Positions 1-64,000 of a stretch of DNA of 64,000 nucleotides are shown here, piece by piece. This DNA comes from Roseivirga echinicomitans (GTDB lineage: Bacteria > Bacteroidota > Bacteroidia > Cytophagales > Cyclobacteriaceae): positions 1-64,000 of the forward strand of contig NZ_LRDB01000023.1 of NCBI RefSeq assembly GCF_001592935.1, in the 5' to 3' direction. Position numbers and translations under genes: made by a program. Each line of letters starts with the position of its first letter. Position 1 is the first letter of the stretch. The notes beneath the pieces are model-generated. The model saw only the letters and a list, made by a program, of their open reading frames with translations. It ran no database searches and was not told where the DNA came from.

Positions 1-4
1 AACC

Positions 5-529
5 TCAATTATTAACAACACGTACACGCTTCCATAATGGAACGGAACTACACGCCTCCCCGTACATAATTGACTTTACTACTGGCTGAAGTAAACTCGT
101 TAATTCTACAAAAGCAGACTCAGAGAGGGGGAGGTCACCACATCCTTTGACTACTACGGGACGGTTTTCGAGTTCTTTCAGGTCAATTTGAGAGAGTGCT
201 TCTTTGAAAAGAGCATACTCAAGCACATCAAGCCCTCCAAATACCACCTTGTTCGCATAAGGCTGAAGTCTTGTCGTTAATAGCATATAGGCCCAAGTGG
301 GTACGATTGCATCTTCGGAACAAAACAAAGCAATGTTCTTCCCTTCATATAGAGACCAGTCGTGCTCTTTAACAAAATCTCTAAAATCCATCTCCTTTAA
401 AATCAGGCCTTGATAAAGGTGTTGAGCAATATCATACCTCACTCTATCCCCTTTATGATAGTAATCTTCAAGGTCGATGGTGACTATTGAACTATTCGCA
501 ACGCGATTAACAATTTCTTTTTCTTCCAT
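5..529 (-). CDS. DUF2480 family protein
   Basis: A complete 174-residue acidic soluble protein without signal peptide or membrane segment. I recognise it as DUF2480, a family of unknown function that I know from Bacteroidota. Visible blocks are YDIAQHLYQGLILKE in the N-terminal third and GDLPLSESAFVELT near the C-terminus. Its ATG overlaps the stop codon of tsaB (TAATG), so the two genes are probably translationally coupled; this is a context hint only and does not show a role in tRNA modification. The TGA stop lies at the very edge of the window. Confidence 0.85.
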   Translation of the reverse strand: MEEKEIVNRVANSSIVTIDLEDYYHKGDRVRYDIAQHLYQGLILKEMDFRDFVKEHDWSLYEGKNIALFCSEDAIVPTWAYMLLTTRLQPYANKVVFGGLDVLEYALFKEALSQIDLKELENRPVVVKGCGDLPLSESAFVELTSLLQPVVKSIMYGEACSSVPLWKRVRVVNN

Positions 530-1215
530 TATAAAACCTTTTTAGGTTTGGTCGCGACAAAATCTTTTAAGTAGAATGGCTCGAAGTAAGCCACGTCTTC
601 AAAATCACCTTTGAGAAATGCTTGGTTTGCTAACAGCCCCACACTCCATGCAGAAGGAGTTATGTTATCAATAAAAACCGCATTCGCCTCTCCATTTTTT
701 AAAGCCATGAATTTATCAGCGCCATTTCCGAAGAACAACACTTGTTTTTGATTCAACGTTTCATCAAAAGAGTTTTCTTCTAAGATTTTAGCAGAAGTCT
801 TCTCCAGCTCATTGAGTTCTCCATCATACAAAGCTGTATATACCTCCATCCTCCTCGCGTCAATCATTGGGCAAAGCAAGGCTTGGCTGTGGTTTTGTTG
901 ATTCACTTCATTGGCCATGACCAGCAATGTATTGACAGCGATTAGTGGTTTATCTAAAGCATAACAAAGTCCTTTGGCTGTTGAAACTCCAATTCTTAAT
1001 CCGGTATACGAGCCTGGGCCTTTGGACACCGCTACAGCATCCAACTCCGTCATTTCCATTCCGACTTGCTTCATTATTTGCTCAATGACCACTGTTAACA
1101 AAGTGGAATGGGACTTTTCCAGAAACAATTTCTGACTCGCCAATGAGTTCCCATCAACAGTTAACGCTACTGAACACACAGTTGTGGACGTTTCTATGCT
1201 TAATATTTTCGGCAC
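529..1215 (-). CDS. tsaB: tRNA threonylcarbamoyladenosine biosynthesis protein TsaB
   Basis: 228 residues with the ASKHA-type ATPase fold signatures ILSIETST (residues 4-11) and GPGSYTGLRIG (66-76), diagnostic of TsaB/YeaZ. In the family TsaB is a catalytically inactive paralogue of TsaD and scaffolds the TsaB-TsaD-TsaE complex that transfers threonylcarbamoyl from TC-AMP to A37 of ANN-decoding tRNAs in the cytoplasm. Length matches the usual 220-230 residues. The start is an ATG and the stop overlaps the DUF2480 start. tsaC, tsaD and tsaE are not in this window. Confidence 0.95.
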   Translation of the reverse strand: MPKILSIETSTTVCSVALTVDGNSLASQKLFLEKSHSTLLTVVIEQIMKQVGMEMTELDAVAVSKGPGSYTGLRIGVSTAKGLCYALDKPLIAVNTLLVMANEVNQQNHSQALLCPMIDARRMEVYTALYDGELNELEKTSAKILEENSFDETLNQKQVLFFGNGADKFMALKNGEANAVFIDNITPSAWSVGLLANQAFLKGDFEDVAYFEPFYLKDFVATKPKKVL

Positions 1216-1248
1216 GGATTCTTAAATAAAGTGACTATAAGGTGCTTT

Positions 1249-2064
1249 TCAAGAGAGTAGTTGAATCAACTTATCGATAATTACTACTCCTAAAAACGAC
1301 ACAAAGATATAACTGATGGTTCGATTGGAAAGCTTTCTAGCAATTCTTACTCCATAGGGAGAACCGATCACCACACCCAAAGACAGCACAAGCACCAAAG
1401 GCCAAACCACATAACCAATATTTTGTCCTGTAATATTAGTCGTTGGTTCGGCTAATAGATTAGAAATTGACATTACCATAGAGGTAATGAATATTACACC
1501 AAGGGAGATTGACTTGGCCTTTCTCATACTTTGCTTAAAGCGCAAATTAAGAATGGGGATAATTACCACTCCTCCACCAAGCCCCGAAAGTGCCGATATA
1601 CTTCCAGCCAAAGTACCAACCACCCCAAGTTGCCCTTTTGTGACTTGCTTCTCTTTACTCTTTATATCAGAACTACGGTTGCTCTTAAGTGTACGGAAAA
1701 CCACAAACGACATTAATAGAATAATAACCACATTGAATTTATCGCGCTGATACCAATCAGTTTGAACAACAAACTGCAAAACCAAAAGAGAGATGACTGT
1801 CCCGAAAAATCCGACTATTAAAACCTCTTTCCAGAAGAATTCCTTTTTCACAATTAAAGCCACGTTTCCAGATAGCGCTGCAAACATGGTTCCGACTAAA
1901 GAATTGGCGATAGTAAACTGAACAATCTCAGTGTCTGGGTACCCCATATTCACCAAAACATACGGTAATATGAGAATATACATCACCCCTCCGCCTACTC
2001 CTATAAGACCCGCCAAAAAGCCACCTAGCAATCCCATTAAAAACAGGAGTATAAATTCAATCAT
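1249..2064 (-). CDS. TSUP (TauE/SafE) family permease
   Basis: 271 residues, almost entirely hydrophobic with about eight likely transmembrane segments. It shows the internal duplication typical of TauE/SafE: a Gly-rich loop GLIGVGGGVMYI near residue 20 and a second, GLGGGVVIIP, near residue 160. Family members export or import sulfite, sulfonates or other small organosulfur or carboxylate anions across the inner membrane; the substrate here cannot be read from sequence. It is followed on the same strand by tsaB with a short gap of 33 bp. Confidence 0.88.
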   Translation of the reverse strand: MIEFILLFLMGLLGGFLAGLIGVGGGVMYILILPYVLVNMGYPDTEIVQFTIANSLVGTMFAALSGNVALIVKKEFFWKEVLIVGFFGTVISLLVLQFVVQTDWYQRDKFNVVIILLMSFVVFRTLKSNRSSDIKSKEKQVTKGQLGVVGTLAGSISALSGLGGGVVIIPILNLRFKQSMRKAKSISLGVIFITSMVMSISNLLAEPTTNITGQNIGYVVWPLVLVLSLGVVIGSPYGVRIARKLSNRTISYIFVSFLGVVIIDKLIQLLS

Positions 2065-2099
2065 TCAATGGGAGAATTAAGAGGTGGTATTATCTAAGC

Positions 2100-3776
2100 C
2101 TAGTTTCCTGCTAAGGTTTTCTCATACAAACTTTGGTTCGAAAGTAACTCAAGAGCCTTACTAAGCTCTTGGTCATTTTCAAAAGAAGCGAGAAGGCGAC
2201 CTTCTTCCAAGTAGGTTCTCATCACAAACTCTTCTTTTAGCAATTGCTTGATCTCTGCTTTCGCCTGCTCTATATCATTTGCTCTACTATGAGCAAGTTT
2301 AGCCTCCAAAGCTGAAAGCTCAGTGCTTATATTTTTTAGTCCTCCCGTTTCTTCAGCTACTTCTTTCAGCTTACTGAGCTGAATTTCCAAAGGACTAGAA
2401 TAATCAAATGTTTGACTAACGGCCCAACTTTTAAAGTCATTGAAAATTTGATCTGTTATTTGAAAATCCTTGATGTTAGAAATCGAATCAATTTTGGCAG
2501 CATACTCATTCCCAAACTTAAGCAAGAGGCTTTCGGAAAGAATACCCAAAGTAACTGGAGCATAGTTCTTTTTCGGCACTAAAAAGTCGGGGTCGATTCC
2601 TCCACCATCGTACACTGGTCTCCCATTTTTTGTCTTGAAGAGTGTCTTCAGTGAGTCAGCTACTTTACCTACACTTCCATCTTCATTCCGATGTGTATAA
2701 TCAAGTGCCTGAATACACCTACCACTTGGCGTGTAATATTTGGCAATAGTAACTTTCATTTGAGAGTTATATGAAAGTGGTAATGTCTGCTGAACAAGGC
2801 CTTTACCATAAGATTTTTGACCAATCACTACCCCCCTATCGTAATCTTGCATTACTCCAGCAACAATTTCGGAGGCCGAAGCACTCATACTTGAGGTTAA
2901 AACTACCAATGGAATTTCTTCATCTGTTGATGTATTGAGTGTTTTATAAGTAGCGTTGGTTTCTTCGAGTTTTCCTTTTGTGGTTACTATCAATTCCCCC
3001 TTAGGAACAAATATGTTGGAAATATTTACCGCCTCACTTAGCAGACCTCCTGGGTTTCCTCGCAAGTCTAAGATGATTTTGGTGGCGCCTTGTTTTTTCA
3101 ATTCTCTTAAAGCAGATTTCACTTCTTTAGATGCATCTGGCGTAAAACCTGTCTGTTTTATCAGGCCAACGTCACTACTCACCATTCCAAAATAAGGAAC
3201 GTTAGGTAGATCAATTTTCTCCAGCGCTACAGAGAAACTCAGTTTGCCTACATTTTCGCGAAGCACTTCAATCGCTACTTTCTTCGAAGCTTGTCCTTTG
3301 ATGTATTCACTGGCTCGATCAAACTGGCCTTTTACATCTAAGCCATCAATCGTTATAATTTCATCGCCACGTTTCAGGCCTGCTTTATCTGCAGAAAAGC
3401 CCTTATCTGGCATAACGATCATCACTTTCCCATCCAGCAAAGCTACCTGAGCACCTATACCACCATATTCACCTGTGTTCTCGGTGCGCACATCTTCAAT
3501 TTCGTCTTCAGAATAGTAATTCGTGTAGGGATCTAATTTGGACAACATGCCGTCAATTCCGTTTCTCATGAAAGTATTCGGATTGATGTCATCCACGTAT
3601 TTGGCGTTCACCTCTTTGAACATGGTAGCAAAAATGTCGAGGTTTTTAAGAATCTCGAAATACTTATCATTCTGGGGTGCAGTAAACGACCACAGACCGA
3701 AAACCATGACTACTGAGAGTGCCAGATATCGTTTCTTAAACTTGACCTTTGCCATACATTGTTTGTTGATTTGCAT
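2100..3776 (-). CDS. S41 family C-terminal processing peptidase
   Basis: 558 residues: a single N-terminal membrane anchor (about 17-34), a PDZ domain (about 103-180, with GIGAQVAL and AGLKRGDEIITIDG) and an S41 protease core. The nucleophile is Ser300 in SASASE and the general base Lys325 in SYGKG, 25 residues apart as in the D1-processing protease family. The enzyme should act in the periplasm on C-termini of envelope proteins. The last 140 residues form a charged helical tail typical of Bacteroidota CTPs. An alternative ATG lies 7 codons downstream (3755) and could be the true start. Confidence 0.9.
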   Translation of the reverse strand: MQINKQCMAKVKFKKRYLALSVVMVFGLWSFTAPQNDKYFEILKNLDIFATMFKEVNAKYVDDINPNTFMRNGIDGMLSKLDPYTNYYSEDEIEDVRTENTGEYGGIGAQVALLDGKVMIVMPDKGFSADKAGLKRGDEIITIDGLDVKGQFDRASEYIKGQASKKVAIEVLRENVGKLSFSVALEKIDLPNVPYFGMVSSDVGLIKQTGFTPDASKEVKSALRELKKQGATKIILDLRGNPGGLLSEAVNISNIFVPKGELIVTTKGKLEETNATYKTLNTSTDEEIPLVVLTSSMSASASEIVAGVMQDYDRGVVIGQKSYGKGLVQQTLPLSYNSQMKVTIAKYYTPSGRCIQALDYTHRNEDGSVGKVADSLKTLFKTKNGRPVYDGGGIDPDFLVPKKNYAPVTLGILSESLLLKFGNEYAAKIDSISNIKDFQITDQIFNDFKSWAVSQTFDYSSPLEIQLSKLKEVAEETGGLKNISTELSALEAKLAHSRANDIEQAKAEIKQLLKEEFVMRTYLEEGRLLASFENDQELSKALELLSNQSLYEKTLAGN

Positions 3777-3861
3777 TACAACGGAGGAATGCGACTCTTG
3801 TTTATTCTAATTATTCATTCGGCTGAATGCCTCAATATATGGCTTAGTGACTAGAAAGCAT

Positions 3862-3891
3862 AAAAAAACCCAAGCGAATGGCTAAGGTTTT
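3862..3891 (-). terminator. Rho-independent terminator after the YtxH gene
   Basis: Read on the minus strand, AAAACC-TTAGC / GCTT-GGGTTTT forms a stem closed by a small loop and followed by a T run (3862-3870). It lies 24 bp after the YtxH stop codon and separates that gene from the S41 peptidase. Confidence 0.6.
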
Positions 3892-3914
3892 ATGTGGGTA
3901 TAAATCTTGATCGA

Positions 3915-4211
3915 TTAAGCGTGAAGAGCTTTGCTTGCTTTATCTACGCCATTTTTCGTTTTTTCCGCAGCTGTTTCAAGTGATGAGTTATATTTCCCTT
4001 TTGCTGTTTCCATAGTTTCGCTGTACTTCTCTTTGGCTAGATCCATTTTTTCAGATATAGCTTCATTCGCTGTAGATACTAACTCCTTAGTTCCTTTTGC
4101 GATTTTCTTACGTGTTTTCTTACCACTATCTGGCGCCATCAAAACACCTGTGATAAGTCCTGCTGCTGCTCCTGCTACTACTCCCGTTATTATTTTTGCT
4201 GTATTGTTCAT
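3915..4211 (-). CDS. YtxH domain-containing small membrane protein
   Basis: 98 residues: one N-terminal glycine/alanine-rich membrane segment (ITGVVAGAAAGLITGVLMAP, residues 8-27) and then a Lys/Glu/Ala-rich amphipathic helix (about 30-96). This is the YtxH/general stress layout, where a single-pass anchor carries a long charged helix; function is not established. It has its own terminator downstream and an inverted repeat in its 5' untranslated region (4226-4253). Nothing else in the neighbourhood suggests a partner. Confidence 0.75.
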   Translation of the reverse strand: MNNTAKIITGVVAGAAAGLITGVLMAPDSGKKTRKKIAKGTKELVSTANEAISEKMDLAKEKYSETMETAKGKYNSSLETAAEKTKNGVDKASKALHA

Positions 4212-4225
4212 GTTCTAAAAATTTA

Positions 4226-4253
4226 AGTTAAGTGTAATTGATTTCACTTAACT
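4226..4253. promoter_or_regulatory. Inverted repeat upstream of the YtxH gene
   Basis: AGTTAAGTG (4226-4234) and CACTTAACT (4245-4253) are perfect 9-bp arms separated by 10 bp, 15 bp before the ATG at 4211. It could be an operator or a 5' UTR hairpin. No consensus -7 box is obvious next to it. Confidence 0.4.
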
Positions 4254-4373
4254 ATATAGAGAATAACGTACCAAGACTAGAAAAGCACATTAAAGCCGTC
4301 CAATCACCATATTTCATTAATCAAGAAGAATTAAGTGTGTATATACCTCTACACCACTGGGGAGATTATCAAA

Positions 4374-4751
4374 CTAAATGTCGATTTTAGCAAGTTGAGC
4401 AATCAATTTCTTCATTCTGAAATCGATCATTTTGGAGTCGTGAATTTCCTTGCCTGTATAGACTAGGCCAATCAGTAATGTAGGAGTTGTCTGATCTTCG
4501 GTCTGTAAAAGGAGATGTTTGTTCAAACGATAGGCTTCTTTTACCCTGCGTTTAATCAAGTTCCTATCAACAGCATTCTTGAATCTCCGCTTTGCTACAG
4601 AGACCAAAAATTGATTAACAGGTTTTTCGGGGGAATAAGGTAAGTACATTACCTTAAAGGGGTACAAATAAAAAGAGGAGCCTTTTTCAAAAAGCTCCTG
4701 AATTAGTTTTTTGCTATGCAATCTTTCCTCTTTCGGGAAGTTGTATGTCAA
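4374..4751 (-). CDS. rnpA: Ribonuclease P protein component
   Basis: 125 residues. The RNR motif region NAVDRNLIKRRVKEAYR (about residues 62-78) is diagnostic for RnpA, the protein subunit that helps the catalytic RNA of RNase P cleave 5' leaders of pre-tRNA. It directly follows rpmH on the same strand, the classic rpmH-rnpA order near replication origins. The start is a TTG at 4751; no in-frame ATG exists just upstream and homologues begin with a similar F-P-K-E-E-R-L sequence, so TTG is the best choice. No yidD overlap is seen downstream. Confidence 0.93.
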   Translation of the reverse strand: MTYNFPKEERLHSKKLIQELFEKGSSFYLYPFKVMYLPYSPEKPVNQFLVSVAKRRFKNAVDRNLIKRRVKEAYRLNKHLLLQTEDQTTPTLLIGLVYTGKEIHDSKMIDFRMKKLIAQLAKIDI

Positions 4752-4810
4752 TTGGGTAGTTTCTATGACTTGGAGGTTCTAAATGAACAAAACCTCAACC
4801 TAGGAGAAGA

Positions 4811-4969
4811 TTACTTCTTGCCCTTTTTCTCGTCAGAAACAGTCAGCTTATGTCTGCCTTTAGCTCTTCTACTTGCTAAAACGCGTCTACCATTAGCCGA
4901 TTCCATTCTTGCTCTGAAGCCGTGCTTGTTCTTTCTTTTTCTCTGCGAAGGTTGGAATGTTCTTTTCAT
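4811..4969 (-). CDS. rpmH: 50S ribosomal protein L34
   Basis: 52 residues, too short for many gene callers. The protein starts [18 protein letters not shown] and contains [19 protein letters not shown], the invariant L34 signature, then a slightly extended lysine-rich tail ending in DEKKGKK. L34 is a component of the large ribosomal subunit. The ATG is at 4969 and the TAA at 4811-4813. It is transcribed from the strong promoter at 5009-5039 together with rnpA, whose start lies 59 bp after the stop. Confidence 0.97.
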
Positions 4970-5008
4970 TATATTTTAAATTCTTTTGATCTGTTCCAAA
5001 AAGGAATG

Positions 5009-5039
5009 CAAAGATAGGTAGCTTTTTTTGATTTGCCAA
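5009..5039 (-). promoter_or_regulatory. Bacteroidota sigma-A type promoter of rpmH-rnpA
   Basis: On the minus strand TTGG (5039-5036), 19 bp of spacer, then TATCTTTG (5016-5009). This is a perfect TAnnTTTG -7 box at the canonical distance from a TTG-type -33 box. The predicted start site near 5001 gives a leader of about 32 nt before the rpmH ATG. Confidence 0.8.
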
Positions 5040-5181
5040 CGTCAGTTTTAAATTGTTTGACATTAACGCTAATTCGCTTCACAGGGGGCAAAAGTAGCGA
5101 TTCCATTCTTATTCACACAGCTTTGATAAAGTAAATCTATGTTCAAATTGATATTATATCTAGGTGCTTTATCTTTCGGTC

Positions 5182-6852
5182 ATGCAATATTCAATCTCCT
5201 ACACCAACCCTAATCGGCATATCATTGACATCACACTCAGTCTGAGTGATGTTAATAGTGAAGAACTGAACCTATTCTTACCCTCATGGCGACCTGGGCG
5301 CTACACCATTCAAAACTTCGCGAAGCATATTCTTAACCTGCAAGCTTATGATGAAAATGGTGTTGAGTTAGGCTGCGAGAAAGCAACGAAAGACCAATGG
5401 TGTGTTGCAGCAGGCTCTTCTAAAACGATTGAAGTGAAATACAGCTATTATGCATTTCAGATGGATGCGGGTAATTCATGGCTTGACGATGAGCAACTTT
5501 ACCTGAACTTTATCAATTGCTTGATTTACGCTGAAGGACGATTGAATGAAAAGTGTAAAGTAGAAATTCATGTCCCAACAGATTACCAATTTGCCACGGG
5601 TTTGACTCAAACAGGGGTTCATGAATTTGAGACAGACAGTTTCTATCATTTAGTGGACAGCCCTCTGGTGGCAGCCAAAAAAATTAGAAAAATTGAATAC
5701 CAGATTTCTACGACTACATTCTATTTATGGATAATTGGAGATTTGCCAAGAACCGATAATGAAGTGATTCGAGACTTCCGCAAGTTCACCGAACTTCAAA
5801 TTGAAGTAATGGGTGAATTCCCTTCACCAGACTACCATTTCATTTATCAGTGTTTGCCATATAAGCACTACCATGGAGTTGAGCACTGGAACTCTACCGT
5901 AATTACGATTGGCCCTGCGGAAGAATTAAAAGACCGCCCCCTCTATAAAGAATTTTTGGGCGTGAGCAGCCATGAGCTCTTTCATACATGGAATGTGATT
6001 AGGCTTCGACCTAAAGAAATGACGACTTACAATTTTCAACATGAGAATTACCATGAAACGGGCTTTGTCACTGAAGGCGTGACTACCTACTATGGTGACC
6101 TATTTTTAAAACGAAGTGGCGTTTTCAGTCTCGAAGAATACCTTGGAGAACTGAACAAACTACTGGAAAGACATTACCTCAACGAAGGCAGAAACAACAT
6201 GTCTGTAGCAAGCTCATCTTTCGACTTATGGCTAGACGGTTATGAGAAAGGCGTGCCAGGAAGAAAAGTATCTATATATAATGAAGGTGCTTTATTGGCT
6301 TTGATTTTAGATTTAAAAATTCGATTGCGCTCAGGACACCAAAGGAGTTTGGATGATGTAATGCGCTTGATGTGGCAAAGGTTTGGGAAGAACCAAGTTG
6401 GATACACTTACCAAGATTACCAAAATGTATGTGAGGAAGTATACGAATCCTCTCTTCAGGATTACTTTGAGAATTACGTTTCTGGCACCTCTCCTCTTGA
6501 AAATGAATTGAAGGAATTGTTTCCTCAGTTTGGATTGAGATTCAATGTAAAACCTTCTGAAAAGCTTGGGGAGAAAACCTACGGACTGAAACTCATAGAA
6601 CAAGACGGCCGATATTTCATCGATGCCATTGCGGCAAATTCTCCAGCAGAGCAGGTGCTGAGTTTGAAAGATGAAGTTTTGAATTGCAGTCCCGATCTAT
6701 TCAAAAGTAAAAACGATATAGGGATTGAAGTCAACCGCTTTGGAAGAAAACTGAAGGCTGAACTTAGCCCCAATGGCGGGAATTATTTCTCCATTTATCA
6801 AGTAGAAGAAATCAAAGGTAATAGCGAACTAACGCGATGGCTGGGGGAATAA
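5182..6852 (+). CDS. M61 family (glycyl aminopeptidase-like) metallopeptidase
   Basis: 556 residues from the ATG at 5182; a GTG six codons upstream is possible but less likely. Zinc ligands are visible as H264-E265-L-F-H268 in SSHELFHTW, with Glu298 in FVTEGVTTYY as the third ligand; HGVEHWNS just before is the M61 substrate-binding signature. The N-terminal ~180 residues form the beta domain of the family, and the last ~90 are a degenerate PDZ-like domain. No signal peptide is present, so it is probably cytoplasmic. The family removes N-terminal residues, with a preference for Gly or Ala; substrate here is unknown. Confidence 0.9.
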   Translation: MQYSISYTNPNRHIIDITLSLSDVNSEELNLFLPSWRPGRYTIQNFAKHILNLQAYDENGVELGCEKATKDQWCVAAGSSKTIEVKYSYYAFQMDAGNSWLDDEQLYLNFINCLIYAEGRLNEKCKVEIHVPTDYQFATGLTQTGVHEFETDSFYHLVDSPLVAAKKIRKIEYQISTTTFYLWIIGDLPRTDNEVIRDFRKFTELQIEVMGEFPSPDYHFIYQCLPYKHYHGVEHWNSTVITIGPAEELKDRPLYKEFLGVSSHELFHTWNVIRLRPKEMTTYNFQHENYHETGFVTEGVTTYYGDLFLKRSGVFSLEEYLGELNKLLERHYLNEGRNNMSVASSSFDLWLDGYEKGVPGRKVSIYNEGALLALILDLKIRLRSGHQRSLDDVMRLMWQRFGKNQVGYTYQDYQNVCEEVYESSLQDYFENYVSGTSPLENELKELFPQFGLRFNVKPSEKLGEKTYGLKLIEQDGRYFIDAIAANSPAEQVLSLKDEVLNCSPDLFKSKNDIGIEVNRFGRKLKAELSPNGGNYFSIYQVEEIKGNSELTRWLGE

Positions 6853-6880
6853 GCAAAGCACACCGTTGGTAAAGGATTGA

Positions 6881-6911
6881 TTGCTATGCTTCTGGGTTGA
6901 ATCTATCTTTC
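6881..6911 (+). promoter_or_regulatory. Candidate promoter of the cyanophycinase-like gene
   Basis: TTGC (6881-6884), 19 bp, TATCTTTC (6904-6911; seven of eight matches to TAnnTTTG). The start site would fall near 6919, ten bases before the ATG at 6929. Confidence 0.4.
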
Positions 6912-6928
6912 AGTTATAAAAAATCTCC

Positions 6929-7792
6929 ATGAAAAAAACCTACTCCGCATTACTCTTTAGTTTATTCATTGTAGCGCTTGGGGCTTGCTCCCAAAAGGAA
7001 ACAACTACATCTGAAACCACATACTCTGGTGGAAAACTCTTTATTATTGGTGGTGGTTCAAGGCCTGCTTCCCTTATAAATAGCATGATTGACGAATCTG
7101 GAATTCGTGAAGCTGGTTATGCTTTGGTTTTACCCATGGCTACTACATTACCCGACCGTGCTATAGAATCAGGGAAAAAGCAATTTACAGACAATGGAAT
7201 TTTAGCCGTTGGCGCCATTAACTTTATTGAAGGCGAAACACCTACTAAAGCTCAATTAGATTCAGTTCGGAACGCAAAACTGATTTACATTCCCGGAGGA
7301 AGCCAAAACCGTTTTATGGATGTAGTAGCAGGTACCGAAATTGAAAAAGCCATTTGGGAAAGCTTTAACAAGGGAAACATGATTGCAGGCACCAGTGCTG
7401 GTGCGGCCGTGATGAGCGAAAAAATGATTACGGGTACGCAACTTCTTCGTCCTGACGATAGCGGATTCAAAGTAATAGAGCAGGGAAATACGGATTTGGC
7501 TGATGGGCTCGGCTTTATTAAAAATGCTATTATAGATCAGCACTTTGTAGTACGCAGTCGCTTTAATCGCTTACTCAGCCTGACTATGGAAAACCCGAAT
7601 CTTAAATGTATTGGCATTGATGAATCCACAGCCATTGTGGTTTCGGGAGACAAAGTAAAAGTAGTTGGCTTATCTCAAGTATTGGTTTTTGATGCACAAG
7701 GCAAAGCCCCAAACTTACAAGGCGTAAAGCTGGGCGCAAAGGATATCAATTTGAGCATCTATTTAGACGGAGACGAGTTTAGCCTGAACTAG
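6929..7792 (+). CDS. Cyanophycinase-like S51 peptidase, exported lipoprotein
   Basis: 287 residues. The N-terminus is a lipoprotein signal with lipobox LGAC (Cys20). The peptidase S51 fold is shown by YIPGGSQNRF (about 120-129) and by the nucleophile elbow GTSAGAAVM with Ser156, followed by a conserved-looking DQHFVVRSRF block. Cyanophycinases hydrolyse the beta-aspartyl-arginine polymer cyanophycin; related S51 enzymes are exported dipeptidases or peptidases. Because this protein is lipid-anchored outside the cytoplasm and no cyanophycin synthetase is nearby, an external substrate is more likely than a storage role (inference). Confidence 0.85.
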   Translation: MKKTYSALLFSLFIVALGACSQKETTTSETTYSGGKLFIIGGGSRPASLINSMIDESGIREAGYALVLPMATTLPDRAIESGKKQFTDNGILAVGAINFIEGETPTKAQLDSVRNAKLIYIPGGSQNRFMDVVAGTEIEKAIWESFNKGNMIAGTSAGAAVMSEKMITGTQLLRPDDSGFKVIEQGNTDLADGLGFIKNAIIDQHFVVRSRFNRLLSLTMENPNLKCIGIDESTAIVVSGDKVKVVGLSQVLVFDAQGKAPNLQGVKLGAKDINLSIYLDGDEFSLN

Positions 7793-7863
7793 TTTTCTTA
7801 GGCCCAAACTCTCTTTTTAGCCACTTTGTAAAGCAGACCAAAAATCTATTGTTAGTTTTGGGC

Positions 7864-8481
7864 ATGAGTGCCGACTATTACAAAACCATTTCGAAAACTT
7901 CAGAAGCGCTTTATAAAGAAAAAGGCAGCAAATTCTTGGCCTTTGCTTTTCCCGTTCGGAACGAAGAAGAAGTGAAGGAAAACTTAGAAGCCCTCCGTAA
8001 ACAGTATTACGATGCGCGACACCATTGCTATGCCTATATATATGGTGTAAATGGAGAACATTACCGCGCCAATGACGATGGAGAACCAAACCATTCGGCT
8101 GGAGACCCCATTCTCGGACAAATAAAATCGAAGGAACTTACCAATACCTTGGTTGTAGTCGTTCGTTACTTTGGCGGTACAAAATTGGGGGTTGGTGGCT
8201 TGATCAGCGCTTATAAAATAGCTACTGCCGAAGCACTCGATCTAAATGAAATCATCGAAAAACCCATCACCCAAAGTTTCACCCTTGATTTTCCTTATGA
8301 AGAAATGAACGAGGTGCAACGCTTGGTTAAAGAGCTGGATTTAGAAATCACCAACCAGACCTTTGAAATCGCCTGTAGTATGGAAGTGGACGTACTTTTA
8401 AGCAAGGTTGAAATTTTCGAAAGCAAGGTCAAACTACTTCAAGATCTGAGTCATGACATTAAATTGACCTCAAACAATTAA
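7864..8481 (+). CDS. YigZ/IMPACT family protein (UPF0029)
   Basis: 205 residues from the ATG at 7864 (a TTG lies 15 bp upstream). The N-terminal domain carries the family signature ARHHCYAYIYG...NDDGEP...AGDPIL and then VVVRYFGGTKLGVGGL, diagnostic of the UPF0029 N-terminal domain; a ferredoxin-like C-terminal domain follows. The family includes bacterial YigZ and eukaryotic IMPACT. Bacterial function is unclear, with nucleic-acid or ribosome-related roles proposed. It stands alone after the cyanophycinase-like gene. Confidence 0.88.
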   Translation: MSADYYKTISKTSEALYKEKGSKFLAFAFPVRNEEEVKENLEALRKQYYDARHHCYAYIYGVNGEHYRANDDGEPNHSAGDPILGQIKSKELTNTLVVVVRYFGGTKLGVGGLISAYKIATAEALDLNEIIEKPITQSFTLDFPYEEMNEVQRLVKELDLEITNQTFEIACSMEVDVLLSKVEIFESKVKLLQDLSHDIKLTSNN

Positions 8482-8626
8482 AAACTCCTTCCCTCGATAC
8501 CGCTTACAGCTTTTCGCTAAGCACATTAAAGTCAATCTCTTATATTAAGTTTTAAGTTCGTTTTAAGCCTATTTTTTCATTTGCTTAACTCCGAACGCAA
8601 CAACCTTAGACTTTAAAATTTAGCGA

Positions 8627-10843
8627 ATGGCATCCTTCTTCAATCGATTACGGTCAGTAAATCAATTACCAAAAGGCTCAAACCTATCTCAAACCCAACT
8701 CTTTATTAAAGGCGCTTTCTACGGATTACTCCTACTTTCACTGTCGTTCATGGTTATTGGAGGACTATTTTTCAGAAATGGAATATCGCCTTACCTGCAA
8801 ATTCCAGTCTATATCATTGCTGGTGTTTTAGGATTCTATCTTTTTCGATGGGTGGGTTCAGCTTTACACTTAGTGGTAAAAGGTATTCCGACCATTGCCG
8901 TTTCTTTGATTTTAGCAACCCTACTTACTTTTCACTTGGCCGATTACATGCGTTTTAGCTGGCCCGGAGCCTTGGTGCAAAATTCATTGATCATTGCCAT
9001 TTTCGCCATGGTGCTTTTGGCGGGTTCGTTAATGAACCTCACCCGAGGCACTAGAAATAAAGGACTTTATAGCCTATTCGCCATTATTGCACTAGCCATC
9101 ATTGCCTACCCTGTCTATTTATTGATGGACGAAGGATCGACCCCCCACCCTATAGACTTTGAGCAAACTAATGCTCCGTTACTTTCAGAAATGGAAATTA
9201 ACAACCCTGGAGAAAAGGGAAATTTCGATTTCGATTACTTCACTTACGGAAATGGAACCGATGAGCGCAGACCAGAATATGCCGAAGAAGTAAAATATAA
9301 AACAGAAACGGTTGATGCTTCGCTCGTTATTCCAGAGTGGACAGGCAAGAAAGCGAAATGGAGAGAGCGTTATTGGGGTTTTGGAATGAAGGAATTCCCC
9401 ATCAATGGCCGCACATGGATGCCGAAAAAGGATGGAAAATTGCCACTGGTTTTAATCGTTCACGGAAACCATGGCATGGAACATTACTCAGACCCTGGTT
9501 ATGCTTACTTGGGTGAACTATTGGCGAGCAAAGGTTTTATTACGGTTTCGGTAGATGAGAATTTCATCAATGGTACCTGGTCGGGTGATTTTGGAGGAAA
9601 AGAAATGCCTGCTAGGGCTTGGTTGCTTTTAAAGCACCTCAGTCAATGGAGAGACTGGAACGGTGACGAATCTTCTGACTTTTTCGAAAAAATCGACATG
9701 GACAACATCGTACTCATGGGCCATTCACGCGGTGGAGAGGCTGTTTCGATTGCTGCGGCCTACAACAAACTGAACCAGTTTCCTGATAACGCTTTGGTTG
9801 AATTTGATTTCAATTTTGGTATTCAAGGCATTGTTGCCATTGCGCCCACCGATGCCCGCTACTTTAGAAGGTTGGATTTAGAAAACATCAACTTCCTTTC
9901 CATTCAAGGGGCTTATGATGCAGATGAAGCTAGTTTCTTTGGGCTTCGCCAATACCAACGCATCAGTTATACGGACTCCGTTCATCGCATAAAGGCAGGT
10001 TTATATGCCAATCAGGCCAACCACGGACAGTTCAATTCCATTTGGGGAAGACATGATTTTGGAGGCACATCAAGCTGGTTTATGAATACGGCTCCACTCA
10101 TTACGGGTGAAGAGCAACGCCAAATCGCTAAAACCTATATTGGTGCATTCACAGAATATGTTTTCAATCAAAAAACAGAATACGCCCCTATATTTAACAA
10201 TAGTGCTACCGCGAAAGATTGGTTGCCCGAAGTCGTTTATGTCAACAATTTTCAGGCTTCCGAAAACCAAATCCTAGTAGAATATGAAGAAGACATTGTT
10301 GTTACTACTACCAAAAATGATGTAGCCACTATTTCTGCTCAAAACTTAGACGTTTGGTACGAGCAAGATTTGAAAATGCGAGACAATGGTTTGCAGGGCA
10401 CCAATGCCGCCATCATTGGTTGGAATAACGACTCTTCTACGGTTGAAAAGAGCTATACGCTGAGTTTCAACGAACCAGTGTCACTTGACTCCACTTCCAC
10501 TTTGCTCTTCTCATTCGCCAGGGCCGATGACAGCAAAATCAAAATGGAAGATAATGATGAGCTGAATTTCACCATCGAGCTTTTCAGCCAAAATGGAGAT
10601 ATAGTTTCTACTACCCTTTCGGAACATAAAAAAATAGCGCCAAAAATTAAGATCAAGTACATGAAGTTCAAGGCGATGAACGGCAGCTTTGGGAACAACT
10701 GGGAGTTGGCCATGGAAACTTTCGAAATTCCTTTCTCAGACTTCTCCGACCTTGGTAACTTTGAATGGACTGGCTTAAGGTTGGTTTTCGATCAATCATC
10801 CAAAGGCGTAATTGCGGTGGATAATATTGGATACCGAGATTAA
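8627..10843 (+). CDS. Membrane-anchored alpha/beta hydrolase
   Basis: 738 residues in three parts. Residues 28-165 hold about five transmembrane segments. Residues 260-500 form an alpha/beta-hydrolase: VLIVHGNHG (275-283) supplies the oxyanion-hole HG and GHSRGGEA has the nucleophile Ser367. The last 200 residues look like an all-beta accessory domain. The hydrolase part resembles dienelactone-hydrolase or PET-hydrolase-type enzymes. The substrate is unknown. The gene stands alone and ends in the purine-rich intergenic region that also follows the converging permease gene. Confidence 0.75.
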   Translation: MASFFNRLRSVNQLPKGSNLSQTQLFIKGAFYGLLLLSLSFMVIGGLFFRNGISPYLQIPVYIIAGVLGFYLFRWVGSALHLVVKGIPTIAVSLILATLLTFHLADYMRFSWPGALVQNSLIIAIFAMVLLAGSLMNLTRGTRNKGLYSLFAIIALAIIAYPVYLLMDEGSTPHPIDFEQTNAPLLSEMEINNPGEKGNFDFDYFTYGNGTDERRPEYAEEVKYKTETVDASLVIPEWTGKKAKWRERYWGFGMKEFPINGRTWMPKKDGKLPLVLIVHGNHGMEHYSDPGYAYLGELLASKGFITVSVDENFINGTWSGDFGGKEMPARAWLLLKHLSQWRDWNGDESSDFFEKIDMDNIVLMGHSRGGEAVSIAAAYNKLNQFPDNALVEFDFNFGIQGIVAIAPTDARYFRRLDLENINFLSIQGAYDADEASFFGLRQYQRISYTDSVHRIKAGLYANQANHGQFNSIWGRHDFGGTSSWFMNTAPLITGEEQRQIAKTYIGAFTEYVFNQKTEYAPIFNNSATAKDWLPEVVYVNNFQASENQILVEYEEDIVVTTTKNDVATISAQNLDVWYEQDLKMRDNGLQGTNAAIIGWNNDSSTVEKSYTLSFNEPVSLDSTSTLLFSFARADDSKIKMEDNDELNFTIELFSQNGDIVSTTLSEHKKIAPKIKIKYMKFKAMNGSFGNNWELAMETFEIPFSDFSDLGNFEWTGLRLVFDQSSKGVIAVDNIGYRD

Positions 10844-11075
10844 TGAGAGAATGAATTAGGGGAAGAATGAATTAATGGGTTAAGGAATCAACTATTAATA
10901 TTAAGGAATTAATGAATCAAGGGATTCATGAGGTAATGAGCTAGGGGATAATGAAAGAATGAAAGAACAAATTCGAAATTACATTCCTATCCTATTTCTT
11001 CATTCCTTTTCTCATTCTAACATTAATTCATTGTTTCCTTCTTTCATTAATTCACTCCCTCATTACCTCCTTAAT
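10844..11075. repeat. Purine/pyrimidine near-palindrome between convergent genes
   Basis: About 230 bp without a gene. The left half is purine-rich and built from GAATGAATTAATG-type words; the right half is pyrimidine-rich and built from CATTAATTCATT and CTCCCTCATTACCTCC, i.e. imperfect reverse complements. Folded as RNA it would make a long imperfect hairpin and could terminate transcription from both sides. A reading frame through the right half is low-complexity and not taken as a gene. Confidence 0.5.
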
Positions 11076-13442
11076 TTACTCGCTTCTCAACGACTTTACG
11101 GGATTTGCCAAAGCCGCTCTTCTGGCCTGGTTCATGACTACAGCCAAAGCAAAAATCAATGCTACAGCACCAGTTACTGCAAAGATCCACCAGTCAATTG
11201 AAGTTCGGACAGCGTAGCGCTGCAAATAACTATCGAGCAAGAAATAAGCAACAGGGGCCGATACTACGAATGCAATAAGCACGAGCTTGGCGAAATCTAT
11301 GGACATCAGTCCAACGAGATTACTCACCGAAGCACCTAGCACTTTCCTGATTCCTATTTCTTTAATACGTTGTTCCGCAGTATAAGAAGCCAAGCCAAAG
11401 AGGCCAAGACCTGTTATGAAGATCGTTAGTCCAGCGAAAAGCATCGAAAGCTCTCTAGTGAGATTGATTTCAGTGTACTTCCTTTCAAAATCCACATCGA
11501 CAAAACGTGATTCAAAAGGGTAAGCTGGATTGTGCTTTTCAAAAATCTCTTGCACCGTGTTCATGGTTCCGCTCAAATCATTCGTGGCACTCAACCGAAC
11601 TGTGATGGCGCTAATCCATTCTGGATCCATTACCATAAACAAGGGCCTCACTTCATCATAAGGCGAGCCCATCAATACGTTATCAATTACACCGATCAAG
11701 GTTCTTTTACCTCCCCATAAATCGAATTGCGTACCAATAGGGTCTTCCAACTCCATGAGTTCTAGTGCTGCTTTATTAATTACGATGGCGCTTGAGTCTG
11801 AAACAAATTCCTTTGAGAAATCTCTTCCATAGAGCATTTCGGCACCGATAGTTTTGGCATAATCATATTCTGTGGCAATGGTTACAAAAATCACTTTTTG
11901 ACTTTCCGGTTTTCCTGGCCAACTTAAAAAATTGTTCGAGTTAATACTTGTTACATCACTGTTCGACCTGGTGATCGATTCCACAACCCCAGAGGCCAAC
12001 AAATCATTTTTCAGTACATCATAATTTTCTGCCAGTGCATCGGTGTAGGGCACTGTAATAAGTCCTTCTTGACTATAGCCCAAATCTCTATTCTTGGCCA
12101 AGTCAATCTGCTTGACAATTACAATGGTGCTAATGACCAAAATTACAGCAAAGCCAAACTGAAGCATCACCAGCACTTTACGTGGTGTATTGGCATTCTT
12201 CCCAATATTCACCTTACCCTTTAGGGTTTTAACTGGGTTGAAAGAAGACAAATACAAGGAAGGATAACTTCCTGAAATCACGCCAGTAAGGAATATTATG
12301 GCCAATGCAAAAAGCCAAAATTCTGATGAGCTATAATCAATAGAGAGTTTCAGGTCGACCAAATTATTATAGGCTGGCAATACCAACTGGACTAGGAAAA
12401 GGGCCAAAACGAAGGAGATCAATGAAATAACAAGTGACTCTCCGTAGAACTGTAAAATCAATTGTGAGCGGGTTGAACCTAAGCTTTTTCGAACCCCAAC
12501 TTCTTTCGCCCTTCTTTCGGAACGGGCCGTGGCCAAATTCATAAAATTAATGCAAGCAATAATGATGATGAACATCGCAATCACCGTAAACAAAGTCACG
12601 TATTCATGCATTCCTCCAGATTCCTTACCGTTCTCGAAGTTAGTGTGTAACCTCCAGCGTAACATTGGATGAAGAAAGAACGCACGAGGCATATCGTCTT
12701 GCCCATTTTCGATAAGCATATCTTTTATGCTTGCCTCCGCTTTATCTTCAGAAGCTGGATCGGTTAATTCCACAAATACCTGAAAGGAATAATTACCCCA
12801 ATTACTTTTATTGTCCCTGACCCATTCCTCTGTCGCCTCTCTGTGCTTCCATGGAATAACATAATCGAATTGAAAGGAAGAGTTTTGAGGTATATTCTTG
12901 AAGACACCCGTCACCTTAAGTGTACTGGCATCGTCTAATCGAACCAATTCACCAATCGGGTCTGCGCCCCTAAAAAGTAAGTCCGATAATTTCTCTGAGA
13001 TTACTATAGAAGCAGGTTCATCTAAAACCTCGCTTCGATCGCCTATCACCATTGGGAATTCGAACATATCCAGAAACTCATTACTGGCGAAGTAGCCACG
13101 TTGCATTAAACGGGTTTCACCCACCGTTAAAAGTCTGTTTCCACCCCAGCCTGAGACTGCCGAATTAACAATATTCGCATCAGCATTTTTCATGGCCTCA
13201 TAACTAGGCAGTGGCACCGAATTCCAACTGTTAATGGTTCCGTTATAATCGGCATTGACCCAAACCTGATACAGACGGTCTGCTTTTGGAATGAATTTAT
13301 TGAATGAAGTTTGATTCTGCACCCATAATAAAATGAGAATACTGCAAGCAATACCGATTGACAGCCCTGAGATATTGATGACTGAATAAAGGCTATTCCT
13401 GCGCAAACTGCGCAGGGTAACCTTAATGAAGTTTTTGAGCAT
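11076..13442 (-). CDS. MacB/FtsX-type ABC transporter permease
   Basis: 788 residues with the duplicated layout of Bacteroidota MacB-like permeases: TM1 (about 20-40), a periplasmic core, an FtsX domain with three TMs (about 280-400, containing NLATARSERRAKEVGVRKSL), then a second TM-periplasmic-FtsX unit (about 430-785, containing ERIKEIGIRKVLGAS). The paired EVGVRK and EIGIRK motifs are the ATPase-coupling loops. Family members work as mechanotransmission ABC systems for lipoproteins, peptides or antibiotics. No ATP-binding subunit lies nearby, so it must use an ATPase encoded elsewhere. Substrate unknown. Confidence 0.88.
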   Translation of the reverse strand: MLKNFIKVTLRSLRRNSLYSVINISGLSIGIACSILILLWVQNQTSFNKFIPKADRLYQVWVNADYNGTINSWNSVPLPSYEAMKNADANIVNSAVSGWGGNRLLTVGETRLMQRGYFASNEFLDMFEFPMVIGDRSEVLDEPASIVISEKLSDLLFRGADPIGELVRLDDASTLKVTGVFKNIPQNSSFQFDYVIPWKHREATEEWVRDNKSNWGNYSFQVFVELTDPASEDKAEASIKDMLIENGQDDMPRAFFLHPMLRWRLHTNFENGKESGGMHEYVTLFTVIAMFIIIIACINFMNLATARSERRAKEVGVRKSLGSTRSQLILQFYGESLVISLISFVLALFLVQLVLPAYNNLVDLKLSIDYSSSEFWLFALAIIFLTGVISGSYPSLYLSSFNPVKTLKGKVNIGKNANTPRKVLVMLQFGFAVILVISTIVIVKQIDLAKNRDLGYSQEGLITVPYTDALAENYDVLKNDLLASGVVESITRSNSDVTSINSNNFLSWPGKPESQKVIFVTIATEYDYAKTIGAEMLYGRDFSKEFVSDSSAIVINKAALELMELEDPIGTQFDLWGGKRTLIGVIDNVLMGSPYDEVRPLFMVMDPEWISAITVRLSATNDLSGTMNTVQEIFEKHNPAYPFESRFVDVDFERKYTEINLTRELSMLFAGLTIFITGLGLFGLASYTAEQRIKEIGIRKVLGASVSNLVGLMSIDFAKLVLIAFVVSAPVAYFLLDSYLQRYAVRTSIDWWIFAVTGAVALIFALAVVMNQARRAALANPVKSLRSE

Positions 13443-13551
13443 TTGACCCTTGTTTTGAGATGATGTTTGTATAAAGACTTAAAAAGTAAGTGAGCGTTAC
13501 ACTTGATCTTTACTTTTTTGAAAATCACCCAACCAAGGCGATTAAAACTAG

Positions 13552-13594
13552 TTTTGAACCAACAATCCGAAAAAACCAGATTGTCGGTTCAAAA
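13552..13594. terminator. Long hairpin after the DUF4097 gene
   Basis: TTTTGAACCAACAATC (13552-13567) pairs with GATTGTCGGTTCAAAA (13579-13594): 16 bp with one mismatch and an 11-nt loop. It lies 11 bp after the DUF4097 stop. The T tract behind it on the minus strand is weak, so it may protect the transcript end or attenuate rather than fully terminate. Confidence 0.5.
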
Positions 13595-13604
13595 TAACTT
13601 GATG

Positions 13605-14543
13605 TTAGTCCCTTACTACGGCTCTTCCTGAACCTGAGCTGATTTTAACCAATATGCTTTTGTTTCCTACTTTTGCTTCTTTCACATAACGCCTTCCTTT
13701 TTCTGAAGTTCTATCAAAGCTGAAGGGCGCTTGAATGCTGTTTTTAGAAGAAGCCTCCATAATGAATTCACCTGAAATTTGGCTGCCATTGAAATCTAGT
13801 GTAGCATTTCCTGAGCCTGTCCCAAGGTTTAAATCATAATCCAAAGCCGATGAAAGCTCCACTTCTACATTGCCAGAACCCGTGCTAAAAAGAGAAGCTC
13901 CTTTGATGGCGGCACCTTCTACAATCACATTTCCACTACCCGAACTCATTTTAAATACTCCTGTAACATCTCTTAATCGAACATTTCCAGAACCTGTGGT
14001 CATGTCAGAATCACCTTCAGACCTGTCCACTCTAATGTTTCCTGAACCTGTATGTCCATTGTGGGTACCTTTGATATTCGAAAAATCAAGGTTTCCAGAA
14101 CCCGTATTTGAACTTACCGTCCCCTCCAAATCTTTAATGTATATATTGCCCGAACCAGACTTGGCGATTACGTTAATGCTCACTCCCGACACCTCAATGT
14201 TTCCAGAGCCAGTTTTGAAATTCAGGTCAATTCCGTTGGGAACTTCCAAAGTCCATCTCGAATAACCTCTATTCCAACGGCTTCTTTCAAACTTCTCTTC
14301 AACTCTTAAAGTAGATCCGTTTCGTTGGAAAATGGGTTTATAAATATCTTCATCAAAAGTGTATTCCACAGTAACTGTAACTTCGCTATTGTTGCTTCTT
14401 TTGATCGTTCCGTTACCAGAAGCAGTCGAAAGATTGATATTTTCAATTCCAGAAAAAGTTTTGGTGATGCGTTCTTGGCTATAAACCGTAGTGGTGAGTA
14501 CTAAGGCTATGAAAGCCAAAAGCGTAATTTTAAGTGTTTTCAT
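13605..14543 (-). CDS. Exported DUF4097-type beta-strand repeat protein
   Basis: 312 residues with a Sec signal peptide (MKTLKITLLAFIALVLTTTVYS). From residue 85 to the end a ~20-residue unit containing (S/T)GSGN repeats about nine times, the right-handed beta-helix pattern of DUF4097/DUF2807 (putative adhesin-like) proteins. Repeats differ in sequence between the GSGN turns, so this is an old duplication and not a recent tandem expansion. Localisation is periplasm or cell surface; function is unknown. It is upstream of the MacB-like permease on the same strand but a strong hairpin separates them. Confidence 0.82.
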   Translation of the reverse strand: MKTLKITLLAFIALVLTTTVYSQERITKTFSGIENINLSTASGNGTIKRSNNSEVTVTVEYTFDEDIYKPIFQRNGSTLRVEEKFERSRWNRGYSRWTLEVPNGIDLNFKTGSGNIEVSGVSINVIAKSGSGNIYIKDLEGTVSSNTGSGNLDFSNIKGTHNGHTGSGNIRVDRSEGDSDMTTGSGNVRLRDVTGVFKMSSGSGNVIVEGAAIKGASLFSTGSGNVEVELSSALDYDLNLGTGSGNATLDFNGSQISGEFIMEASSKNSIQAPFSFDRTSEKGRRYVKEAKVGNKSILVKISSGSGRAVVRD

Positions 14544-14646
14544 TGTTTATGTGGTTTTGAGTTTTCCGAAAGACTACTTACTGGGGGACTGGGTTGCACA
14601 AGATTCGGAAATGAATCAAAAAATATTAAGAAGTACTTACTTCTAA

Positions 14647-16533
14647 CTAATCATAAAGAAACTCAAAGGCACTTTTGTAACCACCAATGCTTTGCACATA
14701 ATCAATCACAGCATTGTAAAAAGTGTCTTTACCTAAGGTGGCCGAGTCGCCTACCACCACCAACTTTGATTTGGCTCGGGTCATGGCAACGTTCATCCTG
14801 CGGTACTCCTTTAAAAACCCGATTTCGTTTTTATCATTAGAACGAACCAAACTGATGAAAATCACATCGCGCTCTTGACCTTGAAAAGCATCAACGGTAT
14901 TGACCGAAATATCTTCTTTAAACGGATCGAGTAACTCTTCGGCATGAAGTAAATCGCGCAACAATTCAATTTGTGCCTTATAAGGAGCGATGATTCCGAC
15001 ACGCTGGCCTTCAGTGATTGATTTACTCAAAAGCTGAATAATGAGTTTCGCCTCCTCATCATTGTAAGTACTGAGCGTTTCCTTTTTTACTTTTTCCGAA
15101 AAACCACAGCCAGCGGTATCGATAAACTCGAACCTCGCTCCTTCCAACTCTTTATCTCGAAGTAAGATTTCCGGTGCCACTTCCAGTCTCCCTTCATAAA
15201 AATAGTCGCTGGAGAACTTCATGATGTGCGGATGCATTCTGTATTGGGTTTCCAGCATTACATCACTCTTAGTAAGTTCAATGGCTTTTTTAAAGAGCGT
15301 TTCTTCCAAACCATCTCTTCCAGCCTGAAGCGACTTTAAAGTAGGAGGCAATTGCAAATGATCGCCCGCCATAATTACGCGGTACGACTTCAGAATTGGA
15401 ATCCAACAGGCTGGCTCCAGTGCTTGACTTGCTTCATCGATAAATACGGATTTAAAAACCCGATCGCGCACCAGTGGATGCGTAGCCCCCACTAGGGTAC
15501 AAGCCACCACTTCTGCCCTACCCATCAAGTCCTCCGTAATTTGCGATTCAATTCTATCGGCATCTTGGCGAAGTAGCCTCGACTCTTTCAGCAGCAAATC
15601 ACGCTGAAGCTTTTCTTCTCGTCTAAACTGACGCTTAAACTTTGTGCCTAATTTTCGATATTCACCCGATTTCTTCCTGACTTCTCTCAGTTCTTTGAAA
15701 TAACTGTGTTTGGAAATTTTCACATCCAAACTATTCTCGATTACTTCTGGAGTTAAGCGGGCGGGGTGCCCTAATCGTAGCACATCCAAGCCAAGGCTAT
15801 CGAGTTTTTCTACAATCAAATCTACCGCTGCGTTGCTCTGCGCGCAGACCAACACTTGCTTTTCGGTTTTCACCACTTCTTTAATGGCATTGACCAAAGT
15901 GGTCGTTTTCCCAGTGCCTGGAGGGCCGTGAATAATGGCCACATCGCGTGCATGAAAAATGTTGGTGAGGGCTTCGTTTTGCTTTGCATTCAGGTTTACA
16001 GACTGATATTCGAAGCCCGTTTTGAATTCTGCAGGTTTGGCACCATACATTACTTCACGCAAATCGGCTATTCTACCTTTATCTGCTTTCAGCACCAGTT
16101 CTAAAGCACGGTTCATTTCGCGGTACGAACCTTCATCGAACAATAAGTTGACCCCAATTTTGCCCTCTTTTAGCCAATCGGGAAGGTCACTTACGTTCAG
16201 GGCCACGCGCATTTTTTCCCTGCGTAAAAAACTGATTACCCCTGAAACAGCTTCGGCTTCATTTCCATGTCCTGAAAAAACACTTACTACAGCGCCCACC
16301 TGAAAAGAATGGTTTTGATCTAAATGTGTAGTGCGATCAAGTTCTAAAGTATAGCGTTCTCCTGTACCGATGTAGCGATTCATCAATTGAACAGGATACC
16401 AGGTCACACCTTGTCTTCTGCGTTCTTCTAAAGAAGTATTAAGCATTTTTCGCTCGTATTGAGCGTAATCTTCCTCTTTTTCAACCTTCAATAATTGAAT
16501 TAAATGTTGAATGGATTTTTGGGCTTCAGTCAA
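14647..16533 (-). CDS. Superfamily 1 DNA/RNA helicase (IGHMBP2/SMUBP-2-like)
   Basis: About 628 residues. Helicase motifs in order: I IIHGPPGTGKTTTLV, II FIDEAS, III AGDHLQLPPT, IV-like LETQYRMHPHIM, V VDAFQGQERDVIFISLVRS, VI RRMNVAMTRAKSKL. This set and the N-terminal beta-barrel place it in the SF1B Upf1/IGHMBP2 group acting on RNA or DNA ends. The open frame extends to a TTG at 16590, but those first ~10 codons come from an intergenic repeat (AACCGCAGAGGGCACAAAGC on the plus strand). The TTG at 16533 gives an N-terminus of the length expected for the family. No in-frame ATG precedes codon 50. Confidence 0.85.
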   Translation of the reverse strand: MTEAQKSIQHLIQLLKVEKEEDYAQYERKMLNTSLEERRRQGVTWYPVQLMNRYIGTGERYTLELDRTTHLDQNHSFQVGAVVSVFSGHGNEAEAVSGVISFLRREKMRVALNVSDLPDWLKEGKIGVNLLFDEGSYREMNRALELVLKADKGRIADLREVMYGAKPAEFKTGFEYQSVNLNAKQNEALTNIFHARDVAIIHGPPGTGKTTTLVNAIKEVVKTEKQVLVCAQSNAAVDLIVEKLDSLGLDVLRLGHPARLTPEVIENSLDVKISKHSYFKELREVRKKSGEYRKLGTKFKRQFRREEKLQRDLLLKESRLLRQDADRIESQITEDLMGRAEVVACTLVGATHPLVRDRVFKSVFIDEASQALEPACWIPILKSYRVIMAGDHLQLPPTLKSLQAGRDGLEETLFKKAIELTKSDVMLETQYRMHPHIMKFSSDYFYEGRLEVAPEILLRDKELEGARFEFIDTAGCGFSEKVKKETLSTYNDEEAKLIIQLLSKSITEGQRVGIIAPYKAQIELLRDLLHAEELLDPFKEDISVNTVDAFQGQERDVIFISLVRSNDKNEIGFLKEYRRMNVAMTRAKSKLVVVGDSATLGKDTFYNAVIDYVQSIGGYKSAFEFLYD

Positions 16534-16573
16534 AAGGCTGTTGTTTGTTTGGGCTGGTAAAGTTAGCTTATTT

Positions 16574-16802
16574 AACCGCAGAGGGCACAAAGCATCGCAA
16601 AGTTTAAATTAGAATCGTCACTGCGAACGCTTACGCCTTAGCTTCAGCGTTGGCGCAGAAGCAGGCCATGCGTTAGCAATGGGCTGTAACGAAGCAGTCT
16701 CTTATCTTTAAGTGAGATTGCTTCACTTAAACTTATTCGCTTCCATAAACATTGGCGGGTTCGCAACGCTTGCGCAGAAGCTTCAGCGAAGGAGCAATGA
16801 CG
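16574..16802. repeat. Intergenic palindromic repeat (REP/MITE-like)
   Basis: Two elements sit side by side. At 16574-16605 is a CCGCAGAG..CACAAAG..CGCAAAG segment, a type of non-coding repeat often seen between genes of this phylum. At 16616-16802 is a large imperfect palindrome: outer ends CGTCACTGC and GCAATGACG, inner tip GAAGCAGTCTC (16691-16701) against GAGATTGCTTC (16714-16724). It holds no gene. It probably folds into a cruciform or hairpin and may be a mobile intergenic repeat. Confidence 0.6.
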
Positions 16803-16836
16803 GAAACGAGGGGATTTACTTCAAAAGACGAAACTA

Positions 16837-17202
16837 CTAGCTTCTTGTTCTTTCCAAAGTAACTTTTGACTTGGCACAGATACCGCCAAAGGGTGGGTTG
16901 TGCTTGGCTACACTCACTTTAACTTCTGAAACAGAAGCAAAGCGTTCGAAGACACCATCAATAATTTCCTGTCCTAGCTTTTCTAAAAGCTTGGCGGGGG
17001 TGGCCATGCTGCTTTTTACAATCTCGTAAAGCTGAACGTAGTCTACTGTGCCCGATAAATCATCTTTTTTGGCGGCTTGATCAAAGTTAGTAGTCACTTC
17101 AAGATCAACGGTAAAACGGTTTCCGATTTTGCGCTCTTCCTCATAAAAACCATGATAGGCATAGAATTCCATGCCCTCTAAGGCGACTTTATCGGTATTC
17201 AT
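16837..17202 (-). CDS. folB: Dihydroneopterin aldolase
   Basis: 121 residues, the usual FolB length. Signatures are EGMEFYAYHGFYEEERKIG (residues 9-27) with the catalytic Tyr/Glu region, and KHNPPFGG near residue 104. FolB converts 7,8-dihydroneopterin to 6-hydroxymethyl-dihydropterin plus glycolaldehyde in folate synthesis. It starts one base after the stop of the DivIVA-like gene on the same strand, so both are probably cotranscribed. Other folate genes are not in this window. Confidence 0.93.
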   Translation of the reverse strand: MNTDKVALEGMEFYAYHGFYEEERKIGNRFTVDLEVTTNFDQAAKKDDLSGTVDYVQLYEIVKSSMATPAKLLEKLGQEIIDGVFERFASVSEVKVSVAKHNPPFGGICAKSKVTLERTRS

Positions 17203-17203
17203 A

Positions 17204-18064
17204 TTAATCTACTCTATCGAAAAACGATCCTTTTTTATCTTCAGAAGGAGCCTCTTCTTTTTGAGATTCTTTTTCTTTTCTAAGATCAGCGCCAAGAAAC
17301 CCTTCTGCTGACTCGTTAACTTCCTCCTGCTCTTCCTGTTCTTCTTCATCAGCCACATCGGCCAAATCTAGGTTAGACAAGTTTTCTTCAATTGGCTCCT
17401 CCTCTATTTCTTCCACCACGGGTGCAGCGGCTACTTTTTCTGGAGCTTTAGTCGCCATTTCTTCATTGGCTGGCTTTTCTTCGCCATTAGTTTCGTTTAC
17501 CTCACGGCTAAATTTCTTCGCCTCTTTTAAAATTGGCTTAATATCCGCAGGAAATTCTTCGTGCCTTTTAATCTTATCCAAAATATCAGAAGTCAACATT
17601 TTCAACTCCGACATCATTGAGCTTTTATTGGCACTTAGGCTCTTGAACACTTGCTCCAACTGACGGATTTCATCCTCCATGTCTTCTACAATTTCACTTG
17701 CCCTGTTCTCTGCATCTTCAATAATATTTTTGGCCCTACTTTTGGCTTCGCTCATTATTGCATCGGCTTTCATTTCAGTTTCTTTCATATGAAGGTCTGC
17801 CGTTTTGGTAGCATGCTCAATCATATTGGCGCCTGTATCTTCTGCAGTTTTCAAGGTTTTGAAAAGAGAGTTTTCTACTTCACGAAGTTTTTGCACTTCT
17901 TTTTCAGCAGACTCTAGTTTATACTTCAGCTCCTTAGTTTGGTCTTGGAGTTTCTCCCACTCAACCGACAGTGATGTCATAAAAGCGGTTACTTCGTCCT
18001 TATCGTAACCTCGAAAATTCTTTTCGAAAACCTTTTGCCTAATTTCTAAGGGTGTAATGTTCAT
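17204..18064 (-). CDS. DivIVA-domain coiled-coil protein
   Basis: 286 residues. The N-terminus (ITPLEIRQKVFEKNFRGYD, then KDEVTAFM) matches the DivIVA membrane-binding domain, where the motif GYDxxEV is diagnostic. Residues 30-190 are coiled coil; residues 190-286 are a Glu/Pro-rich disordered tail. In Gram-positive bacteria DivIVA marks curved membrane at poles and septa; in Bacteroidota the role is not established. It lies between a WD40 gene and folB, all minus strand, with gaps of 12 and 1 bp. Confidence 0.82.
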   Translation of the reverse strand: MNITPLEIRQKVFEKNFRGYDKDEVTAFMTSLSVEWEKLQDQTKELKYKLESAEKEVQKLREVENSLFKTLKTAEDTGANMIEHATKTADLHMKETEMKADAIMSEAKSRAKNIIEDAENRASEIVEDMEDEIRQLEQVFKSLSANKSSMMSELKMLTSDILDKIKRHEEFPADIKPILKEAKKFSREVNETNGEEKPANEEMATKAPEKVAAAPVVEEIEEEPIEENLSNLDLADVADEEEQEEQEEVNESAEGFLGADLRKEKESQKEEAPSEDKKGSFFDRVD

Positions 18065-18076
18065 TGCTCGGAAAAA

Positions 18077-18988
18077 TTAAAATTTGATGTCCCAGATGGA
18101 AATACTTCGGTCGTCACTGGCCGAAATTAATAGGTCGTTATGCGTTGTCCAAAGCAGCTTATTTACGCTAGTGCCATGACCAGCGTGGCGTGCCTTGTCG
18201 ATAACTTTAAGGAGTTGATAAGTCGATGCATCCCAGACCTTTATAGACTTATCCATGCTACAAGTTACAAAATGTTTGCTATCGGGACTAAATTCGATAT
18301 GGTTTATTGCATACATATGGGCTGCAACGGACTCCTTAAGCGTATAACCGTCAATAACATCCCAGATTTTCAACTTCGCATCCCTACTTCCACTAAGTAA
18401 GAAACGCTCATCGGGGCTGTATCGTACGGAGAAAACTGAATTATTATGGGCGTCAATTTCATGCACCCTTGCCCAATCCTTTAAGGAATAGATCCTGATT
18501 TTATTGTCGCTATAACCTACAGCCAAATGGCCATTTAATTGGGAAACAGACAAAGTTCGCGCACTCATTTCTGAATCGCGAATTACATGCAATGTTTCCA
18601 AAGTCTTAATGTCCAGAATATGCACTTCCCCCATTCCTTGGGCCACAATGATTCTATCCTTGATTACTTTAATATCGAAGATTTGCGAATTAGAAAGCTT
18701 GATAGAGCCTAATTCCTTTTTATTCTCCCAATCAATAATGTGCAAGCCATCCATGTTCTGACCGATAATCAGCGCATTTCTTTCTGGGTAATAACAGAGG
18801 GCGTATATCGAACTGGGTACTTTGGCAATCATTCTGCCCGTTTCCATGTCATTCAGGTCCCAAAGCGCTACCACACCATCGGCACCAGCAGAGAAAAACT
18901 GATGTGGTTCGGGGCCACGCTCCAGCACGTAGACACAGTCTTGGTGTCCGCCTACGGTATTCAGTTTTTTGACGCTTACTTGTGTCAT
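18077..18988 (-). CDS. WD40 repeat protein
   Basis: 303 residues made almost entirely of WD40 repeats, ending blades with motifs such as GVVALWDLND, LKIWDVIDG, IKVWDAST and SISIWDIKF; about seven blades fit the length, giving one complete propeller. No signal peptide and no other domain, so it is a cytoplasmic scaffold for protein interactions. It is the first gene of the WD40-divIVA-folB run (12 bp before the DivIVA-like gene), which hints that it may work with the coiled-coil protein. Confidence 0.88.
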   Translation of the reverse strand: MTQVSVKKLNTVGGHQDCVYVLERGPEPHQFFSAGADGVVALWDLNDMETGRMIAKVPSSIYALCYYPERNALIIGQNMDGLHIIDWENKKELGSIKLSNSQIFDIKVIKDRIIVAQGMGEVHILDIKTLETLHVIRDSEMSARTLSVSQLNGHLAVGYSDNKIRIYSLKDWARVHEIDAHNNSVFSVRYSPDERFLLSGSRDAKLKIWDVIDGYTLKESVAAHMYAINHIEFSPDSKHFVTCSMDKSIKVWDASTYQLLKVIDKARHAGHGTSVNKLLWTTHNDLLISASDDRSISIWDIKF

Positions 18989-19061
18989 AGGTTTTTAAAA
19001 CAATTATCTTTCGATCTGATACAAAACTAAGTATTCAACCTGCTCAACCAATTAATAATTC

Positions 19062-19682
19062 ATGCCTTTATTTCTAAAAGCCGATATCAACCCAAAAGTT
19101 TGCTTTGCGATATGGAAAACTGAGGAGTCGGAAGAGGAATTAATGCGATTGTATCAACCCAGCGCTACCGAAATCACGGTATTGTCGGGTTTTAAAATAG
19201 AAATCAAAAGAAGAGAGTGGCTTTCATCTCGCTTGGCTTTGAAGACGCTTTTCCCAGATCAAGACTACGAGGTGAACAAAGACACCTTTGGCAAACCGCA
19301 CATTAGCTTGGAAGGCGTTGGGATTTCAATCTCCCACACCAAGAATTTTGGCGCTGCGGCCTACAGCCTAACGGGCCCCATTGGTATTGACATTGAACAC
19401 GACCGTGATCAAATTAAGCGCATTGCCCATAAATTCCTCCACCTTACTGAAAAGCCCTGGGCTGAAAACCAAGTAGACAAGCTGACCCAAATTTGGTGCG
19501 CCAAAGAGGCTTTATATAAACTCCATGGCAGAACGCAACTCATTTTTGCAGACCAATTGGTGGTAGGTCAACCCAATCCCAAACAACAGGCCAATGGCCA
19601 AATTATAGAAAGTGGTATTAGTTCAGTGTTTAATGTTCAATGGTTAAAAGAAGCCGACTTGAATTGCTGCTTGGCCTATTGA
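19062..19682 (+). CDS. 4'-phosphopantetheinyl transferase superfamily protein
   Basis: 206 residues. The signature is split as expected: GIDIEHDRDQIKRIAHKFL (about 110-128; Mg-binding Asp and Glu) and WCAKEALYKLHG (about 147-158; Lys/Glu motif). These enzymes transfer the phosphopantetheine arm from CoA to acyl or peptidyl carrier proteins. The ~200-residue length with an N-terminal half domain fits the Sfp/Gsp type and not AcpS. Transcribed divergently from the WD40 gene; no carrier-protein or synthase gene is nearby. Confidence 0.88.
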   Translation: MPLFLKADINPKVCFAIWKTEESEEELMRLYQPSATEITVLSGFKIEIKRREWLSSRLALKTLFPDQDYEVNKDTFGKPHISLEGVGISISHTKNFGAAAYSLTGPIGIDIEHDRDQIKRIAHKFLHLTEKPWAENQVDKLTQIWCAKEALYKLHGRTQLIFADQLVVGQPNPKQQANGQIIESGISSVFNVQWLKEADLNCCLAY

Positions 19683-19741
19683 GAGGCTTACCAAACATCT
19701 AATCGCTATAGATAATAGCATAATATTCCTTACATTAGTCA

Positions 19742-19760
19742 TTCTGAACTCGTTTCAGAA
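19742..19760. repeat. Short intergenic dyad TTCTGAA-N5-TTCAGAA
   Basis: A perfect 7-bp hairpin with loop CTCGT inside ATTCTGAACTCGTTTCAGAA. This word resembles a small repeat common between Bacteroidota genes. It lies upstream of the small membrane protein gene; no function is implied. Confidence 0.35.
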
Positions 19761-19787
19761 CCCGTCAATTCAAAAGCATAAAGCCAC

Positions 19788-20147
19788 ATGAAAAGCCAAA
19801 GCACCACAAACCTCAAAAGCACGCTCGCCATCCCTTTGGCAATGGTGATTATCTTAATTCCATTCTCATTTTTAATAGGTTGGAACATGGCCAGCATGGT
19901 TGTTTTTTGGTTTGTATTGATTCCTTTAGTGAGCCATTTAATCCCGAGAAAAATTTTCAAAAGCACTAACCCCATGAAGGAATCCATTATTGGGCTTACC
20001 ATTTTTTATGCCCTTATGACCTTTATGATTTATGAGCACACCGACTTTTTGCAGCTGATGCTGATCAGTTTTGTGGTCAATCTATTGGTTCTCTTTTTTA
20101 TTCAGCTTGATAAAAAGGTGAATCGGGAGGTTGTAGAACACATGTAA
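19788..20147 (+). CDS. Small integral membrane protein, unknown function
   Basis: 119 residues with four hydrophobic segments (about 14-30, 32-50, 66-81 and 88-107) and a positively charged loop LIPRKIFKS in the middle. I do not recognise the family. It has a clean ATG, coding-like composition and stands alone between the phosphopantetheinyl transferase and the HNH gene. It may be an inner-membrane protein; no catalytic motif is visible. Confidence 0.6.
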   Translation: MKSQSTTNLKSTLAIPLAMVIILIPFSFLIGWNMASMVVFWFVLIPLVSHLIPRKIFKSTNPMKESIIGLTIFYALMTFMIYEHTDFLQLMLISFVVNLLVLFFIQLDKKVNREVVEHM

Positions 20148-20221
20148 TTAAGTTACAATAAGGGTAAGAGTCCTAATGCGTTTAGTCTACTATTCCCAAA
20201 CCCAATGAAATCGTGTGTACA

Positions 20222-20872
20222 ATGGAATCTGAAATCAAATATACGGAACACCTTGATGGATCTAAATGTAACAGAATCAAACAACTAGGACGTAAATCTG
20301 AAATCGCAAAACACTGGAGAGAAAGTATTTTCAAACTTGGTTTATTTATGGATTGGGGGGAGCCTAGTTGTTGGGCATGCGGTATCTTTGATAACAAACA
20401 CGATATTCAAGACTCAACTTTGGCTATGGACGAAATTTTTAAAGTTTGGGATAAACAAAACTATCTTGAAAGGTGTCATGTAATTCCTAAATCATTAGGT
20501 GGCTGTAGTTGCAGTGGTAATATTGTTCTGCTTTGTAAACGTTGTCATAAAGACAATCCCGACACAAATGACTTATTAACATTCAAATTATGGATTCAAA
20601 ACCGTAAAAGTCATGCCGTCAGAAGAGTGGCAGAATTAACAAGTCTTTTCGAAGAGTTTGGTCTTAAAATCAATGATCTTGATTTTTTCCTATTGTCCTC
20701 CTGCCAAGAATTCAAAAACCACCTCATTAATAACCTCATACCCGTTAGAGGTAAATTCACTGATGCGACAAAACTTGCGGCTTTGCTCGAATGGAAAAGA
20801 GGAAAAACTGAAGAGGAACTATTGAATAAACTACCTAAATACGTTCAAGAAGAGATTAACGCTATGAGATAA
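20222..20872 (+). CDS. HNH endonuclease family protein
   Basis: 216 residues from the ATG at 20222 (a GTG is 9 bp upstream). Residues ~49-105 form an HNH domain: zinc-type CWAC, then ERCHVIPKSLGG with the catalytic-type His, SGNIVLLC with the Asn, and CKRCH closing the metal site. HNH proteins nick or cut DNA and occur in restriction, mobile elements and defence. The C-terminal half has no recognised domain. The gene is a singleton with more A+T than its neighbours by eye, which suggests it is an accessory gene (inference). Confidence 0.75.
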   Translation: MESEIKYTEHLDGSKCNRIKQLGRKSEIAKHWRESIFKLGLFMDWGEPSCWACGIFDNKHDIQDSTLAMDEIFKVWDKQNYLERCHVIPKSLGGCSCSGNIVLLCKRCHKDNPDTNDLLTFKLWIQNRKSHAVRRVAELTSLFEEFGLKINDLDFFLLSSCQEFKNHLINNLIPVRGKFTDATKLAALLEWKRGKTEEELLNKLPKYVQEEINAMR

Positions 20873-21083
20873 AAAGACAATCACCTGTCGCAGGCTCTCC
20901 GAACTCGTAACATCATATGAACACAAGGACGCTGTCCGCTTTACTAAAAGCCATTCCCTGTATCGTCCTGAAATAGGTTGACTCAATTTAGTGGTTTAAA
21001 TGATTTATAGTTTTCCCATTTTCTCTGTAAGTGGCCGGAAAGTGTGACTTTATATGGTACGCATAGAGTTGACCGCCCTTAAA

Positions 21084-21116
21084 CAAAAAACGCGCGATGA
21101 TTTCCACACCGCGCGT
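21084..21116 (-). terminator. Rho-independent terminator of the BNR/sortilin-like gene
   Basis: On the minus strand a perfect 7-bp GC stem (ACGCGCG 21090-21096 with CGCGCGT 21110-21116 on plus) is followed by a run of T residues. It sits about 20 bp after the stop at 21138. Confidence 0.75.
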
Positions 21117-21137
21117 CTTTAATTTATTGATGGCTTT

Positions 21138-24100
21138 TTAATTCTTTCTTCCCGGTGTCCAAGGCGCACCTGCTTTTTCAAGTGCTACCTCATAAGCCTC
21201 TAAGGTTTTATAGAAAGCCTCCACTTGACCTTTGAACTGATTGAATCCAGTTTCGGCTAAGCCAAAGTCTCTCTTTTGCGTAGTGGTTGGCAGTTGTGTG
21301 GTTCCAGCACTTCCGCCCATGGCAGTCCCTAAACGCGACCTTATGGATGGCGATGTTGCTTCATTATAGGCAGCAGGAGTTCGGTCTCCATTGAGGCCTT
21401 TCTGCAAATTGGCCAAGTCTTTACCCAAAGCTTCCCATTGCTCAAACAATGCTGGTGAAGCACCAGGGGTTTTGAGCAGCGCTGCTTTCATAAATCTTAA
21501 TTTTTCACTGGCTTCGCTCAATCTTCTGCCCGCGTTGCCCATTTGTCTCGATAGTTCATTGCCCTTTCTTTGGAAAGCGGCTACTTCTTCATAATTCACT
21601 CCCTGAGCAACATTTGGAGCAGCCTTCACCATAAATTCTTGCGGAGCACCTTGCGATTGCAATTGGCCATTGTTCAACACATAAAGTTCAACGCTGTACT
21701 TACCCGGAGCCACCATTGGGCCTTGTGGTGTCCCTGCCCAAGGTGGTTGAAAAGTGGGACGGCTCAAACTAATAGGATCAGAAGCGGGGAGTCTTAAATC
21801 CCAATTGGTACGGTGCACTCCTTTTTGAGAAGCCCCTTCTAACCATCTAACAGTCTCTCCTTTGGCATCGCGCACGAGCAATAAAACGGTTGCACTAGTC
21901 TCTTGCGCTTCAAGCCCCAATTGATCCCACCCGGGGAAAGGGATATTTGCGCCTTTGGCTTTCAAGTCATTTTCCGTAGCGGTTCTTTTACTCTTGGCTG
22001 TTTGCGGTAAGTCGTTCAGGTAATAAGTGATTAAAGCACCGAAAGCAGGGTTCTCCGTTTTAAAACTTGTTGAGCCTTGTGATGGCATTCCGTTGGCCTG
22101 CATTGGCGTATTTGGCAAATACCACCATGCATCGCGCACAGGGAAGAGTGCATTAGATTTAGCGGCAAGTACCTTATTCATCGACCTTAGTGGTGTATAA
22201 TCATCGAGCACATAAATACCCCTTCCGAAGGTCGCCCCTACAATGTCATTGTCTCTTTCATGTAATTCAATGTCACGGAAAGCGATGGTGGGCACGCCCG
22301 AACTCAATTTGATCCAATTGACGCCCATATTTGGCGAAAAGTAGATGCCGTTTTCAGCGCCTATAATTAACAGGTTTTCATCTACGTAATCTTGCTTGAT
22401 GGACCATAGCACAGTATTGGCAGGTAAATCACCCGCAATTGATTGCCATGAACCTCCACGGTTTTTACTCATGAAAAGGTAAGTGCTAAAGTCACCTTGT
22501 TTGTGGGCATCTGCAATGGCAAAAACGGTATTTGAATTATGCCTAGAGGCTTCAATATCATTAATGAAAGACAAGGCAGGTACTTTTGGTAAACTTTCCG
22601 CTTTCTTCCATGTCTGACCATCATTTTCACTTACATGAATCAGCCCGTCATCAGAACCAGTGTACAACAGACCTTTGGTTATTGGTGATTCTGCAATGGA
22701 AGTCAGTGTAGAGAATAAAGACATGGCGCCATTATCATAAAATGCGTCTACACTCGACACCCTGTCCATCATTTCTAATTCATATCGAATGGTATTAGTG
22801 GTAAGGTCTGGGCTAATGGCTTTCCAAGAATCGCCTCTGTCCTCACTTTTCCAAACCCGTTGCGAACCAAAATAAAGGGTTTTACTATTGTAAGCACTCA
22901 CCTGAATTGGGCTGTCCCAGTTAAATCTTTCTGGTGCCTCGCCCGGAGCAGGTGTTGGTTTTATGCTTATGACCTCTTCGGTTTTTCGGTTCAATCTGTT
23001 CAACTCTCCCCCTTGAATTTCCATGTACACCGTATTTGGATCTTCAGGATCAAACATTGCATCGTAACCATCGGCTCCTAAAGGAACGTACCAATCTTGG
23101 TTGCGAACGCCTTCGGTATTGGTGGTTCTAGAAGGGCCTAAAAGGGTACCCAAGTCCTGCGCTCCTGCTACGATGTTATAAAATGGCAAGGCATTATCGA
23201 GGCCTATTTTATAAAATTGAGCAATCGGTAAATTAGGGAAAAAGCGCCAAGTGGTGCCTTCATCAAAAGTCTCGTAGAGGCCACCATCATTACCTGAAAT
23301 TAAATGATTGCCATCGGCAGGATCGATCCATAAAGCATGGTTATCACTGTGTTTTTCGCGTCCTGTACCCAAGTTATCGAAGCTTTTACCGCCATCACGT
23401 GACACTTGGTAGAATACATCCATCTGGTAAATGAGGTTCTCGTCTACGGGCGACACTTCAATTTCCTGATAATAATGTGGCCCAGTTCCTCCCGATATAT
23501 AACTGTTTTGCTTGGCCCAACTTTCACCTTTGTCGCTTGATTTATAAAATCCCTTATTCGAATTATCTCCCTCGATTGTGGCATATACCAAATTGGGGTT
23601 GGCAGGAGTAACTCCCAAGCCTATTTTACCCAGATCTCCTTTCGGTAAACCTGTCGATAGCTTTCTCCAAGTATCACCATTATCGGTTGACTTATAAATT
23701 CCTGATTGTGGCCCGCCCGCCAAGAGCGACCATGTTTTTCTTCTACGTTGGTAAGCCGCGGCATAAAGTACATCGGGATTGGTGGGGTCGAATTCAACAT
23801 CCGTCACCCCCGTATTTTCATCTATTTGAAGTGTGACCGTCCATGTTTTACCACCGTCTTTCGACTTGTATAAACCACGTTCACCGCCCGCTGACCATAA
23901 TGGGCCTTCGGCAGCTACAAAAACCACATCGCTATTCCTTGGGTCGACTAAAATTTTACCAATGTGCTCGGATTTCTTGAGCCCCATAGACTCCCATGTT
24001 TCACCCGAATCTCTACTGCGATAAACGCCATCGCCCCAGCCTACATGGCGTCCGCTTACGTTTTCACCAGTGCCCACCCATATTGTATTGGTATTGGTGG

Positions 24101-24410
24101 GGTCAATGGTAACCGTACCTATTGAATAAGAAGCCTGACGATCAAAAACCGGCTTCCAGGTAATTCCTCTATTATTAGTTCTCCAAACTCCACCTGAGCC
24201 CACTGCCACAAACCAGTTATTACCATTGCTAGGGTTTACTGCGATGTCAGAAACGCGCCCACCCATTACGGCTGGGCCAACACTTCGAAGTTTTAGGCCG
24301 TTGGCAGCTTTTTGTAAGTCTGCTGAGGAAGATTGTGCCTCTAGATTTGATACTGAAAACAAACAGATAATGGACAGCAGGTAAACTGCCCTCGTTCTGA
24401 ACTTATACAT
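21138..24410 (-). CDS. Exported BNR/sortilin-like beta-propeller protein
   Basis: 1090 residues with a Sec signal peptide (ending near VSNLEA, residue 25). Residues ~40-740 contain many Asp-box (BNR) repeats such as SRDSGETW, SKDGGKTW, STDNGDTW and SSDKGESW, giving two tandem propellers like the VPS10/sortilin N-terminal domain. The last ~350 residues are an extracellular module (Fn3-like strand region near 830-930, then helical). Such proteins are often labelled glycosyl hydrolase, but Asp boxes alone do not show catalysis and I see no sialidase active-site set. Likely periplasmic or surface binding protein. Confidence 0.82.
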   Translation of the reverse strand: MYKFRTRAVYLLSIICLFSVSNLEAQSSSADLQKAANGLKLRSVGPAVMGGRVSDIAVNPSNGNNWFVAVGSGGVWRTNNRGITWKPVFDRQASYSIGTVTIDPTNTNTIWVGTGENVSGRHVGWGDGVYRSRDSGETWESMGLKKSEHIGKILVDPRNSDVVFVAAEGPLWSAGGERGLYKSKDGGKTWTVTLQIDENTGVTDVEFDPTNPDVLYAAAYQRRRKTWSLLAGGPQSGIYKSTDNGDTWRKLSTGLPKGDLGKIGLGVTPANPNLVYATIEGDNSNKGFYKSSDKGESWAKQNSYISGGTGPHYYQEIEVSPVDENLIYQMDVFYQVSRDGGKSFDNLGTGREKHSDNHALWIDPADGNHLISGNDGGLYETFDEGTTWRFFPNLPIAQFYKIGLDNALPFYNIVAGAQDLGTLLGPSRTTNTEGVRNQDWYVPLGADGYDAMFDPEDPNTVYMEIQGGELNRLNRKTEEVISIKPTPAPGEAPERFNWDSPIQVSAYNSKTLYFGSQRVWKSEDRGDSWKAISPDLTTNTIRYELEMMDRVSSVDAFYDNGAMSLFSTLTSIAESPITKGLLYTGSDDGLIHVSENDGQTWKKAESLPKVPALSFINDIEASRHNSNTVFAIADAHKQGDFSTYLFMSKNRGGSWQSIAGDLPANTVLWSIKQDYVDENLLIIGAENGIYFSPNMGVNWIKLSSGVPTIAFRDIELHERDNDIVGATFGRGIYVLDDYTPLRSMNKVLAAKSNALFPVRDAWWYLPNTPMQANGMPSQGSTSFKTENPAFGALITYYLNDLPQTAKSKRTATENDLKAKGANIPFPGWDQLGLEAQETSATVLLLVRDAKGETVRWLEGASQKGVHRTNWDLRLPASDPISLSRPTFQPPWAGTPQGPMVAPGKYSVELYVLNNGQLQSQGAPQEFMVKAAPNVAQGVNYEEVAAFQRKGNELSRQMGNAGRRLSEASEKLRFMKAALLKTPGASPALFEQWEALGKDLANLQKGLNGDRTPAAYNEATSPSIRSRLGTAMGGSAGTTQLPTTTQKRDFGLAETGFNQFKGQVEAFYKTLEAYEVALEKAGAPWTPGRKN

Positions 24411-24607
24411 AGTAGGTTTTTTAAGGTTGAAAAAACTAGGTACAGCAATTTAACAATTGTATTGTAAAGCGGTCAACCACTTGTCAATCTAAAACTTAGG
24501 TCCATTAGCAGATTAGATGATCAGTTCCTGAAGTATGGCGTGAATATCAAATCACTCTGCTTGGTTAAATTTTAATCAGTATTTTGAAGGTTCAAATCAC
24601 ATCAACC

Positions 24608-25909
24608 ATGAAAACACTACTCAGTTCACTTCTTCTTTTAGTTTGCAGTCTCACTTACAGCCAAGAAGCCATGCGCAGGTGGCGAAAACTGAATCAAGTC
24701 AGGAACGACAAGTTCGATTTGGTTTTACCAGAGGCCATGAGGGAAAACCAAATCGACATGTGGATTATTATGAACCGTGAAGGCAACCTCGATCCGCTTT
24801 ATACAGATATGGGCGAAGGTTATGTCGGTTCATTCGGTGGCTATTACATTTTCACCGACCGCGGTGGAGACCGAATCGAACGGGCATCGCTGGGAATTGA
24901 TGGCTACTTATTAAAGCAAGGAGGTGCTTATGATTATTTCGGATCAGTTAATGAATTAAAAGAGTTCGTTTCTACCCGTGACCCTAAAAGAATCGGACTT
25001 AATATTTCCAAAAATATCGGTGGTGCGGATGGGCTCACCCATTCTGGCTATTTAGAGTTGACAGAAATTCTAGGAAAAAAATACGCGGATCGTTTTGTGT
25101 CAGCAGAAAAGCTGGTGTCTGATTTCCGATCAAGACGCGTAGCGAGTGAAATCGCCATTTATGGCGAAGCGGGCGAACTCTCCTATACCATTGCAGAAAG
25201 AGCCTTATCCAATGAAGTAATCACTCCCGGAGTTACCACTTTGGAAGATGTTGCTTGGTGGATGAAGGAGCAGCAATTCAAGCATAATTTAGGTTCTTCT
25301 TTTGGAATGCCTTCCGTATATATCACAGGGCCAAATGGTGTAGAAGCCACCTCATCCGATCGAATAATTCAAAGAGGTGATGTACTTATGATTGACTGGG
25401 GAGTGGGGCTTATGAATATGTATACTGACATGAAGCGGATGGCCTATGTTTTGAAAGAAGGAGAAACCAAAGTTCCCGCTGGTATTTTGAATGCCTTCGA
25501 CCAAAGTATCAAAGTCCGTGAGATTATCCAGAAAACGATTAAGCCTGGCGTAACGGCTAAACAAGCAGAGACCGCTGTTTATGCAGCTTTGACCAAGGCT
25601 GGTTTTAATCAAATGAAAGGCTTTAATGAATATACCGATTTGGACATGACCGATGTGATTATTGGTTCTCATTCAGTCGGTAACTGGGGGCATGGTATAG
25701 GCCCATCTATCGCTTATTGGAATCCAGTAAGAATAGAATATGAACTGAAGCCTTCAAACCTTATCTCTATCGAGTTTTTCGCTTATACCAAAATACCAGA
25801 ATGGGGAGGAAAGAAATTGAGAGTGCCTATAGAAGATGATGCGCTCATCACTTCCCGTGGAATAGAATGGCTCTACCCTGTAAACCCGAGGGTTTTGGTA
25901 ATTAAATAA
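24608..25909 (+). CDS. Exported M24 family metallopeptidase (Xaa-Pro aminopeptidase-like)
   Basis: 433 residues from the ATG at 24608; a TTG 24 bp upstream is less likely because the ATG starts a clean signal peptide (MKTLLSSLLLLVCSLTYS). The pita-bread fold is shown by all five metal ligands: Asp in LMIDWG, Asp in YTDMKR, His in WGHGIG, Glu in ISIEFF and Glu in IEDDAL. M24 enzymes remove N-terminal residues before proline. Export implies digestion of peptides outside the cytoplasm. Confidence 0.88.
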   Translation: MKTLLSSLLLLVCSLTYSQEAMRRWRKLNQVRNDKFDLVLPEAMRENQIDMWIIMNREGNLDPLYTDMGEGYVGSFGGYYIFTDRGGDRIERASLGIDGYLLKQGGAYDYFGSVNELKEFVSTRDPKRIGLNISKNIGGADGLTHSGYLELTEILGKKYADRFVSAEKLVSDFRSRRVASEIAIYGEAGELSYTIAERALSNEVITPGVTTLEDVAWWMKEQQFKHNLGSSFGMPSVYITGPNGVEATSSDRIIQRGDVLMIDWGVGLMNMYTDMKRMAYVLKEGETKVPAGILNAFDQSIKVREIIQKTIKPGVTAKQAETAVYAALTKAGFNQMKGFNEYTDLDMTDVIIGSHSVGNWGHGIGPSIAYWNPVRIEYELKPSNLISIEFFAYTKIPEWGGKKLRVPIEDDALITSRGIEWLYPVNPRVLVIK

Positions 25910-25941
25910 CACGAAGAATACAAGGAATACAGAACCGTCCC

Positions 25942-26811
25942 TTAGTCCAAATCAATTGCCTTACCCGCTAGAATATCAATAAGGGACTTTATTTCTTCCA
26001 ACTTTTCGGTGTTTCCCAGTTTTTCGTGGGCGATGGAAAGGTTACGCAATACACGAACAACTATATCAATATTCGTGCAAGGCTCGTAATATTGATCTTT
26101 TGGTGTTAGTTTTAAGTTGGCCACATAATCGTCAACTTCCTTTCTAGAAAAAATCAGCCCACGGTTGAAGGCATTTACATAAAATTGGGTTTCTCCCTGC
26201 TTATATGTGAGTACGAAGAGATTTGGTAAATTCACTCCGTATATGGGCAGCTTCAGTTTTTGGGCAACCAAAGCGTAAACGATGCAAAGTGAAACTGGAT
26301 TTCCTTTTTTGGTTTGAAGCACCACGCTGATCATTGAGTTTCCAGGAGAATGGAAGTTCTTGGTATTCGCCCCAAACTTGAGTTTATTGAAAATAACGGA
26401 GTTCAATACCTTCACCTGATCAACAGGATGAGCATCCGTTTTGAACTCTAACCATGCCTCGTAATAAATTTGCTCTAATTGCTTCTTGAGGTCCGCGTAT
26501 TCTAAATCTGGATACTGATAGGTGTTCACCAGCCACATTCCTTCTAGTAAATCTTCACCCTCTTTTTCTTTCCAGGCCTCGAGTTTTTCTCTCAATAACT
26601 GAAACTGAAGAGAATGCACCAGTTCTTCTATTCTCTTTTGTACGGTAGGGTTAAAACTCCCCTCCCATTCAAATTCCAAATAGGGAATAATGTGCGTGCC
26701 AAGTGACTTGATCTTACCTTCTACATGATCAACCACTTCAGCGTCATCATCTTCCAGCAGAGAAATCAATGCTTTTAATTCTTTATTACTCAGGTTTTCT
26801 GTTTCGTTCAT
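25942..26811 (-). CDS. Transglutaminase-like (SirB1 family) protein
   Basis: 289 residues. The C-terminal half carries the SirB1/transglutaminase-like core: GNPVSLCIVYALVAQKL with a conserved Cys, then IYGVNLPNLFVL and YVNAFNRG. The N-terminal ~110 residues are helical and acidic. It shares length and layout with the SirB1 family, whose biochemical activity is unknown. It begins 2 bp after the upstream carboxylase gene on the same strand, so the two are cotranscribed. Confidence 0.75.
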   Translation of the reverse strand: MNETENLSNKELKALISLLEDDDAEVVDHVEGKIKSLGTHIIPYLEFEWEGSFNPTVQKRIEELVHSLQFQLLREKLEAWKEKEGEDLLEGMWLVNTYQYPDLEYADLKKQLEQIYYEAWLEFKTDAHPVDQVKVLNSVIFNKLKFGANTKNFHSPGNSMISVVLQTKKGNPVSLCIVYALVAQKLKLPIYGVNLPNLFVLTYKQGETQFYVNAFNRGLIFSRKEVDDYVANLKLTPKDQYYEPCTNIDIVVRVLRNLSIAHEKLGNTEKLEEIKSLIDILAGKAIDLD

Positions 26812-26813
26812 TA

Positions 26814-28442
26814 TCAGGTTTGAATGATCCCTACATTGAATTGTTCACGAATTGGTGCTTGATTGGCTGCTTGAATGCCTTTAGCAATCACCTTTCTGGT
26901 GTCCAAAGGATCGATGATGCCATCTACCCAAATTCTAGAAGCAGCATAATATGGACTCAATTGCTCATTGTAGCTGTCCGTGATTTCTTCCAACAGTTTT
27001 TTCTCTGCTTCTGGTTCAATTATTTTGCCCTGCTTTTTTAAAGAAGCCACTTTAATCTGAAGCAATGTTTTGGCTGCTGCTGCCCCACTCATTACCGCCA
27101 TTTGGGCCGTTGGCCAAGCATAAATCAATCGTGGATCATAGGCTTTTCCGCACATGGCATAGTTACCTGCTCCGTAAGAGTTACCAATTAGGATCGTGAA
27201 TTTTGGCACTACGGAATTGGCCATTGCATTTACCATTTTGGCTCCATCCTTAATAATACCACCATGCTCTGCTCGGCTGCCCACCATAAACCCACTCACG
27301 TCTTGTAAAAAGACCAATGGAATTTTACGCTGGTTGCAGTTCATGATAAAGCGTGCTGATTTATCAGCTGAATCGGAATAGATCACTCCGCCCATCTGCA
27401 TTTCGCCTTTTTTAGACTTTACGATTAATCGCTGATTCGCCACAATTCCCACAGCCCAACCATCGATTCGGGCATAACAGCAAACAATAGATTTTCCATA
27501 GCCTTCTTTGTATTCGTCAAACTCAGAGTCATCGACTATGCGTTTGATGATTTCTTTGATCTCATAAGGCTTCACCCTACTGTCTGGCATAATGCCATAC
27601 ATTTCTTCTGGATTTTCCTTTGGCACCTTAGGTTCCTTTCTATCAAAACCTGCTTTTTCGAAGTCTCCAATTTTATCGAAAACGCTTCGGATATAATCTA
27701 GGCAAGCTTGGTCGTTCGGGAATTTGTTATCGGTTACGCCTGATATTTCAGATTGCGTAGTTGCGCCCCCCAATGTTTCATTATCTATACTTTCGCCAAT
27801 AGCGGCTTTCACTAAATAAGAGCCCGCTAAAAATATGGATCCTGTTTTGTCTACAATAGCAGCTTCATCACTCATAATTGGCAGATAAGCACCGCCTGCC
27901 ACGCAGCTGCCCATAATGGCCGCTACTTGAATAATACCCATAGAGGACATTTTAGCATTATTCCTGAACTGTCTTCCGAAGTGCTCTTTGTCAGGGAAAA
28001 TCTCGTCCTGCATAGGAAGATACACGCCAGCACTGTCGACCAAATAAATCACCGGCAATCGATTTTCCATGGCTATTTCTTGGGCACGAAGGTTTTTCTT
28101 GGCGGTAATTGGAAACCAGGCTCCTGCTTTCACCGTGGCATCGTTGGCTACAATCATACAATCGCGCCCACTCACTTGGCCAATACCAGTCACCACCCCT
28201 CCAGATGGGCAACCGCCTTCATCTGCATACATGCCATCGCCAGCAAAGGCTGCTACTTCTAAAAAGTCACTTCCTTCATCAATCAGGTATTCGATTCTTT
28301 CGCGCGCAGTGAGTTTGCCTTTCTTATGCTGAGATTCAATCTTTTTTTCGCCTCCACCCAATTTTACTTCTTTGAGTTTTTCATCGAGTCTATACACCAA
28401 TTGGCGCATGGTGTCATCGTTTTTATTGAATTCAATATCCAT
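26814..28442 (-). CDS. Acyl-CoA carboxylase carboxyltransferase (beta) subunit, methylcrotonyl-CoA type
   Basis: 542 residues from the ATG at 28442 (a TTG two codons upstream is the only other choice). Two crotonase-like halves are visible: the N-half with [19 protein letters not shown] and VDSAGVYLPMQDE, the C-half with FLQDVSGFMVG and GNSYGAGNYAMCGKAY. The SAGVYLP and AGNYAMCG variants fit the methylcrotonyl/geranyl-CoA group better than PccB, so leucine degradation is likely. No biotin carboxylase/BCCP subunit is nearby. It overlaps no gene and is followed directly by the SirB1-like gene. Confidence 0.85.
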   Translation of the reverse strand: MDIEFNKNDDTMRQLVYRLDEKLKEVKLGGGEKKIESQHKKGKLTARERIEYLIDEGSDFLEVAAFAGDGMYADEGGCPSGGVVTGIGQVSGRDCMIVANDATVKAGAWFPITAKKNLRAQEIAMENRLPVIYLVDSAGVYLPMQDEIFPDKEHFGRQFRNNAKMSSMGIIQVAAIMGSCVAGGAYLPIMSDEAAIVDKTGSIFLAGSYLVKAAIGESIDNETLGGATTQSEISGVTDNKFPNDQACLDYIRSVFDKIGDFEKAGFDRKEPKVPKENPEEMYGIMPDSRVKPYEIKEIIKRIVDDSEFDEYKEGYGKSIVCCYARIDGWAVGIVANQRLIVKSKKGEMQMGGVIYSDSADKSARFIMNCNQRKIPLVFLQDVSGFMVGSRAEHGGIIKDGAKMVNAMANSVVPKFTILIGNSYGAGNYAMCGKAYDPRLIYAWPTAQMAVMSGAAAAKTLLQIKVASLKKQGKIIEPEAEKKLLEEITDSYNEQLSPYYAASRIWVDGIIDPLDTRKVIAKGIQAANQAPIREQFNVGIIQT

Positions 28443-28545
28443 ATGCAAGTGTTAGCCCGATAAGACCGGGAGTATGTATTATTACCTTTGATCTAAAGTA
28501 AACCCAAGATTGATGATATCAAAAAGAAGTTAATCGCTCAGGACT

Positions 28546-29499
28546 TTATTTTTTCTTCTTGTCTGCAGGAGGTCTGTTCTTTCTTCCAAAGATTGAAAAA
28601 TGAACATAGCGTTTAGGGTTCTCTCTTAGGTCTATGAACAAACTATCTAAATCAGTCATAGAGCTATTCAGTGCATTGTACAATGAGTCATTGGTCATCA
28701 GCTTCCCTAGCGTACCTTCATTAGAGTTTAGTTTACTCATGAACTCTTGAGTTCCTAATAAGACTGAGTCCATACGCATCAAGCGAGACTCAATATCAAT
28801 GGCATTCATTTTTTCACCTAGTTTGGTATACTCAGCAAGCAGAGGTGTTATTCCCCCCATTGCTGCTACCATGGAATCGGTGACGTAATCTATTCTAAGC
28901 TTAATTTGCTCCATGGCGATATTTACCGAGTCGGTCATATATACCAGTTTATCACTAAAATACTTGAAATTGTCTATCGCCAAGGCGATGGTATCGGCCC
29001 TTGAGGCAAATGGCTCCAATACATCGTTTATCTTTTTCACTACTGAATTCAGACTATTGGCTGCGGAAAGACCTTCTTCAGTAATCATTTCAGCAATACC
29101 TCTGTCCATTTCGCCTCCTAAAAAGTCTCCATCCTGAAGCAGCCTCTCTCCATCTGGGTTTAAGATTAACTGAACCTCTAAGGCGCCCAAAATATCAGGC
29201 TTGGCCAATCTTGCCACGGTGCCTTCCTTCATTTTTATGGTATTGTCTATGGCGAGTGTCACCAATATTTCGTTGTAGGTATCAGAGCTAAATTTGCGCT
29301 CAAGTACAGTCCCAACATTCAATCCGTTAAGTATTACTCTGTCGCCTTTACTTAGGCCACTAATATTGCTATACGTAACGTAATAGGTGTTTAGCGGAGA
29401 AAAAACATCAAGTCCCCTTAAATAGTTGAAACCTATATAGAGTGAGCCCAACATGAGCACCGCAAATAAACCGACCTTAAATTCTCTTCCTTTTGCCAC
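28546..29499 (-). CDS. MlaD/MCE family protein
   Basis: 317 residues: one N-terminal membrane anchor (about 8-24), an MCE domain (about 38-115, with GLSKGDRVILNGLNVGTVL), and a long helical tail to residue 300 that should oligomerise. MCE proteins bind lipids in the periplasm and connect inner and outer membranes for phospholipid transport (Mla/Yrb/Pqi systems). No ABC partner (MlaE/F) is in the window. It starts 3 bp after the amidase stop, so both belong to one envelope operon. Confidence 0.87.
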   Translation of the reverse strand: MAKGREFKVGLFAVLMLGSLYIGFNYLRGLDVFSPLNTYYVTYSNISGLSKGDRVILNGLNVGTVLERKFSSDTYNEILVTLAIDNTIKMKEGTVARLAKPDILGALEVQLILNPDGERLLQDGDFLGGEMDRGIAEMITEEGLSAANSLNSVVKKINDVLEPFASRADTIALAIDNFKYFSDKLVYMTDSVNIAMEQIKLRIDYVTDSMVAAMGGITPLLAEYTKLGEKMNAIDIESRLMRMDSVLLGTQEFMSKLNSNEGTLGKLMTNDSLYNALNSSMTDLDSLFIDLRENPKRYVHFSIFGRKNRPPADKKKK

Positions 29500-29502
29500 T
29501 AT

Positions 29503-30309
29503 CTATTTTGTTGATTCCAAATAGTCAATATAATCTCTAATTCCTCTAAAAATTGCTGAGGCTAAATATTCTTGTACCTCGGCTGAACCGAGTTCCCTTT
29601 CCTCCTTTGGGTTTGTAAGATAGCCAAGTTCTATCAAAACACTAGGCATAGAAGTATTCCATAATACCCAAATACTTGACTGTTTCACCCCCCTGCTCTT
29701 CCTTCCTGCCCTTTTAGAAAACTGATTTTCAACATTTTGCGCTAAGAGAATACTGTTTTCTTGATATGCTTCCTGCATAATAGAAAAAGCAATATTTACT
29801 TCAGGTGAGGTAGGATCAAAGCCTTGGTACTTCTCTTTATAGTCTTCTTCCAACAAGATTACAGAGTTTTCTCTTTTGGCTACTTCAAAATTCCCACCTT
29901 CATTCTTTACTCCCATTACGTAAGTTTCAGTTCCATACACCCCTTCATTACCCGCAGGCATTGCATTGGCGTGGATAGAAACGAATAAATCAGCATCTGC
30001 GTCATTGGCCATGATGGCACGAACTTTGGGATGGCTGTAATCATCAGTTTTTCTAGTATAGATAACCTCAACGTTTTCTAAAAGTTCATTTAAATACGCA
30101 CCCACTTTCATGGATACGGCCAGTACAACATCTTTTTCGAGTAAGTTTTTTCCTCGTGTACCGGAATCTTTTCCGCCATGCCCTGGATCAATCACTACTT
30201 TAAATTTAGGCTTAGCAGTTTGAGATAACCCTTGATATGGAGCAAAAACTATTAAAGCCAATGATAAAACAAGGAAAGCAACTCTATTATTTTTTACTTT
30301 GGTTCGCAT
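29503..30309 (-). CDS. N-acetylmuramoyl-L-alanine amidase (Amidase_3)
   Basis: 268 residues from the ATG at 30309. A longer frame exists upstream but it overlaps the divergent gene and lacks a signal; the chosen start gives a normal signal peptide (VAFLVLSLALIVFAPYQGLS). Zinc ligands are His44 in DPGHGG, Glu58 in LLEKDV and His in VSIHANAM; the catalytic Glu is in LIELGYLTN. The enzyme cleaves the amide bond between MurNAc and the stem peptide in the periplasm during division or recycling. It forms an operon with mlaD and shares its 5' end with the lptD-like gene. Confidence 0.92.
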   Translation of the reverse strand: MRTKVKNNRVAFLVLSLALIVFAPYQGLSQTAKPKFKVVIDPGHGGKDSGTRGKNLLEKDVVLAVSMKVGAYLNELLENVEVIYTRKTDDYSHPKVRAIMANDADADLFVSIHANAMPAGNEGVYGTETYVMGVKNEGGNFEVAKRENSVILLEEDYKEKYQGFDPTSPEVNIAFSIMQEAYQENSILLAQNVENQFSKRAGRKSRGVKQSSIWVLWNTSMPSVLIELGYLTNPKEERELGSAEVQEYLASAIFRGIRDYIDYLESTK

Positions 30310-30313
30310 AGAA

Positions 30314-33124
30314 ATGGTTATTAGAATACCTTTACACAAAAATCTGAATTTTTTCCATAAAGCGAAAAATCCTTTGGTCTCTGTTAAAAACATATCTTTC
30401 ATATTAGTTTTACTACTGACGGCATTTGGCCTGAGGGCCCAAGAAGGAAGTTTAAAGAATGATCCAGTACAGATCGACCCCGCTCCGCTCGGCACCAGTC
30501 CAACAACAACCAGACCAGTTGGCACAGACACCCTCAAAATCAACAATAATGGCATAGAAACTACAATTTTATACTATGCCGAAGATTCGATCATTACCAA
30601 AACTGCTACGAATGTAACGTACTTATATGGAAATGCTTACATCGAGTATGGTGATATTAAACTAGATGCTGCACAAATTATTATTGACCGAAATCAGAAT
30701 GAGCTTATTGCCAAAGGAGTACAAGACTCCACAGGCAGCTGGGTTGGCCTACCTGTTTTTCAAGACAAGGCTGGAGTGTATGAAACTAGAGGTATTCGCT
30801 ATAATTTCGCCACCAACCGTGCAAAAATAACAGGGGTAGTTACTCAACAAGACGAGGGCTACGTTTCTGGAGAAGAAATCAAGAAAAACCAAGACGGAAG
30901 TGCTTATATCAAAGGGGGTAAGTTTATTCCTTGTGCCGATCTTTTAGCCACTACTTTCATTAGGGCAGAAAAAATCAAGGTGATTCCAGGGGATAAGATC
31001 ATTACTGGGCCAGCACAATTATACATTGGTGACATCCCTACTATTTTCGCCTTACCTTTTGCCTTTTTTCCAGATGTTAAAAGTGATGCACAATCTGGTA
31101 TTCTGTTTCCAAAGTATGGTGAAGAAAGGGTGCGAGGAATTTTCTTGCGTGAAGGCGGTTATTTCTTTGGTAACAATGAGTACATAAGAACAGCCGTTAC
31201 TGGTGATTATTACTCCAAGGGTAGCTTCGGATTAAATGTGCGTTCCACTTATAAAAAGCGTTATAAATATAGCGGTAGTATAGACCTTAAATACAATAAG
31301 AGTTATACTCCAGAAATAGATGAAAACCCTCTAAATTCAAATGATTTCTGGGTTTCCATTTCTCATAGACCTGAGACCAGGGGTAAAACACGTTTTTCAG
31401 CGAGCATCAATGCAGGAACGAGTTCATACAATAACAACAACATTTCCACTGAAAATTTTCAGAATTCCATCCGTTCAGAATTCCGTTCCAACGTATCACT
31501 ATCGGGAAGTTTCGCTAATAACAAGTTCAATTATGGTTTAAGCGCACGCCACTCACAGAACATTCAAACGAACATTCTTGATGTATCCTTGCCCGAGTTT
31601 ACATTGAGCATGACCAGGGTAATGCCATTTTCATTTGCCGAACAAGAAGCCCTAAAAAGACTTTCTTTTTCATGGGCATTCAGTACATCGAATAAGATCA
31701 CAAACTTGGTGAGGCCCAATACTGCTGGATTCGATATTGCTAACAGCACCAATGAGGCCGACACCATTGCTGTTACATTTGCCAAGCTCCCTGAGTTGTT
31801 TGCAAACGCTCAAAACGGTGCAAGGCATTCAATTCCTATTTCCACTTCCTTCCCTTTATTGGAAAATTTTAATGTTTCTCCTTCTATCAATTTTCAGGAA
31901 TTATGGTATTTAAAAGAGTTGGATTACACTTATTTAGAGGATGAAAATGCAGTCCGAATAGATACATTAAGCGGATTTTCTAGGGCTACTACATATGGTG
32001 CAAGCGTTAGCGTTTCTACTCAATTGTATGGCTCTAAAAACTTTAAGCCCAGCAGCAGGGTTGAATCAATACGCCACATCGTGTCTCCTTCACTAGACTT
32101 CAGTTATCGCCCTGATTTCGGTCAGGAAAAGTATGGCTATTATAAAAACATACAAGTAGACACAACCTCAACGGGGGAACCCGTTTATCGTTTTTTATCT
32201 AAATACAATGGCTTTGTCTATGGAAGTCCAAGCTTAGGAGAATCAGCAGCCATTGGCTTCATTGTAAATAACAAGGTGGAAATGAAGGTAAGGAGCGACA
32301 CGGCTAAATCGGAAAAGGTATCAATCTTTGAAAACTTGTCTTTTTCTACCAGCTATAATTTCTTGGCCGACTCCTTCAACCTTTCAGACTTTAATGTAAG
32401 CGCTAGAACAAGCCTGTTCAAGAAAAAAATTGATGTAAGTGCAGCGATTACTCTAGACCCCTACACTTACCTGACTACCAACGATGGCGAAGGAGATGTG
32501 ATTAGAAGAGTGGACGTAGTAGCGCTGACACAAGGAAATGGTATTGGAAGGGTAAAAAGTGGACGCTTTTCCCTCAGCACCAACCTTAACTCAAAAGCAT
32601 CCACCAATAGGCCATCATCTTCAATGGGCGGTAGTGCTGGCGGTTTAGCTTCGATTGAAGGAGGAGGATTTGGTGATATTGGAAATGGAACCGACAATGG
32701 TTATGGCACCATGAACAACGGAGAATCAAACAATCAGCAGCGGGTACCTCAGTATTTTGACGACCCCAATGCATACATCGATATTTCGGTGCCTTGGAAC
32801 GTAAGTTTCAGCTATAATTACTCCTTTAATCAGTACCTGAGTAATAATGAATTTAATACTACCACGAGGCAATCCGTTAAAATGAGCGGAAACTTGTCCC
32901 TCTCTGAAAAATGGCAGCTCACCTTTAATACGGGTTACGATTTACAGCTAAAAGAATTCACCCAAAGCTCATTGGGTGTTTACCGCGACCTAGGCTGCTG
33001 GGAATTAAGTGGCAACTGGATTCCATTTGGGCGATTTACCTCCTACTCTATCGACATTCAAATCAAAGCTTCGGCCCTTAAAGATTTGAAACTAAGCCGC
33101 AGAAGAAGCTTCTTCGATAATTGA
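30314..33124 (+). CDS. Putative LPS assembly protein LptD (OstA-like)
   Basis: 936 residues from the ATG at 30314 (a TTG five codons upstream is the alternative). Signal peptide near residues 22-42, then an OstA/LptA-like beta-jellyroll (LYGNAYIEYGDIKLDAAQIIID), followed by ~700 residues of amphipathic strands as expected for a large outer-membrane barrel, with a Gly/Ser-rich insertion near 760-790. LptD inserts lipopolysaccharide into the outer leaflet. Bacteroidota LptD is divergent and lacks the four Cys of the proteobacterial protein; the assignment rests on domain order and is less certain than for E. coli LptD. Divergent amidase-mlaD context supports an envelope role. Confidence 0.78.
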   Translation: MVIRIPLHKNLNFFHKAKNPLVSVKNISFILVLLLTAFGLRAQEGSLKNDPVQIDPAPLGTSPTTTRPVGTDTLKINNNGIETTILYYAEDSIITKTATNVTYLYGNAYIEYGDIKLDAAQIIIDRNQNELIAKGVQDSTGSWVGLPVFQDKAGVYETRGIRYNFATNRAKITGVVTQQDEGYVSGEEIKKNQDGSAYIKGGKFIPCADLLATTFIRAEKIKVIPGDKIITGPAQLYIGDIPTIFALPFAFFPDVKSDAQSGILFPKYGEERVRGIFLREGGYFFGNNEYIRTAVTGDYYSKGSFGLNVRSTYKKRYKYSGSIDLKYNKSYTPEIDENPLNSNDFWVSISHRPETRGKTRFSASINAGTSSYNNNNISTENFQNSIRSEFRSNVSLSGSFANNKFNYGLSARHSQNIQTNILDVSLPEFTLSMTRVMPFSFAEQEALKRLSFSWAFSTSNKITNLVRPNTAGFDIANSTNEADTIAVTFAKLPELFANAQNGARHSIPISTSFPLLENFNVSPSINFQELWYLKELDYTYLEDENAVRIDTLSGFSRATTYGASVSVSTQLYGSKNFKPSSRVESIRHIVSPSLDFSYRPDFGQEKYGYYKNIQVDTTSTGEPVYRFLSKYNGFVYGSPSLGESAAIGFIVNNKVEMKVRSDTAKSEKVSIFENLSFSTSYNFLADSFNLSDFNVSARTSLFKKKIDVSAAITLDPYTYLTTNDGEGDVIRRVDVVALTQGNGIGRVKSGRFSLSTNLNSKASTNRPSSSMGGSAGGLASIEGGGFGDIGNGTDNGYGTMNNGESNNQQRVPQYFDDPNAYIDISVPWNVSFSYNYSFNQYLSNNEFNTTTRQSVKMSGNLSLSEKWQLTFNTGYDLQLKEFTQSSLGVYRDLGCWELSGNWIPFGRFTSYSIDIQIKASALKDLKLSRRRSFFDN

Positions 33125-33177
33125 TTTTTTTAAGATGTTAGATCTTAGATAATAGACCTTAGACCAAAGTCAAACAG

Positions 33178-33300
33178 CCTTTCAGTCCTTGTTGGTGTTC
33201 TTCACCAACAAGCCACCTTAATTAATCACTGAAAGGATTTTTTTTGATAAATTACAGGAGATATGTACGCCTGAGATGTAGCGAATAGATAACGTTATGC
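33178..33300 (+). repeat. attC-like cassette repeat A
   Basis: A ~120-bp element. It has nested stems: outer CCTTTCAGT / ACTGAAAGG and inner CTTGTTGGTG (33188-33197) / CACCAACAAG (33203-33212) with loop TTCTT. A conserved GATAAATTACA follows, and the element ends AACGTTATGC (33291-33300), 25 bp before the DUF6090 ATG. The terminal GTTATGC resembles an integron attC R box (GTTRRRY). Confidence 0.65.
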
Positions 33301-33324
33301 TTCATTATGGCAAACTGTTAACCA

Positions 33325-34035
33325 ATGATAAATTTTTTCAGAAAAGACAGACTACAAATGCTCTCTAAAAACAAATTCAGCAAATATCTGCTTTATGCAA
33401 TTGGAGAGATTGTACTCGTTGTGATTGGGATTTTAATTGCAATTCAGATTAATAATTGGAAGCAATTAAATGTCGAAAACAAATTAGAGCGAAAATACCT
33501 CAACAATCTAATCACTGAATTAAAGCAAGATTCTATTGGTCTAAAGAACAATTATCTAAAACTCGAAAGACAAGCAAGAACCAAAAGTCTTTTCTTGGAT
33601 ATGGTTAAGGGAAAAATTCAAACCGATTCCATTATAGAATACTTTGAATACCAATGGCAACCGATACAACCCTATGTTCCAATAAAATCTACTTACATAG
33701 AAATGAGTGCTAATTCTCATTTAAGAATCATAAGAGACGATATGATTCGAGAGCGAATTATCAAATTCTATAACAGTTATGAGGCATTGGAAAAAGAAGA
33801 AGACTTTTTAACGCAAACCTCTACAGAAAATGTGTTAAACATGATCTCAGAAAGGCTTCCCGATATGTCAAATTACAGTATCGATGATATCATGTCCTTA
33901 AGACACGACACTCATTTACTGAATACGATTCAGCTCAATGGCGCTTATACCAGGAGAGATAATTACAAAAAAACGATAACCGACTGTTCAACCTTGATTG
34001 CGCATATTAAAGAATATCAATCCACATTGAATTAA
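33325..34035 (+). CDS. DUF6090 family protein
   Basis: 236 residues. The N-terminus (SKYLLYAIGEIVLVVIGILI, about 18-37) is the signature of DUF6090, a Bacteroidota family with a single transmembrane helix after a basic cytoplasmic start and a mostly helical remainder. Function unknown. Members often occur in several copies per genome, mainly in variable regions. It is the first gene of the repeat-bounded array: repeat A ends 25 bp before its ATG and repeat B begins right after its stop. Confidence 0.85.
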   Translation: MINFFRKDRLQMLSKNKFSKYLLYAIGEIVLVVIGILIAIQINNWKQLNVENKLERKYLNNLITELKQDSIGLKNNYLKLERQARTKSLFLDMVKGKIQTDSIIEYFEYQWQPIQPYVPIKSTYIEMSANSHLRIIRDDMIRERIIKFYNSYEALEKEEDFLTQTSTENVLNMISERLPDMSNYSIDDIMSLRHDTHLLNTIQLNGAYTRRDNYKKTITDCSTLIAHIKEYQSTLN

Positions 34036-34040
34036 AGAAG

Positions 34041-34150
34041 CTTCCGCCCTTATTGTTGTTCTTCACTAACTAGCCACCAATCGTTAGTCACTGAAAGGAA
34101 GTTTTTAATAAATTACATCAGATAAATGTGGTGAATTTGTAGCGTTGCGT
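34041..34150 (+). repeat. attC-like cassette repeat B
   Basis: Diverged copy. CTTCC / GGAAG and a weakened central hairpin (TTGTTGTTCTTCACTAACTA) lie left of AATAAATTACATCAG; the end is AGCGTTGCGT (34141-34150), with a shortened 3' part. No clear matching 5' box is seen near the DUF6090 stop. Confidence 0.55.
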
Positions 34151-34220
34151 AACACAGTGGAAAATAAAACCAATGCTGATTACCTTAAAAAGCGTTCATT
34201 AATTATTATACAGTATTGTG

Positions 34221-35060
34221 ATGAGAAGTTTTTTTAATACAGCATCCTTTTCAAGCCTATCCCCTCCACTGCCCAATCAGGTTAAGGAAGAAAAAATACT
34301 TTATTGGCTCACCATTACTGTTTCGCTGTTAGCAGTGCTAGAGTTTGGTCAAGATTATATCAAGTCCGTGTTGAATAACAGTGATTTCTCTTTAATGCAG
34401 TCATTATCATACAAGCTATTTTGGTTTGTATTTATACCTTTTACCCTCTTGCTTCTGCACTTGCAGAATAAATTCAACTTAAATACAGGTAAAAGGAAGA
34501 CTCTACTGAAAAAGTCCTTTCTAATTATCTGTATCACCTTATCACACTTATTAGTTTTCTCTTTACTTCTCTATATTATTTCATTTACAATAAATGGCGA
34601 ACCTTGGCCTTTAACTTTATTGTTAACTCAAAAGCTATCAACCCGACTCTATTTAGGACTCTCGTTCTACATTATCTTCTCTTTCATTTACTATCACTTT
34701 AGTCAAAAGGCCATAAAAAGCAAAGACCAAAAGAGTAACCTAAATACTTTTCGAATTAAAAATGGCAGCAAATCAACGTTCGTAGAAACTCAAAAAATAA
34801 ATTTCATTGTTTCTGATGGCCCATATTTAGAAGTCAATACCCTAGAAAATAAACATGTCATACTTGACAGTCTGAAGAATATCATCGAATCACTACCTGA
34901 AAACTTCAAGCGTATTCATAAGTCAACCATCGTGAATACTAACCAAATAGAAATGTCAAAATCACGAGGCAATGGTGACCACGATTTAGTATTAAAATGT
35001 GGAAAGACAGTTCGCCTTAGTCGTAATTATGCTCAATCTTTAAAAGGCATTCTACATTAA
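34221..35060 (+). CDS. LytTR-domain transcriptional regulator with membrane domain
   Basis: 279 residues from the ATG at 34221 (GTG immediately upstream). The first ~165 residues contain about four transmembrane segments; residues ~190-279 form a LytTR DNA-binding domain, recognisable by INFIVSDGPYLEVNTL, then the turn FKRIHKSTIVNTNQIE and VRLSRNYAQSLK. This is the typical Bacteroidota membrane-LytTR regulator without a receiver domain. It precedes the DoxX and dioxygenase-like genes by 150 bp and could control them (inference). Confidence 0.85.
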   Translation: MRSFFNTASFSSLSPPLPNQVKEEKILYWLTITVSLLAVLEFGQDYIKSVLNNSDFSLMQSLSYKLFWFVFIPFTLLLLHLQNKFNLNTGKRKTLLKKSFLIICITLSHLLVFSLLLYIISFTINGEPWPLTLLLTQKLSTRLYLGLSFYIIFSFIYYHFSQKAIKSKDQKSNLNTFRIKNGSKSTFVETQKINFIVSDGPYLEVNTLENKHVILDSLKNIIESLPENFKRIHKSTIVNTNQIEMSKSRGNGDHDLVLKCGKTVRLSRNYAQSLKGILH

Positions 35061-35210
35061 CTATCAGGTTATGCGGTAAACTCCTCAGGTTATAAATTAC
35101 CGCCCTCGTAGTCCCTTCCTAGTCCCTACATTTAGGCTCACACAAATCAAGCGCTAAGTGCACGCTCTTTTTCACAAGAAGTGTTCGGACAGTAAAATTC
35201 ATTAGACATC

Positions 35211-35654
35211 ATGGTTGAAAAGTATTTAACACCCCTTCTCCAATCTTCAAAAGATAAGGTATCTGGATTGGGTTTTCTTATGCTCAGAATAGGCACCTCC
35301 ACATTAATGGTTTACCTGCATGGTTGGCCAAAACTCAAGAATTACTGGGAGGACCAAAACAGCCTCCCAGAGCTCATTGGGCTAGGCTCTGAGAGTGGTT
35401 TACTACTCGCTATTTTTGCTGAGGTAATTTGTTCATTTCTTCTGGCCCTTGGTCTTTTGACTCGAATCGCGGTGATTCCGCTGTCATTCACCATGGTTGT
35501 TGCCGCTTTTATCTTTAATGCAGATCAAGCATTCATCGTCAAAGAGAAAGCCATATTATACTTGATTGTATATCTCTTCTTTTTAGTTGCAGGGGCAGGA
35601 AAATACTCGATGGATCACCTACTCGCGCAAAAAATAAACTCAAAAAAACAGTAA
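35211..35654 (+). CDS. DoxX family membrane protein
   Basis: 147 residues with four transmembrane segments. DoxX features are visible: LMLRIGTSTLMVYLHGWPKL in the first segment, GSESGLLLAIFAEVICSFLL in the second, LGLLTRIAVIPL, and a short charged tail. DoxX proteins are membrane components of quinone-linked or oxidative-stress systems; the substrate is uncertain. The downstream dioxygenase-like gene starts 16 bp after its stop, so they form one transcription unit. Confidence 0.82.
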   Translation: MVEKYLTPLLQSSKDKVSGLGFLMLRIGTSTLMVYLHGWPKLKNYWEDQNSLPELIGLGSESGLLLAIFAEVICSFLLALGLLTRIAVIPLSFTMVVAAFIFNADQAFIVKEKAILYLIVYLFFLVAGAGKYSMDHLLAQKINSKKQ

Positions 35655-35670
35655 TTAAAGAACAACTATT

Positions 35671-36291
35671 ATGAGACAATTTTTAATCATCCTTTCCTTG
35701 CTGACGCTCTTAAACAAAACCAGCTTAGCACAAGACAAACAAGTTGGAGGACGCTGTCAAGATTGTGAAGCACTAATGGACTATCACCTTTTTTCTATTC
35801 AGCCCAAAGCATCAGATACGTTGCCTGGCTTTCTGGAAAATACGCCTAAGATTAAAATATCAGGAAAAGTATTTGAAGCAGACGGAAAGACTCCAGCTAG
35901 TAACGTAATTCTATACATATATCATGTTGACAGAAATGGAATCTATCAACCTAGTGATAATCCAGTAGGATGGGAAAAGCTTCACGGACAGTATAGAGGC
36001 TGGCTAAAAACGAATAGCAACGGGGAGTACTCATTTTTTACCTTTAGACCTGCCCACTACCCTGAAGTTGAAGAACCTGAACATATTCATATCTATGTTA
36101 AAGAACCAAATACTACCCCATATTACATAGATAGTATTCTTTTTGAGAGCGACCCTATACTCACAGCAAAAATCAAGAAAGCTAAGAAAAATCGCGGTGG
36201 TTCAGGAATTGTCCGACTCGAAATAAAAAACGGCATTTGGACTGCCAATAGGAACATAATTTTAGGACTGAATATTCCCGATTATAAATAA
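35671..36291 (+). CDS. Exported intradiol dioxygenase-like protein
   Basis: 206 residues with a signal peptide (MRQFLIILSLLTLLNKTSLA). Residues ~65-200 match the intradiol ring-cleavage dioxygenase C-terminal beta-sandwich: GKVFEADGKTPASNVILYIY, then GEYSFFTFRPAHYPE and EHIHIYVKEP. The Tyr-His-His iron ligands are plausible as Tyr in HYPE and two His in EHIHIYV, with Tyr in NGIYQP as the fourth. Secreted members are usually not catechol enzymes of a degradation pathway, so the substrate is open. Paired with DoxX. Confidence 0.78.
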   Translation: MRQFLIILSLLTLLNKTSLAQDKQVGGRCQDCEALMDYHLFSIQPKASDTLPGFLENTPKIKISGKVFEADGKTPASNVILYIYHVDRNGIYQPSDNPVGWEKLHGQYRGWLKTNSNGEYSFFTFRPAHYPEVEEPEHIHIYVKEPNTTPYYIDSILFESDPILTAKIKKAKKNRGGSGIVRLEIKNGIWTANRNIILGLNIPDYK

Positions 36292-36368
36292 AGCATTAGG
36301 CAACAGACGATAGCTAGACAGATTCATCAAACAACTAAAACCCCCATTGCTTTACAGTCCATTTTTTC

Positions 36369-36434
36369 TAGAAGTTTTTGATAAATTACATAAGATATAT
36401 ACGCGAGAGATGTGGTGGGTATATAACGTTGAGC
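36369..36434 (+). repeat. attC-like cassette repeat C (3' part)
   Basis: Only the right half is conserved: GATAAATTACATAAGATATA..., then GATGTGGTGGGTATATAACGTTGAGC, ending 11 bp before the next ATG. The central hairpin present in A, D and E is missing. GGCAAC just after the upstream stop (36299-36304) could be a remnant of the left box. Confidence 0.5.
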
Positions 36435-36444
36435 ATAATGTAAA

Positions 36445-36960
36445 ATGGCCAAACCAATAAGTCAACTAACATATAAGATTGTCGCGTTTCTTGAAATCCA
36501 ACAAGTCGACACCAATGAGAGTATTGATTGGGCAATTGAAATGATGGAACTTGGATACGAAAGTCCGACTTTATACATGCTTGCAAGTTTCAACAAGCCG
36601 ACAAATTATTCCGAAGTTATTAACTACGTTACAGACACGGTAGAAGAACTCGGACTTGAAATGAAAAGTGGTGATATTGCAACTTTGAGCTACACAAGCT
36701 ATTATGTTCATCAAATCGCCAAAGGGCAAAGAGTAAGAGAAAACTTGACTGAACTTTACAAGTTTTGTCAAATGAGAGACTATGAAGGCCTTGTTTATGA
36801 CTTCTATCTACTTTATTGGGCTTGGGTCGCCCTTGACTATGAAGACCATACATACAATCACTATTGGGACGGAGCCAGAAGAGAAAACATTAAAACGATT
36901 GTAATGGACGTAGCGAAAAAGTGGCTTAAAAAAAACAAAGAACACTATGCACAACATTAG
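36445..36960 (+). CDS. Hypothetical cassette protein (171 aa)
   Basis: 171 residues, soluble, rich in Tyr and aromatic residues, helical in appearance (several YY and W residues in YDFYLLYWAWVALDYEDH). I do not recognise a family. It is bounded by repeat C 11 bp before its ATG and by repeat D, which starts inside its last codons (GCACAAC at 36948-36954). Its boundaries fit a single-gene cassette. No catalytic motif is evident. Confidence 0.6.
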   Translation: MAKPISQLTYKIVAFLEIQQVDTNESIDWAIEMMELGYESPTLYMLASFNKPTNYSEVINYVTDTVEELGLEMKSGDIATLSYTSYYVHQIAKGQRVRENLTELYKFCQMRDYEGLVYDFYLLYWAWVALDYEDHTYNHYWDGARRENIKTIVMDVAKKWLKKNKEHYAQH

Positions 36961-37091
36961 CTATGGCAAATATTCCCGCCCTTGATGTTCTTCACCAACA
37001 AGCCACCATTAGTGAGTCATTGTAAAGAAGTTTTGAAAAATTACATGAGGTAAAAAAAAGATATAAGTGTGGTAAGAATTTAGCCTTGTGC
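36948..37091 (+). repeat. attC-like cassette repeat D
   Basis: Left box GCACAAC (36948-36954) and right box CTTGTGC (37085-37091) are reverse complements over 6 bp, giving an outer stem across 144 bp. The central CTTGATGTTCTTCACCAACAAG hairpin is degraded; AAAAATTACATGAGG follows. The right box is 17 bp before the next start. Confidence 0.6.
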
Positions 37092-37107
37092 AAAGCACTG
37101 AATAAAT

Positions 37108-37539
37108 ATGGATGAGTTTCTAAAATCTAAATATGATAATCTAATATTATCAGATCAAAAGAAGGATGAGTCAAGAAATACGTTTTTTAAGACACTTTCA
37201 ACTCTTTCAGCAGCATTACTTGGATTGCTAGTTGGGCTCAAGCCTTCATTAATAAGTGATCAAAATGCCAAAACAGCATTTATCATTTGTCTAATTTCAA
37301 TAGCTACATGCATTATATTTTCGATTGGAACAATGTATTACGAAGTATTAAGTTCAATCAAAATATTCAATACTAGGAAACAGGAACTCTCTAACTACGT
37401 GAAGAAAAATGAAGAATATTCTATCACACTATTTCATAGAAAACATTGGATATTTTGGCTTTTTGAACTACTTGCTTTATTATCGATGATAGTGTATTTA
37501 GCCTTTTTAATAATTTATGTTTACCACATAGAATATTAA
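37108..37539 (+). CDS. Hypothetical small membrane protein (143 aa)
   Basis: 143 residues: a cytoplasmic charged N-terminus (1-25), two close hydrophobic segments (about 28-45 and 56-77), a basic cytoplasmic helix (78-112) and a last membrane segment (about 115-138). The helix-TM-TM-helix-TM order is reminiscent of SLATT-type effector membranes, but this is only a topological resemblance. Family unknown; A+T-rich compared with core genes. It sits between repeats D and E. Confidence 0.55.
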   Translation: MDEFLKSKYDNLILSDQKKDESRNTFFKTLSTLSAALLGLLVGLKPSLISDQNAKTAFIICLISIATCIIFSIGTMYYEVLSSIKIFNTRKQELSNYVKKNEEYSITLFHRKHWIFWLFELLALLSMIVYLAFLIIYVYHIEY

Positions 37540-37546
37540 GCACTCT

Positions 37547-37681
37547 GTACAACATCGGCTATTCCGTCCTTGTTGGTGTTCTTCACCAACAAGCCACCAA
37601 TAGTTAGTCACTGAAACTAATTTTTTTTGATAAATTACATTGGATATACGCCATAAATGTGGTGGATACATAACGTTGTGG
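37547..37681 (+). repeat. attC-like cassette repeat E
   Basis: The best-preserved full copy. Left box GTACAAC (37547-37553), perfect hairpin CTTGTTGGTG (37569-37578) / CACCAACAAG (37584-37593) with loop TTCTT, TTTTTTTTGATAAATTACAT, then GTGGTGGATACATAACGTTGTGG ending at 37681. The outer boxes pair with one G-T wobble. Confidence 0.65.
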
Positions 37682-37719
37682 AAAACTGCAGCAATACACC
37701 AATAAGACCGAATAGATAT

Positions 37720-38502
37720 ATGAGTGCAACAATAACATGGGCGATAAAAGATAGAAATTACGTCCATGTCTCAACATTCGAGCCAAATGTTGGCCTTAAT
37801 TGTGGTTGCGTCTGTCCAGAGTGTAAGGAACATCTAGGGTCAAGAATTTATTCCAAGAACTCAAATAGAGAAAGCTGTTACTTTCATAAAAATGAAGAAT
37901 CAACTTGTACAGGAGGGCAAGGAGAATCTGAATTGCATTTGTTGGCCAAAAAGATATTTGAAAAGAATAACTGGCTTATGACCCCTCCTTTTGAGACAAC
38001 TGGAAAGTTAAAATTTGACTACAAGAAAGTAGAATTCGAAAACATAATTGGTAATATAAGGCCAGACATTATTTTAACGAGCGAAACTGGGAATCAACTT
38101 TTGGTCGAAATTGGTGTAACCTCCTTTATTAAAGGAAATCATAAGAAGATTAGTGAAATTGAACGGCTGAGAATACCAACAGTCGAGATTGACTTAAAAG
38201 AATTGCATATCGAAAACCCCATTATTGATAGCTCAATAGAGTCTGAATTACGGTCCCATTTAATAGAGTCAATAGATAAGAAGAAATGGATTTGGAACAT
38301 CCCAAGCATCGTTAATGACGCTTCCGAAGGGCAATCAATGAATTCCGAACTGAAGGATCTCTTAATTTTAATTATGACATTTATTGGCTTGAGAGCACTA
38401 ATTGTTCGGTGGAAAAGAAGAAACTCCTCGCAAAAAAAACATAGGCCTACTAATAGGAGAAAAAGAAGGAAAACGGTTTATGGAAAGTCCACCAAGTATT
38501 AA
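37720..38502 (+). CDS. CoiA-like / PD-(D/E)XK nuclease-like protein
   Basis: 260 residues from the ATG at 37720; upstream in-frame codons run through repeat E and are not coding. The N-terminus has a zinc-ribbon-like cluster (NCGCVCPECKE, then CYFH and a later C). Residues ~65-160 resemble the CoiA nuclease fold: helix GESELHLLAKKIFE, then GNIRPDIIL with Asp116 and LLVEIGV with Glu130, a partial PD-(D/E)XK motif; the catalytic Lys position is a Gly. The last ~60 residues carry a hydrophobic segment (LLILIMTFIGLRALIV) and a basic tail. Likely binds or cleaves nucleic acid; activity uncertain. Confidence 0.55.
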   Translation: MSATITWAIKDRNYVHVSTFEPNVGLNCGCVCPECKEHLGSRIYSKNSNRESCYFHKNEESTCTGGQGESELHLLAKKIFEKNNWLMTPPFETTGKLKFDYKKVEFENIIGNIRPDIILTSETGNQLLVEIGVTSFIKGNHKKISEIERLRIPTVEIDLKELHIENPIIDSSIESELRSHLIESIDKKKWIWNIPSIVNDASEGQSMNSELKDLLILIMTFIGLRALIVRWKRRNSSQKKHRPTNRRKRRKTVYGKSTKY

Positions 38503-38517
38503 TAAATTTAAAGCAAG

Positions 38518-38585
38518 GCATAGCTATGAGCGAGAGGAAAAGTTAGTGCTTTGTAATCCTGTCTCATGATAGATAGTCGTTATGC
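38518..38585 (+). repeat. attC-like site F (short type)
   Basis: GCATAGC (38518-38524) pairs with GTTATGC (38579-38585) with one G-T wobble; inside, ATGAGCGAGAGGA pairs with TCCTGTCTCAT with small bulges, leaving a ~20-nt loop. Sequence differs from repeats A-E, but the size (68 bp) and stem order are what a classical attC would show. It ends 22 bp before the next ATG. Confidence 0.55.
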
Positions 38586-38606
38586 ACTATTTTTTTTTGA
38601 CTGTGT

Positions 38607-39398
38607 ATGGATAAGAAAAAAGATGACATAATTGAATTGTACAATGTTGGTTGTGCTATGTTGGTGTTTTCTTTTGACACCACCGACCTTACAACAAAGG
38701 ACATCATACTAAGAAATTTTCTTGCTAAATCGATAAGTCAACTCAGGACAATACAGTTGTTAAACAACTCAGGACAACTATTGGACTGTTACATAATTTA
38801 TCGTTCTATGGTTGATCGACTAGGTCATCTTTATTACTTGCAGAGGACAAATTCATTTGGAGATTTTGAAGCCTGGAGTTTCCTGAGACAGATAGATGCT
38901 AATAACAACTCATTAAGTGACGTTAATTTTAAAGACACATTCCCTAAAGAATTTTTCTTACCCACACAGGACGATAAAGTGAGATACAAACAAATTCAAA
39001 AGAAAGAGACAAAATGGAAGCGTCCTGACATAGAGGAAGAATTTAAGACCAAAGGTTTCTATTTCTTATACAAATTTGGTTATGACTACGCAAGTACGCA
39101 TGTTCATCCCATGGCGAATGATGGTTTAGTAGAATATTACAGGATGATTCATAATCCACCTATTGAGGTTGAAAAATATCTTAACCATCAGACACAGTTG
39201 ATAACTCGAAAGTCAACTCTAATTTCGTCTTTGACAGTTAATGAATGTTTAAATTCCTCTTCACTAGAATGGAGAGCATTAGTCTTTTCGTTTTTAGAGT
39301 CATTCAGACAAGCAATCAATGACCAAGACAATGAATTTGAATTTAATTTCTTCAAAATGAAAAAGTTTATTGATGACAATGAGCCCTTGGCAAAGTAG
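38607..39398 (+). CDS. DUF5677-like hypothetical protein
   Basis: 263 residues, soluble, helical. The pattern of an early helix with YIIYRSMVDRLGHLYYLQ and later THVHPMAND resembles DUF5677, a family of unknown function found in accessory regions and near nucleases. The match is from memory and moderate. It is the last gene of the repeat-bounded array; site F precedes it by 22 bp and no further repeat is seen before the lysS terminator. Confidence 0.55.
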   Translation: MDKKKDDIIELYNVGCAMLVFSFDTTDLTTKDIILRNFLAKSISQLRTIQLLNNSGQLLDCYIIYRSMVDRLGHLYYLQRTNSFGDFEAWSFLRQIDANNNSLSDVNFKDTFPKEFFLPTQDDKVRYKQIQKKETKWKRPDIEEEFKTKGFYFLYKFGYDYASTHVHPMANDGLVEYYRMIHNPPIEVEKYLNHQTQLITRKSTLISSLTVNECLNSSSLEWRALVFSFLESFRQAINDQDNEFEFNFFKMKKFIDDNEPLAK

Positions 39399-39450
39399 AT
39401 TACTGGAAATGAAAAATAAGTTCACAAACTATAGCCAGACGAACACATCA

Positions 39451-39484
39451 AAAAAGCCATCCTGCTTTCGCAAAATGGCTTTTT
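39451..39484. terminator. Bidirectional terminator between the DUF5677-like gene and lysS
   Basis: AAAAAGCCAT (39451-39460) and ATGGCTTTTT (39475-39484) form a 10-bp stem with a 14-nt loop and T/A tracts on both sides, serving the two converging genes. Confidence 0.8.
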
Positions 39485-39507
39485 GTATTTTTAGATTGGG
39501 TTAACTG

Positions 39508-41229
39508 TTAGTTCAACCAGCCTTCGATTTCTTCTAAGCTAGCCGCTGCAACGTCTTGAAGCTTGAGCTTCTTTCTCATGCCCCCCATATCGTTGAGCAG
39601 TTTAGAAGCCGTTTGTTCTTTGAGCTGTGCAATGGTATTGATGTTCAGTTTTCTCAGAATTTGAACCAGTTCTAATCGAACGCCTTCTTTTACAAACTCA
39701 TCATCCGTAGCCATTTTGGCTTTCTTCTCTGGTTTCATTTGAGGGAAGAACAACACATCCTGAATAGACTTTGAGTTAGTCATAATCATCGACAAACGAT
39801 CGATACCAATGCCTAAACCAGCGGTTGGCGGCATGCCGTATTCCAAGGCACGAAGAAAATCTTCATCCAAGGTCATGGCTTCGTCATCTCCTCTTTTACC
39901 CAGCTCCAGCTGCTCTTCAAAACGCTCTCTTTGATCGATTGGATCGTTCAACTCAGAGAATGCATTACAGATTTCCTTTCCGTTACAAATCGCTTCGAAA
40001 CGCTCCACCAAACCTTCTTTAGTGCGGTGCTTTTTCGCCAATGGAGACATTTCCACCGGATAATCCGTGATGTAGGTCGGCTGAATCAGTTTGCCTTCAC
40101 AGTGCTCACCAAAAATTTCATCAATGAGTTTTCCTTTCCCCATCGATTCATCATTCGGCACTTTTAGTTTCTTGGCTGTTTCTCTCAATTCAGCCTCGTC
40201 CATTTCAGAAATATCAACGCCTGTAAAATGCTCAATGGCTTCAAACATGGTGTAACGTTTCCAAGGACGTTGGAAATCAATTACGTTTTCACCCACCTGA
40301 ACTTTAGTCGTTCCGTGTAAGTCAATGGCCACTTTCTCTACCATTTCCTCCACCAAATTCATCATCCAATTGTAATCCTTGTAAGCCACATAAAGCTCTA
40401 CTTGGGTAAATTCTGGATTATGGAAACGTGACATTCCTTCGTTTCTGAAATCTTTAGAGAATTCGAAAACGCCATCGAAGCCACCTACAATTAATCTTTT
40501 TAGGTACAATTCATTGGCAATTCGCATATAGAGCGTCATGTCCAAAGTATTGTGATGTGTTTTGAAAGGCCTTGCTGCTGCCCCACCATACAAAGGCTGA
40601 AGGATTGGCGTCTCCACCTCTAAGTAACCTCTGTCGGCCAAGAACTGACGCATTGAGTTCACCATGTGCGTTCTTTTAATGAAAGCCTCTCTTACATGAG
40701 GGTTCACCACCAAATCCACATAACGCTGTCTATAACGCTGCTCCGGATCGGTAAAGGCATCGTGTACTTTGCCTTCTGCATCGGTTTTTGGTAATGGAAG
40801 AGGCTTTAAAGATTTAGTAAGCACGGTCATTTCTGTTACGTGCACAGAAGTTTCGCCTACCTGTGTTTTGAACACATAGCCTTTGATTCCAACAATGTCG
40901 CCAATGCTTAATATCTTTTTGAAAACGGTATTGTAAAGGGTTTTGTCTTCGCCTTCGCAAATATCATCTCTTCTTACATAGACCTGAATACGGCCTTGAG
41001 TATCTTGAATTTCGGCAAAAGATGCGGAGCCCATAATTCTACGGCTCATCATTCTACCGGCAATGGTCACTTCCTTATAGCCTTCAGGATTCTTATCAAA
41101 ACCTTCCTTAATTCCCTTAGAATAGTGAGTTACCTCATAGGTTTCTGAAGGATATGGATTGATACCGAGCTTTTGAAGTTCCTCTCGCTCTTGTCTTCTG
41201 ACAATTTCCTGTTCGCTTAAAATCTGCAT
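39508..41229 (-). CDS. lysS: Lysyl-tRNA synthetase (class II)
   Basis: 573 residues from the ATG at 41229 (a longer frame starts 11 codons upstream). It has the N-terminal OB-fold anticodon-binding domain (about 55-160) and class II motifs: [20 protein letters not shown] (motif 2) and [14 protein letters not shown] (motif 3). It charges tRNA-Lys in the cytoplasm. The C-terminus carries ~65 extra residues after motif 3, ending [19 protein letters not shown] associate this helical extension with Bacteroidota lysS. Single minus-strand gene converging on the array. Confidence 0.96.
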
Positions 41230-41318
41230 TGCTTTATTTTTTTCGAGGCGCAATTTAGTCATTCAATGACATTTATTAAACAATTAAAAGAGGTCTCTAT
41301 ATACTATTGAAAAAATTT

Positions 41319-41338
41319 ACTCCTAAATAATTAGGAGT
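41319..41338. promoter_or_regulatory. Palindromic operator candidate of blaI-blaR1
   Basis: ACTCCTAA-ATAA-TTAGGAGT: perfect 8-bp arms around 4 bp, 41 bp before the BlaI ATG. The half site TTAGGAGTT recurs at 41371-41379, directly before the ATG. BlaI/MecI repressors bind dyads in their own promoter, so autoregulation is likely. Confidence 0.55.
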
Positions 41339-41379
41339 TGTCCGAGATCTTTAAGACTTTTCCGAAAGAATTAGGAGTT

Positions 41380-41739
41380 ATGAAAGACTTAACAAAAGCT
41401 GAAGAGCAAATAATGCAGATCGTTTGGGAGCATGATAAGATGTTCATCAAAGATATTGTAGACCAAATGCCTGACCCAAAACCAGCCTATAATACGGTGG
41501 GTACTTTCTTGAAAATTTTGGAAACCAAAGGTTTTGTGAATAGAGAGAAAGTGGGAAATACGTTTTCTTATTCCGCTACGGTGAAAAAGAAAGCCTATAC
41601 CAAAAAGTCGATGAACGGACTTTTGAGCAACTATTTTGAAGGTTCGGCCGAAAAGCTGTTTTCATTTATGATGCAGGAGAAAAAGCTAAGCCCTGAACAA
41701 GTGGAAGATTTGATGCAAAAACTGGAAGACCATGAATAG
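41380..41739 (+). CDS. BlaI/MecI/CopY family transcriptional repressor
   Basis: 119 residues from the ATG at 41380. The winged helix begins LTKAEEQIMQIVWEHDKMF and continues with KPAYNTVGTFLKILETKGFV, the typical recognition helix and wing of BlaI; the C-terminal helices dimerise (LSPEQVEDLMQKLEDH). The family represses its own operon until a membrane sensor protease cleaves it. The sensor gene overlaps the end by 8 bp (ATGAATAG), so it is a regulatory pair. No beta-lactamase gene is nearby. Confidence 0.92.
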   Translation: MKDLTKAEEQIMQIVWEHDKMFIKDIVDQMPDPKPAYNTVGTFLKILETKGFVNREKVGNTFSYSATVKKKAYTKKSMNGLLSNYFEGSAEKLFSFMMQEKKLSPEQVEDLMQKLEDHE

Positions 41740-42892
41740 TTATTTAATAGAATCTTCAATTTGCCTAGCAAGCTTTTATGGCTTCTATTGGCTCTTCCTT
41801 CGTGGAGAAAAATTACTTTCTGTGAATAGGTTTTACCTGTTATTCACGGTTTTGGCTTCAATGCTTATTCCTTTACTCAATTTTCAAAGTCAGTTTGCTT
41901 TCGGTGCTGTCCTCGAAACGCTTAATACGGGCGCTGCCACTCCAATTCAGGGAAGCACCGCAGAAGCATTAACACAGTCGGCACCGCTGATTTCCTTAAG
42001 CACAATTTACCTCATTGGTGTGGCCGTCTCTATCGGCATCTTATTCTTCAAGCTAGTACTTGTAAAACGAAAAGTGGGCAAATGGCCTTCGTTACAAAAC
42101 AATAAGATTGAAGTGATTGAAACCGAAGGCAATGATGCTTATAGCTTTTTCAATACCATTTTTATAGGCAAGGAATTGAACAAAAACGAAAGTTTAAAAC
42201 AGCAAATCATCACACATGAGCTTGCTCATATTGAAGGAAGGCATTCGTTGGATTTACTGCTTTTTGAAGTACTCAAATGCGTTTATTGGTTCAATCCATT
42301 TAGTTACTTCTATGCTAAATCCATCCGTCTTCAACATGAATACATAGCCGATCATTCGGTATTGAAGCGTATTCCCCCAAAACATTACGAAAGGTCATTA
42401 TTGCAATTCGCCCTGGCCAAAGTGAACAGCAGCTTGATCTCCAGCTTTAGCGAGCACCCTATTCAGAAAAGATTAAAAATGATTCAAAAATTAAACTCAA
42501 ATGTCATGAACAAATTAAAACCATTACTCGCCCTGCCTATTTTAGGCCTCTTATTTATTGCTTACGCTTGCACCGATGTGGTCGAACCAGTATTGGTAGA
42601 TGAAATCGAAGAAGTTGTACTCGATCTGGATGTTAAAACTGAACCTTACTTAATAGAGTACCTTGATTCAACACGTACTTCAGATAATGAAATCATTTTC
42701 GAAAATGAAATTGAAGTGCCTTTAGAGGTTGTAGAAATAAGGTCAAGATTAATACAACTTCATGAAATCGGTAAAAAGCAACAGACTGTCGATGGTTATG
42801 AAGTAGTTGAAAGACTCAATGTTCCCATTGAGATCACTGAAATTACTGAACAGCCAATGAAGGTTAAAGGAGTTAGAAGAAGTAATAATTAA
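41732..42892 (+). CDS. BlaR1-type M56 membrane metallopeptidase
   Basis: 386 residues: TM segments near 1-22, 32-50 and 88-110, then a cytoplasmic M56 protease domain with HELAH (His162, Glu163, His166) and a third ligand Glu203 in QHEYIAD. A fourth TM (about 265-285) leads to a ~100-residue outside domain that is not a penicillin-binding sensor as in BlaR1. The signal it senses is unknown. In the family the protease inactivates the BlaI-type repressor. The gene is coupled to blaI by the 8-bp overlap and ends at a strong terminator. Confidence 0.88.
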   Translation: MNSYLIESSICLASFYGFYWLFLRGEKLLSVNRFYLLFTVLASMLIPLLNFQSQFAFGAVLETLNTGAATPIQGSTAEALTQSAPLISLSTIYLIGVAVSIGILFFKLVLVKRKVGKWPSLQNNKIEVIETEGNDAYSFFNTIFIGKELNKNESLKQQIITHELAHIEGRHSLDLLLFEVLKCVYWFNPFSYFYAKSIRLQHEYIADHSVLKRIPPKHYERSLLQFALAKVNSSLISSFSEHPIQKRLKMIQKLNSNVMNKLKPLLALPILGLLFIAYACTDVVEPVLVDEIEEVVLDLDVKTEPYLIEYLDSTRTSDNEIIFENEIEVPLEVVEIRSRLIQLHEIGKKQQTVDGYEVVERLNVPIEITEITEQPMKVKGVRRSNN

Positions 42893-42910
42893 CATCAAAA
42901 TACACGCATT

Positions 42911-42947
42911 AAAAAGCCTGACCTAGTTCAACTAAGTCAGGCTTTTT
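42911..42947. terminator. Bidirectional terminator after blaR1
   Basis: AAAAAGCCTGAC (42911-42922) and GTCAGGCTTTTT (42936-42947) form a 12-bp stem around 13 nt, with T tracts in both directions; it serves the M56 gene and the converging proline dehydrogenase gene. Confidence 0.88.
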
Positions 42948-42969
42948 GCTTTCTTTTTGGATTCCCTTT

Positions 42970-44181
42970 TTAGAACTTATCCTGATGAGCAAATTCCTTT
43001 TTGGCTTCTTTTCTACGTTGCATTTCCTTTTTAATCAAGGTCAGTTCACGGCTGCTTTGACCTTTTACAGAAGTATTCTCATTTGCCCTGCGCATCAAGT
43101 AAGGAATAGTGGCTTTAATAGGCCCATAGGGCACATACTTAATTACGTTATAACCTGCATTAGCAAGATTAAAAGAAATATGATCGCTCATGCCATACAA
43201 CTGACCAAAGTAAACCCTCCTATCGTCTCTCGGTAAACCATACTTTTCAAGATAAAGTGTTACCAAATAATTACTTTTCTCGTTATGCGAACCTGCGAAA
43301 AGCCCAATGTCTTCAATGTATTGAATACAATACTCAGTGGCTGCATCAAAGTCTCTGTCGGTAGCTTCTTTGCTCGGTTGAATTGGGTTTTCATAGCCCA
43401 TCTCTTGAGCTCTTTCAGCCTCTTTTTCCATGTATGCGCCACGCACCAACTTCGCACCTAGTCTATAGTTGTTTTCTTTTGCATCGGCATGCAGCTCCTT
43501 CAAATGTCCTAACATGCTATGGGCATACATCTGAAAGGTATAGAACACTAAGGCTTTTTCCGTATTGTACTTGGCCATCATGTCCCTTGTGATATCCGTT
43601 ACTGGTTTTTGAATCCAAGTTTCCTCCGCATCAATCAAAACAGAAACGTCTTTTCGTTTGGCTTCAGCACAAATCATATCTACTCTGGCCTTTACCCGCT
43701 CATAAGCTGCCACTTCCTTTTCAGAAAGTTTTTCTCCTGCATGAATTTTGGTCAGTAAATCGAAATGAGCCAAGCCTGTAATCTTAAAAGCAGAAAACCG
43801 AATGAACTCATATTAGCTCGCTCGGTCTATAGTTCTCATTATTTCTTGTGCACTTCCATCAAATCCTTCTTCGGTCTTTTCCCCTTCAACAGAATAATCG
43901 AAGATGGCGCCAATTCCAAAAGCCGCCAATTCGTTGGTTGCGCGCTGGCATCCATCCAAGGTTTCACCTCCACAAAACAAGTTGAAAATAGTCTTTCTAA
44001 TGATTCCCTTTACAGGTAAACCCAAGTTTAAGGACCACTTGGTAAGGGCCATTCCTACTTTTACCAATCCTGGAGATTGCATAGTAGAGAAAATAAAATG
44101 CGCTTGCTTTAGTGCTTCGTCAGTTCGAGCCGCAAAGGCATTTGTAAGGTTGTCAAAATCAACAAACTTTTTTAGTTCCAT
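42970..44181 (-). pseudogene. Proline dehydrogenase interrupted by an in-frame stop
   Basis: Read as one frame from the ATG at 44181 it would encode ~403 residues. The first 122 residues (start MELKKFVDFDN) match the N-terminus of Bacteroidota proline dehydrogenase, and the part after 43812 matches the FAD-binding TIM barrel (KVRGAYMEKE-like LVRGAYMEKEAERAQEMGY, and YVPYGP..PYLMRRA.EN). A TAA at 43813-43815 lies exactly in the same frame, and the ten codons after it read FIRFSAFKIT, typical of an intact protein. No frameshift is needed. Either the gene is inactive, the strain carries a nonsense mutation, or this is a sequence error. Proline dehydrogenase oxidises proline to P5C. Confidence 0.8.
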
Positions 44182-44199
44182 AGCGATATTCAAAGTCCG

Positions 44200-44207
44200 C
44201 AAATATA
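44200..44207 (-). promoter_or_regulatory. -7 box upstream of proline dehydrogenase
   Basis: TATATTTG on the minus strand (44207-44200), a perfect TAnnTTTG match, giving a start near 44192, about 11 nt before the ATG. No clear -33 box. Confidence 0.4.
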
Positions 44208-44227
44208 GTAACAAACCAATAGTCTCC

Positions 44228-44235
44228 TACCTTTG
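44228..44235 (+). promoter_or_regulatory. -7 box upstream of the first DAHP synthase gene
   Basis: TACCTTTG, a perfect TAnnTTTG match 28 bp before the ATG at 44264. It lies 20 bp from the divergent -7 box of the proline dehydrogenase gene, so the two promoters overlap. Confidence 0.45.
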
Positions 44236-44263
44236 TTGTACTTGAGTTGCAAACGAAATATAC

Positions 44264-45361
44264 ATGACTAATCCCCCATTACACAGACGGTTAGACAGCG
44301 ACAAAAAGCCCATCATTATCGCAGGGCCTTGTAGCATTGAAAGCCAAAGTCAATTTTTAAAAACACTGAAGGGTTTAGACCTTTCTAAAGTTGATTACAT
44401 AAGAGGTGGGATCTGGAAGCCTAGAACTCGGCCAGGTTCTTTCGAAGGCATGGGCGAAGTCGCTTTTGAATGGGTGAAGGAAGTGCAAAAGGAACTCGGT
44501 TTTAAATTTGCCACCGAAGTAGCCTCCACTGAACATGTAGACATTGCTTTAAAAAATGGCGCTGGATTATTGTGGATTGGTGCCAGAACTACTGTCAACC
44601 CTTTCAATGTGCAAGAAATTGCCGAGGCTCTTCGAGGCGTAGACCTTCCCGTTTTTGTAAAGAACCCTATTAATCCAGATTTATCACTTTGGAAAGGGGC
44701 TTTGGAAAGGCTGTTAAAATGTGATGTCAAAAACCTCGGTGCTATTCATCGTGGCTTTCAAACATTTCAGCAAAGCAAATACCGCAATACTCCGCTGTGG
44801 CAAATCCCGATGGAATTGAAAAGTGAATTCCCTGACTTGCCTCTGCTCTGCGACCCAAGCCATATTGGTGGAAAAAGAAGTCTAATTGCTGAATTGTCGC
44901 AACGGGCTATGGACTTAGACTTTGATGGTTTGATGGTTGAAACACACATCGACCCTGACAATGCGCTCAGTGATAATGCGCAACAATTAACGCCCGATGC
45001 TTTTGGTCTTCTTCTGGATAGTTTGATTTTTCGAAATCATACGTCCAAAAACGAAGACTTCAACAATCAGCTAGACATCATTCGTGAGCAAATAGATCAA
45101 GCGGACAGGGAAATACTGGAAGCCATTGCCACCCGTTTAAGCTTGGTTGAAAAGATTGGAACCTATAAAAAAGACAACAACGTGGCTATTTTTCAGATCA
45201 GTCGCTGGAAAGAGATTTTGCACTCCCGACCAGAATGGGCAAAATCTTTAAACTTAGACCCCGAATTTATTCGCGAACTTTACCGACATATTCATCAGCA
45301 ATCCGTAAGGATACAGACATCCGTATTTAATAAAGAACAAGACAAACAACCTAATGACTGA
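44264..45361 (+). CDS. Bifunctional DAHP synthase / chorismate mutase (copy 1)
   Basis: 365 residues. DAHP synthase (type I beta/KDO8PS-like) occupies ~15-265: IAGPCSIES, KPRTRPGSFEG, WIGARTTVNPF, KNPINPDL, IHRGF, CDPSHIGG and DGLMVETH are all intact. A type II AroQ chorismate mutase domain (~270-355) follows, with IIREQIDQADREIL. The protein would condense PEP and erythrose-4-phosphate, and convert chorismate to prephenate. The next gene overlaps by 8 bp. A second copy lies 740 bp downstream behind an attenuator, so this copy may be the unattenuated isoenzyme. Confidence 0.93.
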   Translation: MTNPPLHRRLDSDKKPIIIAGPCSIESQSQFLKTLKGLDLSKVDYIRGGIWKPRTRPGSFEGMGEVAFEWVKEVQKELGFKFATEVASTEHVDIALKNGAGLLWIGARTTVNPFNVQEIAEALRGVDLPVFVKNPINPDLSLWKGALERLLKCDVKNLGAIHRGFQTFQQSKYRNTPLWQIPMELKSEFPDLPLLCDPSHIGGKRSLIAELSQRAMDLDFDGLMVETHIDPDNALSDNAQQLTPDAFGLLLDSLIFRNHTSKNEDFNNQLDIIREQIDQADREILEAIATRLSLVEKIGTYKKDNNVAIFQISRWKEILHSRPEWAKSLNLDPEFIRELYRHIHQQSVRIQTSVFNKEQDKQPND

Positions 45362-45896
45362 ACTAGGACTACTCGGCCCTGAAAACACTTATCATGATAT
45401 GGCTAGGCAAAAATTTTTGCCCAATGTTAGCCATGTACTTTTCCATTCATTCGATGACGTTTTTAAAGCGCTCAAAGAAAAACGAATTAAAAAGGCATTG
45501 ATCGCCATCAAAAACAACACCTCTGGTTTGGTTGGAGATAATTTAGAGCGCATCAAAACCTCAGGGCATCGTATTCTGGAGCAGTTTGAGCTTCCAATTC
45601 ATCTTTGCCTAGGGAGCTTTAAAGCTGCTAACATTGAGAGTATAAAAAAGATCTATTCTCACCCAATGGCAATCAAAGAGACCAAAAAGTTCTTCGTCAA
45701 ATACAGCCATATTACTTTCATTTCAAGCACCAGCACGGTAAGTGCTATTCATGAATTGAAGAATAACCGTGAGAAAAATTCGGGAGTAATTGCCAGCAAA
45801 GAGGCCATAGAAGCCAACGACCTCATGTTACTTTCGGAGAATATCGAAGACAACTCGACCAACAGCACAACTTTCGCTTTGGTGGAAAACGCTTAA
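45354..45896 (+). CDS. Prephenate dehydratase-like protein (degenerate, no ACT domain)
   Basis: 180 residues, the length of a catalytic PDT domain only; the regulatory ACT domain is absent. Overall order fits PDT: GPENTYHDMA (usual GPxGTYS), IAIKNNTSG (usual PIENSxxG), SHPMAIKETKKFF, TSTVSAIHEL, SGVIASKEAIEAN and IEDNSTNSTTF (usual N-x-TRF). The PIENS block has lost its Glu, and the catalytic TRF reads TTF. Activity as prephenate dehydratase (prephenate to phenylpyruvate) is therefore doubtful; a repurposed or inactive paralogue is possible. It is coupled to copy 1 by an 8-bp overlap. Confidence 0.7.
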   Translation: MTELGLLGPENTYHDMARQKFLPNVSHVLFHSFDDVFKALKEKRIKKALIAIKNNTSGLVGDNLERIKTSGHRILEQFELPIHLCLGSFKAANIESIKKIYSHPMAIKETKKFFVKYSHITFISSTSTVSAIHELKNNREKNSGVIASKEAIEANDLMLLSENIEDNSTNSTTFALVENA

Positions 45897-45913
45897 AAAA
45901 AATAATTTCACTT

Positions 45914-45921
45914 TATATTTT
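45914..45921 (+). promoter_or_regulatory. Candidate -7 box for the attenuator leader
   Basis: TATATTTT, seven of eight matches to TAnnTTTG, 32 bp before the leader ATG. If used, transcription starts near 45929. Transcription might instead come from the upstream operon. Confidence 0.3.
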
Positions 45922-45952
45922 TCTTTAAAAAAGAGATACCTAAGTTTATCGC

Positions 45953-46030
45953 ATGTTAGCAGCAAGGACATCATTTTATTACTTTTTTTACTTTAGAACT
46001 CAACGAGATCGAGCCTGCGCTATCATATAA
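45953..46030 (+). CDS. Aromatic leader peptide of a transcription attenuator
   Basis: A 25-codon frame from ATG 45953 to TAA 46028-46030. Codons 8-14 read Phe-Tyr-Tyr-Phe-Phe-Tyr-Phe (TTT TAT TAC TTT TTT TAC TTT) with no other residue between them. The remaining residues are MLAARTS before and RTQRDRACAII after. This is the mark of a regulatory leader peptide: when Phe/Tyr-tRNA is short, a ribosome stalls in the run. It lies between the PDT-like gene and the second DAHP synthase, followed by antiterminator and terminator sequences. It is too short for ordinary gene callers. Translation has not been shown; the inference rests on codon content and position. Confidence 0.8.
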   Translation: MLAARTSFYYFFYFRTQRDRACAII

Positions 46031-46086
46031 ATGAAATTGTAAAAATATTTTATTAGCCCGGTTCGAAAGAGTCGGGCTTTTTTTTT
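46009..46086 (+). promoter_or_regulatory. Transcription attenuator (antiterminator/terminator switch)
   Basis: Terminator: AGCCCGGTTC (46055-46064), loop GAAA, GAGTCGGGCT (46069-46078), then eight T; the 10-bp stem contains two G-T wobbles. Antiterminator: TCGAGCCTGCGCT (46009-46021), overlapping the last codons of the leader, can pair with AGCCCGGTTCGA (46055-46066) with one G-T wobble and a small internal defect. The two folds exclude each other. A ribosome stalled at codons 8-14 leaves 46009-46021 free and lets the antiterminator form; a ribosome reaching the stop covers it and allows termination. Confidence 0.78.
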
Positions 46087-46100
46087 GACCAAACGTAATT

Positions 46101-47195
46101 ATGAACATCATCGACATTAAAGATTGGGGGCTCGGATTATCAGAGCATGTGCTCATTGCCGGCCCTTGCAGCGCAGAAAGCCCGCAGCAAATCGAAACCA
46201 TTGCAAAAGGTTTAAAGGAAAGTCCTGTTGAATTATTTAGAGCGGGTGTATGGAAACCCAGAACTAGACCCGGCTCTTTTGAAGGCGTTGGCGTGGAAGC
46301 TCTGGAGTGGCTACAAATTGCCAAAGACATTTTGGATGTACCTGTGACAGTAGAAGTAGCAAAAACAGAACATGTAGAAGCCGCACTAAAAGCTGGCGTT
46401 GATGTGCTTTGGATTGGTGCTAGAACAACGGTAAACCCATTTTCGGTACAAGAAATTTGCGAAGCCTTAAGAGGCACCGACATTCCCGTAATGGTGAAGA
46501 ACCCCATCAACCCAGACCTTCAACTTTGGTTGGGCGCTTTTGAAAGACTTAATAAAGTAGGTATAAAAAAAGTGGCCGGCATTCACCGTGGTTTTTCTGA
46601 TCCTTACGAAAAAAGATACCGCAACAAGCCAGAGTGGTCATTACCCATTCACTTAAAACGAATGATCCCCGGTCTTTCTGTAATTTGTGATCCAAGTCAT
46701 ATTTGTGGCGCACGCGAAATTATTGGAGCCGTAAGTCAAAGGGCCATTAACTTTGGTTTGGATGGTTTGATGATTGAAACTCACCACGACCCAGACAATG
46801 CCTGGAGTGATGCCAAACAGCAGATCACACCTCAAGCGCTTAAAATCATTTATGAAAGCCTGATCTTTAGAGAAAACGTAGACGAGCATCCAGAAATGCT
46901 AAATGAGCTGGATCAATTCAGACAAAAAATTGATTTACTTGATACGCAACTACTAGAGCTTTTTGCCGAAAGATTCAAAGTAATAGAGCAAGTAGGTGAC
47001 TATAAGCGCGAACATAATTTAGCCGTTTACCAGCCTAGCCGTTGGGAAGAAGTGATGGAAAGCAGAATTCAGGACGGCTTGCGTAAAAATTTGACAGAGA
47101 AGTTTATGAAAAGCCTTTTATTTGCCATTCACGAAGAGTCCGTGAAAAAGCAAGAAGCACAACTGAAAGAAACCCGTCCATTGACAAACGCATGA
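46101..47195 (+). CDS. Bifunctional DAHP synthase / chorismate mutase (copy 2)
   Basis: 364 residues with the same layout as copy 1: DAHP synthase (~18-265; AGPCSAES, KPRTRPGSFEG, WIGARTTVNPF, KNPINPDL, IHRGF, CDPSHICG) and a chorismate mutase tail (~270-350; FRQKIDLLDTQLL). All core motifs are intact. The ATG lies 15 bp after the attenuator T tract, so this gene and aroB-aroA behind it are the attenuated unit. The stop overlaps aroB by 4 bp (ATGA). Confidence 0.94.
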   Translation: MNIIDIKDWGLGLSEHVLIAGPCSAESPQQIETIAKGLKESPVELFRAGVWKPRTRPGSFEGVGVEALEWLQIAKDILDVPVTVEVAKTEHVEAALKAGVDVLWIGARTTVNPFSVQEICEALRGTDIPVMVKNPINPDLQLWLGAFERLNKVGIKKVAGIHRGFSDPYEKRYRNKPEWSLPIHLKRMIPGLSVICDPSHICGAREIIGAVSQRAINFGLDGLMIETHHDPDNAWSDAKQQITPQALKIIYESLIFRENVDEHPEMLNELDQFRQKIDLLDTQLLELFAERFKVIEQVGDYKREHNLAVYQPSRWEEVMESRIQDGLRKNLTEKFMKSLLFAIHEESVKKQEAQLKETRPLTNA

Positions 47196-48226
47196 GCCAC
47201 ATTGTAATTGACCACATAGAAACCAGCCTCAAGGCGGTATTAAAGGAAACTGACTTTACGCAACTAGCGGTTTTAGTCGATGAGAATACGCATGCGCATT
47301 GTTATCCTTTGGTACAGGCCTTTTTGCCTGAGCATTTGCTCATACAAATCACTTCGGGCGAAGAGAACAAAAATCTTCGCACTTGCGAACACATTTGGGA
47401 GCAATTCACCACAAACAACTTTGACAGAAAAGCATTGCTGATCAATTTGGGTGGTGGCGTCATTGGCGATATGGGTGGTTTCTGTGCGGTGACTTACAAA
47501 CGCGGTATTCGATTTATGAACATTCCTACTACCCTATTGGCGGCTGTAGATGCCAATGTAGGCGGGAAGTTAGGAATCGATTTTATGGGCTTTAAAAACC
47601 ATTTAGGTTTCTTCCAAGAGCCAGAAAGTGTTTTGATCGACCCTGTGTTTCTAAAAACCTTAGCGCCAAGAGAATTAAGATCGGGTTTTGCAGAAGTAAT
47701 TAAGCACGGACTGATAGCCGATACTGATTATTTTGAGCAAACCACTGCCCATGGTTTAAACATTGAAAACTGGGAAGCGGTGATTGCCCATTCGGTAGAA
47801 ATCAAAAATGAAGTAGTAAAAGCCGACCCAAAAGAAGCCGGGCTCAGGAAGATTTTAAACTTTGGGCATACCATAGGGCACGCCATTGAAAGCTTCTATT
47901 TAAATACAGACAAAAAGCTTTTGCATGGAGAGGCAATTGCGGCTGGAATGATATGTGAAGCCTACTTGTCAAAAAAACTGCTGGGTTTTTCTGATGAAAA
48001 TCTATTGCAGATTTCTGACACCATTCTCGAAATTTATCCTGAAATTAACATCGCAAAAGAGGACTTTTCTGGAATCATAAAACTGATGTACCAAGACAAA
48101 AAGAATCTCAATAACCTCCTCAACCACTCCCTTCTGATGGACATCGGAAAGGCCACCTACGATATCGCAGTAGACGAAAAAGATGTAATTGATTCTCTTT
48201 TTTACTTCACTAAACTGAAACACTGA
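47192..48226 (+). CDS. aroB: 3-dehydroquinate synthase
   Basis: 344 residues. NAD-binding and metal motifs are visible: GGGVIGDMGGFCAVTYKRG (about 89-107), PTTLLAAVDANVGGK, GFAEVIKHGLI, LNFGHTIGHAIE and HGEAIAAGM, with the zinc ligands Glu and two His in these last blocks. The enzyme converts DAHP to 3-dehydroquinate, the second step of the shikimate pathway. The start overlaps the preceding stop by 4 bp and aroA begins 2 bp downstream: a tight operon. Confidence 0.95.
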   Translation: MSHIVIDHIETSLKAVLKETDFTQLAVLVDENTHAHCYPLVQAFLPEHLLIQITSGEENKNLRTCEHIWEQFTTNNFDRKALLINLGGGVIGDMGGFCAVTYKRGIRFMNIPTTLLAAVDANVGGKLGIDFMGFKNHLGFFQEPESVLIDPVFLKTLAPRELRSGFAEVIKHGLIADTDYFEQTTAHGLNIENWEAVIAHSVEIKNEVVKADPKEAGLRKILNFGHTIGHAIESFYLNTDKKLLHGEAIAAGMICEAYLSKKLLGFSDENLLQISDTILEIYPEINIAKEDFSGIIKLMYQDKKNLNNLLNHSLLMDIGKATYDIAVDEKDVIDSLFYFTKLKH

Positions 48227-48228
48227 CC

Positions 48229-49443
48229 TTGGAAACCATTCACCTTAAACACTCACCCCAACTCAAAGCAGTAGAAATCCCGCTTCCTGCTTCTAAAAGT
48301 GAGAGCAATAGGGCTTTAATTATCAACGCGCTTTCTGGTAACCTATCAGCACTACAGAACCTATCGGAGGCCAGGGATACTCAAACGATGATTCGTTTAT
48401 TGGCCAGTTCGGAAGAAACTTTAGATGTTTTGGACGCTGGAACCACGATGCGATTTCTTACAGCACTTTCAGCCGTGGGAGAAACACCGAGGATTCTTAC
48501 TGGCACGGCAAGAATGCAACAACGTCCAATCAAGATTTTGGGTGATGCGCTTAAAAGCCTTGGTGCCAAAGTGAAATATTTAGGAGAAGAGGGTTTCCCT
48601 CCACTCAAGGTAAAGCCCATTGTTGATCAAAAGACCAACAGTATTAAAATGCAAGGCGATGTCAGCAGTCAGTTTATATCGGCTGTATTAATGATTGCCC
48701 CTTGTTTACCCCAAGGGCTTAATTTAGAGTTAAAAGGGAAAATCGGCTCTCGCCCTTATATCCAAATGACTTTGGACATGATGAGGCTTTTTGGAATTCA
48801 CTCCAACTGGACCAACCAAACCATTGAAATTAAGCCTCAGCAATACAATGATTATCCCTATGTAGTGGAGTCCGATTGGTCGGGTGCGAGCTACTGGTAT
48901 AGTTTTGTCGCTTTAGCGGATGATGCCAAAATCAAATTGAAAGGGCTCAGACAAAAGTCGCTTCAGGGCGACATTGCCATTGTGCACATGATGAATCAGC
49001 TTGGCGTGATGAGCACTTTTGAAGCCGATGGTGTGGTACTTCAGAAAATCCCTCATTCCAACGAGGTGAATTTTGACTTTAGCGATTGCCCAGATTTGGC
49101 CCAAACCATAGCCGTTGTTTGTGCGGCAAAGAAAATACAATGCACCATGACAGGTTTAGAAAGCCTTGTGATCAAAGAAACCAACAGGGTGAAAGCCCTA
49201 AAAAAGGAGCTGAAAAAATTCAAAGTCAAGTTAAAAGAAGTAGCACCAGAGGTGTTTGAACTTAGGTCTAAATTCGAATTGAGTGATACCCCCATAGAAA
49301 TCGAGACCTATGACGACCACAGAATGGCCATGGCTTTTGCTCCACTTTGTACCTTGCAGGGCATCATCATCAAAGATCCCAGTGTGGTCAATAAATCATA
49401 CCCAGGTTTTTGGAAAGACATTGAACTGGCAACAGGTCAGTAA
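48229..49443 (+). CDS. aroA: 3-phosphoshikimate 1-carboxyvinyltransferase (EPSP synthase)
   Basis: 404 residues. Substrate-binding motifs: PASKSESNRALIINALSG (N-domain Lys and Arg), DAGTTMRFL, GSRPYIQMTLDMM, DWSGASYWY and DDHRMAMAFAPL. It transfers enolpyruvate from PEP to shikimate-3-phosphate. It is slightly shorter than the 420-430 residue average. The start is a TTG at 48229; the next Met is ~53 codons inside the conserved domain, so TTG must be used. The gene begins 2 bp after aroB and closes the aromatic unit. Confidence 0.93.
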   Translation: METIHLKHSPQLKAVEIPLPASKSESNRALIINALSGNLSALQNLSEARDTQTMIRLLASSEETLDVLDAGTTMRFLTALSAVGETPRILTGTARMQQRPIKILGDALKSLGAKVKYLGEEGFPPLKVKPIVDQKTNSIKMQGDVSSQFISAVLMIAPCLPQGLNLELKGKIGSRPYIQMTLDMMRLFGIHSNWTNQTIEIKPQQYNDYPYVVESDWSGASYWYSFVALADDAKIKLKGLRQKSLQGDIAIVHMMNQLGVMSTFEADGVVLQKIPHSNEVNFDFSDCPDLAQTIAVVCAAKKIQCTMTGLESLVIKETNRVKALKKELKKFKVKLKEVAPEVFELRSKFELSDTPIEIETYDDHRMAMAFAPLCTLQGIIIKDPSVVNKSYPGFWKDIELATGQ

Positions 49444-49524
49444 GAATGTCATTTAAATTACTTTTGATCAATTGAACTAACTGGCTTTCAACACGGTTGG
49501 TCTTACTATATTTCAGCGGTTACC

Positions 49525-51276
49525 ATGGCAAAGAAGAAAAAACTCGACAATATCACTGTAGGTGAAGTTTTTAAAAGAATCATTTGGCCCAAAAGAGGGC
49601 TTTTACTTTTTGGACTGGTCTTAATTTTACTTAGAAGTGCAGCCAGTTTGGTGCTTCCGAAAGCAACTCAATACTTGATTGATGATGTTGTGGTAAACAA
49701 AGACATGGAAATGCTGAAAATGGTTATTCTTGTCACCATAGCGGCCATCATTACCCAAGCCATTACTTCCTTCGCCCTTACCCGTATCCTCAGTGTTCAA
49801 GCGCAAAAGCTCATTGCGGAATTGCGTGTTCAAGTGCAAAAGAAAATTTTATCACTCCCCCTTAATTTCTTCGATAGCACCAAGTCTGGAGCATTAGTTT
49901 CAAGGATTATGACCGATGTGGAAGGCGTAAGAAACTTAGTAGGAACTGGTTTTGTACAGCTTATTGGCGGTAGTATTACTGCAGTTGCCGTACTCGTCAT
50001 ACTCTTGGGCATGAACGCTAAACTTACCGCATTTGTGGTCGTTCCTGTGATCATTTTCGGTTTAGTGGCCATGAAAGCATTTGCCTATTTAAGGCCAATC
50101 TTCAGAAAAAGAGGCCAACTCAATGCTGAAGTTACCGGGCGATTAACGGAAACTTTAAGTGGCGTGCGTGTAATCAAAGGCTTTGGTGCTGAGTTACAAG
50201 AAACGGAGAGTTTCGAAACTGGTGTAAAATCATTGTATGAAAATGTAAAACAGACGCTTACAGCAACTGCCGTAGTCACCAGCTCTGCCACTTTCCTTTT
50301 AGCGGGTGTTGCAAGTACAGGTATTCTAGGAATTGGAGGCTACTATATCATTCAAGGCACCATGACCACGGGTGAACTCTTTGCATTTATTGGCTTACTC
50401 GCTTTACTCATTGCCCCAATTGTTCAAATGTCAAATATTGGTAGCCAGATTACAGAAGCATTTGCCGGACTAGATCGTACGGAAGAGATTATGTTGATGA
50501 AAGCGGAAGACGATGACGAAAACCGAACCGTTAAGCTTAAAGAAACAGACGCCAATATCAAATTCGAAAATGTATCATTCGCTTATGAAGAAGATACAGA
50601 CGTATTGAAAAACATAAGCTTCGATGCACCTTCTGGAAGCGTTACTGCTTTGGTTGGAACTTCTGGCTCAGGTAAATCTACAATTGCAGGTTTAGCCGCT
50701 TCTTTCCTTAACCCACGTGAAGGGAAAATCACGATTGACGGCATCGACCTTTCCTCCATTTTATTAAAAAGCTACCGAAGAAAGTTAGGTGTAGTACTTC
50801 AAGATGACTTCCTTTTTGAAGGGACAATCCGCGAAAACATCCTTTTCCCTAGGCCAGATTCTTCTGAGGAAGATTTACAGAACGCAGTGAAAGCAGCGTA
50901 TGTAAATGAATTTACCGATCGATTTGAAAAAGGATTGGAAACCATAATTGGCGAAAGAGGTGTGAAACTTTCTGGTGGCCAACGACAGAGAATTGCCATT
51001 GCCAGAGCCGTTTTGGCCGATCCAAAAATCCTTATTCTTGACGAAGCCACTTCCAACCTCGATACAGAAAGTGAATCTTTCATCCAAGAAAGTTTATCGA
51101 GCTTAATGAAAGGTAGAACTACTTTTGTAATTGCTCACCGTTTAAGTACCATTCGCAAAGCAGATCAAATTCTCGTGATTGAGAATGGTGAAATTGTTGA
51201 AAGAGGTACACACGATGAGTTGATTGTTAAAGAAGGTAGATATTATCAGCTGTACACTTATCAAGCAAGAATCTAA
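49525..51276 (+). CDS. MsbA-like ABC exporter (fused permease and ATPase)
   Basis: 583 residues: six transmembrane helices in residues ~20-310, then a nucleotide-binding domain with Walker A GTSGSGKST, Q-loop VVLQDDFLF, signature LSGGQRQRIAIARA and Walker B ILILDEATSNLD, and His switch AHRLS. It acts as a homodimer. The family moves lipids (lipid A/MsbA) or drugs outward; substrate cannot be read. The gene is alone, 81 bp after aroA on the same strand. It may have its own promoter (a TACTTTTG lies near 49457). Confidence 0.92.
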   Translation: MAKKKKLDNITVGEVFKRIIWPKRGLLLFGLVLILLRSAASLVLPKATQYLIDDVVVNKDMEMLKMVILVTIAAIITQAITSFALTRILSVQAQKLIAELRVQVQKKILSLPLNFFDSTKSGALVSRIMTDVEGVRNLVGTGFVQLIGGSITAVAVLVILLGMNAKLTAFVVVPVIIFGLVAMKAFAYLRPIFRKRGQLNAEVTGRLTETLSGVRVIKGFGAELQETESFETGVKSLYENVKQTLTATAVVTSSATFLLAGVASTGILGIGGYYIIQGTMTTGELFAFIGLLALLIAPIVQMSNIGSQITEAFAGLDRTEEIMLMKAEDDDENRTVKLKETDANIKFENVSFAYEEDTDVLKNISFDAPSGSVTALVGTSGSGKSTIAGLAASFLNPREGKITIDGIDLSSILLKSYRRKLGVVLQDDFLFEGTIRENILFPRPDSSEEDLQNAVKAAYVNEFTDRFEKGLETIIGERGVKLSGGQRQRIAIARAVLADPKILILDEATSNLDTESESFIQESLSSLMKGRTTFVIAHRLSTIRKADQILVIENGEIVERGTHDELIVKEGRYYQLYTYQARI

Positions 51277-51310
51277 CTTGTGCCGAAGAAATTGATGGCG
51301 CTTCCTCTTT

Positions 51311-52090
51311 TTATTTCAGGTCTGCGAAATAAGCAGGGGCTTGCATTAACCTACTTCCGTACCAACTGAACATTTCACCATCTACGAGTTGAACGTCACA
51401 ATTGGGTAGCACGGTCTTTAGTTCGGCAATGTGCTTTTCCTTAAAAGGGTAAGGTTCCGAAGAGAGAAGAATAGCTTCGGGATTTATGTCTTGGATAGCC
51501 TCTAGTGTAAGTTCTGGGTAACGTGTTTCTGAAAGCACATTTTCAAAGCCAGCGAAATCCATCATTTCATCAATAAATGTTGCTCTGCCTGCCCCCATGT
51601 ACGGCTTCTTCCAAATAAGATACAGCGCTTTTTTTCTCGACTTATAGGGAAGCGAAGCAAAACCCTCCTTCACCTTTTCTACAATAGAAATTGATTTGGC
51701 TCTTTCCTCTACCAAATTACCGATGGCCAAAATCATATCGAAAGCCTGATCTAGCCCAAGAATATCGCTCATCCAAACCGGGTATTTCTTGGCCAGTTCC
51801 TCTATGCCTTCAATGTAATTTTCCTCTTTATTCCCGATAATTAGGTCAGGTTTGAGCTCATCAATTACATCGAACTTAAACTGCTTGGTACCGCCAACAA
51901 AGGTTTTGGATTCGTGCCATTGACTTGGGTGAATACAAAACTTGGTGACCCCAATTACGCGGTCACCAAGTCCTAAATCATATAATAATTCTGTTTGGGA
52001 AGGCACTAAAGAAACAATGCGCTGAGGCAAACTAGGTACCTCTACCTTCCGCCCCATTTGATCCAACACCACTCTTATACTCCCTTCCAA
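51311..52090 (-). CDS. BtuF/TroA-like helical-backbone metal receptor without signal peptide
   Basis: 259 residues with the fold of cobalamin/iron-chelate binding proteins: RIVSLVPSQTELLYDLGLGD (about 23-42), then DLIIGNKEENYIEGIEEL and a C-terminal lobe (WYGSRLMQAP). The start is a TTG at 52090 with a GTG nearby as alternative. There is no signal peptide, so it may stay in the cytoplasm, unlike a normal periplasmic binding protein. It follows the M42 peptidase gene by 5 bp and no transporter genes are close. Ligand unknown. Confidence 0.75.
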   Translation of the reverse strand: MEGSIRVVLDQMGRKVEVPSLPQRIVSLVPSQTELLYDLGLGDRVIGVTKFCIHPSQWHESKTFVGGTKQFKFDVIDELKPDLIIGNKEENYIEGIEELAKKYPVWMSDILGLDQAFDMILAIGNLVEERAKSISIVEKVKEGFASLPYKSRKKALYLIWKKPYMGAGRATFIDEMMDFAGFENVLSETRYPELTLEAIQDINPEAILLSSEPYPFKEKHIAELKTVLPNCDVQLVDGEMFSWYGSRLMQAPAYFADLK

Positions 52091-52095
52091 ACCAA

Positions 52096-53166
52096 TTATT
52101 TTAAATAGCTGAAATCATGATCGGCTGGTAAATGAAGTATAAACTGATACATCAGTTCAATTACCTTCTCTATATCGCTTTCATGTGCAGTTTCTACGGT
52201 AGTGTGCATGTACTTCAAAGCCAAAGAAATTAAAGCTGAAGGCACACCTTCGTTTGAATAGGCAAAAGCATCGGTATCGGTGCCCGTTGATCTTGAGCTC
52301 GCATGACGCTGGAATTCGATCTTATTCTTTTCTGCTACATCAATCAGCATTTTCAATACGTTGTTATGCACCGCAGGGCCGTAAGCCAATACAGGGCCTA
52401 AACCGCATTTCTGATCACCTTGTATTTGCTTTTCATACATTGGCGAAGCAGTATCGTGACATACATCTGTAATGATGGCTACATCGGGCTTGATTCTAGC
52501 GGCAATCATCTCCGCACCACGCAAACCAATTTCTTCTTGTACCGAATTGACCACATAAAGACCAAATGGAAGTTTCTTGCCTTCTTCGTGAAGCCTTCTG
52601 GCCACTTCGGCAATCATAAAACCACCAATACGGTTATCGAGCGCACGACCACACCAAAATTTCTTATTGAGTTTAAAAACCTCATCGTCAAAAGTAATTA
52701 CGGTTCCCACATGAACGCCCATATCAAGCACTTCCTGCTTCGACTCCGCTCCCACATCGATGAAGATATTTCTCAGTGAAGGTGATTTTTCAGATGCTTT
52801 ATCGCGCACGTGAATGGCTGGCCAGCCGAAGACACCTTTTACAATTCCCTTTTCGGTGTGAATGTTCACCCTTTTTGAAGGCGCTATTTGGTGATCAGAA
52901 CCCCCATTTCGAACTACATAAATGTAGCCGTTGTCATCAATGTAGTTGACGAACCAGCTGATCTCATCAGCATGTGCTTCAATCACTACTTTAAACTTTG
53001 CATCAGGATTGATTACCCCTACTGCCGTTCCGTATTTGTCCGTGAAATAGCTATCCGTATACGGCTTGATATAGTCTAACCAGATTTGTTGACCTGAAGC
53101 TTCAAAACCTGTTGGTGAAGCATTATTCAAATATTTGGTAAGGAATTCCTGACTCTTCTTATTCAT
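52096..53166 (-). CDS. M42 family glutamyl-aminopeptidase
   Basis: 356 residues from the ATG at 53166. Two-metal centre: EAHADEISW with the first His/Asp, RALDNRIGG with the bridging Asp, VQEEIGLRGA with the catalytic Glu pair, ITDVCHDTAS with an Asp, and MHTTVETAHESD with the last His. It fits the M42 (FrvX/TET-like) group, which forms dodecamers and trims peptides in the cytoplasm. Cotranscribed with the BtuF-like gene. Confidence 0.9.
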   Translation of the reverse strand: MNKKSQEFLTKYLNNASPTGFEASGQQIWLDYIKPYTDSYFTDKYGTAVGVINPDAKFKVVIEAHADEISWFVNYIDDNGYIYVVRNGGSDHQIAPSKRVNIHTEKGIVKGVFGWPAIHVRDKASEKSPSLRNIFIDVGAESKQEVLDMGVHVGTVITFDDEVFKLNKKFWCGRALDNRIGGFMIAEVARRLHEEGKKLPFGLYVVNSVQEEIGLRGAEMIAARIKPDVAIITDVCHDTASPMYEKQIQGDQKCGLGPVLAYGPAVHNNVLKMLIDVAEKNKIEFQRHASSRSTGTDTDAFAYSNEGVPSALISLALKYMHTTVETAHESDIEKVIELMYQFILHLPADHDFSYLK

Positions 53167-53244
53167 AATTTTCGGTATTCTAAATGCTAAAAAACTGGCC
53201 AAAAGCCAGTTCTATAATTCAATTCGGTACGGATAAAACCCTTG

Positions 53245-54825
53245 TTACAAAGGAATGTTCCCGTGTTTCTTTTTCGGTAGCGTAGCCACCTTGTTCTCCA
53301 ACATGGTAAAGGCCCTAATAAGTTTCTTACGGGTATCTTGAGGCAAGATTACTTCATCCACATAACCTCTTCGTGCAGCCCGATAAGGGTTGGCAAATTT
53401 CTCAGTATATTCCTCTACTTTCTCCGCTAACTTCGCTTCAGGGTCATCAGCAGCCGCAATTTCTCTTTTGAAAATGATTTCCGCAGCACCTTTCGCTCCC
53501 ATTACCGCAATTTCAGCCGAAGGCCAAGCGTAGTTCATGTCCGCCCCAATGTGTTTGGAGTTCATTACATCATACGCTCCACCGTAAGCCTTCCTAGTGA
53601 TTACGGTAATTCTTGGCACCGTAGCTTCAGAAAAGGCGTAAAGCAATTTCGCTCCATTGGTGATAATGGCGTTCCACTCTTGGTCTGTGCCTGGCAAGAA
53701 GCCCGGCACATCTTCCAACACCAATAAAGGCACATTGAAACAATCGCAGAAACGCACAAAACGGGCTCCTTTAACACTCGCATCAATATCTAAAACTCCA
53801 GCCATAGAAGCGGGTTGGTTTCCTACAATACCGATACTTCTTCCACCAATTCGGGCAAAGCCCACAACAATATTTTCCGCAAAGTTTTTATGTACTTCGA
53901 AGAATGAATCATCATCCACCAAGCCATCAATCACCTCGCGCATGTCGTAAGGTTGGTTTGGGTTTTCTGGAATAATATTATTCAATACGGTTCTTACCGC
54001 ATCTTCTTCCAAATCATATTCATAAACCGGGGCCGTGTCTTCACAGTTTTGCGGAATGTACGACAGCAATTGTTTGATTTCATTAATGCACTGCACCTCG
54101 TTGGCCGAGGCGAAGTGTGTTACTCCACTTTTAGTACTGTGCGTGCTAGCGCCTCCTAATTCTTCAGAAGTCACTTCTTCTTGCGTTACAGTTTTCACCA
54201 CATTAGGCCCGGTAACAAACATGTATGAAGTGTTTTCCACCATGAAGATAAAATCGGTAATGGCTGGTGAATACACCGCACCACCCGCACATGGTCCCAT
54301 AATAGCAGAAATCTGAGGCACTACACCCGAAGCCATCGTATTACGGTAGAAGATATCGGCATAACCGCCAAGCGACACTACGCCTTCTTGGATTCGAGCT
54401 CCACCAGAATCGTTCAGGCCAATCACTGGCGCACCGTTCTTCATGGCCAAATCCATAACCTTCACTATTTTTTCGGCATGTGTTTCAGAAAGAGAACCTC
54501 CGAACACCGTAAAATCTTGTGAGTAAACATATACCAAACGGCCATGAACCGTTCCGTAACCCGTCACTACGCCATCGCCTAAGTAGATCTCCTTCTCCAA
54601 GCCAAAATCTGTAGCCCTGTGTTCTACAAACTTGCCAATTTCTTCAAAACTGCCTTCGTCTAACAATAACTCAAGACGTTCCCTCGCGGTAAGTTTGCCT
54701 CTTTTGTGCTGGCTATCAATTCGTTTCTGACCTCCACCCAATAAGGCTTCTGCATTTTTTTGCTCGAGCAATTCAATTTTATCTGCTTTGGTTATGTGTT
54801 TTTTAAGCGGGGTATTCTTAGCCAT
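53245..54825 (-). CDS. Propionyl-CoA carboxylase beta subunit
   Basis: 526 residues, the PccB length. Two crotonase domains are visible: the N-half with [20 protein letters not shown] and [11 protein letters not shown], the C-half with [28 protein letters not shown] and [14 protein letters not shown]. These motifs fit PccB/MmdA rather than the methylcrotonyl type. It transfers carboxyl groups from biotin to propionyl-CoA to make methylmalonyl-CoA. The biotin-carrying subunit is not nearby. Single minus-strand gene, divergent from the Ppx/GppA gene. Confidence 0.9.
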
Positions 54826-54959
54826 AGGTGTGGTTTTATATACTCGTCAAAGATATACAGGTCAGTACAAAAAAAGAACATAATCGCCATCTATTACCTT
54901 TCGATGAACACCCATATTTTAATAGAATGCCTTATATTCGCCCATCTTTGCAGAAGGGC

Positions 54960-55916
54960 ATGAAAGAGAGAATAGCGGTTATTGATTTGGGCACTAATAC
55001 CTTCCACTTGTTTATAGTGGAGGTGAGTAAGCGCGAAATCAAAACGCTATACCGCGAGAAAATAGCCGTGAAAATTGGCAAGAACGGCATTAGCAAAGGG
55101 AGAATCTCAGCTGATGCCAAAAAAAGGGCCCTTCACACCCTACAAGTCTTCAAAACCATTATTGATCAATTCGAGGTCAAAACCATAACTGGAGTTGCAA
55201 CAAGTGCCATCCGATCCGCGAAAAATGGCCAACAATTACTGGACGAGATCAAAGAAAAAACTTCCATTGACATCAAAATCATTTCAGGCGACCGTGAGGC
55301 GGAACTCATTTTCTATGGTGTGAAGTCCACTTCGCAACTGACAGAAGTTCCACAGTTGGTGATGGACATTGGCGGTGGAAGCGTAGAGTTCATCATTGGC
55401 AACAACCAAGAAATATTCTGGAAGCAAAGCTTCGAAATTGGTGCACAAAGGCTTTTGGATAAGTTCCACAAGGAAGACCCTATGCCGCAGGAAAGCATTG
55501 AAGAAATGAATACTTGGCTTGAAACTGAGCTTTCCAGTTTGGTAGCCGCCATTGAGGAATTCAAGCCCAAAGGATTAATAGGTTGCTCTGGTACTTTCGA
55601 TACGCTTTCTGAAATTTATATGAAGAAAAATGGGATTGAAAGGGTTGCAGACGGCCTAACTTTTCAATTCCCAATAGAAGCAAACAACAGAATTTACGAA
55701 GAGCTAATTACAAAAAACAAGAAAGAGCGAATGCATATCCCTGGTATGGTTACCATGCGAGTAGATATGATTGTTGTAGCCAGTTGCTTGATTCAGTTTG
55801 TTTTAAAACATATGACTACCGAAAACATTACGGCCTGTGCTTATGCATTGAAAGAAGGGCTTTTGTATACATCGTTTTCGCATATTAAGATATCGGAGAA
55901 AAACACTTCGAATTAA
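54960..55916 (+). CDS. Ppx/GppA family phosphatase
   Basis: 318 residues from the ATG at 54960, directly preceding IAVIDLGTNTFHLFIVEV, the ATPase-like phosphate-1 loop; the frame extends 44 codons upstream with no domain. Phosphate-2 VMDIGGGSVEFI is present. The family hydrolyses polyphosphate or pppGpp. The C-terminal HD domain of Ppx is absent, so this is the short GppA-like type common in Bacteroidota. The Ldh2-type gene starts 11 bp after the stop. Confidence 0.9.
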   Translation: MKERIAVIDLGTNTFHLFIVEVSKREIKTLYREKIAVKIGKNGISKGRISADAKKRALHTLQVFKTIIDQFEVKTITGVATSAIRSAKNGQQLLDEIKEKTSIDIKIISGDREAELIFYGVKSTSQLTEVPQLVMDIGGGSVEFIIGNNQEIFWKQSFEIGAQRLLDKFHKEDPMPQESIEEMNTWLETELSSLVAAIEEFKPKGLIGCSGTFDTLSEIYMKKNGIERVADGLTFQFPIEANNRIYEELITKNKKERMHIPGMVTMRVDMIVVASCLIQFVLKHMTTENITACAYALKEGLLYTSFSHIKISEKNTSN

Positions 55917-55927
55917 AAATTACACAC

Positions 55928-57001
55928 ATGTCGAATTATTCTTACCAAGATCTATATCAGTTTTCTCATTCCGTTTTCATCAAAATGGGCTGCTCAGAAG
56001 CAGATGCAACTCAGGCTTGTGAAACACTGCTTTCTGCCGATCTAAGAGGCATCGATTCGCATGGTGTCGCTAGACTCAAGGGTTATGTAAGGCTTTGGGA
56101 AAAGGGAAGGATAAATGCTACTCCAAACATCAAAGTTACCTATGAGACTCCAAGTACCGCTGTCGTAGACGGTGATGCCGGTTTAGGACTAGTCGTTGCT
56201 CCATTTGCGATGAGAGTGGCCATCACAAAGGCAAAAAATGTGGGGACAGGTTGGGTTTCGGTAAAAAACTCTAACCATTACGGCATTGCTGGCTTCCATT
56301 CGTTATTGGCCGCACAGAATGACATGATTGGTATTTCAATGACCAATGCTAGCCCTTTGGTTTCCCCAACTTTTTCCAAAGAAAGGCTCTTAGGCACCAA
56401 TCCAATAGCCATTGCTATCCCTGCTGGCAACGAACCTCCCTTTGTTGGCGACTTTGCAACCACCACTGCCGCGAATGGAAAGCTCGAAATTCTTCAAAGA
56501 AAAGGAGAGCCTGTACCCAAAGGCTGGGTGCAAGACAAAGATGGTATGGATACCACTAATGCTTTTGGTGTTAAAGAAGGTGGTGCTTTGCGTCCATTAG
56601 GTGGTAGTAGACTACATGGAAGTCACAAAGGCTATATTATGGGTTCTGTGGTGGATATTTTCTCGGCTGTGCTTTCTGGGGCCAATTATGGCCCTTGGGC
56701 ACCTCCATTTGTGAGTTTTATGGATCCAGTAAGTGATCCGGTAGGCGAAGGCCTAGGCCATTTCTTTGGCGCCATGCGTGTAGATGCTTTCCGCCCAGCA
56801 ACTGAATTTAAAGAACACATGGACAATTGGATTCAGCGTTTCAGAAATTCAACACCTGTTGATCCTGAACAACCTGTGCTCATTCCTGGTGACCCGGAAC
56901 GTGAAATGGAGAAAATAAGAATGGAGCAAGGTATTCCTTTGCTTCAACCCGTTTTTGAGGACCTAAAAGAAATTGGAAAGAAATTCGGAATCGAATTTTA
57001 A
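55928..57001 (+). CDS. Ldh2/MdhC-type NAD(P)-dependent dehydrogenase
   Basis: 357 residues. The family fold (malate/L-lactate/ureidoglycolate dehydrogenases of the Ldh2 group) is shown by DLRGIDSHGVARL (about 39-51), KNSNHYGIAGFHS, GTNPIAIAIPAG and GDFATTTAANGK. These enzymes oxidise 2-hydroxyacids with NAD or NADP and do not have a Rossmann fold; substrate not decidable. It follows Ppx/GppA with 11 bp and its stop overlaps the converging outer-membrane gene by 4 bp. Confidence 0.9.
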   Translation: MSNYSYQDLYQFSHSVFIKMGCSEADATQACETLLSADLRGIDSHGVARLKGYVRLWEKGRINATPNIKVTYETPSTAVVDGDAGLGLVVAPFAMRVAITKAKNVGTGWVSVKNSNHYGIAGFHSLLAAQNDMIGISMTNASPLVSPTFSKERLLGTNPIAIAIPAGNEPPFVGDFATTTAANGKLEILQRKGEPVPKGWVQDKDGMDTTNAFGVKEGGALRPLGGSRLHGSHKGYIMGSVVDIFSAVLSGANYGPWAPPFVSFMDPVSDPVGEGLGHFFGAMRVDAFRPATEFKEHMDNWIQRFRNSTPVDPEQPVLIPGDPEREMEKIRMEQGIPLLQPVFEDLKEIGKKFGIEF

Positions 57002-57573
57002 AAAGTAATCCCCCCTCGTATTACTAATGCACTTCCATAAGGTGACCTGAGGTCATCGTGCAGAAGGTTATATAAGACAGTGATGTTTATTCCTCCCTTT
57101 TTAAAAATAGGCTGAAAGGCACCACCACCAATAAAGAGCCCCGGTACCCATTCACGGTTCGTAGTTTCACTGTAAGGATCAGCCGCAAATTCAACATTTA
57201 AGGCCTCAAATTCCAAGTGAGCAAAATAGGTCTCGAAAATATTATGTCGTAAAAAAGTACGTCCACCATATACGCTGCTGCTTAACTTAAATGTATTGCG
57301 TGAGGGTAATAAAATATACTTACGTGAAAGATAGAGATAAGTAGCGCCCAAACCAGCGGAGAAGTCAGGAGTGATCATATAACCAGCCAATGGAGATACA
57401 TCGATGTAAGTAAAGTCGGTTCCGAGGTTAAATGAAAAGTTTCCTCCAAAATAAACCCTGTCCATAAAACTAACAGAGTCTTCTTTCTGGGGCTCTTCCT
57501 CGAAGTAAATTTGAGCTTGGAGTGATGAAAAGGTCATTAAAAAGAAGAGGGCAGCGATCAATAATTTTCTCAT
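56998..57573 (-). CDS. Putative outer-membrane beta-barrel protein
   Basis: 191 residues with a signal peptide (MRKLLIAALFFLMTFSSLQA) and alternating hydrophobic strands ending GSALVIRGGITF, a C-terminal aromatic as in outer-membrane barrels. Lengths and strands fit an eight-stranded barrel. Family not recognised. Its stop overlaps that of the converging dehydrogenase gene by 4 bp. Upstream is the ftsB/divIC gene, separated by a terminator. Confidence 0.7.
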   Translation of the reverse strand: MRKLLIAALFFLMTFSSLQAQIYFEEEPQKEDSVSFMDRVYFGGNFSFNLGTDFTYIDVSPLAGYMITPDFSAGLGATYLYLSRKYILLPSRNTFKLSSSVYGGRTFLRHNIFETYFAHLEFEALNVEFAADPYSETTNREWVPGLFIGGGAFQPIFKKGGINITVLYNLLHDDLRSPYGSALVIRGGITF

Positions 57574-57589
57574 AATCCTAGTAACGAAA

Positions 57590-57610
57590 AAGTCCTCAAA
57601 AAGAGGACTT
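57590..57610 (-). terminator. Terminator after ftsB/divIC
   Basis: AAGTCCTC (57590-57597) and GAGGACTT (57603-57610) form a perfect 8-bp stem with a 5-nt loop; on the minus strand it runs into a T tract. It isolates ftsB from the downstream barrel gene. Confidence 0.78.
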
Positions 57611-57633
57611 GATATTGAATATTTTTTTTTGAA

Positions 57634-57933
57634 TTAGTCTTCCGTGACTATGACGAAAAGATCTTCAGATGGTTTCTTCATCAAGTACTTTTCTCTAGCA
57701 AACTTTTCAAGCAACTCTTGATTTGTAGTGAGCTCTTCTTTGTTCTTCAGTACTTCCACTTTTTTCTCAATGTAGTATTCCTTCTGATTTTTTAGGTTAC
57801 TCAGTTTCGATTTAAGTCTTATCTGAGTCACAATATCATTGGAGTCTACAAACAGCATCCAGATAATGAAAAATGTTCCGAAGAGAAAATAGAAACTCTT
57901 TGCGAAACGAGGAACTTTGGTGAAAGCCTTCAT
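57634..57933 (-). CDS. FtsB/DivIC-type septum formation initiator
   Basis: 99 residues: one membrane segment (about 15-31) followed by a Leu-zipper coiled coil (32-75, many Glu/Lys) and the tail AREKYLMKKPSEDLFVI, the FtsB/DivIC signature AREKYxMKxPxEDLF. The protein bridges FtsL and FtsQ/DivIB in the divisome and helps activate septal wall synthesis. It sits near eno, an association seen in many bacteria, although here a lipoprotein gene lies between. TACTTTTG boxes occur at 57938-57945 and 57967-57974. Confidence 0.85.
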   Translation of the reverse strand: MKAFTKVPRFAKSFYFLFGTFFIIWMLFVDSNDIVTQIRLKSKLSNLKNQKEYYIEKKVEVLKNKEELTTNQELLEKFAREKYLMKKPSEDLFVIVTED

Positions 57934-58005
57934 AGTACAAAAGTAACTAACTTTTTAGCACAAAATCAAAAGTATGCCGATTTACTCTTGATTCTGTTTT
58001 TAAAA

Positions 58006-58593
58006 TCAATTGTTTGGAGCGCCAGCGTCTACCCAAACTACGATAGTATTGATCTGATCAGTACTTAAAGCATTGGATCCTGATGGAGGCATTGTTCTGG
58101 CCGAAACTCTTGACTTTATGGATAAATCTTTTGCCTTTACATCGCTGTAATTCGCCATTACGAAAGGTGCACTACCTCCGCTTACGTGGCAACCTGAGGT
58201 TGCGCAGCTACTTTGCATAATTGGAAATACATCACTAGAGAAAGATGGAGTAGCTGAGCCACCAGTTGATTCCGTAATTGTAATCGAAACGCTAGCTGTA
58301 CAGCCTTGGTTGTCTTTTACCGAAACAGTGTAGTTACCAGCAGCAAGACCAGTGAATGAGGATGAGCTTTGAAAGGTCCCACTGCCAATTTTATATTCTA
58401 ATCCGCCGTTTGATCCAGCAGCAGATATCGACACACTTCCGTCTGACTGGCCCGATGTAGCACTTTGTTGGCTTGATATGGTCAGTACAATTGGTGTTGC
58501 ACAAGGATCAGGGGTTTCATCTCCACCTCCGCCACTACAGGCTGAAATGATTAAAACAATAATTAGCGCGAAGTATATTGGTCTGATTTTCAT
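58006..58593 (-). CDS. Lipoprotein with SprB repeat and cytochrome c-like heme motif
   Basis: 195 residues. Lipobox ISAC (Cys19) with the tail SGGGGDETPD. One SprB-type repeat follows (about 35-110; AAGNYTVSVKDNQGCTASVSI). The C-terminal ~80 residues look like a heme domain: SSCATSGCHVSG has a CX4CH spacing instead of CXXCH, and ARTMPPSG supplies a Met-Pro ligand. Such domains occur in Bacteroidota and Planctomycetes surface proteins. Whether it binds heme is open. Located between eno and ftsB. Confidence 0.72.
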   Translation of the reverse strand: MKIRPIYFALIIVLIISACSGGGGDETPDPCATPIVLTISSQQSATSGQSDGSVSISAAGSNGGLEYKIGSGTFQSSSSFTGLAAGNYTVSVKDNQGCTASVSITITESTGGSATPSFSSDVFPIMQSSCATSGCHVSGGSAPFVMANYSDVKAKDLSIKSRVSARTMPPSGSNALSTDQINTIVVWVDAGAPNN

Positions 58594-58657
58594 AGTAGGG
58601 TTGTTTTTTACCCTATACTTAGATTTTTACAATATGGCTGCGTACCCTTAAAACAAA

Positions 58658-58689
58658 AAAGACTCCACCCCTAAAGGAGCGAAGTCTTT
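58658..58689 (-). terminator. Terminator after eno
   Basis: AAAGACTCC and GG(AGCGA)AGTCTTT form a bulged stem about 20 bp after the eno stop; a T tract follows on the minus strand. Confidence 0.6.
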
Positions 58690-58709
58690 GATCGTATTTT
58701 GTTTTGTGC

Positions 58710-61117
<2,408 letters not shown>

Positions 61118-61157
61118 ATTTATAGATTGGTGCGCAATTCAAATCTTTAATTCGGTA

Positions 61158-61187
61158 CAAAAGTAAATAAAAAAGGGATTGAACAAA
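61158..61187 (-). promoter_or_regulatory. carA promoter
   Basis: On the minus strand TTTG (61187-61184), 18 bp, TACTTTTG (61165-61158), a consensus Bacteroidota pair. The -33 box lies in the loop of the rplQ terminator. Start near 61151, 34 nt before the carA ATG. Confidence 0.68.
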
Positions 61188-61202
61188 TTTGCTCAATCCC
61201 TT
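61173..61202 (-). terminator. Terminator of the alpha ribosomal operon
   Basis: AAGGGATTGA (61173-61182) and TCAATCCCTT (61193-61202) form a perfect 10-bp stem with a 10-nt loop, followed on the minus strand by T residues, 26 bp after the rplQ stop. Confidence 0.85.
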
Positions 61203-61227
61203 ATTCTATATTTTTAAGAAAGTAGAA

Positions 61228-61797
61228 TTATTCCCCGTCTTTCTTATCATCTTCTTTTGCTTCTTCAGCCTTTGCTTCCGGAGTCTCTTCAGTTTTAGCA
61301 GCTGGTGCTTCAACAGTTTCTTCCTTCTTCGCCTTAGGTGCTTTTGCTACAGGAGTTGATTCAGTAGTCTCATCAGATTTCTTACCTCTGCTTCTTCTGC
61401 TGCTTTTCTTAGCAGGAGCTGCTTCTTTAAGTAGTAATTCGTTGTAGTCTACTAATTCAATGATACACATATCAGCATTATCTCCTAATCTGTTTCCAGT
61501 TTTGATAATTCTAGTATATCCACCAGGTCTGTTTGCTACCTTTTCAGCGATTTCGCTAAAAAGCGCTGTTACCGTCTCTTTATTTTGAAGATAAGAGAAT
61601 ACTACTCTTCTTGAGTGAGTTGTATCTGTCTTAGCTTTTGTAATAAGAGGCTCAACATATTTCCTAAGTTCCTTTGCCTTCGCTACAGTAGTTGAAATTC
61701 TCTTGTGCGCGATCAAAGAAGAAGCCATGTTAGAAAGCATTGCTTTTCTATGCGGTGCCTTTCTACTCAGGTGATTAAATTTCTTCCCGTGTCTCAT
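61228..61797 (-). CDS. rplQ: 50S ribosomal protein L17
   Basis: 189 residues. The first ~115 match L17 ([20 protein letters not shown], then [20 protein letters not shown]). The last ~70 residues are a Lys/Glu/Ala-rich tail that is not part of the core fold; similar tails occur in Bacteroidota L17. Assembles in the large subunit near the exit tunnel. Ends the operon and lies 6 bp after rpoA. Confidence 0.96.
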
Positions 61798-61803
61798 CTT
61801 ACT

Positions 61804-62793
61804 TTATTCCTCGTCAAGTTTATATTTTGATAAGTCCATACCGAAAGTAAGGTTCTTATCAGCTATCAATTGCTCCAATTCAGCCAAAGACTTCTTACCA
61901 AAGTTTCTGAATTTCATCATGTCAGAAATTTCAAGTCTTGCTAAGTCGCCTAATGTTCTTACATCAGCTGCTTTAAGACAGTTGTAAGCTCTTACTGAAA
62001 GATCTAAATCGTTCAGTTGAGTTTTCAACAGCTTACGCATGTGAAGCATTTCTTCATCTACTTGCTCTGGCTCATCTAAAGACCCAGTTTCTAAGATCAT
62101 GTTCTGATCAGAGAATAGCATGAAGTGTTGAATTAAGATATGGGCAGCACCCTTCAATGCGTTTTCAGGGTGGATAGAACCATCAGTTTGAATATCCAAA
62201 ACCAACATTTCGTAGTCAGTTTTTTGTTCAACCCTTGTGTTTTCTACACTGAATTTAACATTTTTGATTGGCGTGTAAATAGCGTCAATTGGAATGTATC
62301 CGAATAATTGCTCAGAAGGTCTGTTCTCTTCAGCAGGAACGTAACCTCTACCTTTATCGATAGAAAGCTCAATTTCGAACTTTACCGAACTATCAAGGTG
62401 ACACACTACTTCATCAGGGTTAAGGATTTCGAAAGCACCAGTGAATTTTCCAATATCACCAGCAGCAAACTTATCTTGACCTTCAATGATTACAGTTACT
62501 TTGTTATCAACAGTATCGGAGATTTTCTTAAAACGAACCTTCTTTAGGTTTAGAATGATTTCCGCTACGTCTTCCACAACACCCTCAATCGTTGAGAATT
62601 CATGCAAAACGCCAGGGATTTTAATACCTGTGATAGCGTAACCTTCTAATGAAGAAAGAAGAATTCTTCTTAATGCATTACCGATTGTAACCCCGTATCC
62701 TTTTTCGAGCGGCTTAAAAGTGAACAGACCGTGAAAGTCGTCCGCCTTCTCCATCACCACCTTTTCAGGGATTTGAAATGCGAGTATTGACAT
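61804..62793 (-). CDS. rpoA: RNA polymerase subunit alpha
   Basis: 329 residues. The N-terminal dimerisation domain has [23 protein letters not shown] (split here for length: [18 protein letters not shown]), and the C-terminal domain has [19 protein letters not shown] and [13 protein letters not shown], the helix-hairpin-helix that binds UP elements and activators. It scaffolds core polymerase assembly. Between rpsD and rplQ as in most genomes. Confidence 0.97.
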
Positions 62794-62823
62794 ATGATTA
62801 GATCGTTTAAGTTCTTAAATAGA

Positions 62824-63429
62824 TTATTTAGAGTAAAGCTCAACAATAAGCTGCTCATTGATTTTTTCAGGAATTTCGTCCCTCATAGGCAAAGCAATCA
62901 TCTTACCGTTCATTTCAGTTTTATTCCACTCAATCCATGGATATTTCTGTGCTGAATTGTTAGCTAAACTATCAGTGATGGCCTCTACGGATTTAGATTT
63001 TTCTCTAACGCCTACTACATCACCTGGTTGTACCACATAAGATGGGATGTTCACTAATTCTCCATTCACAGTGATGTGCTTGTGAGATACTAGTTGTCTT
63101 GCTCCTCTTCTTGTTGGAGCAATACCCATTCTATATACAGTATTATCAAGTCTTGCCTCCAACATTTGAAGAAGGATTTCACCTGTAATACCTGATTTTC
63201 TTGATGCACGATCGAACGTGTTAGCAAACTGACGCTCTAATACACCATAAGTGTATTTCGCTTTTTGCTTCTCCATTAACTGGATTGCATATTCAGACTG
63301 CTTTTTTCTTCTACCTCTTCCGTGTTGCCCAGGAGGGTATGCTTTCTTTTGCAATGCTTTGCTATGACCAAAGATAGGATCGTTAAATCTTCTCGCAATT
63401 TTGGCCTTAGGACCTGTATATCTTGCCAT
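62824..63429 (-). CDS. rpsD: 30S ribosomal protein S4
   Basis: 201 residues, standard length. Begins [15 protein letters not shown]; contains the zinc-free S4 N-domain and the S4 RNA-binding domain [20 protein letters not shown] with [15 protein letters not shown]4 initiates 30S assembly and binds 16S rRNA; in many bacteria it also regulates this operon. It lies 18 bp after rpsK and 30 bp before rpoA. Confidence 0.97.
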
Positions 63430-63447
63430 TACTTTCTAATTTCTGGA

Positions 63448-63840
63448 TTAAACTCTTCTACGTTTCGGAGGACGACATCCGTTGTGTGGTAGTGGAGTAA
63501 CATCTTTAATCATTGTTACTTCGATACCAGTATTCTGGAGTGTTCTGATAGCAGACTCTCTTCCAGAGCCTGGTCCCTTAACAAATACCTCAACTTTTCT
63601 CAACCCCAAATCGTAGGCGGTTTGAGCGCAATTTTGGGCTGCCATTTGGGCTGCGTAAGGAGTGTTCTTTTTAGAACCCTTAAAACCCATTTTTCCAGCA
63701 GATGCCCAAGAAATCACTTGACCTTGTTGGTTAGTGATTGATATGATGATGTTATTGAAAGAAGCCTTAATGTGGGCTTGTCCAATAGCTTCAACCTGAA
63801 CTACTCGCTTTTTAGCTTTATCTTTTCTCTTCTGAGCCAT
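63448..63840 (-). CDS. rpsK: 30S ribosomal protein S11
   Basis: 130 residues. The S11 core is clear: [19 protein letters not shown] near the start and [18 protein letters not shown] and [18 protein letters not shown] at the end. S11 forms part of the small-subunit platform near the E site and mRNA exit. In the alpha operon between rpsM and rpsD. Confidence 0.97.
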
Positions 63841-63879
63841 TCTTCAAATATTTTCAGACCTGACGGCCGTTAATTCAAA

Positions 63880-64000
63880 TTACTTGGTTGCCTTTTTCTT
63901 GTTTGCAACAGTCTTTCTCTTACCTTTTCGGGTACGTGAGTTGTTTTTAGTGTGCTGACCACGAACAGGAAGACCCTTTCTATGTCTCATACCACGGTAA
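63880..64000 (-). CDS. rpsM: 30S ribosomal protein S13, C-terminal part (window edge)
   Basis: About 40 C-terminal codons are visible: [20 protein letters not shown] followed by [19 protein letters not shown] and a TAA at 63880-63882. The LPVRGQ(R/H)TxxNxRT block is diagnostic of S13, which contacts tRNA in the A and P sites. The 5' part is cut off by the window end. The stop is 39 bp before rpsK. Confidence 0.95.

Follow-up and report, generated by a model that had tools for sequence, protein, structure and literature searches.

The region between the prephenate dehydratase gene and a second DAHP synthase-chorismate mutase gene in the analysed DNA of Roseivirga echinicomitans (a stretch of 64,000 nucleotides, the window) is best read, with a probability of about 0.9, as a ribosome-mediated transcription attenuator sensing charged tRNA-Phe and tRNA-Tyr, whose transcript would start at or near the AUG of a leader peptide. 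The leader, the control codons, the pairings, the spacing and the distance between the promoter box and the ATG are conserved by comparison with related sequences. The gene order is: DAHP synthase-chorismate mutase (first paralogue, window positions 44264-45361, Pfam DAHP_synth_1 and CM_2); prephenate dehydratase (upstream of the element, start at 45354, Pfam PDT), whose stop lies about 56 nt before the leader; the attenuator element; the second DAHP synthase-chorismate mutase (46101-47195); aroB (47192-48226, with a 4-nt overlap with the preceding gene); and aroA (48229-49443). The last three, all on the forward strand, are the genes that the element would control, and Pfam agrees with their naming in a preliminary description made from the sequence of the window (PF00793 and PF01817; PF01761, DHQ_synthase; PF00275, EPSP_synthase). 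The closest named record among the matches listed is R. seohaensis (L033), with a second DAHP synthase 96% identical to that of the window. The two DAHP synthase-chorismate mutase paralogues of the window are about 51% identical and lie either side of prephenate dehydratase, the attenuator being present only at the second; no Phe/Tyr leader of this kind was seen before prephenate dehydratase or the first DAHP synthase in the window genome.

Architecture and conservation of the element

The leader peptide ORF MLAARTSFYYFFYFRTQRDRACAII (45953-46030, forward strand, 25 codons) was read directly in the sequence from its ATG at 45953 to its TAA at 46028-46030, and codons 8-14 (45974-45994) form the uninterrupted run Phe-Tyr-Tyr-Phe-Phe-Tyr-Phe, so that the coordinates first reported for a 25-codon leader with seven consecutive Phe/Tyr codons hold. 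The intrinsic terminator (46055-46086, forward strand), identified in the sequence and by pair counts, comprises a 10-bp stem (46055-46078, pairs A-T, G-C, C-G, C-G, C-G, G-C, G-T, T-G, T-A and C-G), a GAAA loop (46065-46068) and eight further T (46079-46086), and all ten pairs and the T run described earlier were read again. The antiterminator joins strand 2 (46008-46022, forward strand), located within the last leader codons by sequence comparison, a swap test and pair counts, to strand 3 (46055-46066, forward strand), located by pair counts in the alignment, which is also the 5' arm of the terminator. The pairing between 46009-46021 and 46055-46066 that had been put forward is present save for a bulge at T46016 and a C.C mismatch at 46018/46058, and it shows paired changes in relatives. 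Strand 1 (45953-45978, forward strand) is a possible partner of strand 2 on the weaker evidence of duplex prediction and the swap test.

The comparison of frame and stems in close relatives, which the preliminary description had named as a check, was run on 98 upstream regions, 85 of them distinct (18 loci from the 19 genus genomes searched, and 80 loci among the matches listed). Leader, antiterminator and terminator were found together in 84 of the 85 distinct regions from Roseivirga and relatives among the matches listed (Roseivirga, Algoriphagus, Belliella, Echinicola, Cyclobacterium, Cecembia, Aquiflexum, Lunatimonas and Marivirga), the terminator accompanying 84/84 leaders; the idea thus survived this comparison. 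The sole exception, L082, comes from a MAG contig and has an unusual match of 1577 nt. The 84 leaders correspond to 83 separate loci (L043 is the same contig as L006 with a different gene start), and they include the leader of L100, a frame tie counted through the script rule. The tails of the leader peptides vary by clade (e.g. RIGAAYCLVKN, KVSRCL, RSSRCF), and L004 and L005, close relatives of the window (L003), read strand 2 in a different frame from it with the RNA preserved, which argues that the RNA is under selection besides the control codons.

The alignment (A1), the pair counts and the search model of the element (R1) were built on 44 of the 84 leaders, chosen by k-mer distance. The terminator pairing 3:4 had 99.3% of cells paired and 18 two-sided cells, with 4 of its 10 pairs changed on both sides, and the antiterminator pairing 2:3 had 91.1% of cells paired and 29 two-sided cells, with 5 of its 12 pairs changed on both sides; in both cases 0/500 shuffles, which ignore kinship, reached either value. 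Among five measures taken on the whole antiterminator structure, the number of two-sided pairs and the number of pair types were matched by 46/500 shuffles, and the other three by none. The antiterminator pairs at columns 103/178 (U-A in 21 and G-C in 8 of the 44 sequences) and 104/177 (C-G in 28 and U-A in 7 of 44) use bases of the terminator loop, which are unpaired in the terminator; they change in step, with 8 two-sided cells each, and are unpaired in 15/44 and 6/44 sequences. In the swap test on the 44 leaders, cognate 1:2, 2:3 and 3:4 strands paired better than swapped ones (0/10000 permutations each, kinship not removed). Counted from the first base of the last aromatic codon, strand 2 begins at 13 nt in 41/84 leaders and at 12-16 nt in 75/84, a distance that fits the ribosome footprint and bears out the spacing of stall site and antiterminator suggested earlier; together with the conserved stall codons and the paired changes, it supports the original reading as ribosome-mediated attenuation.

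Predicted transcript start and switching

A promoter -7 box, TAAGTTTA (45941-45948, forward strand), matches the consensus TAnnTTTG in 5 of 6 fixed letters and ends 4 nt before the leader ATG, and the predicted transcription start is 45953. The -33 region is weak in the window (TTTTTC, 45918-45923, forward strand): it lacks the G of the TTG that, in 48 of the 79 leaders tested, is separated from the -7 box by a 19-nt spacer, and the window promoter is also off consensus in its -7 box, which ends in A, not G. A TAnnTTTG/A box ends 4 nt before the leader start in 73/84 leaders and 5 nt before it in 6/84. A pyrimidine/purine step at -1/+1 is present in 72 of the 73 leaders with the 4-nt gap, the base before the start codon being C in 67 cases and either C or T in 72. 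As a control we took as genes, with presumptive starts, the 48 ORFs of 150 codons or more in the window: such a box lay 3-6 nt before a possible start within the first 30 codons in 1/48, and none lay closer than 22 nt to the first possible start of any of the 48. The -7 box spans -12 to -5 in Flavobacterium psychrophilum (PMC9723704), and probable promoters of F. johnsoniae have 4-5 nt between the -7 box and the start site (PMC6847099). Because the box gap matches these published distances, the predicted start is the A of the AUG, giving a leader mRNA predicted to have no 5' UTR. This is a rare arrangement: leaderless mRNAs are few in F. psychrophilum (5.5% of the mapped ones; PMC9723704), and 87% of the F. 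johnsoniae transcripts from probable promoters are reported with leaders longer than 10 nt (PMC6847099).

From these comparisons we infer the transcript start, translation, stalling, termination and the response to Phe and Tyr. Transcription would begin with the A of the leader's start codon, or one or two bases away from it, and from such a start it follows that the ribosome would load directly onto the exposed 5' end. Under a shortage of Phe or Tyr, the ribosome would stall in codons 8-14, with strand 2 beginning just beyond its leading edge, and strand 2 would pair with strand 3 before strand 4 was made; with 2:3 formed first no terminator would arise, and the polymerase would enter DAHP synthase-chorismate mutase, aroB and aroA. 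If both amino acids were plentiful, the ribosome would reach the stop codon and cover strand 2, 3:4 would form, and the transcript would end near 46086.

Equilibrium folding of the full leader gave a terminator probability above 0.5 in 84/84 leaders in each of three states (no ribosome, ribosome on the last aromatic codon, ribosome on the stop), and in 79/84 when the ribosome stood on the first aromatic codon. The terminator being favoured in nearly every equilibrium state, switching must rest on timing and not on pure thermodynamics. When strand 4 was left out as not yet made, 2:3 formed in 84, 83 and 80 of the 84 leaders with the ribosome at the first, middle and last aromatic codon, and in the window RNA its probability exceeded 0.99 for a ribosome on any of the aromatic codons and was 0.21 for one on the stop. 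The same shortened RNA favoured 2:3 in 76/84 leaders even without a ribosome, and strand 1 may therefore do little; 1:2 had a probability of 0.15 in the window RNA without a ribosome and exceeded 0.5 in only 8/84 leaders in that state. With the ribosome at the stop, 2:3 still formed in 54/84 leaders, made up of 48 of the 49 long forms (stop at least 32 nt past the start of strand 2) and 6 of the 35 short forms. Strand 2 was covered at the stop in the window species and in 29/35 short forms, and left uncovered in 48/49 long forms, in which 2:3 stays paired at the stop and the ribosome would consequently have to act in passing.

Weighing of alternative explanations

The alternative that deserves most attention, although we consider it unlikely, keeps the leader-peptide attenuator and places the beginning of the working mRNA further upstream, through read-through from prephenate dehydratase or from another promoter, so that the leader would follow a normal 5' UTR and the box close to its ATG would not be a promoter. 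The distance of only about 56 nt from the prephenate dehydratase stop would allow read-through, and the -33 box of the window is weak. A prephenate dehydratase match was found in 17/60 class genomes, the window genome included. Of the 16 others, from other families, 12 have a Phe/Tyr leader before this gene, and in 10 of these 12 the start codon and the best box are 8-32 nt apart; the zero-UTR trait is accordingly not phylum-wide for this pathway. Against an upstream start stand the box gap of 4 nt in 73/84 leaders, the TTG at its 19-nt spacer in 48/79 and the pyrimidine/purine step in 72/73, and the similarly small gaps at the trpE, hisG and phhA leaders of the genus described below.

Two further explanations dispense with the leader peptide. 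An RNA switch for Phe or Tyr, either a ligand-binding riboswitch or one bound by a protein, with the ORF incidental, would account for the alternative terminator/antiterminator pair, and we hold it to be very improbable: what is kept among relatives is the control codons and their spacing, other codons take their place before trpE, hisG and a class IV aminotransferase gene, and no further conserved structured domain beyond strands 1-4 was seen in the alignment. A known RNA family was rejected, as Rfam gave 0 matches above the gathering thresholds in the 64,000-base window. Still less credible is a plain intergenic terminator of the upstream genes next to a chance ORF, with no regulation, even though intergenic terminators are common and the terminator dominated almost all the states folded at equilibrium. 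This explanation was rejected on the conserved leader (84/85 regions) and the paired changes in the antiterminator, and phhA of this genome has a comparable element upstream. A chance ORF was ruled out, as seven aromatic residues within eight codons occur in only 1 of the 3427 short reading frames of the window (ATG, GTG or TTG start to stop, 8-60 codons, both strands, nested starts counted separately).

Known systems and other leaders in the genus and the class

The phe, trp and his operons of Proteobacteria are controlled by such leaders, and the enterobacterial pheA, trp and his attenuators combine a leader rich in control codons, a stalling ribosome, mutually exclusive antiterminator and terminator, and biosynthetic genes downstream. 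The element in the window resembles them in the codon-rich leader, the exclusive structures and the biosynthetic genes, and stalling is proposed here; it differs in having no predicted 5' UTR, and hence no Shine-Dalgarno sequence at the leader, in lacking a strong 1:2 hairpin, in having strand 2 inside the leader ORF and in mixing Phe and Tyr in one run. Attenuation in bacteria was reportedly treated by Lopatovskaya et al. in 2010 (cited in PMC4833913), who may already predict attenuators in Bacteroidota. Attenuation needs a first ribosome that starts in step with RNA polymerase.

According to a 2010 paper, leader peptide systems had been shown, to the knowledge of its authors, only in Proteobacteria and Actinobacteria, and Firmicutes were added there (PMC2965389). 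A 2021 flavobacterial transcriptome reports strong clues for leader-peptide attenuation before amino-acid operons and a conserved 5' element before pheA (PMC9723704). These F. psychrophilum elements are from the same phylum, concern an overlapping pathway (5' elements of pheA and hisG), have the same proposed mechanism and, according to the authors, had no Rfam matches either; they differ in that their element stands before pheA and ours before the second DAHP synthase, and leaderless leaders are not described in the available part of that report (PMC9723704). Leader-peptide attenuation thus has a precedent as a proposal in flavobacteria, and the mechanism itself is not novel. Bacteroides thetaiotaomicron has sORFs described as reminiscent of leader peptides (PMC7366714), and mycobacterial leaderless polycysteine ORFs tune downstream genes (Canestrari et al. 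2020, as reviewed in PMC9031893). The latter share with our element a leaderless (here predicted) short ORF with a run of control codons, the tuning being proposed here, and differ in phylum, amino acid and genes and in controlling downstream translation, as against a conserved T-tailed terminator here (PMC9031893). Searches of the open-licence literature turned up neither leaderless attenuators in Bacteroidota nor a phenylalanine hydroxylase gene with a Tyr leader. What the present comparison would add to the earlier reading is the predicted absence of a 5' UTR and the presence of several such leaders predicted in the same genome.

We lean, with moderate confidence, towards a wider reading in which amino-acid attenuation in this Bacteroidota lineage, from a phylum reported to be without Shine-Dalgarno sequences, runs largely on leaderless mRNA. 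The Phe/Tyr, Tyr, Trp and His leaders of Roseivirga would start about 0-4 nt from the transcript start, the 5'-terminal AUG would load the ribosome as the RNA exits and keep it in step with the polymerase without a pause hairpin, and phenylalanine hydroxylase would be a tyrosine-controlled biosynthetic enzyme. Conserved attenuators with predicted zero-length 5' UTRs offer a testable answer to the timing of ribosome and polymerase without a Shine-Dalgarno sequence. If true, this would give leaderless initiation in Bacteroidota a natural function, and the aro, trp, his and phenylalanine hydroxylase genes of many environmental genera would be predicted to be controlled by amino acids.

The second full-length R1 match in the window genome (G000:C5) lies before phenylalanine hydroxylase (PF00351) and has a Tyr leader, MLHSSAHHHYYYYYPNDRNGCAM, with a terminator (L143, G000:C5:63159-63331). 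A Tyr-rich leader was found at 17 of the 18 genus phhA loci (L194-L210), with a box gap of 5 in 16, the exception (L211) being a partial match; the phhA match was absent in 1 of the 19 genus genomes searched. As a Tyr-rich leader and a terminator precede the gene, the sequences suggest that phenylalanine-4-hydroxylase (Biopterin_H) is used for making tyrosine and is controlled by it. In many of these leaders His codons alternate with the Tyr codons (YYYHYYH). At trpE, a WWW leader is present in 18/18 genus loci (L155-L172), the start codon following the best -7 box by 5-8 nt; these loci are best matches that score lower than the NCBIfam cut-off, and that of the window genome is anthranilate synthase I by Pfam. 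At hisG, a His leader is present in 19/19 genus loci (L175-L193, L176 being His-poor), with the box 4-7 nt away, the leader of the window genome being L190 (G000:C44, near 61500-61800). No clear T-tailed terminator was seen in the hisG leader sequences inspected, which gave one weak candidate (L178). A hairpin around the leader stop recurs in the hisG leaders, together with a second GC hairpin.

The search of 295 class genomes with R1 gave some match at E ≤ 0.01 in 63, and matches covering only the terminator end of the model, of which there were many, were left out as evidence. Inspection of 41 match sites, some of the leaders being printed by script and others read by eye in the sequence, gave a leader at 29 and none accepted at 12. 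The 29 leaders precede 14 pheA, 6 phhA and 3 DAHP synthase genes, with single cases at trpE, ilvB, hisG, a hisH-like gene, a gene of Cys/Met metabolism and an aminotransferase gene. Ten of these downstream genes were examined with Pfam and the rest were named from the start of the protein, save the phhA of the window genome (PF00351). For the hisH-like gene Pfam gave only GATase, and for ilvB a TPP enzyme. Two tandem Ile/Val/Thr leader/terminator units, MRANTIIITQIITVVKT and MLKYAVIITVVIITTRTG, lie at L232:506-770 (G000:C4), without a tight box gap, and precede a class IV aminotransferase gene (PF01063) that is probably ilvE. A scan of the 700 nt upstream of ilvB gave no convincing leader; this class IV aminotransferase gene with its tandem leaders lies further up. 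In another family (L137:1500-1700), a leader with Cys/Met codons, MLFQKNMFCCCMMHKCVGASSC, and a terminator precede a PLP enzyme of Cys/Met metabolism.
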